From positions 1,575,001 through 1,639,000 of the forward strand of contig JACATO010000307.1 in the NCBI GenBank assembly GCA_018389105.1: a DNA stretch of 64,000 nucleotides. Direction: 5' to 3'. Of this stretch, positions 1-64,000 are shown one piece after another (positions within the stretch are counted from its first letter, which is position 1; each line of letters opens with the position of its first letter). This DNA comes from Nautilus pompilius. Lineage: Eukaryota; Mollusca; Cephalopoda; Nautilida; Nautilidae. The notes under the pieces were generated by a model, which was not told the DNA's origin, did no database searches, and saw nothing but the letters and a program-made list of their open reading frames with translations. A program made the translations under genes and the position numbers.

Positions 1-2739
1 AGACTCTGAAACTTTGTAATGTTACATCATTTAGTGAGCTTATTGACAAATTTTGGTGTCTAGGAGAAGTTAAATTTGTAAAGTGGAAAGTTTAATTCAG
101 ATTTATGCAACACACTAATTGTGCACTTATTATTATTATTGTGTGTGTGTGAGAGTGAGTTAATTTCTATCCATGCATAATTGTAAATCCATCTCATTAT
201 TTTTAATTCAAAGATTGGTTAAAGGGTTTTAGGTATAAGGTACATTACAGTATATTCTTTTATATTTTAACAAAAAAAATTGAATTAATAGTGTACAGAA
301 GTTAGTAATTTAATCACATGGCAGTTAAAAAGCATTCTGGTCTTTATGCATAGTTAGTGGTAATTGTGGATAAATATCGTTATAATAACACTGATACTTT
401 TATTCATTTAATGTTGTTACTTTTTATGACAGAAACAAATCACATGCCTGAACAATCACTAAAACATTATTTATTTTACCTTAAATTTTTAAATTATCAA
501 ATGCATACAATTGCATATTTTATAATGAAGCTTGATATCTTTATTTGTAGCCCTTAATGTTGGTGGGGCCTTTTTACAGTAAAACACCTCGAGAGAGTTA
601 ACTATATGTGATGCTAATTTTTTATACTGTTCAATTTTTTTTTTGCATGTATAATAGAGACATCAGTTGTATATACTGAATCTTTCATCTATTTCTCTTT
701 CAGTCATTCTATTAATTTACTTAGTAAGTCATGTTTCAAGACTAATTTGCTTTGTCCTCACCATATTTGATACCATTTTCAGCCAATGCACTATCTTGAG
801 AAACGAAGTTTCAAGTAATAACCCACTTTTATACTATCACCAATTAATTGGAATTACTTGACTGGTGAGTTCATGCACTTGTCAGACAATGCCTACATGT
901 TGACTGCATAATTTGGTTGTTTTTCAGATATTTCTTATGTTAATAGCACAGTAATTATAAAAGGGAAAGGGTAATTAGTTTGATAAATTCAAGATTTAAG
1001 TTAAAACTACCAGTTTATATTATTTTTATAACTGTTAACGAAGTTTGTAATTGGTTTATTCACATACCACTAGAATTAAATTTTAAAATTTGTAAATTTT
1101 TTTTCGCCCTGCAAATTTTAGTCTTTGCTTTCAAACTTTTGAATAGTGCTAATGTTATATCATTATAAATTTTATAAATATTAACACATTGACTGTTGGC
1201 TACAAATATATTTAGTCAACATGTTAAAGAATAGCAATAAGTATTGTTTAGTTTAAATCTTTCCTATTTTTAATTAAAAATTTTTGTTTATTTTTGATGT
1301 ATGCATTCATAGAAATTCAACTTTAAACCAAAATTAACCAAGTTCAGTAGCCAGACATACAGTTGTAATGCTTATAATGGGTTGTCATCATTATTTTTTT
1401 TAATATTTGAAGCTACTTAACATATTTTTATCTAAATTTTTTGATAATGTTTTGCTCATTTTCAGATACTAAAAGAAAAATACTAGCAAAAACAAGATGG
1501 CATGATGCCTATTTGTATTGCTACATGTTTTGCTATACTGATACTCTCAAGAGTATCATCTTTATAATATTTCTGAGAGGCTTACAGCCAAAAGCTACTT
1601 ATAGAAGCAGGTCAGTTAAAGATGGGTAGGTAATAATTCCTTTTGAAAGCACACAAAGGAATGTTCCAGGGCTTGTGCATAGGATAAAACTTCTAAATAA
1701 CAGGCAACTTGAGGTTTGTTCTATAACCCAATAAATGAAATCAACACATGACATAACTGTGCTTTGCCATTTGTACCGTAAATTATTTACTTTTTTTTTA
1801 CCAGTAGTTTTGATTAATTGTACATTGATAATTCAAATAAACAAAATTAGAGCAAAGATTAACTATCATTTTCAATGTCAGTAATAATATTTATACTTTA
1901 TTGTGCTGTTTTAATTTCTGTATGTACTTAGAAAATAAAGTTAGTATTTATATATAAAAGAGAAATAGAATGCCCACTTGTAATTTCATTAAAAAATGGT
2001 AATCAATTTTAACATAATTAAAGAGCATTTCCAGTATGCAAATTATTTTTAAGGGATATTTTTTTCAAACACTGATACTGAGTAGCAGTCTTTATTAAGA
2101 AGGCTCTCAGTTTCATTTAAAACTTGTTAACAAGGGTGGCATATGATATGTGTTCTTCAGCATAAATAATAACACAACCTTTAGAAAATATACTTTCTCT
2201 CTTTCATCAGTCATTAGTATCTGTCAGCTCAAATAAAGCTTGCAAGTAAATGAAAAGAAAGAAGTTTACATGATGTGGAATAAAAAGTAATTAACTTGAA
2301 AATACAAACTAAGTGCCACTTCTGATTTTGGAACACATTTTTAAAAGTCATTTTGAAAGTTCTTTATTAGATTTAGTGGTAAAATGAGAAAAAAAACTTC
2401 ATAATATTGTCTGAAAGTTGTTCATAACAACATTTAATACATTACTGCACAGTAACAATTTAAAGAAGAAAATAATATCTGTATATTAATCTATTTAATA
2501 CAAGTATCTTATTTTTACATTCAAAAAAAAAATTCTGGGCATGTTTGTATCTATTTAATTTTTCAACAGTTATCTTTACAAATCTTTTATTGATCATTTC
2601 AAGTATTAATCAGAAGTTGGTTAATTTTAATATTGTATCATTTACTTTATAATCTCTGAAATTGAATTTAGATTTCAGTTAACCATATAAAAAGTATTAT
2701 TCCAGAGGGAAAAAAAAATCAGATAAACCTGTATTAGAT
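1..2739. other. AT-rich non-coding DNA, no gene seen
   Basis: This stretch is strongly AT-rich with short reading frames only (all under 70 codons), none with a recognisable domain or coding-like composition. A short GT run sits near 140-152. I see no exon signals with a convincing coding continuation. By position it would be upstream or 5' intron sequence of the gene whose start exon lies at 16834-16987. Confidence 0.6.
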
Positions 2740-3640
2740 CATATAAACCATCATTGCCACTTCAGTCTTTCTTCATCAAAATAGCTACCTTTCATGCAAC
2801 TAGCTGCTGCATACATTTTGGATATCTTGTTAGTAACATTTTGCTTTAAGTAATTCCCATTTCTCTGGAAAATAGTTTCATAGTTGATTGACATCTAGAT
2901 CTTTTTGTTTCACTCTTTGATCTAGTTGATCCTACACAAGTTCAATGAGGTTTAGATCTAGAGATTGTGGGGTCAAAACATGGTTTTAAGAATTTGTATC
3001 TAGCAGGGTGTGTGCAGTATTAAGCTCTGCAGTGTGTTTGTATCATCATCTTGTTGAAATATAAAACTACCACTTATCGTCAAATAATACCTATTGAATT
3101 AAAGAACAGTGTGACATATCTCTTTTTTGAAAATCCTATACATTTTTATCAGCTCACCAGCTAAATAATCAGTAAATCAACTCCATATTTTCACATTTCC
3201 ACCATTATGTTCATTTGCAGGAAAAATCCAGTTTTTTTTTACATCACACTGTACCATTCATTGCTCAAAAGTGTAGTAGTTCATTCAGGTTGCTTTTTCT
3301 AGTTACCTTAGAGCAGATTTCCAGAGAAATTGCAGTCAGTTGTTAATTGGCCACCTGTCAAGAAAGGCCTTATTCTATCTAGACTTTCAAACCAGCATTT
3401 CATGGCTGAACCATTTTATTTTTGGTTGTCTACACACCATCACCATTTTTGACTCCAACTTCCTCCACAATTTTCCATTGGGAGTAACCAGCTTTATAAA
3501 AGGCAGTAATGGTGAGCCTTGCCTCAAATGAAATTTTATTTTTAGGTGCCATTTTTGCCTGCCAAACAAAGCAATAGCATTTATCAATGATGAGGCTATT
3601 AACATTTATACAAAAGCATAGTGTAAGCTGACAGATATTC
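2740..3640 (-). mobile_element. Tc1-like transposon relic (transposase remnant)
   Basis: Read on the minus strand, broken frames give Tc1-transposase landmarks in the right order. Near 3180-3215 is NGGNVKIWS, matching the family's GGGSVMVWGCF segment. Near 3045-3065 is FQQDDDTN, matching FQQDNDPKH with the second catalytic Asp. Near 2925-2975 is SRSKPH followed by a frame shift into ELVWDQLDQ, matching SPDLNPIELVWDELDR with the catalytic Glu. The end is YFDEERLKW near 2760-2790, like the Tc1 C-terminus YFDESK. Stops and frameshifts break every frame, so this is a fossil. The N-terminal half and the terminal repeats were not identified. Confidence 0.7.
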
Positions 3641-4899
3641 CAAAATGATAGTTAGAAATAACATTGGCTGAATATGAGAACTGGGTTAATAATTATGCAG
3701 AAGGTTTCCTGATAATAATGTCATAATTAATGGTTTATGTTTTGATACATGGAATATAAAATTTATGTTGATTTTTTTAGTTTTTTAGGATAATGAATTT
3801 CATAAACAATATTGAAAAGCAGATCACATTTTTTTTTTTTGGTGGGCTCAAAATTTTGAAAATCATTGCATGTATGTACGTGCATTATCATATACCAACC
3901 TTATCAGACTAAGGTCTTCTTTCCATAATCCAAAATAGACTAGAGAAAAAGTGCACTCTGTGATGGGTTCCCATAATCTTTCCATGCCAGGTGCTTTTAG
4001 AGAAGAATGTACATAAGTAATAAAAGTAGATAAACCACTCTGTCCTTTAACTAGTTATAACTTATAGTCCAGTAAGTGCACTAAAGGTAATTTTTACAAT
4101 ATTTCATATGCAAGTGTATAGTTTTATAAAGAAATAAGTTGGCTGATGGACAGAAATACATATAAAAAGATTGCCAGTATGACTGACTCTTCAGGTGAGC
4201 CCACCCAGTCTTGTATATCAGATCATTGTGACTACACTGTCATCTAAGTAACAACAACCAAAGTTTCTTTTTATTAATTTTTGCAAAAACAAATTGAATG
4301 CTCACAAATGAGTTAGTTTGTCCATTATAAAATGTATCCTATTATTGCCACTGCTATAAAATTGACAGTCATTTTTCTAGAATCTAAGTTTGTGGCAGTC
4401 AAGATGTTTTTACATTTGCCCATGGTCAGTAATATTTATATATAGAGAAGTAAAAAATAAATTTGAATTTGTGCCATGATTTTAGATGCTGTCAATCCAT
4501 GAAGTAACTTTGTAAAATTAAACAAGAGTATGAGATAGTGCCATAGTTGGAGTACGGTTGCTTCAAAGTCATTACATAATCTGATGCTATTTTTGACATA
4601 GTACTCCCTACAAAAACATTGTAGGAAAAAAAGGTTTGCATAGTATTAGAAATAATTATGTAAACAGAGGAAAAACAACTGAGAATAAAAATGCCAGACT
4701 CTATAGTACAGTAATATGCTGATATAGTACATTGTGACCGATTGTCATACAAGCAGTCAGAAAGTGCAACAATTCTGGGTGGACTATAAAAGTATATGCA
4801 GTAGCATCATTGATTTTTGGTGAATACTATAATTCCTGGGATGGAAATATTGCATGAGAAATATATAGAAATCAATGTCTTAGCTATTAAGGAATATTC
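3641..4899. other. AT-rich spacer, nothing identified
   Basis: No recognisable gene, transposon domain or tandem repeat was seen. An 86-codon open frame on the minus strand (4492-4752) has no motif and low-complexity composition, so it is treated as chance. Confidence 0.5.
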
Positions 4900-5109
4900 T
4901 ATGCAACAGAGTTCAGTTCAAGTTTATGTTATAGAAGGAGCTGTATGGAAGACTGATGAGGATAGATAAAACTTGTAGTGTTGACAATAAACATAGTCAA
5001 GGAAGAAAGGCCAAACTCTCTAAAGTGATGTTAAGTGTCTCACATTACGAGGTCTGTCGAAAAAGTATCAAAGTATCAGGACCTTAGGCTGGGAAAAAAA
5101 ATCACCTAC

Positions 5110-6296
5110 TTTGTGGGGTTCAATTGATAATCCCCTTCGAAGTAGGCCCCTTGTGCCTCCATACACTTAGCCCAGCAATCTTTCCCCTGTTCGAAGCACG
5201 TCTGGAATGCTTGCTATGGAATGGCTCTCAGCTCCACCTTCGCATTCCATATGATGTCCTCTCGAATCTCAAAACGGGAGCCTTTCAGTGGCATCTTCAT
5301 TTTTGGGAACAACCAGAAGTTAGAAGGAGCCATGTCTGGAGAGTAGGGAGCCTAGCAAATGAGCAAAATGCCTTTGCCAAGAAACCTTGGATCAGCTGCG
5401 ACGAATGAGCCGGGGCATTGTCATGATGTAGCTGCCAGTTTTGCGAGGCCCACAGATCCAGTCTCTTGAACCGAACTGCATAACAAAGACGTCAGAGGAC
5501 TTCCTGATAGTATTCCTTTGTAACTGTTTGTCATTCTGGTGCGTATTTGTGATGCACAACACCTCGATAGTTGAAGAAAACAGTCAACATCACCTTGATT
5601 TTTCTCTGGACCTGACGTGCTTATTTGGGCCTTGGCGATGATGGGTGCTTCCACTGTGATGACTGAGCTTTGGTTTCCAGGTCGTACCCATACACCCACA
5701 TCTCATCTCCAGTTATCACGGTATTCTGGAACTCAGGATCCCTGTTGGCAGTACCCAGCAGGTCCTGTGCAACCTCAAGACGCTTTGGTTTCTGGGTCGT
5801 ACCTGTACACTCACCTCTCATCTCCAGTTATCATGGTATTCTGGAACTCGGGATCCCTGTTGGCAGTATCCAGCAGGTCCTGTGCAACCTCAAAATGAAG
5901 TTGTTGTTGTTCCTGAGAAAGCAGTTTGGGCACAAATTTTGCTGCCACTTTGCGCAAGCCCGAATCCTCCTTTAAAATTGCATGTGCAGAATCATTACTG
6001 ATCCTAACCTCGGCACCAATTTCCCGCACCATCAAACAACAATCCTCCATTATCAAGGTCCGCACTTTCTCAATAACAACTGCATTGCGGCTTTGTGACG
6101 ACCTCCCGGAACACTGGTCACTCTCCACCAATGTGCGGCCATCTTTGAACCTGTTGTACCATTCTTTTATTTGGGTAACACCCATGACATTGTCACCAAA
6201 AGCCTGTTGAATTTTGCAAATTGCTTCCGCTTCGGTATCTCCAAGCTTTTGGCAAAACTTGATGCAAGATTGTTGCTCCACACGTTCTGTCATCAC
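5110..6296 (-). pseudogene. mariner transposase pseudogene
   Basis: A 161-codon open part (6296 down to 5811) starts MTERVEQQSC and contains the paired helix-turn-helix region (FGDNVMGVTQIKEWYNRFKD, then GRSSQSRN and VREIGAEVRISNDSAHAIL). It leads to ITGDE, the first catalytic Asp. Further down the minus strand WQLHHDNAPAHS (around 5411-5446) carries the second Asp. The third position reads YSPDMAPSNFW (around 5315-5350), with Asn where active mariners have Asp, so the D34D triad is lost. A 115-bp tandem duplication (5667-5896) also shifts the frame. Family knowledge: mariner transposases of about 345 residues cut and paste at TA sites. Confidence 0.9.
5667..5896. repeat. 115-bp tandem duplication inside the mariner transposase
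   Basis: Two adjacent copies, 5667-5781 and 5782-5896, both begin GCTTTGGTTTC and end GTGCAACCTCAA. They differ at roughly one base in ten. The unit covers the coding region around the first catalytic Asp (ANRDPEFQNT.ITGDE.WVYGYDLE on the minus strand), so this piece appears twice. 115 is not a multiple of three, so the duplication destroys the frame. Confidence 0.9.
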
Positions 6297-7270
6297 GGGC
6301 GAAATGAAAATGCAATGAGTAAGTAGTACAGCACCTCACACACTGGCTGCCTGACAGTGACTGACGTATTCAGCGAGCCCGCCAAAAACCACGCATGTTC
6401 TTAACATCATTACTTCCCATGAGAAAAAATAAAGTTGGATACCTTTTCAACAGACCTCGTATGTTCCCTTCATGATAGACGACAATTCAGTAGGGATCAT
6501 GTGTATGACCTAGCTGCAAGTATGGGAGCTAACATTTCTTCAAGAACAGTAAAATTAACATTAGTGCAAATTAGTTTCAATGGATGTGCAGTTGCTATAA
6601 AACCTTTGCTAAGTAGAGACAAACAACAAGCCTGAAAAGGGCAGCAGGATTGAAATAGTCGTATAGCCAATCCTGGAAAGTGCTCTCTTTACAGATGAGT
6701 TCAAATTTTAATTGTTTGACAATAACGAATGGCAGTTTGTTTAAACACATACCCAGGAGTGAGTTAAATAACAATCAGTGTACAAGAGCCATAGTGAAGA
6801 ATAGGGATGGATTTATGCAAGTGTTGGACTATTGTAACTTTGCATAAAATCAATGATATTTTGACTGCCAACCAACAGGTACAGGCAGGTTCTTATTGAA
6901 TGTGCCATTTACTTAGAAAGACATCTCATTAGGTGAGGATTCATCTTCCAAACTGCCAGTTATCCAAAGGATATTCTTTTCACCACATTAGTTATCTGGA
7001 ACATAGAGAGACTTATGGAACACTCACAAAGATGCCTTGGCCTGTACAAAGTCCTTTTACAAACATCATTCTAACTATATGGAATTATATTGGTAATTGG
7101 TAATGAATATGCCAAAAGGAAATCAAGCATCTTGGATGAATTGTGGAAAGCACTACAAGAAAGCTGAAACAACATTTCTCAAAAAAGTCATACATTGGTA
7201 ACCTGTATAGAACGAGAAAAGGTGTTGTTATATGTAAAGCAAAGGGCTTACATTCCAAATATTATTGCAC

Positions 7271-7820
7271 TGCATAGCATATTAATTTTGTTTTTGTATA
7301 TTTTCTGTAATAATGCAATGTGTGTATATATTATATACATCTTTCCTTTGCATTTACTCATAATTTGTGCATAACTTTTGTATTTCCACATTTATTTAAT
7401 AAATTACAAGTTTGTAAAAAATCTTTTTAAGACATTATGGCATTAGTTGATTGGTATGTTTTCAAGGTTTCCTTCATTTGCATAGAGCTGCAAACAGAAG
7501 AGCACACAGAAAAACCTAAAGAAAATTTCTAAACTCAAAGATTAGACCTAAACTGGGATTTAATGAAATTGCTTTCCAGATTTATATAAATATGAAAATA
7601 TGTATTCAAAAATTCATTTGTGCAAAAGATCATTTCGACTTGAAACTGAATTAATTATTAGTAGTAGCAACTTATTATTATTGTTATTATTAGTATTATT
7701 GTTGTTATTGTTTTTACAACAATCATAATAGTTTAATTTACTTTATCAGATATCCAGCATTTACTTCAGTTTGATATTTTAATACTTTTATGATTTTTCT
7801 AAGAATCTATACATACCCCA
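7271..7820. other. AT-rich spacer with an ATT-rich simple repeat
   Basis: No gene was seen. At 7672-7710 there is an imperfect (ATT)n/(GTT)n run. The rest is unremarkable AT-rich sequence between two transposon relics. Confidence 0.55.
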
Positions 7821-8519
7821 ACTGGCCACTTTATTAAAACAGATACCTTAAAATGCATCTGGGCCATCTTTTCTCCAAAAAACAGCCATGGCATATAATC
7901 CACAAGGTGTCCTGATTGACATTTCCTAATTTTGTTATTAATATTGTTTATATAATGTTTTGAGTGAGGTAGACTAATGATTCTGATGGCTGATGTGTCT
8001 TTCAAGTTGACCCACAGTTGTCCATTTGGATTGAGATCCACGGATTATGCTGGCTGGGAGATGCCTGGAATCTATGTGATGTCCTTCAAGCCTTGAATGC
8101 ACAATGTGGGCACAGTGGATGGAAGCATTTCCAGCTTAGAAGTAGTAGCCTTTCCCATTACAGTACACATGAAACATCCTTGAATACACTTGAGTAAGAA
8201 TGATGCTAGGGTAAACTTTTAAATTCATTCTACCTTTTAATGGAACCAAGGTGCCTAGGATATGCCTGAAAGACATGCCCTACACTATAACCCAACTACC
8301 AGAGAATTCGAAGTTTGGATCACACAAGAGAATTTACATGTGCAGATGTTATGCCACCTAGACATTATGCCGACAATAATAAGAAATAGAATATGATAAT
8401 ACATAGATAATGTATTACAAACACAACATAAAACATATCAACACAAACATTCTGAAACAACCATAGAAATGTACTAAATTAATGATTGGAATTTATTGCA
8501 GTGAATCATAGAGAATTAA

Positions 8520-9365
8520 AATTATACCAGTCACACATTAAAAGCAATTGCCCTCAGATATGCAAGTCTGTCTTCAGGAGGATATTAATGATAATGCACC
8601 TTTTGTTTTACAGCTTTGTGTTCAATCCCATTGCAGCCTGCTCAGAGTTTCATTACTGACTTGTTTTTTTTTCCTTAGTTTTGCGATAAGCCTACAAATT
8701 GATGGATGTGTGATTGCCATTCATTGATCAAAAGCTTGGTGCCAGCCCTCCAGAGAATTATTGGTTCAGGGCAGATTGTCTTGAACTTTTCTGTTGACAT
8801 TCACATTTCAATCTCAAAGTGGGTCACCTTTGTCTCCCTCGAATAACAATACCAAGTCAAATGCTCTCAAAATAGGCTTAAAAGCCTGCTATTCTTTCAT
8901 TTGTTTTGTTATCAAGAGAGGCCATCAGAGAATTAAACATGTCAATGACATGATTTGGTGAAACAAATGAAAGTGTGTGTATACTTTTAATCAGTAGAGC
9001 ATTTTCTGGTTCCATATACCATGCTCACAGTCCAAGAGACTGAATATTGTGCCACAAGCATTGAGTGTAGTAGAAAAAGCATTCAAAAACTGTGGTGGTT
9101 GGAAAATGCTTTCTAATGCTGTTCATTACTGCTTATTCAAACTCAACTGTATTTGACTTAGGATTAATGTTTTTAATGTTCTTATAACTAAATATCATGT
9201 TGTATGTGCCCTCATTTTTTTTCTTCGTTACACAGTACACCAAGGACAAAGTGCAGGTTTCATCAATAATAACATGGATAGTGTACATTTTGGTTCCTAA
9301 AGGTGTGCTGTCAAATGTGCCATCACAAAACCAGTGGCTTGGTGGACAAGAGGTCTAGATTTTTA
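8520..9365 (-). pseudogene. MULE-type transposase relic (FLYWCH/MULE-like)
   Basis: Minus-strand translation gives FCDGTFDSTPLGTKMYTIHV near 9285-9345, the DGTF block with the first catalytic Asp of MULE transposases. It continues CTLSLVYCVTKK, then NPKSNTVEFE.AVMNSI, then a C-x2-F...QCLWHNIQSLGL block near 9030-9080. It ends LP.TNNSLEGWHQAFDQ near 8700-8790, a standard end of the MULE core. The order and spacing match the MULE core of about 250-300 residues. In-frame stops interrupt it. It lies inside the interruption of the 7821-11010 element. No long terminal inverted repeats were found. Confidence 0.8.
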
Positions 9366-9705
9366 GATGTTGTTAGTATGACCAATTGCTCATTTTCAAT
9401 AAGTTTGCCCATCTCTTTCTCTTTTTCTGTCAATAACATACATAGCTTTCATAGAGAAGCTTCCTCCCACTTTTTTTGGTCTCAACAAACTCCATGCTCT
9501 TGCTGTGTCATGCTGACCCACTTGAAAAGTGAGTGGACTCCAGACCACACCCGGCGGCATGGGCGGGCATCATGGGTCCGGGCCTGCCCACTGAGTCAGC
9601 TGTGCCTGCCCTCAATGTAACAACCCCCTCTTTTTATGCAAAGCGGCCCGGCCAGGCCCACCTTCATAAATCTTTCAATGGGCCTATAGCCCCCTGCACC
9701 AATTT

Positions 9706-9900
9706 GTTGGTGCCCAAGTTGGCCTAAAGCTGAGCTGCCTAGTATACTTCCAGCCAAAGTCACTGTCCAGTCCTTGTGGTGTGCTATCACAGGCATCATG
9801 GTCCAAGTCTTTTAGTTGCAGGCTCCATTGGTATTAGCCAATGGGAGCACAGCTCGATTGCATCAGACCTACTGTTGAGTTCTGATCCCTGTCTTTCTAT
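9706..9900 (+). repeat. GC-rich interspersed repeat, copy A
   Basis: This block shares its start (TTGGTGCCCAAG), its middle (TGGTCCAAGTCTTTTAG) and a CCAAT-containing part (TTAGCCAATGGGAG, then ATTGCATCAG.CCTACTGT) with 35857-36030 in the same orientation and order. It is markedly richer in G+C than its surroundings. A further GC-rich, CpG-containing stretch lies just before it (9540-9700). Class unknown: a SINE or a fragment of an LTR are both possible. Confidence 0.7.
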
Positions 9901-9937
9901 TATGATTTTTCTTATGTTGCATTAAAAAATCATTGTA

Positions 9938-9948
9938 CCCCCCCCCCT
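9938..9948. repeat. poly(C) tract
   Basis: An uninterrupted C run just after GC-rich repeat copy A. A similar C run (about 36365-36374) lies close to copy B inside the hAT element. Confidence 0.85.
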
Positions 9949-11010
9949 GAGAAATTTAATGCCTGTCCAGGAATTTGTTTCTCCAGAAGGGTCTGCTCCA
10001 GACAGAGGAATTTATATGTGAGCCAGCAAGCAATGGTCAAGATGATCCAGGCAGATAACAAACTATCAATAGTGGCAAGATGAGTGCTGTCCTTATTGCT
10101 TTAGCTTCAACAATGGGCTATTATTATTTTTAGTGGAGGTATAGTAGGGACCGCCTGTATTATTTTCTTTGTTGTCTGTTTGCATAAATGCATGGAAGTA
10201 AAATGGGAAGTTGAAACGTTTAAAAATATATATCATATTTAAAATATTCAACAAAAATATTTCACCCCCAAAAAAACATATAAAATGTGTTTTTCTGTCC
10301 ATTTTATCTGTTTGTTGGCTTAATATCCAGTGGCATGACATCTGTCAGCATAAAAACCATTGGAATAAAGTATGGCTACCAAGGATTTGAGTGGTTCATG
10401 TGGCTTTTTCTAAAGTTTCTCCCATATGTGCCAAAAAAAATGGTGAAACTGTGACTTGTCAGACCATATCACTTTTTTTCTAGTCATCCTTAGTCCAATG
10501 TTCATGCTCCATACACCACACAAGGTGGGTTTTTTATTGGTGACTGTGATCAGTGATTTGCACATTGGTCTTCTACTACCATAGTCCTATAGTATGGCTG
10601 GGATGGATGGGAATTATCTAGCATCGAATATCTCTTGTTGGCTGGTCTATTGTTTGATGAACATTGGACTCTATTATCCTTTGTAATTGCCTTTCTTCTT
10701 TTGTCACTATATGTTTTTAACTACAATTTCCCCATTCTAACAGAGTTTCTTCCCCTTTTGTCATTGATGATTAACTCAAATGACTAATGTCTTGGTACAG
10801 CTCACAAACAAATCTATCTTGTCCATTGTGGCTCCTGCTAGATGTGCACCCATTATCATGCTTCTTTCAAATGCTGTAACATCTTTGACTTTCCACATAT
10901 CTGTTAGACTGACTGCAAGAGTGTCTGTCCAAGTCATATTAGTACTGTAGGGATTACCTGTCACAAATCCCAAGTCTGAAAGGGTACTTAGGTCCAAATA
11001 AAATGGCCAG

Positions 11011-12759
11011 CAGATGTATATGAAAAATGTTTTGTCAATTATATGCTCATGATTTTGCTTCAATTTATCAAGAAAACATGATATACTGTTTTTTTCAACT
11101 AAAACACATCACAAAAAATTATTTTAATAAATAAAATATAATATAATTTAGTTGTTGTTCATCTAAGTTTAAAATCATAATAAAATTAACATCTGCCATC
11201 ATTCTTTGATGTTTTTGTTTTTTTATTATATATTCCAAAGTTATTAAAGTGCTTAATTGATTTTAAGTCACTATCTGTTTACATTCATTATGAAACACTG
11301 CAGTTTGGTTTCTTACCACAACTAAACAGAGCTAAGGCCACTTTCAGCATGACTTACAATTGCATTAAATGATTCTTTGCTTGTGTCATAGTGTCAAACA
11401 AAGTCCTTGTAGAGTCAGGCATGCTGTGGGTTAATGGAATGTAGGTAGATAACTAGGCTCAAACTTCACTCATATCAATTTATTGAGCAGCTGTTACTCT
11501 CTTTTTATAAGAAATAAGCAGCCATTGTCAGATGTGACACAGACATTGAAAGTCAGTGAACAGTAATATGCATGATTAATACATATATAACAGTTTGTAA
11601 TCTTCATTTCTGCTTATCTGAAAATCATATCCATTATAATTATATGAAAAAATTTATACAACCTTATTTGAATATAATATTCATAAATGAATTGCTATTT
11701 TCTATAAATTTAAATATAAATTGTATATAATAATTTTTCTTTAGGCTTATAAGTAAACAGGTAAGTGTGAGTTCTGATTTGATGTTTATTGCATTAGTCC
11801 ACTTTATTCCTATGGAGTTTTTTTCTTTGTCTTCAAATTCAGTTGCATTATGTAAAGTACAACTGTTAACAGAATAGTACTTTAACAGGCAGTTTCTTAC
11901 TATATGATTACCAGTACAGAATAAGGTTCCATGTGATAGTTCACTATGTATTATTAATCCAATTATTAATTCTTGTTGTTTTTTCTCAACAGCTGAACTT
12001 TATGTAAATTGCAATATTTTTATAAAATTCTTATTACATTAATTTGTAGTGCATTTAAGATTCTTGTTTTTGTATAATTTAGAATCTCACCGAAAGTCAT
12101 GTATGTTACCTGAAGTTATTAGTGTACTAATTGAGGATTGCTTTGCCGTGCTCTAATTCAGCTAAAAATAGATTGATTTCTGGATTTAAGAGAAGAATTT
12201 CCTATGATATTATATTTTTTTGTTTCCAAACTAGTGTATGTGAGGATTCTGTATTAATGAGTAGTAAATTAATGTATAAAAAAATCCATTCCTAAGATTT
12301 GCATTGGGTTTCTGTGAATTATTTATTAAAGCAATTTATATACTAATTCAGATTATACCACCACCATTTTGGCATATAATCATATAATTAAGAAAGAAAA
12401 ATCAAATCACTGCAACATTTGTCTCTCGCCTGAATGTTAATTAGGAACAGACCAAGGTAGTCAGTGCATGCATGCAGAGCATCCATTAGTCTGTACAAAA
12501 TTATATTACTATGGAAAGAAAACAAACCAAAACATGAAAGGTTTACTGTACCTGCTGTTTGAATTATAAATTCTGTTTCAATATTTTGTTTAAAATTACA
12601 TTTATTCATAGCTTAAGGTCATTAAGCATCTAAACCAGTCAGATTTTCATGTACAGATTATTTATTACTTTCCTGATATTCTTGATGAAGAGTTGAGAAG
12701 CCAAACTTTCAGTAAATTTTTCATAAATTTTCACCTGTGCTGCTACAGTAAAAGTGTTT
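11011..12759. other. AT-rich spacer, nothing identified
   Basis: No gene or transposon domain was recognised. A motif at 12655-12700 (TTGATGAAGAGTTGAGAAG) recalls 3' tails of Penelope-like elements but is too short to call. Confidence 0.5.
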
Positions 12760-14095
12760 AAATACCATATTTTTTGGCATATAAGTTGACACTTTTTTCC
12801 CCTCAGAAGTCTGGACTTTCACTTATACACCAAATTGACTTATCTAAGGATAGAGTCATTCTGAAATAAAATGTGAAATTGTTCATTTGAAACAAACTAC
12901 AGAAATCATTACCCAGAAAATTTGCCAATTGCATGGACAGTTAACTGTTAATGATTTTGCTGAGGCATCTAAAATTATCCAGTCAGTAACAAGTGCACAC
13001 TCACCAATCTGTTGTCTGTCCTTTTCAATTTTAATTAGATATATAAATACTCCCCAGAAATAATCTCCCTTATCTCAAAATGTTTCCTGTAAAGTCACAC
13101 AGGTTGTACATGGCAGCTTTTAAGCTGAAAGTTTTAAGTTTGCTAAAAAAAACAGTGGTAATATGGCCATGCACAGGAAATACAGTGTCAGTAGAAATGG
13201 CTTAGCAACTGGTGTACAGTGAAGGATATGTTACAGACTACGAAGAAAACCCAGAAGGAAGTCTAGGTGGACTATGGACTAACATTGATGATAATTTGGA
13301 AGAATATGTGCCAACCCAATGTGGCATGTGTCTTGGACATAGTATTATTATACAACTAAGACTAAAAGCCAAAGAAAGTACAACTGATGTTCATTGTCTT
13401 TGCATTTATTTACATTTCTCCCTGTTTCTTTCATTGGTATACAGTATTTACCTTGGCAGCTTCTTGGAGGTGGGTGCCATATTATTCAATCAGATAAGAG
13501 TTTAGCAATTTGGCCTAATTGTGAACCCTCAATGTCAGACAACTTAAAACCAAGCTAAATATAGACTTGTGCTATCAAAAATGAAATTGTAAGTTGAATT
13601 TATGAATTTGAGTTTGCTGTAATATCTCAAAACTCAGATAAAAGTATTAACATATATAAAACTGACAAGTTTGGCTTTTTAAAGTAGGTGATTCAACATA
13701 GCACAAATGACATCAAATCACCTGATCATCAATGTCATGCAGTGACTGAAATGGATACCAGAATCGATAATAATGTTTGTCTGTTTCATATATCTCTCAG
13801 TAATTGCAGAGATGTTGAAAAACTATTTCAATATCTCATTTATCCAGAAGATTACCCCAAAAAGTAGTTAAATGGTATGCACAAACAGCTCATTAATATT
13901 CATATAAACAGTGATGTAATGCAACAGTTATGAAAGATTTATTGTTCTGACTTGTTGAAAGTTTGGCTAACTACTGCAGTTAATGTAGCCTCATCTTATA
14001 CTCTAAATTGACCTATGAATTAAGAAGTGAAAATTAGAAAATTATCCAATTTGACTTGTACTCCACACAGACTTATAACCTGAAAAATAATACCT
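12760..14095 (+). mobile_element. Tigger/pogo-like transposon, internally deleted
   Basis: The left end (ACCATATTTTTTGGCATATA...) and the reverse of the right end (GGTATTATTTTTCAGGTTATA...) form imperfect inverted repeats of the TATTT..GC.TATAAGT type seen in some Tigger/pogo families. Shortly after the left end the plus strand encodes YMAAFKLKVLSLLKKT (about 13105-13155), like the N-terminal CENPB-type helix (YTAAFKLKVVEYAEE) of Tigger transposases. It is followed by an acidic stretch from 13212. The catalytic DDE domain is absent, so this is a non-autonomous derivative. Confidence 0.55.
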
Positions 14096-15539
14096 ACACC
14101 CAGTATTTCACTTCTTAATTTCCAAGATTTAAACAAAAAAAGAGTCTGTATAATAAAAAAAAATTTTTTTAAAGTAAACTATTTTGATTAAAAAACATAA
14201 ACTTGATTGATATACGATAACAGAGATATTTATTAAAGCATCATTCATTATAGCTGTGAAGAAAAAAATGTCGAGCTCTGCTGAGCAAGGGGATTAAAAA
14301 TGTAAAAATGAATGTTAGTTTTAATTTGATATAATTTTCTAAAGAAAAATTTGGCATAGTGTTGTCTATGAAAATTAATGTCAGAATGTTTTGTAATATT
14401 TTACTTTAATTTTCTAAATAAATCACTGCAAAAAAAAAAAAAATTTTTGTCTCATGCATATATTTATTTGTTCATGTTCTCCACCTAATGGCTAAAAATT
14501 GCATGCATGTGTGTGTGTGTGTGTGAGAGATATTTTAAAATATCCATGAAAGCAAAACAAAAAAAAAGTTACTTTCGTGTATGCTTGGAACAATGATATG
14601 CTGTGTCCGAATTTATGTCGTCCTGACATTCTGAGACTACTTAAAATATTTTTTTTATTTACATCTTTTTGACAATGCAGCATTGCCTTTAATTCATAAC
14701 ATAAGTTAGCATAAAACTGAAGAAAAAAATTGAATATCTAATTTGTGGGTAGAAAATGAAAATAAAAATGTCATCCACATTTGCATCGCTGTGAACTGTT
14801 ATCTTTCAAACAGGTGTAACAGAAAAAAATAATAAACAAATTGAACTAAATCCCTACTTATTTAAAGATTTCTTCATAGGTAAAATTTTAATTAAATCTT
14901 TAAAGCAAATTTATTTCCATGAAATAACTTGTTTATATATTATCTTACTATGCATATTCCTTCTTTAAAAAAGAAGAGAATACTTGGCTTTGCTAAAAAG
15001 ATTGGTTTTAGCTTTGAATTTTTTACAACTTTGAAAAAAATTATTTTTTTTTACTCAGCTGATTTACAAATTCTTTCCACCATCAACAACTGAATAGTAT
15101 TTTGCCTGTTATGAATGCATGTACATGCTTGTAAAAGGCCTTAGATTAGTTTGATTATTATATATAATAATGTTATTTAGAGAAACTCAAATCATCTGTA
15201 ACATATTTTTGACTATTATTTAAAATAGTGAACCATATTTAATTGTTAAAATTATCATCTATAGTATCTAGTGTCAGTGAGTTTCTTTAACAAATAAAAA
15301 TTACACAGCATACCTAGCAGTTGTCAGTAGCCAGTAATAATGGATTAATGACCTGTTTCTGTCAAATATCTGTCAGAATGGAGAATGTACTGGGAGGAAA
15401 ACAGCTCTAATTTAAGGTTTTGTGCATTTTTTAACAGTTAGCTATTGGAACAATTTACCGTTAATTTGTAGCAGTAATTAATTTTTGATTTTTTAACAAG
15501 AACAAAATATTGGTATATTGAAGTACGAACAAATTAACC
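14096..15539. other. AT-rich spacer with a (GT)n microsatellite
   Basis: No gene was seen. A (TG)n run lies at about 14508-14525, and an A-run followed by T-run sits near 14429-14447. Confidence 0.5.
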
Positions 15540-16833
15540 AGGGCTGATGTTGGTTTGATCTATTTGATCGCTCTGCCTATAAATTGTTCATGCATGCCAA
15601 TTCACTTTCTGCTAATGCTACAGGAAAATAAAGTTTCTGCCAGCTGTTTCTTTAGTAATTCCAGTATCAGCAGTGTTTCATCTCATCTTGTACAACAGCT
15701 GCTTGTACTTTGTACACCCTATATGTAGTATCGTAAAACTTACATGAATAACAAACACACATTAAAAAAATACTAGTAGTTGTAATATTGTAGAAAGCTG
15801 TGGATTTGTTCTATTGAAGACGAGTTTTGTTTTTTTTTTTATCAAACAGAATTGATTTTATTGATTTAAAAAGCAACGACTTTAAGTAGTCTACTTTCTC
15901 TCCACATTAGGTTTATTTTTAAGGCCACATCCCTAGATTATGTATGGATTTTCCCACTGCTGTCCTTTAGCCTGTGTGTGTGTGTGTGCGTGTGGCAAAC
16001 CACAGTCATGTTTAGCTGTAAAAGCCACAGGTAACAGTTTTGGTGGCCAGGAGATTACCACCAGCAATAACTAAAGATGGGTACAGCATACCTTACACCT
16101 TCTGGCTGATTAACAGCTTATGGGGATTGCATCTTTCAGCAGTGATTAGCTTGATTAATACCATACTGACAACTAGCAACATCTTTATGTAGGTGATTTT
16201 CATTATCATCCTATTATTTACATAACAACAATATCTGGCAAAGGATAAAGGTGATAGTTTAAGAGAATCAGAGAAAAGAAAAAAAATATATTATACTCAT
16301 TTATATGAGCGGTGGTTGTAAGTCACTGTGGAAGCTTCACTCAGTAGAGACATTTAACTATAAAACCTAGCAAGTAATGGTTGTACGCCTGCTATCTCAT
16401 GGCTTAGTAGCAAATTTCCTGTTATTTCCACAGCTCAATAGAGCTATGCTTGTGTGCAGGGAAGATGAATATTTCTCCAGGGTTTTTCCAGATTTGTGCT
16501 AGATGACAATAGGAATTCAATCACTTCCCAGTCTCACTGTTTGACTCATTAGCAGCTGATTTTACTGTAGTAAAATGCTGTCACAGAGCTTGGTGCATGA
16601 ATGTGAGTTACCTAATGGCCTATTTTGTACTGTTGGGAGAGTTTTTGTTTTGCTACTACTATTCATTGATTATTATTAATAATTTTCATAGTAAGTTATT
16701 TGTCATGCAAATATAAGTCAGCTAATACCTTCCAGATTTGTGTTGTCATTGATTTTCAATATATAACGTCCTATAGGTAGTCAGCTTAGCAACATAGTGA
16801 ATGGCTTTATAATTTTTTTTTTTCCTCTGTCAG
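15540..16833. promoter_or_regulatory. less AT-rich block upstream of the PCBP start exon (candidate regulatory or upstream intron)
   Basis: This 1.3 kb is less AT-rich than most of the window and shows no transposon landmarks and no sizeable reading frame. It contains a (TG)n run at 15973-15995, an AACCACA motif just after it (16000-16006), and a short inverted repeat GGTGGCCAGGAGATTACCACC (GGTGG...CCACC) near 16040-16060. It ends in the polypyrimidine tract and AG of the exon. A regulatory role is only an inference from position and composition; a TATA box or transcription start was not identified. Confidence 0.3.
16831..16833 (+). promoter_or_regulatory. 3' splice site of the PCBP exon
   Basis: CAG preceded by eleven T's and CCTCTGT, a textbook acceptor. 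It implies at least one upstream non-coding exon, which I could not locate. Confidence 0.8.
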
Positions 16834-16987
16834 CCCAAGAAACTGAAGCCACAGTGCCAAATAGAAAACCAGGTAGTGCTTGATTGCCATGGCAACAGAT
16901 AAGAAGATGGTGCAGCAGAATGATACTTGTCCCTCTCCCTCTCAGAACACAGCTGTATTAACAGTGAGGATGGTGATGCAAGGAAAG
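16834..16987 (+). CDS. poly(rC)-binding protein (PCBP/mub-like) start exon; CDS 16889-16987
   Basis: A polypyrimidine tract (16813-16830) and CAG end at 16833, giving a 154-base exon with a 55-base 5' UTR. The ATG at 16889 has a strong context (GATTGCCATGG), and an in-frame TAG lies 15 bases upstream, which fixes this start. 33 codons read MATDKKMVQQ...CPSPSQNTAVLTVRMVMQGK, then GTAAGTAAG at 16988 (phase 0). TVRMVMQGK matches the first strand of KH1 in PCBP/hnRNP E proteins (LTIRLLMHGK in vertebrates), where the next residues are EVGSIIGK and include the RNA-binding GxxG loop. These proteins bind C-rich RNA and act in splicing, mRNA stability and translation. The N-terminus differs from vertebrate PCBPs, pointing to an invertebrate orthologue. 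The following exon was not found in the window. Confidence 0.87.
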
Positions 16988-16996
16988 GTAAGTAAG
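16988..16996 (+). promoter_or_regulatory. 5' splice site of the PCBP exon
   Basis: AAG|GTAAGTAAG is close to a perfect U1 match and falls exactly at the conserved K|E junction of KH1, in phase 0. Confidence 0.85.
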
Positions 16997-19900
16997 GTGT
17001 GACTAACTAATTACAGGTAGGCTTATTTTAAACAATCTGTTTTCTGGACATTTCCTATATTTTGTTGCTTGTTATTTGCACCAAGCACATAGTTGGAATC
17101 CTTTCTTTTAAATAACTAATGATGAATGGGAGAAAAATTTATCTAAATGAATAAATTGTATGTCACATTGATACATGCAGTTGGCCTTTGTCTAACACTT
17201 ATTCTTGTATAAATGAGTGTATGTGCTTTTAGATTAATGTTATTCTTTAAAAAAGGAGTACCTGACATCTGATAATGGGGTAAAAAGTTGTTGTTTTTTT
17301 TTTTATAGTTGCATATAAACTTTTATTTTCTGATGAAATTTTAAAGGATGCTTTTGATGCAAATAGCAATGTACAGTTGATATAATATAATGCACTTCTG
17401 AGCCCTTTTTTAAAAGCATATAATAAATACATGCATGCACACACAAACACACAACATATGTTGTTAATTGAATCTAAGCTTTGTATGAATTATATTATTA
17501 AATGAAGTTAAACCGTAAATGAGAAACTAAAATATAAAATAATGAAATCCTAAATAAATCTAATCAATTATATATACAATTTTTTTTTTTTAAAAAAAAT
17601 ATTTTGCTGAGGAGAAAAATGTTTTCATTGTCTTTTTTATTTCAGTAAATACTAGAGGCATTTAGCCTGGTAGATACTGCTATGATGATGGTGTTTTAGT
17701 CAGTTTTCATTTAAATTTCTGTAGAATATACTATCGAAATATCTAAAGAACAAACATTCAGAAATGAAATCACCAAGCATCAACAATACAGATCTGTTAG
17801 TAGAACAGGTACCCATAGATTTCTCTCAAATGCATTTTCAGAACATCAAATTAATTGGGTGGTTTTCTAGAATGAGTTTAGGAGCATTTTGTAAAAAGTG
17901 AAGATATTCAGAATCTTTTAAATTCCATTAAACTCCATATTTTTACTTTTAGTTTCAGAAACATTTAGAATTAGCAGGTTTGTTTTCCATAAACTCCAAA
18001 TTTCATTTACTATTATCAGCCTAATATAACTTCTAAGTTGTGTTTGCAGGAAATATAATTATTTTGACAGCAATTAATTTCATAATTTGGCATTTGAAGT
18101 TTACATTACTTTATAATATTTTTACACAGCCCTATTTATTAAATTATTTTGTGTTTATATATTATCTAAATAATGGCTCGTATTGTCAACTTTTCAATCA
18201 CTTCCAGTACATCATATCAGATCTCAATCTATCTAGCCTACAAAGATTAACCAACCTCTCTAGTAAGATGAACTCACTACTGTACTGAAACTTCTCTGGG
18301 ACCACTTTATCCAGCACTAAATATAGATAAATTAGTCCTATTTTTGCCAGCTGTTCCATAATTGTTAATAAATCATCATTTACGAGAGGGCCATTGCAAA
18401 CTGAGCTTATTTACATTGCTGGTGTCTGCTTTCATTTAATATTGGTCTTGTGACAAAAGAAATACAGACTCCCTAAATACTGCTGTTTATATGATAATAA
18501 TTACCTGCCTAGGTCAGAAGCTGAATTACTCAACAATCATGTAGATAAAAACTCATTCTTCAAACTAAAAAATCTAAACCTATTTTATCCTAGTACATTT
18601 TCTGAGTTTAGTAAATTTCTATGAATCTCCTTTTATTGTATAATGGTGTGTCATTAAAAGTAAATTTATTTAAAATTAGCTAAATTCTTAGAAACATATA
18701 TATTATATATATTACTAAATCTGTTTTATTTTGATTTTTTTGGTGGTAGCACATATGTACAAATGTCATTATTGTTTAATTGAAATATTATTAAAGTTTT
18801 AAAGATTGTTACTACTTTAATATTAAATAGACTAACTGGTTTTAAATGACTGAAAAGGGGGTTGCAGAGGGAAGGAATTGATTCACTTCAAAGTGTGTTT
18901 AGATTATTTTTTTTTTAATATTTATCTATGATTACTATAATTAAATTTTACCAAAGTGTCAGGTTGTAGCCAATTAAACCTACAAATATCACCTCTTGAT
19001 TTGAGAGATTTTCTCCATTTGATGCTTGGTAAGGGAAATCAGAAGTTTCAATCTGTGCTCAACCAAACAGGTTTTCTTTTTTAACACATGGTTTTTGTAG
19101 TTTTTTGGAAAGATCAGAAAATGCTTATCATTCTCAAAAAAGATAATATAAAGAAAGATCTTAACTCTTCCCACATACTGACATGTTTTGACAACTTCTT
19201 GCTCACATGCTGACAGTTAAAATTTTGACAAATAGTCAACCTTTCTCATTGTTAATATTTTTCCATTTTTTAATTCATTTTTTCTCTATTAGGTTGTGAA
19301 AAATTCTTAATGTTATTCTGAAGGCCCATTAAAATACAAAAATATTGGTTCATTTTTGCACGTGTTCTTGTTGGTATTGTCTCATGTCGAAAAGAGTTAA
19401 GGCAATAACCGCTCTCCCTTTCCTCTTTGAACTTTGTTGCATAGCAGTTTTTTTTATCAGTTAAATAATAGAAATAAATAGCAATAACAAAATCTTTTAG
19501 AGCAATAAAGATAAAAAATACAGCTGCAAATACATAAAAATTAAGAAAATTTATTTGTGGATCAGATTACATGTTCACATTACTTCCCTTCGCAATAGTT
19601 TTACTTAAAATAAAAGGATACCTTTCAAAAAATATATGATTTCTGAAAGTGAAAAAAAAATGTTGCTTGTTGTTTTTATTCAGTCATTAGCTAAGTTTAG
19701 TTGTCTGATTGGCTTATAGTAGTCAACATGGGCATATAGCTTTGATGAATTGGAGAAAATAGCATATCAGGAAAAACTTACTGACATTGCAGTCTTCAAG
19801 TTATGTGTTGATCTTAATTGTGCATGTTTACTGAAAGATTTTTGTTCTTTTTTTTGTCATCAAGTGCCTTTAACTGATTGATCTTTTGTCTCTCTAACTC

Positions 19901-21429
19901 CAGGAGTAAGGAGATATGATGCTTTCAGATCATCCTTACTCTTTGAGATTTCCAGTTCCTGATATTCATGTGGTTGAGACAGCATGAATTGTTTTCTGCA
20001 TCTACCCTTGGAAATAAAAAGGGTGCTCAGTAAATTATCACATTTTGATGATAAATGTTAAGAATTTGTTGTAACAGTATTTACAGTTAATCGACAGTCA
20101 TTTACTCAGATACATTTTGATATTTACAGTTATTAATTCACCAAATCAAACATCTGAAGGGTGTTATCCATTAACAGACTTTCAAACTGTTTTCATATAC
20201 ATACATGTAAATTCATTTGAAATAATGAATATGAAGATTTATTTGTTAGTTTGTTTTTTAAATTTCCAAACCAGTGGTTTTTTTTGGACTGTTTATCTGT
20301 AGTGATGACAATAAAAAAATTGAACTTTGATTTAGATTCAGTAAAGTGAAACATTTAAATAAAGTGAATTACATAATTATTTAACCATGGGAGGTGAAAG
20401 GGAAGTAAAATAAAATAAATGTTTTACATTTTGAAAGATCATTCATGTCTAATACAGTAGATTATATCTTAGATAAATTTTGCCCATATATTGTTTTATC
20501 TTGAAGATAACCCACAAATTTGTCATAGTGATATACTCTGATTTTATTTTCTGGAAAATTGTATCATTTTTCATTGCAGATAATTATGGGGATTTGGGAG
20601 TAGGAGAGAAAGGCAGAAACACTATGTGTTTGAGTTTGTTTCAAAAGAAACTTTAAAATGTATGTAGGGTACCGAATTTGTAACATACAAGAATATTTTT
20701 TTAATAATTTTTTGTTTGCTTGTTTGTTTTTGTAAAATATAAAAAAATACTCTGATTTATATTTATTATCATTGATTGTAGATTTTTAAAAAATTTTTAC
20801 CTGGAAATACCCATTCTATAGCAAATTGTAATTATCAGTATTATGATTTAGTATTTAAAAATATAGCAATAATAAATAATAGACATGGATCTGTGTCATT
20901 TTAACCATTTCTTAATATTTGCTCAAAGACTATTATTTTATTTTCTATTTCTATTACCAGGACACTTTTGAAAATTCTTTACTACTACTAGTCAAGAAGG
21001 TTTTCCAATGTAATAACTTTGGGCAGAGAAGATTTGATCACCAACAATCACAGCAGAGCTATAAGAATGTTGAACTGACCTTGTATTATATCTGCTAGTG
21101 ACATTCTTAATTCTCTTCAAACTCTTTTATTGAGAAAAACTTGGTTAATTTGGTATCAGAAGATATTAGGTTATATCACATTCTTGTCGAAATTTTTTTT
21201 CCTTCCTTTTTATTTAAAAAAAATAATAACTCTGTAAAATATTTAAATTTTAAATAAATGTTGGGTTATTTAGGAATATTAGAAATTGATGTATACAAAA
21301 AAATCTGCATTTTTTCTAATAGAAGATAATTTCTGAGGTGTTTTTTTTCAAAAGAATTTGCTTTATTTATTTTATTTTGTTTCTGTTAATTGTTGTTAGT
21401 TAGTTCAACTTGGGAGACTAGAGAAATAG
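16997..21429. other. intron-like AT-rich DNA, nothing identified
   Basis: Directly downstream of the PCBP 5' splice site. No further exon encoding EVGSIIGKKG or later KH1 residues was found, no transposon domain was recognised, and reading frames are short and AT-driven. Confidence 0.55.
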
Positions 21430-23130
21430 GGCTCCAGCAGATGTTTTGATCTCCTTACTCAAGTAACTTTCTCAGACTTCTGGTTATCACTCCCTGTCCC
21501 TGAAGCTTGCATCTAGCACTATCCCCATATTTTCATCTTTCCTGCAACCTCATGTTTGAGCACATGATTGCTTGCTGCTTCTGCTCAATCTTTTATTCCA
21601 TCCTCAACTTGGTAAACACATTTGAGGGTTCCCATTCCAGCTTTCTAAATGGCTATGCATTGCCAGCAAGCTGGTCTCTCATTACACAATATGCCACCAG
21701 GGTGTCCTAGACTATACACAACCTCAATTGCTGTCTCACCTTACTCAATTCAATTCCACTAGCCAGGCTAAATGAGCCTGTTAGGATCACAACTTTGTCC
21801 TCAACTGTAGTGTTACTGAGTGTCTATACCTAAGCATCTTCAAAGCCCTCAACCAGGCCTGAACTAATTTAACTGACCCTGTCATGCTGTTGACATTCAA
21901 GTACACTCTGCTACCACCTTCCAGACTATTACTACCCAAGCTCTAATATTCTCTCTAAAGAACCCATCTGTTGCTATTATCATAGTAAAGTTTCTTTCTT
22001 TCAAACATTTTCTCACATATTCATCTTTAAACTGCTCATTCCTCTCCTTCCAGGTTCTGTTTCGCATTGTTTATCATCTAACATTTGACCTATGCATCCA
22101 TCCTGGCTTCCTGATATTGTTCACTGGGCAGGCTACCTCTATACTCTCTCATGCTTAAATATCCAAGGACCTGATTGTTTTCAGCCTCTGCTTCATTTCT
22201 TCTTCATAAGATCTAAAGTGCTGCGACATTGAGTGTAACTCAGAAGTGATCACCTTCAGGAAGGCCTGTGCAACCTGGAGCCATGGGCATCTTCAAGAGG
22301 GCAAAACCTACCCCCCACCCCAGAAAGTTGATGGTGATAGAGTAATGGTGACATTATTTGCCAAGTTCACCATGCTCACTGCCTCCTTACTTGGATGATA
22401 AGTGTTCATAGAGCAAAAGTTACAGAAAACAGTCATAAACTTATTCAAAAAGTAATGGATGAATTTGAGCAGAGTCATTTACAATTTGTATTGAATAAAA
22501 GAGGATTATTTTTTTTTGTTATTGTCAGCTCTGATGGGTAGCACAATAGTAAAGGAAGCATACTAACATTGAAAGAGATAAATTTAATTTTTAAAAAATT
22601 TCTAAATGAATTACAAAAAATATTTCCAGTAAAAAAAAAAAAAACTAATGATCAAAATCAAATACCTTTCATAGGAAAAAACAAACAAGTATCTTTATTT
22701 TTTGACATTAGTATGCTTTTATCACTAGGCACATTCTCCACACTTAACATTATTTTGTCATTCCCCCACTCCCCAGAAAAAATTCCATTGATGCCCATAC
22801 CTGGAATGTATGTGTATCTCTTTGGTACAGCTGATCACCATCCAGTATCTGGATATCTCAAATGGTGTATATTTGACTGCTCCTGTCACTACCTGCATGG
22901 CCTTGTTCTACACAGTCTGATCTCAAGTGCAATCCATCTTCTGTTTTGCTGAAAAATGTGGCTTTTTGCTTTGCTGCATACCTCAACATTGAGATACTTT
23001 TCTATCTCTGACCTGCTATGGTTAATGTGCATTGCCATGATCATACTTCTGTCCAATACAACACCTAAGTATGTGACTGAGCTAACATGAGGTACCACTT
23101 TTCATGCATATAAGATGATAAAAACATTCT
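21430..23130 (-). mobile_element. LINE (non-LTR retrotransposon) relic with RT and RNase H remnants
   Basis: On the minus strand, SSVTYLGVVLDRSM (in the open frame 23098-22889) matches the VKYLGV.LD block near the end of LINE reverse transcriptases. Downstream VVTGAVKYTPFEIS (about 22855-22900) matches the thumb motif (L.TGAIKSTP). Further on, IIATDGFF (about 21960-21985) resembles the RNase H YTDGS block, and GHPGGILCNER.A (about 21665-21705) its GH.G..GNE.AD block. Order RT then RNase H on the same strand supports a single element. LINEs with RNase H include the I, R1, LOA and related clades; the clade cannot be fixed. Heavily frameshifted; the 5' part with endonuclease is missing. Confidence 0.7.
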
Positions 23131-23693
23131 TCTGGGTCAGCTACCTGCCTTTACCTCTAGCTAAAGCTAGGTCAAAGGGCAATTGGATATGGCAGGAGTT
23201 GACTAGGCTTGTTGCATGAGTAGGGCTTAATATAACTGTAGGTATACCTGGTTTCATGTAGTGTAGGGTTACAACTTATTGCCTGAGGGTTTGCATACCT
23301 ACGAGCAGGTGCTAACAAGACTACAAAAAGAAAAGGCATGAGCTATTTGACTGACAAGAAAAGAGAAAAATAGCAGCTGGTTGGATTACAACTCTACCTC
23401 CAAATGGCAACTAGGACAGATGCCACAGGTGTGGTGACAATGTGAAAATTTTCCCTGTTGCAGCCCTCAGTGAAGAAATTTCTGTCTACAAGCCTGACAG
23501 CTCCAGGCCAGTAAAGTTCTTGGCTCATTCTAGATATCAGTAGAGTCATCAGAATCAACAGGATGTGAATCATTGACTTGCATTATCCCTACTGCCCAAC
23601 AGGTGTGCAACAGTGGAAATCAGCAATGTAATCAGGTGATCACAACATTAATTAATTTGAAAAAAAAAAAAAAAAACTTCTCTATGCATAATA
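23131..23693. other. GC-richer unclassified repeat-like stretch and a poly(A) run
   Basis: Composition is less AT-rich than the surroundings and resembles repeat sequence, but no domain was recognised on either strand. It ends in an A run (about 23659-23677) just before the Tc1 element. It may be the 3' part of an unrelated retroelement or an insertion that cut off the LINE. Confidence 0.4.
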
Positions 23694-23899
23694 TACAGTG
23701 CCGGACAAAAGAGTTGGGACACTTGCCGTGAAATTGATATTTGAGCTTCCTCGTTTTAACAAACGCATTTAAATATCCATCATATTGTTTATTATATGCA
23801 CAAAACATGCCTTTACAATGTATAAAAGCAACACATGCTTATATGTTTACATGTTCTCTGGAAAAAATATTTGAATCGGCAATGTCCAATTTGTACAGC

Positions 23900-23926
23900 A
23901 ACAAAAGAGTTGGGACAGTGAGCAAA
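23900..23926 (+). repeat. inner direct repeat, left end of Tc1
   Basis: ACAAAAGAGTTGGGACAGTG repeats the outer terminal motif about 200 bases inward; candidate inner transposase-binding site. Confidence 0.8.
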
Positions 23927-24069
23927 ACCATGAATGTTTTTAAACATTCCAAAATTACAATCAAACAAATGCATGGAAATTATCAACTGACTAGTAGTGG
24001 ATGGCGTACCCGCGATTTTCGATCAATTCTCGACAACAACAGTATGGATTAGACCAAACGAAGGCAGTC

Positions 24070-24999
24070 GGAATTGGTTATTTCCTGCCAGCTTTTCTCA
24101 ACGGCCTGCCAGAACTGAGAATTGGTCTTGGTTGAGATTCTTGTGTTTGGCCACTTTCGCCTTCAGCTGCTTCCAGGCATTTTTGATTTGGTTGAGATCC
24201 GGATTTTGGGGTGGCCAGCGCATGATATCCATTCCTAGTTAGGTGGTGAGGGAAGTGACGACTCTGCGGGTGTGGATCGGGGGCATTGTCATGCTGGAAG
24301 ATGGCGGTGACTGGTTTGTTCTCGTCGATGTAGTCAACGACGACATCCCTCAGTAAATTGCAGTAGGTCTGGGCGGTCACTCTGCCCCTGATCAACTTGA
24401 AAGGGCCTGGTCCTGCCGCACTCAAACACCCCCAGACCATCAATGATTCTCCTCTGGCTTGTATCGTCGGTCGGGTGCACTTTATATTGTATTTTTCACC
24501 ATGGTAACATCGAACATATACCGGCCAGCACTGTGAATGCGCATGATCATTGTTTCGTCAGAAAAGAGAACTCTAGCCTATTGAACTTTGGTCCAGTCTT
24601 TGTGTGCTTGAGCCCATGCTATGCGGATGCACCTCGTGTTACTGATCAATGGTTTTTCTGGGTGATTCACCCAAAGAGATTCCCCTCGCATAGATGACAT
24701 TGAATAGTGCGACTGGAGACATTCACTCCACTCAGCGAGGCTTGAATGGCCGTTGATGTCAGGAAACGATTGGCCCTGGATTTGCGACAAATTAGTCGAT
24801 CCATTTTGTTGTCACATTTTGGCGGTCTTCCAATTCGCATTTTTGGTTTTATGTTTCTGGTCTCCTTGTACTGCTTCAGAATGTGGTTTACGGTATTTTT
24901 TTGGCAACTGACTCGATCGGCTATCTCCCAACAAGACAGATTTTCTTGGTGGTGCTTACTATCAAGTCTCTCATTTCAGACGATGTTGTCTTGCCAGGC
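24070..24999 (-). pseudogene. Tc1-like transposase pseudogene
   Basis: The start reads MPGKTTSSEMRDLIV (about 24955-24999). A frameshift leads to CWEIADRVSCQKNTVNHIL (first helix-turn-helix), IGRPPKCDN (GRPR hinge) and VNVSSRTIQCHL (second helix-turn-helix). The open frame from 24443 begins MMVWGCLSAAGPGPF (GSVMVWGCFS motif), then FQHDNAPDPH with the second catalytic Asp. On the frames beyond it Q.PDLNQIKNAW-like sequence is visible, where the catalytic Glu position of DD34E appears as Lys. Several stops and frameshifts make it inactive. Usual length is about 340 residues. Confidence 0.85.
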
Positions 25000-25100
25000 A
25001 TGGTGCAAAAATGATCTTAAATGGTCTTAGATGATGTGGTTCTATTCATTTGATCCTTTAAAAATGAATATATTGAGGGCAATAAATGTATGCACAGATT

Positions 25101-25130
25101 TTGTTCACTGTCCCAAACTCTTTTTGTTGC
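25101..25130 (-). repeat. inner direct repeat, right end of Tc1
   Basis: Reverse-complement counterpart of 23900-23926, again about 200 bases inward from the terminus. Confidence 0.8.
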
Positions 25131-25333
25131 GGTACAAATTTGATTATGTTAATTCAAATATTTTATCCAGACAATAGATACACATATGACATTTGTTGTT
25201 TTTACGCATTGTAAAGGCATGTTTTATACAACTTATGGACAATAGGATGGCTATCTGTATGCAAATTTAAAAACAGGAGAGCTCAAATAACAATTTCACA
25301 GCAAGTGTCCCAACTCTCTTGTCCAGCACTGTA

Positions 25334-26129
25334 AATATGATACTTAGATATTTACTTTTTTCTTTACTTTTAAATATTTCTTTTAAAATTTCAAATAATC
25401 ACAACAAATTCTCATCTATTTTTTTCCTGATACTAATGTTTTACTATGCCATAAAATTCCTTCAAACTTTCTTAAAAATATTATTGCCTTAGGGAAGATT
25501 TATTTGTTGGTAAATAATCAAAATCACATATATTTACGTATGACTTTATACTTTTTTTATTAAAGCTATAAATAACAATACCATACCATACCACATGTAG
25601 TGCTTCCTGGGTTTTTCACATTTATAATGCAATCTCTAAGGTATGTGTATTGATCTTGATTACACATGTATTGTGTTTTTTGTTCGTAGCAAGCTATTGA
25701 TTGTTCATTTGGATGTACAAATTCTTTCATTTATGAATTAATGGTTCAGAGACTTAGTTGTAGTTTCAATAATCAAATAAATGGTCGCAGCTACTAAGAA
25801 AAGGATTTATTGGTCTTTTAGACCTTTGCTTCATTACAATATGTCCATACCATTAGTTTATTAGCTAATAGAAAACTTCCAGATTTAATAGTAAACAGTT
25901 TTATGACAGTATCATGCAAAGTTCATTTAGCTTGTACATATAGCCCAAGCGTGAGCTAGTGTAGAAATGTATTGCATGTGCTTAAGCTGTTGTATTACTA
26001 ATAACAATGAAAACATATAGATTGTAATTTTGTGAATAGAAAAATGTAATTTTTTCTGTGATACAACAGAATCTGGTACTCTTCCTGTTATTGAGATATT
26101 TTAATTTCTCTATATACAAAATTTACTAT
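25334..26129. other. AT-rich spacer, nothing identified
   Basis: No gene or repeat domain was recognised. Confidence 0.5.
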
Positions 26130-28040
26130 TACAGTAAACCCTTGATTAAACAGACCAAGAACCAATGGACCTTGGAATGCAGTCAAGACAAATTCAAATT
26201 GTCTTGACTCTTCTAGAATCTTCTAGACCAGCTTCTGGTCAACACATACACTGTAGATACATGTGACATACCCATGTGCCCAGACTTGACCTTTGACTGA
26301 CCTGGTTTCTTTACAGAGGCTCTCGCAGAAACATTGCTATTTTTTGTGCCATTCCGTCTCTTGTTTGTGCAAAAAAAACCCAGGTTTGACTTCCTTTCTC
26401 ACATACATTGTGTATTTATGATAGCTATCATGGGTTCTAATGGTAGTGAAAAAAGAAAGTATGTAAATCTAAGCTTAAATCAGAAATACGAATTTATGGA
26501 GAAGCTTAATTAAGTCTGGTGCCCACATGTGACTAGTATAGTATTAAGGAGCAAATTCTTTTGGATATAAGAAAAAGCAAAGAAAAGCCTCAGACAATTT
26601 GCTTGAAAGTTCAATGTTGGTGCAACAAGTGGATCGACTGTTGGTGGTAGGAAGCGTATGAAAGTTGCTAGCAATAAGCAACTGAACGATGCTGTTGATA
26701 AATGGTTCATGCAGCAGTGTTCACATAGGATCAACATTTGTGTGTAGAATGTATGCTGCAGCAAATAAGCTTGCAGAATGTATGAATTACTTTTAGCGTT
26801 AGCATTGGTCAGTTATGGTGTTTCCGTAAATGCTATGGCATGACCAATAGGAAAATCCATGGTGAATCTTTGTGCTGCAACAGAGAGCCATTTAGAAAAC
26901 TCTTTAATGATGTCATGAAAAAAAGAGGATTTGTAGTGATGAAAATGATTTGTTTTGGAATTCCCTACCTGAAAATACACAGACCTATAAGCACACATTC
27001 CACTCCTGGCTGCAAAATTAGTAAGGAAATTATATCAGCTTAACTTTGCACCAATTGTGATGACCCATCAGTATAAGTCTGTGGTTTTTTTTGGAAGTCA
27101 CACAAATCATGTGTTCTAAATGATATCAGGAATGAGTTTCCTGTCCTTTACTATTCGTCCAAGAATGCGTGGTTCACCATGGAGATTTTCTCTGATTGAT
27201 TTTTAAATTATTTTGTACCTGTGGTGTGCAGCTACTAAACTGAAGTATTCAAGATTGCTCCCAAGGATGTGAAGACAGTCCTACTATTGGGTAATTCATC
27301 TTCACATTCCAACTTGGAGAAGGTGCTTGGCCGTGATGGCAAGTTTAAGTGCTTGGCATTGCCAACTAACACCATCTCTTGGATCCAACCATGGATCAAG
27401 GCATAATTTTTGCCTGCAAAAGGCTTTATAAGAAGTTACTGGATAAAGTGATGGTGATTTTGGAGGAAGAACAAGCCATAGAGGAGCTTACAAGAGACAA
27501 GAGGACATTGTAGAACATCAAGAATTATAATCTCATTTCTACAATTTTTAACTATGCAGCTGCCTGGAAGGACTTGCAGATAAGGATGCTAAGTCTGATT
27601 TTGAGGGTTTTGAGCCAGGAGAGAACCACCGAATTATATTGAAGACTGGAGAAAATGCTGCTACTAAGGATGTTACTCCCTGGCTTGAAGATGATGAAGT
27701 TGATTGTGGGTACCACCAATTTACTGAGGAGGAGATTGCAAATGTTTTGTCTTGTGAAACTCATGAAGAAAGTGATGGCAAGTGTGATGATGAACCTTTA
27801 CAGGTTAAGTTCAAAATGTCCTTTTATGCGATTCCTTGAGCAATAGCATTAATTTCATTGATAGCTCATCTGACATTGATGTGCAACCTTATAATGGGCA
27901 TTTAAGAGCCTTAAGTAAAATCATAAGGAAGCAGCACCAAAAGAAAACCCAGCTAAAGCTCTCCTCTTCAAACTTGTTGCCAAAAACTTTAAATTCTATT
28001 TTACCAAAAAGAGAAAATATTAGTTTTCTTTCTTAATACA
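26130..28040 (+). mobile_element. Tigger (pogo-like) DNA transposon relic
   Basis: The left end TACAGTAAACCCTTGATTAA begins with the TA target and the CAGT(N)CCC style of Tigger termini. The interior encodes a full-order Tigger transposase (see the next entry). The right terminal repeat was not identified with confidence, so the end coordinate marks the end of coding similarity only. Confidence 0.82.
26440..27850 (+). pseudogene. Tigger-type transposase pseudogene (CENPB and DDE domains)
   Basis: In order on the plus strand: RKRMKVASNKQLNDAVDKWF followed by MQQCSHR (26655-26725, the second CENPB-type DNA-binding part). Next GQLWCFRKCYGMTNRKIHGE (about 26805-26865, like GWLWRFCKRHGI). Then CDENDLFWNSLPENTQ (26935-26985, like the CDETGL catalytic Asp block). 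PVLYYSSKNAWFTMEIF follows (27140-27190), then ALPTNTISWIQP and MDQGIIFACKRLYKKLLDK (27355-27445, the LPPNTTSLIQPMDQG block). KNYNLISTIFNYAAAWKDL (27520-27575) and an acidic C-terminal tail extend to 27838. The open frame 27639-27839 is only this tail. At least five stops or frameshifts separate the pieces. Confidence 0.88.
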
Positions 28041-31000
28041 TAAAATTCACTATTATTTTTGTTTTTTAGTTTCAACAATTAGACTACTTGGTAATGAGAA
28101 AGGCTAGAGACTGTTCACTGTGGAAATGTTCTTGGCTAGTTTCTGCATGAAGATAGTTTATCTTGTTCTGTTTGCTCTTAAGGCAGGTTGTTGAAAGGGT
28201 TAAAATATGCAATAAATACTTAGTACCATCTTTTAAAACTGGAAATATCTTGCATTAACAAAATGAAATTAAATGTAATGTGGTGGCGGAAAAAAAAGCA
28301 AGGAATGAACTTTGTGGCCCAAATGTTTAATCCTTAAATCAACCAAACTATGAATCATAAAGTTTACTTGTAACTTAAAAGAAATATTTATAAAATAAAG
28401 ATTATACAACCACTGTTTAGAAGAGAATAAAAGGATATCACCATGAAAGATAAACTTTTACTCTTGTACATTACAAGTGATTTTTAAAAAATTATAACAA
28501 TATTTGTTACTGATAATTATAGTTTTGGTTACCTTTTTAAAAATGAAAACAATTTTTATTAACATTTGTTTTCCATAAATTTTGGATTTCTCGTGATTTT
28601 TAATTTAAATACATATAATTTTTTCTAACCATATAAAGCAGTGTTTGGTGCTTAGAGATGGATGGATGGCACACTTACATTTTAAATACAAATCATTTCA
28701 TTTAGTTGTATTAGAAATGGCTTTGCATCTACCATTATGAAATTAGAATTTTAAAATTATTTAATTTTATTGTTTTAAGTAAAGAAAAACATCAACAAGC
28801 AAGGTTTCAGATATTTAGTAGTTACAATGTTAGTATTTAAAAAATTATATCATATTGATGCCATAATTCTGAACTCAACTCTAACGTACTAATAACCTCA
28901 GCAGTGCTGTTTTTTCAAGACCTGCCAGTTGAATGGAGGGGGCTCCCAAGAATTTGTGGTGGCACTGTGTCTCTCCAATCTGTTTCACTTGTCTTTTTCT
29001 CTGACCACTTGTTGTAATTTGTCCTATTATCTAACCCAGCACCATTTTATTTGTTTGACTTTTTTAATGATATCCTGAACTCTGATTTGCTTCATCAGTA
29101 CCATGCAAGCATTTCATGCTGATGGTAATGTGCATGCAACCATATGCATTAATAATAAATATATAAAATTATCTAATATTTTATTAGTGTATCAACAATC
29201 CTGGCCAGTGTATATGCCACATTTTATGATATTATAATAAGCATAAGAAAATAATTGCAAAGATTTTAATGACAACAAAATCTTTACTGACAGTCTGACA
29301 TGCCAAAAGTTGATGCGTATTATGAATAAGCTGTTTGCATGCTTTGTTACTGCTAACAGGAGCTGAATTTATCAGGTTTTTGCTTCACTTCATTCAATTA
29401 AAAAGTCCCTACTTTTAATGGCGCATGAAGGATAGGTTGTTTGATTTATACACAACTCCTGTGGTCTCACTACCTCAGCCAGTCAAATATGTTAGCCATT
29501 ATAGCATCAATCTTCTATGCTTGAGACTATTTTCAATACAAACAACTTCATTTCTAAAGAAACAATTTCCTACACTTGACCTGCACTTAAAAAAAAAAAA
29601 AACAAAATTATTTTTATGCAGATTTCTGCTTGTAATAGTCTTCCTGGTATTTCCTCATAAATGCATTTTAGTAAAAGTACTAAAAATTGTGATAAGGTAA
29701 TAATAGGAGTCATCTCTGAATTTTCCTTTTCTGTTAATAAATACAACAAATGGAAATCAAAACAAAACTTCAATTGAGAGTTTAAGAAGGTGCACTGCAC
29801 TTTATTAAGTTGCCAAGTTTCAAGTCACTATCAATTTTTAAAGGCATTATGAAAGTTACAAATATTCTACCCTGTATTAGTTTAGAAATATTTTTAATAT
29901 GTTTCAATTTTTTTGTTGTTAATATCACCTTAGAAATTATTAACAATTTTAAAATGTATGCTACTGAAGGTGCAAGCCTTACTTTGCTTATATTTCAAGA
30001 AGTGATTTCTGCACAGGAAACACATCTATCTCCAAAATTATTGATATTTTTCTTCAACTTCAGTTTTCATTGTTTTTTTAAATTTATAGGATTTAGTTCT
30101 ACATTATAATAACCGCATATTTCAAAACAAGAAATGTACACGAGATATGTTCTTTAATAGAATTTATAACATTTTATGCATTATGTATTTGTCAGTATCT
30201 TTTGTACAGTGATTCATGATATATTTTTTCTTTTCATATTTACTTTCCATCTTCCAAAATTTTTAAAAAATGTATAATACTACTAATAATAATAATGATA
30301 AACTTAAAATAAACATTATAGAATGTAACAAAACTTTGTTTAATCAAAAAATTATGAAAGCATTTTTTGTAATTACTTTGTTATCAAACAAAGAACTTAC
30401 CTGTTGTGCTTTTTTATGTATCCTTGTATCTGCTAGATATTTTCTGTATGTGTGTGTGTTTTTTAAAAATATTTATTCACATTCTTTCTTACTAACCTTG
30501 CAATATTTTACAGAAAACAACTTGTAATCTGTTCAGATGCTTTGTCTAATATTGTCTTGCTTTTTGATAAGTACATACAAATATATATTAAAGAATACCG
30601 AAGAAAATTTTTAAAAAAACATACTAGTTATAGATACTTTAAATTAATTTCCTGTTGGAAAACTTCTACTACAATGTAAATAATAATTGATATTAAATAT
30701 CAGATTAATTCAGAATTGTTTACTCAATAAACGAATATTAGCTGCTCTTTATAAGACTACAGTAATTTTTTTTTAATGGTTTTGTTTTGTTATTTCAGAA
30801 AATATCATTTTTAATTTCTTGCCTTTTTAAGATTCTTCTTTTAATTTCTATTAAAGTATTTAATGTTATAGAATAAGAAAATTGCACAGAATCTTATATT
30901 TAAACTCATTTAAATAAAAGTTTTTATTTCAGCCTTCCAGAGTCTGTCATTGTCAGGATTAATATTTAAATAAAATCTCAATATAATTTTTTTAATTTCT

Positions 31001-31746
31001 ATATTTATATATATATTATTACTGTTGACAATGAGACTCTTTTTGATCAGATAAAAATATTAAAATTTTATTTTGCAATTTAGTCACTTCTTATTGACTA
31101 GCCATCCAATGATACTTTTTCCATTAGGATTAATTATATTGACTTTCTTTGTTGTAATTTTTTTCTTTATCTAATTTTTTTTTTCAGATTCTTAATATTC
31201 TTTATTATAATAATATGACCTCTGTCATCACTTGCTATGGAAGAATAAACATTAATCCCATTTTAAAGCCAGGGAAAATGACCATTAAACAACAAAAATC
31301 AATTTTAAAATTGTTAAATCATAATGATTTGTGTTTATCTGACATTCCAATGGAATTGAAACAATGTCAGAATGAAGTAATCCTTAAAGATTATGGATGT
31401 GACAGATTTTCAAAGAATAAGCATAACTTCTAAATAGTCATACTGATATGGAATGCTGATTTCCCTGAGACACATTTAATTTATAATCAGAGAGTTGATA
31501 GATTAGGAACCTTTAAGTATATGAACATTTGCTAGTTTGTTTTTTTTTTATATTTCTATGCAGAATAAAATAATATATGTGAAACAGGATTGTCTAATAT
31601 TTTTGTTGTAGAAAATTCATTTAATTATTAACAATACATCTTTGTGACAACTTTCAAAACATATAGTAGTCACTTGCAACATTCACAATATTTTTTGTGT
31701 AATTATTTTGCTCTTTCCTATAATTCTTCTGCCAATTTCATATGCT
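28041..31746. other. intron-like AT-rich DNA, nothing identified
   Basis: About 3.7 kb without a recognisable domain. Reading frames up to 99 codons exist but are AT-driven and lysine/phenylalanine-rich. A block at 28900-29080 is slightly richer in G+C and may be an old repeat, but no family was recognised. Confidence 0.5.
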
Positions 31747-32895
31747 GGCTGGACACTTTATTAGCATATATACATAATAATGTATTACCTACCTTTTGCC
31801 TGAATAACAGCCATGATATAGCATGGCTTGGAATCCACAATGTGCTGGAAAATGACTTGATAGATAATTCCTCATCCACTTATTAATTTTGTATTCAGGT
31901 TATGAAGTGAGGTAGACGGTGGATTTTGATGGCCAATGCATCTTTCAAATTCATTTTACAGATGTTCAATTAGATTAAGATACAAGGATTGATGAAAGAT
32001 GCCTGAAATATGTCATGTCCTTCAAAAACATGATAGCACACTGTGGGTGTGGTGGATGGGAGCATTGCCTTCTTAGTAGCCTTCTCCATTAGGGCACACA
32101 CATGAAGCCACCCTGAATACACCTGATCAGAAATTATGCTGGGTAAGCTTTGACATTCATTATGCCTTTTAAAGGAAGGATGTGCCAGTAAAACATGTCT
32201 TAAACCCTGACTTCACTACCAGAAACCTGATCCCACACAAATGGCTTGTGTGGTTTGTGTGGCTTTCTCTAAATCTGTCTTCTTTCATCTATGCAAAAAA
32301 GGGTGAAGCATGACTTGCAAGACCATATCCCTTCTTTATAGTTCTCTTTTAGTCCAATGTCTGTGCTCTTTACACTACATCAGGTGCCTTCTCATGTTGG
32401 TAATTATGATCTGTTTATACAACTACCATTTCCCATTCATTGCATTGTTCTTAATACCACTGGAGATATGTGTGGATTTCCTTGCATTGAATGTCTCTGT
32501 CAATTTGTCTGTTTGATGATTGTTAGCCTTTTCTATCTCTCCCTCTTACTGGTAATTTGTGCTTACAGCCACAGTTTTGCCTTACAGCAGACATTTCCTT
32601 CACCTTTAGCCAGTACTGATCAACTCAAATGACATTACTTGGAGGAGACCACCACTGAATTTATCCTGACCACTGTGGCATCTGCTAGGCATACACCAAT
32701 TATCATGCTTTTTGCAAAGGCTGTAATGTCTTTGCCTTTCCCAGTATCTATAGACTGATTGCAAATGTGCCTGTCTAAGTCATATATAGTTCTGTACGGA
32801 TCTCCTTTCACATCATGTGGTCAACCTAATTTGTATTTGTAGCTCAGGTCAAGCTCAGGTCTGAAAGGGTGCATAGGTCTTAATAAAGTGACCAA
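31747..32895 (-). mobile_element. DNA transposon relic with CACTTTATTA-type ends (copy 2)
   Basis: The left end reads GGACACTTTATTAGCATATA and the right end AATAAAGTGACCA, an inverted pair. It aligns block by block with the two outer parts of 7821-11010 but lacks the 2-kb interruption found there, so it shows the pre-insertion structure (about 1.15 kb). The block beginning GCCTGAATAACAGCCATGAT...CATGG.TTGGAATCCACAA resembles the start of fish Tc1-like elements with similar ends. No intact reading frame remains on either strand. Confidence 0.75.
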
Positions 32896-34837
32896 CCAAT
32901 GTATATAATTATAATAATAGTAATAATAAAATGACTATCAACTTACTCAAAATAAGTAACCTGTTAAAAAGTTGAGTTTTTTCTGTTTTATATTGAAAAT
33001 AAAATTATGTACTTTGTATATGCAAGCTAATGTATAACTTTTTCCTTTCTAATCCACTTTAGGGATAACTTTTAAAAATGTATAAATTGATAAACAAAAC
33101 TATTTTTATATATACCTCAGTGTATGAAGGAAGAAAGTACTACCAAATTACTGGTAGTTCTTAGCAGTAAAAATCATTTAATTACATTTGGTGATCATTT
33201 ACTAATTTGATATTATACAGAGTGATTAGAATGTTGTAATTACTGTAAATCGTGGCTAAAGTAAATTATACTGAAAATGCTCAGGTTTTTAACTGGTCAA
33301 ATATGTTATTTAGTAAAGTCAAAGCATTTGTGGACATGGAAAGTTGAAAAAAACAAGACAGGCAGTTGATGGAAATTTGTAATGTCAACAAATTTGTATT
33401 TATTTTATTTATTTTTGTTCTTTGCTCTAAGAAATTTCTTCAAATAAAGCTTCTGTGAAAAATTCACATTGGCTCAGCATCGTGCAAAGTAGATGAAGTC
33501 AGCCACTACTTAAAAAAAAATTACAAAATATTTTAAAATGATAATTGCATTTTTTCTTTTGTTTTAATTGAGAAGTTGAAAAATCATTTTGTGTTAATAC
33601 TTCTCATTTTTATTAATAGTTTTTAAAGTGTAATATTTTTAAGCTTAATTTGGAAAAATATCATGTCTTTAAAAATATTACAAGCAATTCCCTTATCTTT
33701 CAATTTAGAAAACTTCATCAAATAAATGTTTCTCTGGTTAGGTTTTATAGACATCATTTTAGTTTTATATTAAAATGTGTGAAAGATTGGAACTAGCAAG
33801 AGTGTGTACTATGCCCTAATTTGACATCCTAGAAGAAACTGGTAAAAATAAATCTCCATACTGCATGTGTTATATGACAACTGTAATGTTGTATCAGATA
33901 TATGAAGAGGATCACACTTGTTAATCAGATGTACTTTTAGTAATGCTATTTAGTCTGCTTATGTATAATCAAAAATTCAACTGATTGGTTTTCAATGCTG
34001 TTAACATAATCTTCATTTATAAAATATTTAATGGAAACTTTACAAGGTTACATTTATGGTAAATAATTATAATTTTAATTTAGATATAACCATTTTTTTA
34101 AAAATTAAACAATTAACAGTATAAAGTGTATATTGTTTGCAGAAGAATAGGCTGCTTTCAATTGCTTATGAAACTGTAGGTACCTGGTGTTCTAATAATG
34201 AATTTATAAATTAGTTGATAATTATATTATTTTCTTTCTATTTTTCTTAATTGGAGTGTGATGAAAGAGTATTTGAAATAAAAAAAATGGGTAAAATCAT
34301 TTATTTGAAAATACAAATATTTTTTTTTAAAAGATCATTAATATACCTGCTAATTTTAATTCTTTTAGTTTTTACTGGAATTAATAAAATGTGTTTAGCT
34401 TAAACATGTGATTATAATCTAAACCACAGTTCTATTTCCTTTTGCTCTCTTTTGATTAAGTATTATTTCATGATTATGATTTTTATATATTCAGCATTTT
34501 CACAAGACATTTTACTGAATTTACAACACTTTTTTATATTATACTTTGCAAATTTGTTTTGCCTTTTAAAAAATATGCTGGTCATCATGTGAAACATGTA
34601 CCTTTGAAAAAATGAAATAAAACCATGGTTTCATAATAAGTACCATTTGAATTGGTATTATGTTAATTAATTTAATTATCATTTTTTTATTGCCTTGATT
34701 TGAGAATTTTCAGCAAGCCTGGTAATAATTCACTCTATTTTATTTTACCATAAAATTTCTACTTTTAATTGTTTGTGAAATCTTTAAAAAATGTATCTGA
34801 CTTTTTCTAAACTTTCCATTACTGTCAACACTTAATA
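32896..34837. other. AT-rich spacer, nothing identified
   Basis: No gene, transposon domain or tandem array was recognised. Confidence 0.5.
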
Positions 34838-35065
34838 CAGTGGTTCCCAACCTTTTTTGACTCATGGACCTTTTTCTAATACTCGAAAGACCTGCAACCC
34901 TCTGCTACATTTCCATAATTGAAAAAAAAAATCAAAGAATAAATTTAGCAAAAAGGTCACATAAATAAGAATTTTATTTGAATATATCAACAATTTTGAA
35001 AGAAATTCACCAGGAAAAGACATTTTACACTCATCCTTCAACACATCTTTCTTTCTCAAAATTTG

Positions 35066-35850
35066 GTGACTTAATGTGATACTTGTTGTTGCATCTGGGC
35101 AGCCAGCTTGGAAATTTGCAGCCATGTATTTGCCAAAGCCAACTTCATATCATCTTCAACATTTAGCCTGTTTGCCTTTGTTTTGATGTGAACAAGAGTT
35201 GAAAATCCAGTCTCGCAGAGATAGATGGAGGCAAATGGAAGCAGAACTCGGAAGGCACCAGAACTGACTCAGCGATTTATCATAAAACAGGTCACGTGCT
35301 GGGGAATCATTCTGCAGATCCAAGAATTCATCCTGGACTTCATTGGGAATACTGGCTACATCCAGGGAAGCAGAGAATGGATTTTGTACCAGAGTAGCAG
35401 CTTCTCCTGTGAGCTCAGGTAAGTACTGCTGAAATTCCTTTTCAAGGGATTCAAGGTGCCCAGTAATCTCCTTCAGGATATCATCTATTTCACCTTCAGA
35501 TTCCCCTACCACACTGCAGGGTTTTTCAAACATGGTAATGTTTCCAAGATTTACTTTCCGATGCCAGTTTTTCAGTTTGGATACAAATGCCTGCAGATTG
35601 TTTTGAAATTGAATAATGTGTGTTTCCTTTTCCTGAAATTTCAAGTTCAGCTTATTCAGCTGGTCAAAAATGTCTGCTATGTAAGCAAATCTTTTCATTC
35701 AAGCTTCATCATCAAAACAAGCCATGAAGTCATGTTTCCCTTGCACTTTCAGAAACAACCTGATTTCATCTTTCAGCTCATTTTTTTTTTTGACAACCAG
35801 CGTACAGCAGTATAGAAGAGAAGAACCACTGATCAGAACAGCTGTGTGGT
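35066..35850 (-). pseudogene. hAT transposase C-terminal half (ZBED5/FAM200-like)
   Basis: Minus strand, from high to low coordinate: FYTAVRWLS (about 35790-35820, the HTEVRWLSRG block of this group), ELKDEIRLFLKVQGKHDF, then an uninterrupted 180-codon frame 35698-35156 with MKRFAYIADIFDQLNKLNL. Near its end is the SLRDWIFNS region, corresponding to the dimerisation block (CE.GFS.L). A +1 shift gives RLNVEDDMKLALANTW and KLAAQMQQQVSH then a natural stop near 35066. Residue order matches the second half of ZBED5/FAM200-type proteins, several of which were domesticated in vertebrates. Two frame breaks and one stop make this copy non-functional as a whole. Confidence 0.87.
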
Positions 35851-35856
35851 GTGTCA

Positions 35857-36030
35857 TGTTGGTGCCCAAGTTTGCCTAAAATCGAGCTGGCTAGTGTGCG
35901 TCCAGCCTTGTACCATGCTCTGCCCCAGGCGTCGTGGTCCAAGTCTTTTAGCTGTAGGTCCCAATGGCGTTAGCCAATGGGAGTGCAGCTCAATTGCATC
36001 AGTCCTACTGTGGTAACAGTTCGAGTTCCA
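35857..36030 (+). repeat. GC-rich interspersed repeat, copy B
   Basis: Same order of blocks as 9706-9900: TTGGTGCCCAAG, TGGTCCAAGTCTTTTAG, TTAGCCAATGGGAG and ATTGCATCAG.CCTACTGT. It continues with AACAGTTCGAGTTCCAG (36013-36030), which resembles a Pol III B box, and then TTTCTATAAAGG (36060-36070), which looks like a TATA box. It sits inside the hAT element, replacing the N-terminal half of its transposase. Confidence 0.7.
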
Positions 36031-36439
36031 GCCTTTTTCGGCAGTGTGCATTGTCCGTGTTTCTATAAAGGTGGCAGAGCGACAGGAAGCAGTGGGAGGG
36101 GGAGTTATGCAAGTGTGTTACCACAGAGGCCTGTGAAGCAACCAGGAGTGCCTGCTGTGGGAGACTAGCCTTACACCTTCACCGCTCGGCCTCCCATCAG
36201 TGATACCGGCATATTGGACACAGGGTAATTTGTGTATACTTTTTTCCAGAAAAAAGTGTCTTATAAGCCGACAAATATGGTTCATTATAAACAAAACAAA
36301 TACATAACAGTTTCTTGACATAGTCATATGACAAAAATTGAAACTTCCAGGGTTCTGCGATTCCCCCCCCCCCACCAGAAAACACTTCGTGACCCCCTTA
36401 AGGGTCGCAACCCACTGGTTGGGAACCACTGGTCTAATA

Positions 36440-37090
36440 GTTTGTTTGTTTTTTTGTTCTTATATTAATTTCATCTTCTGCATTAGATTTATGGAAAATA
36501 TCAAATTTAAGCATCTACTTGTCAACAAATTAAAATCTAAAATTACAGATACCATATCAAACAGAATTGAAATCTTATATTTAGTTTTTGACTGTGTATT
36601 TTTTATTTTATATCCTGGAATTATGAATTTCTTTTTTGTCCAGTTTTAGCATGTGTAGTTACATAAATCTGCACTTAATAAATCCTCATCTAAATAAGCA
36701 AGCAAAGCGTATTCCTAGAATCAATAATCCACAGCCCAAGGATGTTTGGCTTAAATTTTATTGAACTTTGCAACATATTTATTTCAAAAGAGCTTTACAG
36801 AAACATTGTTTAGGTAGCATGTTACAATGTGAGAATGGACTACAAATATTTATTTTAAACAGTTTCCAATTGCAGTAATAAGATTTTAAAATGCAAAAGA
36901 AAAAAATGTAATGCTGAAAAAATCTACACAGATCTGATTTATTATCAGAAACAATAAAATCAACTGATATATGCAAAGGTTTCACACAAGTAAATAGATA
37001 TCCAGGTTCGAAAGAACACTTGTTTATTCTGAAATCATCCATAGCATTGGAAAATTAGGATTTGGAGTTAATACTTTCTAGCATAATTCT
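36440..37090. other. AT-rich spacer, nothing identified
   Basis: No gene or repeat domain was recognised. Confidence 0.5.
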
Positions 37091-37099
37091 TCACCTTAT

Positions 37100-37900
37100 G
37101 CAAAGCAGCAATAGACTAACACCTGTGGTTGAGATCAGCATTTCTGGCATAGAATATGAATTTGGGAAACTCATGAAGAGAGTTTAACATATACACTCAT
37201 GATCAGTGATTGACCAGGCCATTGCAGAGGTGTGATATCTTAACTGTTTTTCAATTTTGCATTGCGTGAGTGAGAAAAGCTAGTGCATTATATTGTATTA
37301 AAATATGCCTTCTTTGAAAAGATTGACAAAGATGGGCCCCTTTCAAAGAATGCTTATGTAGAAATTATGGTTTTGAAGATCATCAGCTGTGATCATTTGA
37401 TAACTCTAATTTTATTCTACATCAAAACAGCTAGATTGCACATTTAGTCATGGCTTGCAAATACTTCATTTCCCATGCTGAATGGTGCCACATCCATGCA
37501 TGACCACTGTTTGAGAACTGAAAAATAGGCACTAATTTGAGAGAGAAAAAGTGTTTTAAAAGGTAGGGGCATAATAGCATCTGCCTCACCGATTGTGGTT
37601 AATGGGTAGCATTGTGTGGGATAAAGAGTGATTTGTACCTCAGCACTACTACATTGTTGTACCCCATGTTATGAAGATGACATTTGATGGTTTGTTCCAA
37701 TAAACACGCACATTCTGCCACATTTGTAGCCATTTGTCAGAATTTTGTTTCCTTGCTCTTAACAACAGAAAGTTTACATTCTGCTGGCTTTCATTATCCA
37801 GGATGCACATCAATTGTTATCATAACTTTTCTTAAAGTAGCCAGTCTTCCTGTTAGAAGTTGACATTAAAACATCTAATGCCTTGGATATTTCTAGCTGG
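37100..37900 (-). mobile_element. possible Tc1-like relic
   Basis: Minus-strand fragments LLLRARKQNSDKWLQMWQNV (about 37715-37775) and CYPLTTIGEADAIMPLPF (about 37560-37615) resemble, in order, the region before the first catalytic Asp and the C..PTVK.GG.SIM.WG block of Tc1 transposases. The region is less AT-rich than its flanks. No catalytic residue or terminal repeat could be identified, so this is tentative. Confidence 0.38.
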
Positions 37901-38009
37901 CTCCTGTGTCTCATTGTGCAACTATTTACCTCTTTTCAAAGTTCATTAGTTTCCATAATCCTCCTGTCCATAGCATGGCTATCTGCAGAATGAGGCTTTC
38001 TTTAGACTA

Positions 38010-40060
38010 GTGGTCCAAAGCTATTTATTGGAAGTGCCACTTTTAAATCCAGATACATTCTTATGTACCAGATAAAATGATAGCTAAATATAAGCCTAAA
38101 TCTGTTCTTTTATGATAAATAAGGTCTTAGCAGGATAGGATCTATAATTTTACATAGATTTTGAACCAAAATTAGTTAAAAATAAACTATTTCATGAATT
38201 CACACAAGTGAAAAAAAAACCAAGCTTATTACTAAATTATTAACTAATTTATTTAAAATTAAAATTTACTAAGTTAATAAAGAAAAAACTAATATAAAAA
38301 TTGGATAATAGAAAAGATTTAAAATTAGATCTAATTTATCAATATTGAAAATATTTTAAAATTAAATAAAAAGTTTAGTTGTTACATGAAAGAAAAAATC
38401 TAGTGAGAAAAATGGGCCTATTTTTCACCTGATAGCTTTACAATGTCTGGCACCATATTGGCCACCCCAATCCTCAAGATGTCATGCAAATGCTGATCAG
38501 TCATGCAAAAACACATTTTAGGTGCTGCCAAAAGTTGTAATGAATCCCCTTGAGAAAGTTTTGATGTTTGGTTGACTACTTTCTGGCAAAGAATAATAAA
38601 AATGTAAAAAAAATTGCTTTTCTTTTTTTAAATTAGTGCTTCAAAAAGTCGTGGACCTGTCAATCAGTCAACTCTAATTGTAAATCTTCAGGTGCATCAT
38701 TCACTTGTGCTACAGAAGGGTTCTAAAAGATCTCCAGCTATTTTGCTGTTTATGAAGGTGCAGTAATTCTGATGGTAGCTTTGCAACTTTATTGGCTGAC
38801 TGTTCCACAGTGATGTTTCTTAATATAACACTTTCACAGCACTTAAAGGTTACCAGCTCTTAGCTGCTTGTGGGAAAGTTTTGGTTTAGCTTCAAAAGAT
38901 TTTGTTTTTCCACACATTGACTGCTGATGAATAATACAGTGAAATTTCAGAATTAATTTTCTTCATGTGCCTGTTGATAATCCTCACTAAGTCCTGTTTT
39001 TAAGCAACCGTATTTGTAGCATTGTCAGTGATGATACTTTTAAATATATATTTACCAGCCAGTTATTGTATCCTTGCTACTTTGTTAACCTGCTAATCCC
39101 TCTGTCAATTCAAAAGCAGGGTCATATTTTCTAATGTAGATAAGCAATATTTGAAATATCTTTACTTCATCTAATGCTAAACAAAACTTTTCAAATCTCT
39201 CTGCTTTTATTTAAATTGAGAGCAAAGATCTTGTGCTATGTTTTCAATTCTCCATGTGATTGTACTTACATTTGCAAATCAGTTCTTTCTGATTTCACCT
39301 TCAACATCCCATCTGTAAAATACCGTACCTCGGTCAGCGAAATTTGTCTACCTGTAGCTTTTCTCTAACAGCTGCAATGTTTTTTGTGACATGTTTCATG
39401 AACATATTTTTCTGGCAAAATTTTTTTTTCATAGCAGCTACCTTTTCAGCCTGCAATTTCCCTACAATCACATCAAACTCACTCATTTTGTGTCATGTGA
39501 CATCGCACTCTTTTAAAAACAGCAACAGTCTCTTTACACACTAAGCTCACTATTTTATCTTTACACTACACTCACAAGTATTTGTTTGTGTACTGTTCAT
39601 TGAACACCCTGTTCTCAAAATCTACCATCCTTTTGCAAACTTCTTACTTAAAAGTATATTCCTTTTAAAAAAAAAGATAATTGCTAAGAAAAACAGGAAT
39701 TTTCTTAACAAAATAAATAGCACCCCATAATTTGTTATTTGTCTGGGCCCTGTGGGAGTGACTAAGAGGGAAAAGAGAGCACAAAGTCTACAACCCAGAG
39801 CCAATCGAAAGAGAATAAAGGTGACTCAAACCATGTCAACAGCTGCTTTTTTATTATTATTAACTGCACTGCCACATGAAAAAAACAGAAGAAAGAGATA
39901 TCACTAAAATATGGAGTGAGGACAAATTCAGTAAAAGCCAATGTAGATTAAGCAATTTTTAAGAATGTTCACATTTTTCTTTTCTGCTGTGTGTACTATT
40001 TTATGTTAATAAACTTTTCATCAATCGGCCAGATATAAAGGCTTAGCTGGGACCCCTGCT
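38010..40060 (-). mobile_element. hAT transposon relic (GTF2IRD2-type transposase)
   Basis: The left end TAGTGGTCCAAAGCT and the reverse of the right end AGCAGGGGTCCCAGCTAAGC have the CAG.GGTCC form of hAT termini. The minus strand carries FDVIVGKLQAEKVAAMKKKF (about 39425-39485), then RIENIAQDLCSQFK and FCLALDEVKIFQ...LLIYIRKYD followed by PAFELTEG (about 39115-39260). These correspond to RI..LS.DL..QL and FS.ALDESTD.TDTAQL.IFIRG.D..FE.TEE of GTF2IRD2/Charlie-type hATs, with the catalytic Asp in ALDE. Many stops. The C-terminal half (38010-39100) is too decayed to read securely. Confidence 0.75.
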
Positions 40061-40209
40061 CTAAATTGTAGCTGTTCTCATTGACTGCAAGCATATGCTG
40101 ATTATTTGAATGGAATGTCCTATTTGAGTCTCAGGGTTTTGTTTATTTACTTATGTCAAATCTGTATATATAAACATTAAAAACATTTTTATTCTAGATG
40201 TTATATATA

Positions 40210-41530
40210 TACAAGGTGTAGTCAAAAAGTATCCGACCTTGAATTTGTTTGAACAAAATAATAATGCGTGAGCAAAATCCGCATGGGTATTAGGTGGTCT
40301 TGTCCTTCCTGAGCGTGCGCAAAAATTTTCGTGTCTGTAAGTTGCGCCAGTCGCCCGCAGTGATACGTTGAGTACAGACGTGAAGAGTGTGCTGTGCGAT
40401 TTTTCTTTTTGAGTCAAGATGATTGAGCACATTGATCAAAGATACTGTATCAAATTCTGCCAAAAACTTGGTGATACGCAAGCCCAGACTATCGAGAAGG
40501 CCTTTGGAGATGATGCTATGGGAAAAACACAAATAAAGGAGTGGTACAACCAATTCAAAGATGGCCGCACCTTAGTGGACAGTGAGCCACGTTGTGGCAG
40601 ACCATCGACTAGCAGAAACGAAATGATTGCAAAGGTTCGAAGAATAGTCTATGAAGACTATCGTGTGACTATTGAGGAGATTGTTGCCGAAGTTTGAATC
40701 AGCCATGGGTAAGTTCAGTCAATTATAACAGAAGATTTGTGCATGAGGAAGGTGTCGGCCAAATTCGTACCAAAGTTGATGTCTGACCAGCAGAAATAAA
40801 ACAGAAAGGAAATCTTCCAGGACATGCTGGAGTGTGCTAGCCAAGATCAAAACTTCATGAACGCTATCATCACTAGCGATGAGACATGGGTGTACGGCTA
40901 TGACCCTGAAACAAAATTGCAATCATCCCAATGGAAGCATCCATCCTCGCCAAGACCAAAGAAAGCAAGACAGGTGCAATGTTAAACTGATGACCTGTTT
41001 TTTTTTTACTACAAAGGTATTGTGCACCATAAATATGCACCACAAGGTCAGACATTTAACAAAGAATACTACCTGGGGGTTCTTCGTCGCCTTCGTGAAG
41101 CTGTGCGCCAAAAACGACCCGACCTGTGGGCAGCAAAGAACTGGCAACTCCACCATGACAACGCACCTGCTCGTTCCCCTCACATCATCCAAGCATTCCT
41201 CGTGAAGCATAACACACCACTTGTTCGTCAGGCTTCCTACTCCCCATACTTGGCTCCGTGTGACTTTTGGCTATTCCCAAAGTTCAAAAAAACACTCAAA
41301 GGGAGAAGATTTGAGTCAACAGAGGACATTAAGCAAAATTCGACGGCACAGCTATACAGCATCCCAAAAGGTGATTTCCAGAAATGTTCCCGGCAGTGGC
41401 AGGAACGCTGGCAGAAGTGTGTAGACTCCCAAGGCGAATACTTTGAAGGACACAAAATCAAAATGGTGAGTTTTTTAATATTACTTGTTTTTTTGGCCAA
41501 AGGTCGGATACTTTTTGACTACACCTCGTA
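40210..41530 (+). mobile_element. mariner transposon, nearly full length
   Basis: TA-flanked, 1321 bases. Both ends contain GGTGTAGTCAAAAAGTATCC, with one mismatch over the first 31 bases of the inverted repeats (TACAAGG versus TACGAGG). The length and a single central gene fit a mariner of about 1.3 kb. High similarity between its ends suggests it is younger than the mariners at 44986 and 55712. Confidence 0.95.
40419..41463 (+). pseudogene. mariner transposase pseudogene
   Basis: Starts MIEHIDQRYCIKFCQKLGDT and keeps one frame to the end, but with in-frame stops at 40695, 40710, 40797 and 40983. The last lies in a region with compensating small indels. N-terminal helix-turn-helix pair: FGDDAMGKTQIKEWYNQFKD and then the GRPSTSRN hinge. 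Catalytic residues: ITSDETWVYGYD (40869-40904), WQLHHDNAPA (second Asp) and SYSPYLAPCDFWLFPK (third Asp). The last two Asp are separated by 34 residues, the mariner D34D signature. C-terminal WQKCVDSQGEYFEG is typical. About 345 codons, the full family length. Confidence 0.93.
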
Positions 41531-41639
41531 TATAGCATTTTTAAATGTTTTAAATACAAAATTGCATTTTGATGTTTAGTTTAGTTTACTTAAGTTACAA
41601 GCAGGCAAGAAGCCATGGATTTTGAAGGAGTTGAACATT

Positions 41640-41812
41640 TTCTGAAATACTGAGTTGGTTATATTAATAAAAAGTGCCCACTAAAATGGTTAATTTTCAA
41701 ACATGACAAGAAGCCAACATGGCTGGCAGATGAAGAGACCATTACTGAGAGGTATGCCAAACAGACCATAGCATTCTAGTAGTCTAACCACCAGACCACC
41801 CTGTTTATCAGT
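41640..41812 (-). repeat. possible tRNA-derived SINE
   Basis: On the minus strand GGGTGGTCTGGTGGTTAGAC (about 41779-41803) resembles a tRNA A box (TRGCNNAGYGG) and a tRNA 5' half. No clear B box follows, so the assignment is weak. Confidence 0.3.
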
Positions 41813-41963
41813 ACAATTCTTAAAATGATTAATGCAATTACTATTAACTTCACTTCCTGGTGATTTGTTCCATTTATTAATAGTTACATTACTAAAAAAT
41901 TTGCTTATTTTTCTGTATTTCCAATGTATGCTTCCTTTAGATCTTCTGGAAAAACAAGAAAAG

Positions 41964-41964
<1 letters not shown>

Positions 41965-41994
<30 letters not shown>
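41965..41994. repeat. (CT)n-(TA)n microsatellite
   Basis: CTCTCTCT followed by about eleven TA units. Confidence 0.9.
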
Positions 41995-41999
41995 ATCAA

Positions 42000-43060
42000 C
42001 AGCCAGGCATAATTATGGATGTATTAATTTATAATTTATTATTGGATACATTTTAAATGTGCAAATGCATATGATTGTTAAAATATACATGGGGGAAAAG
42101 TTTACCTTCAGACGTTCGTAACATAGTTTTCATTGAAATATTTTTCTTTATGAGAATTATATTGATAGATGAGTTTACATTATGGCCATTACATGTGTAT
42201 TTTTGTGTGTGCTTATGAAGCTGTACTAAAGGAACTGACATTACAGTATAGTGTTACTACTCATGTCACTTGCTGTAGTTATATTATCTATAAAGAGATA
42301 AGATACTTGAAAGAGTAATAATTTTGTAAATATATTTGAACTGATGTCTCATGGAATAAAATGCCTTCTGGGACATTACAATGCAAGTAAATCTTTTTTA
42401 ACTATTGATAGTTCTAAGACTATGCATTTATTTTATGTGTTATGTACATCCTTGTCCACTGATTTTAACAAATAGCAGTTCTAATGCTGCTGAATGGTTT
42501 TGTTTGTTGGCCAGAGTGGTAAGTAACTTTTATCTGTTTATATGGTGAGTTTGTACCTCGTGTGCATATGAAATGAAATTTAGCCTTGGTAATTAAACAT
42601 GTTATATCATATACTTAGAATTTATATCAGCAGTGAAAGAATGGCCAGATTGGTAAGATATTTCTAAAAAATGTTTAAAACAAAATTACTTTTTCTTTAA
42701 AACGATTAACTTAATGTAAAATATTTGTATGTATATAATAAGCTATCCCCCATTTTTTTCTTTTGCTAAAAATTCACTTTTCATTAACACATTACAGAGA
42801 ATTAATAAAAAGTTAATACATTATTGATTCATATTGAAATAAACTGTATGTATATAATAAAGAAAAATTATTCAGGGAATTGTTGACTTTGAGCTTTAAT
42901 TAAGACCTCAACATCTGTCACTGTTAACACATTATGCTTTTTTGTTCCACTTTTTAGATATGCAATTACAAAACAATTTCACCTATATCAATACTTTTTA
43001 AAAGTAAATTATATATATATATTTAAAAATTGTATTTATTTATTTTTGTGTATTGAATTG
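42000..43060. other. AT-rich spacer, nothing identified
   Basis: No gene or repeat domain was recognised. Confidence 0.5.
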
Positions 43061-43310
43061 ATGGTTCAGCAATGACTACTGGATGACTAAGGTTGAGTGC
43101 CAGAGTTCAAATTCTGTTCATAATCAGCTTGGTTATGGTTTCTTCCACATCTGAAAGATGAAGTGTTCTAGTATGGACATCCATAGGTTTTAGGTTGGCT
43201 AAAGTTGGAATGTGTCAGGCATGTTTATGCTGCTTATGATTTCCAGTATCATTGTCATCCTGACTTTTGTCTATGTTCTGGATAGGGGACACAACATCAA
43301 TCATCCATTA
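43060..43310 (+). repeat. tRNA-derived SINE candidate
   Basis: TGGTTCAGCAA at 43062-43072 fits a Pol III A box (TRGCNNAGYGG) at most positions. AGTTCAAATTC at 43104-43114 fits a B box (GGTTCGANNCC), about 32 bases apart, as in tRNA-related SINE heads. A non-tRNA body of about 200 bases follows. No second copy was seen in the window to define its ends. Confidence 0.5.
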
Positions 43311-44985
43311 AATTATAATTTGATTAGAAATATATTTGCAAATAAAATGAAATATATGGATTTTATAGCATGTGAGAGACAAGAACAACACCAGATGGTA
43401 TAGGTAATGTAAAACATCATTATTTTCATTGATTTAAATACCAGAAACATTTGTTACTGATAGTCAAAATTAACCATCAAAGAAATAAGCGTCAAACATT
43501 TCTGATATATGCCAGTGTGTGTGTATATATATGTGTGTGTCATTATAGTAGAATACTAGAGCCAGCAATACTGTGTGATATTCAAATTAGACTTCATGTT
43601 GTATGTTCATTTTAAGTTTTTTTCCTGTTAAATAGATAAGGAAAATGGAAGAGGGTGAACTGGTTGATCTTGACAGCTTTATAATTTACTCTGTGTGTAT
43701 CACAAGATTAAATAGCACTTTATCAGATGAAAGATGTCTTTTAGTAAAGTCAGTCATTTATAGTAAAATGTCATAATCATGGATTATATATTTTTCATCA
43801 CTTTTTCAGTTTATTTATTTAGTTTTTTGTTTTTTTTTAATTACAAGCAGTAAGAAGCTCTATAATGGCTTATGTGAGGACCCCAGAAAAGAAAATGGCC
43901 ATCAGTATAATTCTTCAATTAATTAATTCTTGAGATTTTTGGTGTTGCATAGAGGTAGTTTAAACAGAAACAGGAAACCCAGTTCTTTTGATAACTTATC
44001 ATTTTATTCTCATTTAAAGATTATACCAGGATTCTTAAATTGTTTACTACTATCACTATTAATAAAGTAACTTATTCAATTTATTAAAATATATTTTTGG
44101 TATCAAACATTGGAATGATGAATGTATATGTTATACTCAAATTCCTGAGTTACTTTTTTTTAAAATAAAAACATTAACTAAAAACAAAATACTGATTTCT
44201 AGACCTGATCACAGCAATGTTAAGCTATAATGAGAATATAAGTATCTACAAAAGGTTTCCAGTGTAGAGTTTATCGTACCATGTGTTATAATGGATTATG
44301 ATTTGCTCATAAGTTAAATTACTGCTTTGCACTTAGGCATTGATTACAAAACTGAGCCAAGCATGAATACTAAATTGTTTGCCCATCTCCATTTCCTAAA
44401 ATTAAAATAAATAAATTTAAAAAAAAAAAATTACTTTTTTGTTTCCTTTCTAGAACTATAAAAAATGAGATTTATTTTTATGAGAAGTTTTAAAACCAGC
44501 ATGAAACTATTTTGAGTATTATTATGAAATGTGAATATTGTTTTGACTATTTATAAAATCTATTTTTAAAAGTCTAAATAAATACAAATTTAAAAAGTAT
44601 ATTATACATTTGACAATTATTATTTGAATAGTGGTATTTATCTCTCTCTTCTGCATATAGCAGGCATTTTATTGAATAAGTAATTTTTTATCTAGTTTTA
44701 TAAACCTTTATGCACATTTACTCTTTTATCACAGTTTTGTTGCACAATGTTGTTTTCTTTATCTACAGCTGATGTTTCTAGGCCTATGGTGGAAAAAACC
44801 CTGGGGTTTGGTGTGAAATCGTTAATTGTGATTAACAGGGTCATTCTTCAGAAAATTATGCACTGATGATAGATGAAAAGAATATTTTTTTTAGATATAC
44901 AAGTTTGGCTGGTAACCTGATAAGCGTATGATACTCACAATCATTCCTATAACAAAAACAGTATGAATATTAAAAGACAGTAATG
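43311..44985. other. AT-rich spacer with a (TG)/(TA) microsatellite
   Basis: A mixed TG/TA run lies at about 43514-43540. No gene was recognised. Confidence 0.5.
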
Positions 44986-46250
44986 TATGAGGTCTGATCA
45001 TAACGTTCTAGAACTAAATTTATTCAGACAAAATGAAACCACAAATCAGTTAATGAACTCCTTCAAAGTAGTCCCCTCCTGATTGAATGCAGCGGTTCCA
45101 GCACTCCTATCACTTGATATATTTTTGATGATGGTCAGCACATCCTGAGATGTCTTTCCCTTTAGGGTGCATTTCAATCTGGGGAATAGAAAAAAGTTGT
45201 TTGGTGCCAAATCTTGTGAATACAGTGAATGAGGAACCGTTAGAATGTTTTGCATGGTCAGAATTTTCTTGTATAGAGAGTACTAAATGTGACGGTGAAT
45301 TGTAATGATGCAACATCCACACATCTGACTCCCATTTTCCAGGCTGTTTCCATTGAACTGCATCTCTTAGGCATTTCATGATGGCCAAGTAAAACCACTG
45401 ATTCACTGTCTGACTTTGTGGAACATAATCATGATGCTCAACATCCTCAATGTCAAAAAACACAATGAACATAATCTTCACATTTGAGTGAACCTGTCTT
45501 GCTTTCTTTGATTGAGGCAACAATGCAGTTCTCCACTGAGAAGACTAATGCTTAGTCTCAGGGTCGCACCATAAACACAATCATCACCTGTAATTATGTT
45601 GCATAGAAAGTTTTCATTGCTGGCTATGCAAATAGTGAGTTCTTAATATACTCTGAGGTCATGTTCCTTCTGTTCTGGAGTGAGAATTTGTGGGACAAAC
45701 CTTTCTGAGACTCTTCTCATTCTCAAATCTTTAGTCAAAATTGTTTGGCATGTGCTGTAGGAGATGCCAACTTTTTCAGCCACTACATAAATCATCATTC
45801 ATCTGTCACCACAAATGATGTCACATACACATGTGATTGATTCCTCATTGTGCGAGGTTGATGGACAGCCAGAGCATGGATCATTATCAACAGAAGTTCA
45901 GCCATGTTTAGACTGAGAAAACCACTCAGATGTTTTCAAATGGCTAAGTGCTTCATTACCAAATGCTTTTCTTAACAATTCATAGGTTTCTCTGGCTATT
46001 TTCCCAAGTTTCAAATGGAATTCGATGCACACACATTACTCCTTTGTAATCTCCATTTTACAGTGGGGAGACAAAAATAAACACATCTTCACAGAAGTAC
46101 ACATCATGCATGACAGAGACAAGATGCCCGATTCCCACCAGAGGTGTGACATTGGCAAATGTTGCCAACCACACCCTCTTATTAATATTGCTATTGTGTA
46201 CTTCCAAACAATAAATTTAGTCTTGAAATTTTTTGATCAGACTTTGTGTA
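44986..46250 (-). mobile_element. mariner transposon, old copy
   Basis: TA-flanked, 1265 bases. The left end reads TATGAGGTCTGATCATAACG; the reverse of the right end reads TACACAAAGTCTGATCAAAA, so the repeats are diverged. The transposase is on the minus strand. The terminal sequence differs from the mariners at 5046 and 40210, so this is a separate lineage. Confidence 0.87.
45050..46060 (-). pseudogene. mariner transposase pseudogene
   Basis: Open piece 45523-45110 contains KKARQVHSNVKIMFIVFFD and WMLHHYNSPSHL, where the second catalytic Asp of HHDNAP is Tyr. An overlapping frame 45255-45046 has LYSQDLAPNNFFLFPRLK, where the third catalytic Asp is Asn. The N-terminal helix-turn-helix half lies in broken frames toward 46060. 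Two of three catalytic residues are replaced, so the copy is inactive. Confidence 0.85.
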
Positions 46251-47985
46251 CTAACTTAAATATAGTTTTTTTTTAACCCTCATGAAGCCAAATGTTAAAC
46301 TGGTTATTTGATAATATTAATAAGTATATGTTTGTGTATAGTTTGTATAGTATAGTAAATAAAGCTTAAAACAAATTAGAGGGCATCCCCTTTTCATTCT
46401 ACCAACAAACAATTTTAACTAGTGTAATAAGAACAACATTAAGTACATTAAGCAATGGCTCTTGCATGCAAATATTTGGGGATATTGAATTGCTTTACCG
46501 AATCCATTAATGAAAAATGTGAATAAAGACCATCATTTTGCTTGGTGAAATATGTATATTGTGATCCTTAGTAACATATTTTAGATGCACATGATTTTGC
46601 AGAAAAATTGGTGAGGCTTTTTATTCATGGTTTTACAGCTAATTATTATCACTGAAAATTTGAAGAAATAGTGATGGGAGGTATCTGGTATCAGGTAAAA
46701 CAAATCTTGCATTAATTAAGGGACATTTTATTTCTACCAGTTAAATGTCAATTCTTTGGATTACATTCTGACTATATTTGTTCAAAAGATACTTGACTGT
46801 ATCCATTATGCTTGCCAGAAAAATATGCTATATATTGATGAGATGGAAGATGAGAGGTGGAATATAATTTCTTCCTCGGCTCTACAGAGCCTTTATATGA
46901 ACAGTGGGAGTACCATGATATGACTGAAACTAACCTCAGCAAATGTTGAAGGGGGGATATGGATAATGCCACCCACCATTGATAATCTGATAAATCCAAT
47001 GTCTGAGGGCTCACAAGTTTTACATTTGATAAAAAAGTGTTCCTACTAAATACTAATGAATTAGAACAATTACTCAACATATGTTTGCAAAAGATCTGTA
47101 AAATTGTTACTTTTTTTTTTTTGCTGGTTGCAGATTGTTTTGCTTGCATGTGTGTGTTTATGTATAGTACAACAATAACAAACTAAAATTTCTGCATTTG
47201 TTTTAAGACATTATAACATATACGTCATGAAGACAAAAACCATGATCACTGTAGTAAAATTTTGACACAAGCTCAAGGTTAATCATGTTTTTTTCAACTT
47301 TAATTTACAGCAGTGGACAAAGAAAAAATAGTATTTCTCTAAAGATTTTAATATGATGAAATGCATTAAAATGTGAAAAATTTCATAATCAGGGTGAGAT
47401 CAGCACTTTAATGGCACAAAAACTGAAAAGGTATGGGTTAAGTTTTGGTTTTGGCATAGTCACTGAAAAAAATTCACAACTTTTCTTTCTAAAGTAATGT
47501 TTAAATCCAGAATCACCAATAATGTAATAATAGCATTCTTCTTTGATTGTGTTGTCATAGCTTTTGATTTTCAAATCTTCTAAGAAAAGACATTTGTTTA
47601 CAAAATTCAAGCAAATTGTTTTTTTTTTTTTTGTTTTTTTTGTAAATACGTTATACACCATTGGAAAGTGTGAAATGCTATCTTTATATTGACAGTAAAC
47701 TTAAACAATTAAATTTGACTGATGAGAAGCAGAATTTTGTGTGTAGCTAGCTACTGGAATTGATGGCAACTAATCAGGGTGAGCATACAGAATATACTGC
47801 TGCTGAAGTGAAGGTCACTGAATGAATCAAGCGGGTTAAATCTAAGGTTGATAAATGTACCAAAAAAGCTTGCAGGTTTTTTTGCCTGGCTTGTACAGGT
47901 GAAACTGAACAGGTTGATAATTCTATAGTCATTTGTATGAGCCTGGAGTTTTCTAGAAGCTTTCCTGTTGGAAACTGACTCAATA
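46251..47985. other. spacer, nothing identified
   Basis: The part at 46780-47050 is slightly less AT-rich and has a 125-codon open frame on the minus strand (47149-46772) without any recognised motif. It may be an unclassified repeat. The rest is AT-rich with T-runs. Confidence 0.45.
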
Positions 47986-49307
47986 TACAGGTGCATCTCA
48001 AAAAATTAGAATATCGTGGAAGAGTTCAATATTTTTTGTCAGTTATTTCAGGAAGTGAAAACTGTATATATTCTAGACTCATTACATGTAAACTAAAATG
48101 TTTCAAGAATTTTTTAATTTTAATTTTGATAATTACGGCCTACAGCTAAAAAAAAAATAGAAAAAACATGCTGTAAGGGCTGGCTGTTCGCACAGTGCTG
48201 TATCAAAGCATATTCATGGAAAGTTGACTGGAAGGGAAAAGTGTGGTAGGAAAAGGTGCACAAACAAGAGGGATGACTGCAGCCTTGGGAGGATTGTCAA
48301 GCAAAGCCAATTCAAGAACTTGGGGAAACTTCACAAGGAGTGGACTGAGGTTGGAGTCAGTGCATCAAGAGCCACCACGCACGTGTGTCCAGGAAATGGG
48401 CTACAAGTGCCGCATTCCTAGTGTCAAGCCACTCCTGAACCAGAGACAACGTTGCTCAGTGGTCCAAAGTCCTCTTTTCAGATAAAAGTAAATTTTGCAT
48501 TTCATTTGGAAATCAAGGTCCCACGGTCTGGAGGAAGAGTGGACAGGCACAGAATCCAAGTTGCTTGAAGTCGAGTGTGAAGTTTCCAGTCAGTGATGAT
48601 TTCAGATGCCATGTCATCTGCTGGTGTTCGTCCACTGTGCTTTATCAAGTCCAAAGTCAATGCAGCCATCTACCAGGAGATTTTTGAGCAGTTCATGCTT
48701 CCATCTGCTAACAAGCTTTATGGAGATGCTGATTTCCTTTTCCAGCAGGATTTGGCACCTGCCCACATTGCCAAAACTACTAGTAACTGGTTTCTGACCA
48801 TGGTATTACTGTGCTTGATTGGCCAGCCAACTCGCCTGACCTGAACCCCATAGAGAATCTATGGGGTATTGTTAAGAGGAAGATGAGAGACACCAGACCC
48901 AACAATACAGATGAACTGAAGGCTGCTATCAAAGCAACCTGGGCTTCCATAACACCTCAGCAGTGCCACAGGCTGATCCCTTCCATGCCACACTGCATTG
49001 ATGCAATGATTCATGCAAAAGGAGCCCCGACCAAGTATTGAGTGCATGAATGAACATACTTTTCAAAGGATCGACATTTCTATATTATAAATCCTTTTTT
49101 TTTTAACTGATCTTATGAAATATTCTAATATTTTGAGATAGTGGATTTTTGGTTTTCCATCAAAATTAAAACAAAAAAAAAAAGGCTTGAAATATTTCAC
49201 TTTTGTGTAATGAGTCTAGAATATATAAAAGTTTCACTGTTTGAATTAAATTACGGAAAAAAAATGAACTCTTCCATGATATTCTAATTTTTTGAGATGC
49301 ACCTGTA
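47986..49307 (+). mobile_element. Tc1-like transposon of the AGGTGCATCTCAAAAAATTAG type
   Basis: TA-flanked, 1322 bases, with inverted termini CAGGTGCATCTCAAAAAATT at the left and the same at the right (AATTTTTTGAGATGCACCTG). The next stretch (AGAATATCGTGGAAGAGTTC) is also repeated at the right end with few changes. From memory, this terminus and the encoded protein closely resemble a Tc1 family widespread in teleost and some other vertebrate genomes. The element contains one decayed transposase gene on the plus strand. Confidence 0.94.
48210..49041 (+). pseudogene. Tc1-like transposase pseudogene (DD34E)
   Basis: N-terminal KLTGREKCGRKRCTNKRDDC and FKNLGKLHKEWTEVGVSASR carry the GRKR hinge and second helix-turn-helix. 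MGYKCRIPSVKPLLNQRQR follows, then a short deletion and WSKVLFSDKSKF (first catalytic Asp). Then GVRPLCFIKSKVNAAIYQEI and DFLFQQDLAPAHIAKTTSNW (second Asp). A single-base frameshift near 48805 leads into DWPANSPDLNPIENLWG (catalytic Glu) and ITPQQCHRLIPSMPHCIDAM, ending KGAPTKY at the stop 49039. Most of the family's roughly 340 residues are recognisable with few breaks, so this is a comparatively young copy. Confidence 0.92.
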
Positions 49308-50419
49308 TACATATAAATTTTTGAATGACTATATCTGGAATTAATTCAATGTTTTTGCTCAAATTTTGGGCAGAAAAAGTTGAGGCATTTATAAACATTT
49401 CTGTATGGTCATTTTGCATTATGTCAAGTCATATTGATTCTGGGTGGATGCAGTTATAGTCATTCTTGTACCCTGAAATGTAGCACCAGATGATATATCT
49501 GAAACGTAAAATATTATTACATTTTCTCATCACTGAACAAATTCCATGCAGTAGTTTTGGTACACATGCCCTCATTTCACTTGGAGTTGCAACAGTTATC
49601 CATGCCAAAATCCAAGATGGCCATCATTATCAAGGCAACAGTTTGGCTTAAGTAAAAAATACTATGTGCTTTTGAATTTGTTGGATGCCTAGATAACACA
49701 TACTAAGTTACATGAAAAATATCTTCAAAAAATAAATAAATAAATGATCTCAAGTGCTGATCTCTTAATTTACAATTAAAGTTTTAAAGGAAAATTCTTT
49801 GTTTTCTAGTATGATCATTTTGTTTCATATTTTAATTGTAAGTTTATTTATTATTTTATTGGAAAATTAATGCAGTCTTTGACTGACATAACAACAGAAA
49901 GGCTTGCTTAATTTAACAAGAATCAAGTACTCTGTGTGTGTGTGTGTGTGTGTGGTTAGCTGGTAAGATGTACAATTTCTCCATAAAAATTATGAAAATA
50001 ACATTTAATAAGGATTACAATTGGGTAATGTAATTTGTTTTTGTTTTTTTAATAGTTAAAATGCATTTACCAGCTTTTTGGTATTTTCCATTACATGTTA
50101 AGGGGCATTCTGTGGAAACCATTGCCATTAAATGAGTGTTTTTATGGAACAGCTAGAAAAAGTATAATAGGTTCTTTAAATTAAAAAATGGAAACAAGTT
50201 TAAGCAATTACTTTTTAAATAAGCCTTACAACAAATGAAGAAAATATCTGTCAGTAAACTCACTTGGAAACTTTTAAATACTTTTATATATTGAGATTTT
50301 ACTTAAGTAAATAAACACACCCTGAAACTCAAATAGGTCATTCCATTCACATGATAAACACATGTGCATGCTATAGAAACAGATACAAGATAGAGAAAGC
50401 CTCAACAGTCATGGCATGA
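49308..50419. other. AT-rich spacer with a (TG)n microsatellite
   Basis: A (TG)n run of about 11 units lies at 49933-49954. No gene was recognised. Confidence 0.5.
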
Positions 50420-50760
50420 AAATGTTGGTTCATTGAAACTGATGGACTTTCAAAGGGAGAGGAGTAATTGGATGCTGGTAGGAGCCAGCAGGAAATTTCT
50501 TCATGCACAAATTGGATACCAAAACCCTACAAAACAAGTGCTTTGTCTTTTAAAAAAAGCCACGAAAATTTAAACTTGATAATTTCTTGAAAATTTGACC
50601 AAATATGTGCTTGTCCACAAGAACCATTAGTTGTCATCTCCATAGCCTGTGGTACAACAGAAGAATGGCAAGATGCAAGCCACTTCTCAAACCACACACT
50701 GACTTAAATGAGCAAGGTAAATGCTACCGTATCCTTCTACTTTTTTGAAAAGATATTTTT
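50420..50760 (+). mobile_element. Tc1-like relic, N-terminal part only
   Basis: The plus strand gives LTDFQRGRVIGMLVGASRKF (about 50440-50500), like the LTDFERG.IVG.R.AGAS first helix-turn-helix of Tc1 transposases. After frame shifts comes RTISCHLHSLWYNRRMARCK followed by PLL (50620-50690), like the VS.RTV.RHL...G...R.A..KPLL second DNA-binding block. No catalytic domain follows, so this is a truncated fossil. Confidence 0.65.
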
Positions 50761-53700
50761 TTCCAGTGAATGATTGTTTTTCAGTTTTCAGATAATGGTT
50801 GTTTATTGGGGTTGTTTCATCATCTATCACAGGTATTTTCATTGAACTATCTGTAAACCATGACAAAATATAGCGTGCAGTCTAGCTATTATGATGCAGT
50901 ATGTAATTTGGACCATTGGATATCACACCTAGTGATCAGCAAAAACTATAATTTCTGCTTGACACATTAACATTCTTTAAAAGGATCTTCTGCCTATGTC
51001 TGTAGGCATCTGTCCAGAAAGGACAATACTTTTATGATCAGTGCCCCACCCAGCTCATCCTGTCTATGTATGACAAATTTTCCATGAGTACATTATTTAG
51101 TGTGAACACAACATTGGTTAGCTCTTAAACAAGCAAGATGAAGTCTGTTTATGACTTAGAATGATTAATGTTAGGGTGAAATTACATAATGCTAAATCTT
51201 CTATCTTTCCACTAACATTTAATGTAATTTCAGCATATGCAAATATTTTCATTTAAAATCATTGCATTTTTAAGTTAGTTTATCAGCATTTAGATCATAA
51301 ATAATGTATATTTAAATGGTTATGAAGTTCTTATCTACTGGTAACTTTTCAACTCAAGGTATAACATTAAGAATTCATTAATCTAAATTTAATGTAAAAA
51401 AAGTAAATATCTAGGTACAAATCAGAATAATGCAAGATTAGTTTTGCTTTTTTTGTGTGCAATGGGGGGGGGGTTTACAGTTCTAACATCCTGGTACAGA
51501 CAGGCTTAAATTTTTAAAAAAGATAACACTCAGACTATGCTTTCATTTCTCAACAAACAGCATTCCTAGAATTAAATTCAAATTATTATCTATATTAAAT
51601 GAGTTTGGTATATAATACTGAAGACTGTACATTCAGATTTACTGTAGTTTCTTTCTAAGTGGATTGATGAAAGTTTTCACTCTCTCATTTCACAACATCC
51701 TTTATGTTCTCTAATCTTTAGTCTTTGTTAACAACATAAATAAACATTTCAGGAGCACTTTAGCTACCATTAATCAACACTGCCACCTAATGCTCTTCAC
51801 AATCTGAAAGCATCTCTAACCTTAACTTGCACTGTGTCATCTTGAAGCTTCATCTGTTGTGGTAAACATGGGGCAACTTAATGCATGTAAGAAATCTTAA
51901 CATAGAAACATGTAGACAGCTGAGAAAGGGGGTCTTGATCCCTTTCATCGAGATCATAATGAATCTTGATGTGCTGTAAAAGACTGTAAGCTTTAGTCTG
52001 TTGGTAAATATGTTTGTTGATTATAAATAATTTGTTGCAATAAATCTTAAATTTGCTACTACAACATGGCTTTGTGTCAGATGTTGATCATGTGCCATTG
52101 GCTAGGGAGATTTGAAACTATCATTGGGAAAAGATCAAAAAAGGTTGTTTATTTTTTAAAATAATATAGTTGCTGATGCGGATTATTCTAGGCAGTGAAA
52201 AACAGACCCCTTTAAGTATGAAATAAGAAAAATAAAATTTACATTTCTCTTGAACTGAACATTGTGTGTAACTTTGAATGGCTGTACTTTCACTATTCAT
52301 GTATTAAAACAAAGAAAAATGCAATTAAGGTTATGAGTATAAAGACTGAACTGCAAAAGATTGGATGTTTAAAAAATAAACATTCTTTTTATTTTTGCTT
52401 TGTTAATGAGGTTTTTATAAGCTTTTAGCATTTCTTTTTGAAGATTTATTCTTCTAGGAATATTATTAATATTTCATGTTAAGAAAGCTTATATCAGTTA
52501 TACTGTGATATAGTACTATATACAAAGTTTTTAAAAATCATTTACTTATTATTGACAACTGAGTTTGGATATCAAAACAGAGAATTCATTATAGCTTCAG
52601 CTTAGCTAACAGATAAAATCCGTCTTTTTTTCATCTTGGTGTATACAGGTTAGAATAAATTTCCAGTGATCAAGTTTAAGAATTCTAATTCACCAGAGGT
52701 ACAATTTCAGATATACTTCCTAATATTATAACTTTTATGTGATCAACAATACCAATAAAAGACTAGATATCCCTACGCGTTTATTTTATTATCTTTTTTT
52801 TTTTTTTAATTTTTTTTTCCTATTCCCTAAGATCACAATTATCCAATATGTTTACTAAGGATTTGTTTTAAGTACAACTTTCAATTCCTTCATGTGCAAT
52901 ATTTTAGATTCTGTATTGGGAATTTTTTTGTTTTTTTAAATATATCAGAATCTTATGCAGGCAAGACAAACTCTCACAGTATGGTTTTTACTAATATAAG
53001 AAATATGTTTAGTTCTACCAGCTTGCCTTTTTAAGAAATTAGGAATGCTTTTAAGCTTTCATTGTTATCAGATACCACATTGAGTACAAAAGAGTAAGTA
53101 AAAACAGTGCTTTAATGTAGCATTGTACTTTACTTTTAGGTGTATTGCATTTGAAATATTAGTTTTAAGGAATGAAAAAATATCATGAGAAAAAAGATTA
53201 GTAATTGATAAATTGTGTGTGTGTGTGTGTGTGTAGTGAATATTAGAATAATAAGTTGTGGTAAAATGGTGCAGCATCAGAACAGTATATTTCTTTGGTA
53301 GCAGCCAAGAATAAAATTTTGAGGTGATTATACTGATTCAGCAACTTACTTTTGTTTTGTTGTTATTTATTTTTTGCATTCTCTTTCATCTTATTTATTT
53401 TTATAGATTCTTCCATATTTTTTTAACTGCACTCAGAAGATATTTTGTAAGTTTCTTTTAATTCACATAAAAACCTGCTAATATGCATCTTTTTGACACA
53501 ATGTAAATTTAGATTTTTTAAATAAAGTGCATATGTTCTGAGATCTAGTTAACTCTCTTGGTTGTTAAAGCAGTGACTTGCATATAGGGTCAGGTCATTT
53601 GATAATTTGGTGAAACAGTAGCAGATGAAGTTGTATTTTTCTCTAAATGTTAATGATTCTTATTTAGAAAATTCCAAAAAAAACTAAAAGATAAAAAGAA

Positions 53701-55711
53701 CAAGAACACTTCATTCATGATGGCTACATAAATTTCCAGGAAAGAAAATGCCTTAAAATAATGAAATGCATAATAACAAATAGTTTAGCTAAAAAAGAAA
53801 GTAAATTGTAGATATTATTTTGCTTTTATTTTAATTTAAGCCACATATGTATTTTTATGACTAAATATGTAGAGATAAATACATTTGTGGAAAATGATTT
53901 AAAATTGGTATTTGGATTTTCCATTGCATACTTTTGTATATGAAATAAGTGATAAAGAGTTTTATATTTGACTCAGAAAATATATAGTAACCTTCTATAA
54001 GTAGTGCTAAGACTAATTTATACAAAATTTTTGTACAGAATATTGTTTGTTTGTAAAATGCACCAAAGGAAACATTTTAATATTGAAAAAAAAAACACAA
54101 AATGCTAAAGAAGCTATATGCACTTCCTATAAAATTATACTTCAGCATCATCTTCATTATCTTTGAATTACTTTTGGAAACTTGCTTTTTTACATTTCCT
54201 TTGATTGAAGGCCTCTTACTATTGTTTTCATGTCGGCACATCAATAAGAAAAATAAATTTTATATATTTGGTATACATTTAAAATATTTTTGATGTTTCG
54301 CCAATGGAATGATATACACCATTCTTCTGACTGAATTATACATATTGGAATGGTTTAAAAAAGCTTTCAGGCCAAAAATATATACTTTTTGGTTTGTTTT
54401 TTTTTTTCTTGTTTAGCAATTACCAAATAAACATCTAACCTTGTGGCTATAATATATATTACTTTCAAAATGTTGTTTTTCTTTTAAGTATTTCATGAAG
54501 AACCATAGTTGTGCTGACTGGAACCATTAAATCTGAAAATAATGTGTGTTATGATTTTAGACATAAAAATGTGCATATTTGAAGAAAACTGTATTGCATA
54601 TTGTAGGAATTATAAATGCAGCATTCATAATGAGATAAGAAAACTATAACATTTTCATTGTGGGTTTTTGTTTCATGCCATCACATCATTTGGCACATAT
54701 TAACTGATGATCTGAATTTGTTGTTCTGGGAATAAGTTTAATTTTGAATCAAGTTGTAGGAAAATGTCATTTGTTGAGTCCAATTTGTTTTTTTGTTAAG
54801 GATGAGGTATTCTTTTCTCTGGTTACGTTTTATCCATAACATTTACTAATGCTGCAGCACAAAATGTTTACCCTAAAAAAACTGTTATTTAAAATTCATA
54901 ATTTTATCAACAACTTAACATATATACCTTAAAAGAGGGGAAAATAAGATATTTGCTAAAATACAAAACTTAAATATTATTTGATGTAACAGAATGTCTT
55001 ATTTTAATCCAATAAAGTAGCAGCTATGGATACAAGACATTTTCTTTATACTAGCAAAGATGTTTGGCAAGCACTTCTATAATTCTTATTTGTTCCAAGT
55101 ATGACATTCATAATATCTTGCATTTTTCCAAATTCCTTATGATGTCACTTTATTGTCAAATCTCCAGAGGCTGTAGATGTTATTAGCAACTTCCATAGAC
55201 ATTTATTCCAATAAATCTTTGATAGACATTAGTGCATATGCAGCTTTCACAGACACACTAAAATAAATACACAAACTCAAATATGCCATCAAGCTTGTCA
55301 TTGGTTTTCTTTTTTTTTCATTATTATTATTATTAACTCAAAGAAATCTATAAATTTTAATATCTGTTGCCTGAAATGACAGCTAAATGGTTCTGTTTGT
55401 CAACTTAGCAAATAGTACTTTTTATATAAAAAGCACATCTAAAAATTAATTAAACTTGTAAAAAAAAAAAAACAAACTGACAGCATTGAATATTTTATTA
55501 TTAACCATCTTTAGTGTAGATACTTTGATAATTAAAGTGCAAAGAACTCTTAGTAATACTTGAGAGAAAGTTCCTGAAAAATCTGTATGCAAATAACTTT
55601 CATTTATCAGTATCTTTTACTGACTAGTCATGAATTTAAAAGTTTGAAGTTTTTTTTCATTAATACCCTCTTTACAAATCCATTGATGCATAGCTCATTG
55701 CATAGTTTTAT
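50761..55711. other. intron-like AT-rich DNA, nothing identified
   Basis: Nearly 5 kb without a recognised domain. A (GT)n run sits at 53214-53234 and T-runs at about 52794-52818. Short open frames are AT-driven. Confidence 0.5.
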
Positions 55712-56787
55712 TAGGTTGTTACAAAGGTTTGTCTGTTTTTTTTTACCACAATAATGAGACTTCATATCGTTGCTGAACTTGAAGTTTATTAATTAAAAGA
55801 AGTCCCATTACAATCAATGCACTTCTGCCAACAAGTTAAAAGCGCATTTATACCATTTTGGCAAAAATCTGCATTTCTGGAGTCGATAAACTGTTGGAAG
55901 GCAGTTTAAATTGCTGTTTTGTTGGAGAAGAATTTCCCATGGAAGAATCAGTCGAGGTGCTTTAAAAGGCGGTAGTCTGTGAAAGAAAGGTCTGGTGAAT
56001 AGGTTGGGTGAGGGAGAACTCGTATCCCAACATGTTCAGTTTCTGAAGAGTCACTTTTGCAACATGAGGATGAGCATTGTCATGGAGCAGAATTGGGCCT
56101 CTTCAATTCACCAATGCTGGCTATCATTGGGAGAGTTTCTGATGAACAACATTTAATGCATGGCAGTATTTTTCAGCTGTGGTCATTTTTGTTTCTTATG
56201 ACAAGCAAAAAGTAAATCCCCAATCAACAATTTTGTTGTTGATCAAACTGGTGAGGCACCCATTTGTCAAGCTTTTTAACCTTGCTGATTGTGTCAAGAT
56301 GCTGGGAAACAGTTTCAGTGCTTATGTCAAGTTCTCCAGCAATTTCTCACACTTTTTTTGGATTGGGTTCAACTAAGGCTTTCAGACCATCATCATCACA
56401 GATGGAAGGATGTCTGCTATGTTCCTTATCTTCGAGGCTCACATCTCATTATTGAAACTCTGCAAACCATCGTTGTACTGTGCGCTCATTTGCTGTGTCC
56501 TCGCCCTGTGCTGGCTTAATGTTACGAGTTGCCTCGCTCGTTTTGTGGCATGGTTTGAACTTGTGAAGCAAAATGGCACAAAATTCTTTTCTATCCACAC
56601 TCCACTCAGAACCCTGAAATAAATATCCATTTTATGATTTTTAAAAAGGTAGATTTTGTATAACGTATGCCAAAGCACACACTACAAAACGATATATAAC
56701 TTACCTACATACACCTTCACAAGCATGCAAAAAATGAACCCCAAATTAGCGTAATATAAAAACCGGCAAAACTTTTGTAATGACCTA
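55712..56787 (-). mobile_element. mariner transposon (SETMAR/Hsmar1-type), internally deleted
   Basis: TA-flanked, 1076 bases, shorter than the usual 1.3 kb. Ends read TTAGGTTGTTACAAAGGTTT at the left and, reversed from the right, TTAGGTCATTACAAAAGTTT. This TTAGGT..... AAAAGT form is that of the Hsmar1/cecropia-type mariners. The transposase runs on the minus strand and lacks a central piece. Confidence 0.87.
55800..56620 (-). pseudogene. SETMAR-type mariner transposase pseudogene
   Basis: Minus-strand pieces in order: NHATKRARQLVTLSQHRART and NERTVQRWFAEF-type frames (56540-56440), LKALVEPNPKKV and EIAGELDISTETVSQHLDTI followed by SKVKKLDKWVPHQ (56390-56240). Then the sequence jumps to TAEKYCHALNVVHQK (about 56145-56190), LHDNAHPHVAKVTLQKLN (about 56040-56095, second Asp) and YSPDLSFTDYRLLKHLD (about 55950-56000, third Asp). 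WQKCIDCNGTSF closes it (about 55800-55840). The part around the first catalytic Asp is missing, which explains the short element. Frameshifts separate the blocks. Confidence 0.85.
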
Positions 56788-59529
56788 ACATAAAAAACTG
56801 GCATCTTTTTGAAAATTTAAGCCATTGTGGCTTGCATTTTGCTTCACTATTTCACATGTCTACATGCATGATCCACTTCTTTCCAGATATTTGTTTATTG
56901 ATGGTTTGGTAGGTTTTCTACAAACATCACTACTACAATGACACTATACAATATAGGCATTGCTTTGATGGGAAAATCTATTGTATGATCCTTTTAAGCC
57001 TGTTTACACACACAGACATTTATATATATATATATATATATTCTAATAGTTCACAGACAACATATAATAATAGTAATCACATGTCATTGAATGTACTATA
57101 ATAGAATATGAATTTTGTCTGTCTAGTAGCCCTTCATAGGCATATGGCGTTATAGTAAAAAAAATTGTTTCTACATTTTAGAAATTGCTTATTGTTGATG
57201 ATGATATTCATTTTGTAAGTTTAAAATAAACACTGTGTGGTAAACTTGTTCATATTTGTATTTACATCACTTTAGGTAAACTTTTCCATTTGTCAGATCT
57301 CACCACAAGTTTAGAAGTCACTACCTCAACCAGTAATTCAAAGAAATTTAAATCTCTCAAGCTCACATGAAATAAATAAACTAGCATTATTTATCTCAGT
57401 ACTTTTCTTTTATTCTGTTCTTTTTATTATATCATTCTGCAATTTCTGTTCTTGAAAAAAAAAAACATTTCCACTATGGAATTTCTTTGAAAATGTTGCA
57501 ATATGTTCTGTTTAACATTTACAAGACAAATGTAAACCACAAAGAAAAATTTCTTGAACTCAGTTTGTTAGCAGTGCATGACTTCCTATTTCAACTTCCA
57601 TAATTTAAGTTTATCCTATACAAGCTGGTAATATTTGTTGAGGTTTAAATTTATTGAATTCTTGAAACCTACCATAGTTGTATTGTAATTTTCAGATTTT
57701 TTGAGTATTTAGACAAGAAAAGCAAGTCTTTTCCGAAATTTTGCTCCATACATTAACTTATCACCACCTACTTTGTTGTCTGGAGAATGATAGTCACATG
57801 ACTGAAAGAGTTTCATTTGGGAGCCATTCTTAAATCAACATAAAATAATGCACTAAATACTACCACAAACTATGAAGGTAGGCCTAGTGAGATTATTTGG
57901 CTTGTATTTATTCAGAATTTTCACATTTAATCTCTAAAAGGAATGCCAAGAAATGGTTGCTATTCTGTTAATCAATCACTAAGATAAAATTCATATTTCA
58001 CTAGGAAATAAATTAATTTTTTCTCATTATAGGTGATGGAAGATTTTAACAACAAAAAAGGTGTCTTTTGGGCTTACCTATTTAGAAAAACTGCTATTTT
58101 ATCTACAGACATATGCTAATCTATATAAGAGCTGATCAGGTTATTAATCTGTTTTAGAGTGAAACAATTTTATGTGCTGACAGATTTGTTGCATCTCAGA
58201 AAACTTCATTTCATTAAAATCTGCAAAATATTATTTGAGGATAGTTTCGTTTCCTGTCTCTCAAGGGAATTCCATTGTTTACTTTCATACAATAAGTCAA
58301 GATTTAGGCCTGAAATTCTTAAGTGCTTATCCACTTCTCTGTATTTCTCTAGTTGTCACAATAAGTACATTCCTAAAAGTTCTTGGAGATTCTAATCATA
58401 AAATATTTTCTTACAAATTAGTTTGCTTTTAATAATTCAAAATTCTATACTTATTAGATTAATTAAAATTTAACTTTTTATTAAAAATAATTTGAAACTT
58501 TTGAAATTTTTTTTTAAAATTATCATTTTATTTTATAATAAAGGGAATATAGTAAATTTCAGTTTGTCCTTTAGTTATTGCTGTAAACTAAGTACATTTT
58601 GTCAAGATTAAGATTTGCAACATTTTGTTAGATTCAAACTTTGGTTGTAATGGAGTCATAGACTTGATCAGATGAAAAGATAGTTTAAACATTTGTTTGC
58701 ACTCTTTCAGTTTTTAAAAATGTATATTTATTTATTAATGAAGCTTATTATATCATCCATGGCTGAAGATAAATTATTGGTGGGGTTGGAAAAAGAAGTA
58801 GCAAGCACATGCATGTGTGTGCTGTTAGTTTGGTGTTTTTGCCCATTCTTGAAGAACTGAGATGATGTTTTTAGTTTTTCAGTTATTATATTTTACCACT
58901 CTTTATTTGTCTTATTATTACATACCATACAATAAAAGAGATTCATTTGATAAATTCTGTGGGGAAGGTAATTAAATTAAAATAAACATATATCATTTCT
59001 TTTTCTAATTACGTTTCTCACTTGATTTTTTTTAATTTAGAAAATTGTTTATGAATATTGTTTAATGTTTTGTGATATAGCACCAAGGCTCTTATCTAAT
59101 AAACATTGGACATGGATTGAATTTTATGGTTCCATATTTAGAACTAAATATGTTTACTAGGATATCCATTTTAACAAACACCCAGCTGTGATGTTATTTT
59201 TTTTTAATCTTGAAAGCATTCATAAAAACATCTGAGTGGACTTAAATAAATGTGGTACTGACCAATTAAGTAAAAAAAGCAGTGTTTGATTGACCATAGT
59301 TTTGCTGAATATCACTGTCAGCTTTAAAATAAACACCTTGCATTAGAAACACATTCTCTAAAAAGGATTTCCAAAAATGTAATCTTCTAAATTTCAGTTT
59401 TCATAAGTTCTAGATTAAAAGAATGTATAGCTAATTAAGATTGATCCCACACCACACGCATGTAAGTAGTAAAAAAAAAAAAATGTAAGTAATATCAAAA
59501 ATCAAATTTATTTAACTTTTCTCATAAAG
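56788..59529. other. intron-like AT-rich DNA with a (TA)n microsatellite
   Basis: A (TA)n run lies at 57019-57041. No gene or transposon domain was recognised. Confidence 0.5.
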
Positions 59530-59760
59530 TTAACATACTTAGAGCAGGGTGATTAAACAGGAGTGAATTTTCTTTTCCAGATGCAATTTTAAGCTCTTAT
59601 GAATGCATTGGATGATCTTGCCCATGTAGGCAACCTAACATGGCTGACACTTTACACAGTAAACAACATGTACTCTGTGCAGGAGTGGAATTATTTATGG
59701 TACCTTTTTTATCATTAAGGAAATCATTATTAAAGCCTTGTGCTTTAAATTTATTTGTGT
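59530..59760 (-). mobile_element. possible Penelope-like element fragment (GIY-YIG remnant)
   Basis: On the minus strand HVVYCVKCQPC, a stop, then AYMGKIIQCIHKSLKLHLEK (about 59560-59680) resembles the GIY-YIG nuclease pattern of Penelope-like retroelements (VVY.I.C..C...YVG.T.R.L..R...H). Only this piece is visible and no reverse transcriptase was found next to it, so the call is tentative. Confidence 0.42.
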
Positions 59761-62045
59761 TTCTTAGTTTTCATTTTCAACTTTAAATTGCACATTTATA
59801 GCATACAATGTTCATCAAGTAAGGAAACACTATCTGGTGCTTCCATGACAGGTTCAAGTATCATCTATCTGACAGAAAGAATTTGGCCCTGTTAAATCAT
59901 GTCACTTTAAATCCTAACCATAAATTTGTTTTGAAGGATGTCAACACACTGATGGCATCTTACTCCAGATTCATGACTCTATTTTTCAAATATTTTAATC
60001 TGTTGTTAAATGATGATAAAACCTTGCCATTGTTTATCTTATTAATTTGCATATTTAATTTTTCTTCTCCCCAGCTCTTATTGAATTAGGCTTTCTTTTT
60101 TACCTTTTGAAATTGCTTTTTTTTTTTTTTGCTTTGTATTTTGTTTTAGTTTACAATAGACTAAGATTAGCAGGGAATATTTTATTTGTTTGATTTAATA
60201 TTCTTTCTACCACTTATTATGCATATGAAATAGATAGTATTCTGAACAATTTAGAGCTTCATAGATATATGTATGTATAAGGGTTAAGAGGCAGAAAAGG
60301 ATAGTGGGGTGAATATATATCAGATTTTGTTACATGGAGATATATCTTTTTTTCACTAAACTGCTAAAATCTCTGTTACAAACAAAGATTTTTAACATTG
60401 TGAATTTTATGTAAGAACTGGGACAGAAATTAATTTTTTTTACTCATTTTTCTCAGTCTGAATTGTACCATCAGAAAAGGAATGATAGATATGAGATGTC
60501 TGTCTATAGAGTAGAATGAAGAACAGCTGGTGGGTAAAGAACCATTAGGATAGATTGTGACAGCAGCCTGAAATTTTTGTGCATTTCTTTGTCCAAAATA
60601 TTTTAAAAATGACTGACTACTTTGACGTTTTAAGAACCTGGCAGTTTCGATGTATTCTCTTTAAAATGAATATTGCAATAATTCACTAAGCATGCTTATT
60701 ATTATTACCAACAGCTTACAAAAAATATACTTCACATATCTCTTTGCTGTTACCATGCTTTTTTATATACACAAGAGGCTGCAAGTGAACATCTATGTAC
60801 ACTATCTGCTCTACTCGTATTACAACTCTAGGTACAAAGCAGAGGGGTTTATTTTAGTTTTCTATAAAATAAGGACATTGCAAACTGTTTAAGTACATGT
60901 AACAGTCCATATTTTTAAATTTTTTATTTATTTACTTATTTATAATTGTATTATGATAATAGAAAGAATTCAAGAAAGCCATAAAAGTTAAACTGGAGTA
61001 GATTGTTCTAGTAATATTAAAAAGAACAAACATTAAACTATTATTTAAAAATACTTATATTTTTTTTTAATATTTTGGCAAAATGGTAAGTTAGATATTT
61101 TCATTTTGATTGATTTATACTGTAGATGTATGCATTTTTTAGGCAGCTATCAACAAATAAGTTAATAAAACAAACAAACAAGAAAAAGTAAACCAACCAA
61201 AATCTTGATATTTATGTAAAATCTCTTTAGTAGATTCTTAGATATATAATTTTATGTAGTCTTTATTTTTTTCGTTTTGGAGAGTAAAACATTATATACA
61301 ATTTCAACACTTTTTTAAAGATAAAATCTTTAAATATTGGTTGATTATATTGTTTAACAGTGTTTTTTTTTTAATTTATGAACAATTCTGTTAGCAATTG
61401 TGCTGAACTACTTTTCCCTATATGACAGGAGAAAATCTATTTTAATAAACAGAGGCAATTGAAACTAAATTGTATGCATGATTTTTATTTCATTTTAGTT
61501 TTTATATTCATTAAATATATATTTTAAAGCATATTAATCTATTTAGTAGAAAATATAATATAGTGTTTCACTTATTTGTATATCATCACAATCTCTGATT
61601 GAGTATACTGAAATTTGAATTTAAAATAAACTTCAGAGATTTACAACCCCAAACAGAGTTTGTTTCTTTCTAAGCAGAAATCATCTTGTTTGAAAAGCAA
61701 GTTACTAGTTCAATCCAAATTTCTCTGGGTTCTTTGCATTAAATTTTATTCTCATTTTATCTTCTCATCTTTTCATTGCATGAAATGTCATGTTTCCTTA
61801 AATGAATCCATTGGAAAACTTCACAATGTGTGGACACCAAACAGAAACCACACTTTTTAAATGCAGCATTTAGGAAGTCTTTGTTTATTTAGCTATTACA
61901 GCAAAGTAACCATAGGAAGATAATTAACTTGGTACCCTTTTGTGATATGAAGACAAATTTAAAATAATCCATCTACTTCAAAAATCAATATAAAACAACC
62001 CATGCTAAACAAATTATGAAATAATATTTGTCAGCTTCCAAGCAG
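59761..62045. other. AT-rich spacer, nothing identified
   Basis: Long T and A runs and short AT-driven frames; no recognised domain. Confidence 0.5.
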
Positions 62046-62049
62046 CTGG

Positions 62050-62630
62050 AGTAGCCCAACCTTTTTTTGTTTTACTGTGACCTCCAAAAGGACCTCCCAA
62101 CCCTCAGACTTCTGATGAAATTTAAATATGTATGTAAATATAAATATGCATGTATTTTCATTTATTAATCATTTAAAATTAAAAGAAATCTGATGTAAAT
62201 TCAGGTTTAAAAAATTTTTATTCATTGTCTTAAAACACACATGCACATTGAACCAATGATGATGCTCATTTAATCACAAACAAGCAAAGGTGGTAGAAAT
62301 CCTTCAAAGTTCTGTAGCTCTGCTGTCCCTTTTGTGGATTCATTTCAACTCACTAGTATGGTCTTTCATACCCATAAATGTAGAGCACAGAAACATCCTT
62401 GTTTGGAAATTCCTGTTGAAAACAGGCTAATGGCAAGGTGTGTCATAATTTTAAATTTTATATTCAAATCCTGGGGTAAGGAGAGAGAAAAAAATAAAAT
62501 TTGTTGATCAGAAGGGTTACCTCAGCCTTTTGGACACTTTTCTGTATTAAAAAAGCAACAAAAATAATTTCTTCTGATGACCCTTTGCAACCCTGATTTG
62601 GGTCACACCCAAAGGTTGGGATCGTGATAA
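62050..62630. mobile_element. non-autonomous hAT-like element
   Basis: The left edge AGCCCAACCTTTTTT followed by TGACC, and the right edge GACCCTTTGCAACCC...GGGTCACACCC...GGTTGGGATC, mirror the terminal pattern of the hAT at 34838-36431 (CCCAACCTTTTTT; GGTCGCAACCC...GGTTGGGA). The inside (about 550 bases) has no transposase domain that I can read, so this would be a MITE-like derivative of the same hAT group. Confidence 0.55.
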
Positions 62631-64000
62631 ATGCATCAGCTTAGTGGTAACAAACAAGCAATAACATATAACTGCATATTTTTTCCTTTTTTTAGTAGCA
62701 TGTGTTGCAAGACTGGAATGTCACTAAAATTGAAAACTGCAAATGATTATCTATGGTCTCATAATTGTACACTCTTTCTGGAGGACTGTATTGTATTTAT
62801 AAGTTCAGGAGTCATTTTAAGAACATCTTTTACATAGTTAATAAGACTGTAATACTTATAAAGAAAAAGTTTTTATTCATATTTTATTTTGATATTTTTA
62901 CAAGTTGATTTTTTAAAATGTTGTTGTTAATAGAAATGACAAAATTACAATTAGATTTTGTTTGTTTTTTTTGTTATGTATGATGACAAGCATAATAAAT
63001 GTTGTTAGACAATGACTTAATAATATATTTCTGACAGAATAATAGACAAAAGATTCTACCCTTTACTGGTTTCCTTGCATCATTATTATTATCTTTTATG
63101 TGGAATTGAACTTTTGCTACATTTTATAAATTTCACTTCAAAAGAATATTTTGTCATATTATTTAGATTGTCTTCTGATGGCTTTGACAGAATGCAGCTT
63201 ACATTATAGTTGCTCTTAACAAGTTGATTATTCTCATGCTTGTTGTGGGAGAATTGAACTAGAATATAATATGGCACACCATACTTTTAATCATAAATAA
63301 ATTTATAAATTCTGAGCCTATACAATATTTTAACACAGTTGCCTGGCAGATAGTTTCACCTAAACTATGATGGTATGTTATATATTTTTATGGATAATAA
63401 ATATTAGATTTTTAGAATATTTTCACTCGTACTATGTTCCTTCTTAGTCCTTGTTAAACAAAGAAATTCGTGATAGACTTCATTCAGGATTTATCATATC
63501 CAAATATATCCAACAAATGCCTTGGTGCTATACTTTTCAGTTGAGAAATAATATTCAAACCATCATCTGAAAGTGAGTAGGTTAGCAGAGAATGTTTAAT
63601 GGCTTCTTAATTACAGAATGGAAAGAAGATCCAAGTAATGATGGGTAGTTTGATTTGCTTTATATTAAATAAGTTGTTTTGGAATTACTCCGTTAAAAAT
63701 AATTTATGATTACTGTCTTTTTCTTTTACCAATTTTTGGAAGTAAACTACAACTGTAAAGACAACTTGGTAATTTTTCAAGCTTATAACATCACTTCTAT
63801 TATGAAATTGCTAGTGGTTCAATGAACTGATCCTGAAGATAGTGATAGAAAGGTTTTCTGAAACATTGATAGTTTTTTTATGAGAACAAAGGTTGCAATA
63901 AAATTTTGAAAAAATATGTTTCGAATAGCATAGAACTTCATCATTCTGCTAATTATTGTATTTCCTGTAAGATACTGAAATTCTGTTTCATTACTAGAGT
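62631..64000. other. AT-rich DNA, nothing identified
   Basis: No gene was recognised. The stretch 63815-63910 (CTGATCCTGAAGATAGTGATAG...GCAATAAAATTTTG) resembles 3' tails of some Penelope-like or SINE elements but is too short to assign. Confidence 0.45.

Follow-up and report, generated by a model that had tools for sequence, protein, structure and literature searches.

Does a frame of only 33 codons mark the beginning of a gene, and if so, where is the rest of that gene? This question is raised by a 64-kb stretch of Nautilus pompilius DNA (C298:1575001-1639000, hereafter the window), in which a 154-base segment between splice-like signals had been proposed as the start exon of a gene for a poly(rC)-binding protein (PCBP, also called hnRNP E). 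By comparing the window with the 727.6-Mb assembly, it could be concluded that the single PCBP gene detected in this genome almost certainly has its start-codon exon at positions 16834-16987. As judged from its sequence, this gene would encode three KH domains and extend over at least 208 kb.

The probable start-codon exon and the window around it

The exon, designated E1, and the sequences flanking it comprise the following features:

16834-16987 (C298:1591834-1591987), + strand: E1, predicted first coding exon of the PCBP gene, with an acceptor, a 9/9 donor, phase 0 into the downstream KH1 exons and one genome match
16814-16833, + strand: 3' splice site of E1, polypyrimidine tract plus AG (ttttttttttcctctgtcag), 17 of 18 pyrimidines before the AG
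16834-16888, + strand: 5' untranslated part of E1, 55 bases, with an in-frame TAG at 16874-16876
16889-16987, + strand: the 33 codons of E1, MATDKKMVQQNDTCPSPSQNTAVLTVRMVMQGK, the last part being KH1 strand 1; the alignment with PCBP2 starts at residue 22
16988-64000, + strand: first 47 kb of the E1-E2 intron (58,992 bases in total), with only transposon remnants in Pfam up to 60002

The prediction of a start exon at this place is borne out by several signals. Besides the pyrimidine-rich acceptor, there is the TAG upstream of the ATG at 16889 and in frame with it. The ATG stands in the context GCC ATG G, with G at -3 and +4, and the donor AAG/GTAAGT matches the consensus at nine of nine positions. 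The encoded peptide ends with LTVRMVMQGK. A six-frame search of the window with a relaxed peptide motif for this KH1 strand gave a single match, compared with none in 300 Markov-1 random windows of 64 kb, and the only genome match of the E1 DNA is E1 itself. When taken alone, the 33-residue peptide had no match in the PDB at E-values up to 10 and none in Pfam. Therefore, E1 has to be judged jointly with the downstream exons, which were indeed found (see below).

Since an acceptor precedes E1, at least one noncoding exon is implied upstream of it. Such an exon would also fit a gene that possesses alternative first coding exons, E1 being one of several, and long first introns often contain alternative promoters. 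Against this arrangement, a second strand-1 motif was found neither in the window nor by the genome query, and we consider it unlikely. It would be compatible with E1 as the start-codon exon of the PCBP gene and would only narrow this assignment.

E1 had also been described as the only host coding exon of the window. This holds for what Pfam detected in the three plus-strand frames of bases 1-60002 (E up to 0.01), where all matches were transposase domains, namely DDE_3, DDE_1, Transposase_1 and, below the cut-off, HTH_48. For the window as a whole the description is less secure: on the minus strand the comparison covers four of the six open reading frames of at least 100 amino acids, and Pfam cannot detect exons as short as E1. 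Altogether, six of the 14 open reading frames of this size in the window were compared with Pfam, yielding HTH_48 and Transposase_1 above the cut-off in one frame each and Transposase_1 just short of it in a third; the remaining matches among the six were all weak and below the cut-off. Moreover, neither tRNAs nor Rfam matches at gathering thresholds were present in the window. The following mobile elements and remnants were recognised:

47984-49309, + strand (DDE_3 at 48781-48918): Tc1-like element with inverted arms at 47984-48036 and 49257-49309, 94% complementary
27119-27448, + strand: DDE_1 transposase remnant (Pfam), presumably of the pogo/Tigger type
40440-41129, + strand: mariner remnant with HTH_48 at 40440-40565 (below the cut-off) and Transposase_1 at 40905-41129
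within 5811-6296 and 45110-45523, - strand: further mariner pieces (Pfam on open reading frames)
23691-25336: element with a pair of inverted arms (147 bases, 80% complementary) and a 121-amino-acid open frame on the - strand (arm comparison and list of open reading frames)

A further open frame of 180 amino acids on the minus strand (35156-35698) starts with MKRFAY and has no significant Pfam match; by eye, we take it to resemble ZBED-type hAT transposase derivatives. MKRFAY is also present in a broken frame at C298:1666939. The CpG observed/expected ratio ranges from 0.04 to 0.25 in 27 of the 32 2-kb blocks of the window and reaches 0.66 and 0.59 in two transposon-bearing blocks (24-26 kb and 40-42 kb), as if the genome were methylated and carried some younger insertions.

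The split KH1 loop and the gene model

Between TVRMVMQGK and the SGAKINIS of the following part of KH1, the sequence EVGSIIGKKGxxxKxxREE is expected, which is absent from the window in one piece. A genome search for contiguous EVGSIIGKKG behind an acceptor, allowing one mismatch, gave no match. With three mismatches the pattern matched twice, at the exon E2 and on contig C604, and the control pattern, read backwards with three mismatches, matched once. The C604 sequence reads KLGSIIGKKGIPWIL, meets a stop five residues on, lacks both a preceding AG and a KH context, and was rejected as a KH1 exon. The original prediction was right in placing a K/E break after TVRMVMQGK, as the next exon begins with GAA GTA (E V); the contiguous EVGSIIGKKG that it had expected behind the break is split over two small exons, so that the check proposed with it would fail in this genome.

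The second of these exons, E3, was sought across the 53 kb from E2 to E4, for which gapless sequence is available. It was missed by the regular expression KGE...REE because the sequence is KGD...RED, and was found by a BLOSUM scan with a score of 41 (the reference sequences score 54-56 against themselves). By comparison, the next best of the 243 AG...GT candidates on the same strand scored 7. In the controls, the best of 268 candidates on the reverse complement scored 12, and the top candidates of the 30 mononucleotide shuffles scored between 5 and 15. When the splice-site requirement was dropped, the runner-up place scored 24. The GKKG loop of KH1 is interrupted by an intron (GK/KG), its halves being located on exons of 24 and 33 bases.

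A search of the genome for the KH_1 family yielded at least 36 matches, three of which lie on C298, all on the plus strand and downstream of E1. This count and that of the KH1 query (at least 15 matches) are lower bounds, and the matches were translated in part, with the many on contig C587 left out. The exons assigned to the gene downstream of the window are:

C298:1650980-1651003, + strand: E2, EVGSIIGK, 24 bases (GAAGTAGGCAGTATCATCGGAAAA between AG and GTAAGT), from the mismatch-tolerant pattern search of the genome
C298:1683303-1683335, + strand: E3, KGDNIKKFRED, 33 bases (AAAGGAGATAATATTAAGAAGTTCAGGGAAGAT between AG and GTAAGT), from the BLOSUM scan
C298:1704060-1704176, + strand: E4, SGAKINIS..., 117 bases, from the KH1 query, which matched 1704054-1704176 (SGAKINISDGSCPERIVTTTGSLESINKAFTMICKKFEE)
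C298:1710270-1710389, + strand: E5, first half of KH2, 120 bases, with the KH_1 family match at 1710309-1710389
C298:1797859-1797936 (KH_1 match; the part ends at 1797935), + strand: first part of KH3, from the KH_1 family search
C298:1799743-1799859 (KH_1 match; the exon ends at 1799864), + strand: second part of KH3, from the KH_1 family search

We take the translation of 1710309-1710389 to be the first half of a PCBP KH2 domain and those of the last two matches to be KH3. KH1 as a whole, KH2 with its first half and KH3 with both of its parts follow one another in this order on one strand of C298, and the GXXG loop is intact in each of them (KH1, GKKG, spanning the E2-E3 junction; KH2, GKGG; KH3, GRGG). 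All junctions from E1 to E5 are in phase 0, and joining the exons gives an open frame. The introns measure 58,992, 32,299, 20,724 and 6,093 bases; the donors of E1 to E5 match the consensus at 9, 8, 7, 8 and 7 of nine positions, and the acceptors contain 17, 16, 16, 9 and 11 pyrimidines among 18 bases. The distance between the first base of E1 and the last base of the second KH3 exon is 208 kb, and of this gene the window contains 47 kb of intron in addition to a single known coding exon. The weak pyrimidine tracts of E4 (9/18) and E5 (11/18), the long E1-E2 intron of 59 kb and the lack of a match for E1 alone speak against the model, as does its extent: the second half of KH2, the linker between KH2 and KH3, the C-terminus and the noncoding exon upstream of E1 lie outside the exons listed.

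Built on sequence, splice signals, order, phase and family match, the model predicts how the gene would be transcribed and spliced. The pre-mRNA would be joined as E1 (154) - E2 (24) - E3 (33) - E4 (117) - E5 (120) and then on to KH3. The leader would come from E1, along with the first KH1 strand; E2 and E3 would supply the GKKG loop, which would grip single-stranded C-rich RNA, together with the flanking helices, and E4 the remainder of KH1.

With only 33 codons and no match of its own in PDB or Pfam, E1 might encode a peptide that arose by chance between good splice-like flanks, in which case the PCBP gene would have its true start exon elsewhere. This is very improbable given that the motif was absent from all 300 random windows, that the genome query with E1 plus KH1 showed no alternative place on C298 ahead of E2, and that the join from E1 to E2 is exact in phase and residue.

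Family assignment and other KH matches

The joined KH1 query (91 residues, E1 to E4) was compared with the PDB and matched 26 distinct sequences at E-values up to 0.001. The first four matches are PCBP2 or PCBP1 (1.8e-34 to 4.4e-24), which agrees with the family originally proposed, as do the same-strand exons for the rest of KH1, half of KH2 and KH3. The top value for PCBP2 (1.8e-34, 2jzx) is helped by a construct that also contains KH2; for KH1 alone it is 1.6e-25, and for the PCBP1 KH1 chain 7.9e-26. The alignment starts at residue 22 of E1; the first 21 residues lie outside the comparison, since the constructs in the PDB do not extend N-terminally of the KH domain. The best matches other than PCBP are Nova-1 (3.4e-11) and IGF2BP3 (9.1e-11), followed by hnRNP K at 5.4e-7, and two PCBP KH3 chains match much more weakly (1.8e-5 and 1e-4), in keeping with a different domain. 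Thus, among the KH families in the PDB, the KH1 of PCBP1/2 is the closest to the joined KH1. In Pfam, KH_1 was matched at 2.7e-26 by E1-E5 and at 1.5e-21 by KH3. From its family, the encoded protein would be expected to bind poly(C) or C-rich RNA and to regulate splicing, stability or translation like known PCBPs. It had also been labelled as invertebrate-type, which is likely and would fit Drosophila mub (mushroom-body expressed), a member of the same family; SGAKINISDGSCPERIVT appears to be fly-like.

Outside C298, none of the KH matches that were translated (from the at least 36 of KH_1 and at least 15 of the KH1 query) is PCBP-like. By eye, we take those on other contigs to be IGF2BP (C667), FUBP/PSI (C632), Nova (C358), Mask (C294), BicC (C655) and hnRNP K (C23). 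The hnRNP K-like sequence is an intron-free open frame of 408 residues on the minus strand (C23:78185-81376). It contains three KH domains as well as a central region rich in glycine and arginine, and may represent either an old retrocopy or a gene poor in introns. That E1 starts another KH gene, such as hnRNP K or Nova/pasilla, is hardly conceivable: the domain type is identical, but the PCBP1/2 KH1 chains are at least about 13 orders of magnitude ahead of Nova-1 (4.4e-24 or better versus 3.4e-11), a separate hnRNP K-like three-KH frame exists on C23, and the downstream exons contradict it.

The small exons in comparison with known PCBPs

E1 is very probably the normal start exon of an ordinary conserved gene, and its identification is in all probability correct and unsurprising. 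The most interesting part of the gene is the pair of in-frame small exons over the RNA-gripping loop. E2 and E3 are in phase 0 on both sides and lie between introns of 59, 32 and 21 kb. Therefore, skipping of either or both would preserve the frame, and an isoform with a dead KH1 would be possible. It is conceivable, albeit quite doubtful, that E2 and E3 form a regulated and perhaps neuronal splicing switch, in which skipping would remove the GKKG loop and the flanking helices partly or entirely and leave KH1 unable to grip RNA. If so, regulated skipping would let the cell tune PCBP activity; unless it occurs, the finding adds little beyond the annotation of the genome. There is also a lesson for searches: as the sequence for KH1 is distributed over four exons, including the small ones of 24 and 33 bases, searches for open reading frames or contiguous peptides miss the start of such genes.

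The KH1 domain of vertebrate PCBP2 is probably cut similarly, and the split into 24 and 33 bases may have arisen early in the history of PCBP genes. The literature searched, including the accessible parts of PMC9509328, PMC10987577, PMC10101408 and PMC11288931, gave no account of exon lengths in PCBP KH1. The gene resembles PCBP2 and PCBP1 in the KH1 alignment, which begins at residue 22 of E1 and extends without gaps through E4, and in the order KH1, KH2 (the first half in the present model) and KH3. It differs from them at several KH1 sites, among them KGDNIKKFRED in place of KGESVKKMREE. Moreover, according to PMC11288931, the PCBP1 gene is intronless through retrotransposition, whereas the gene described here has very long introns.
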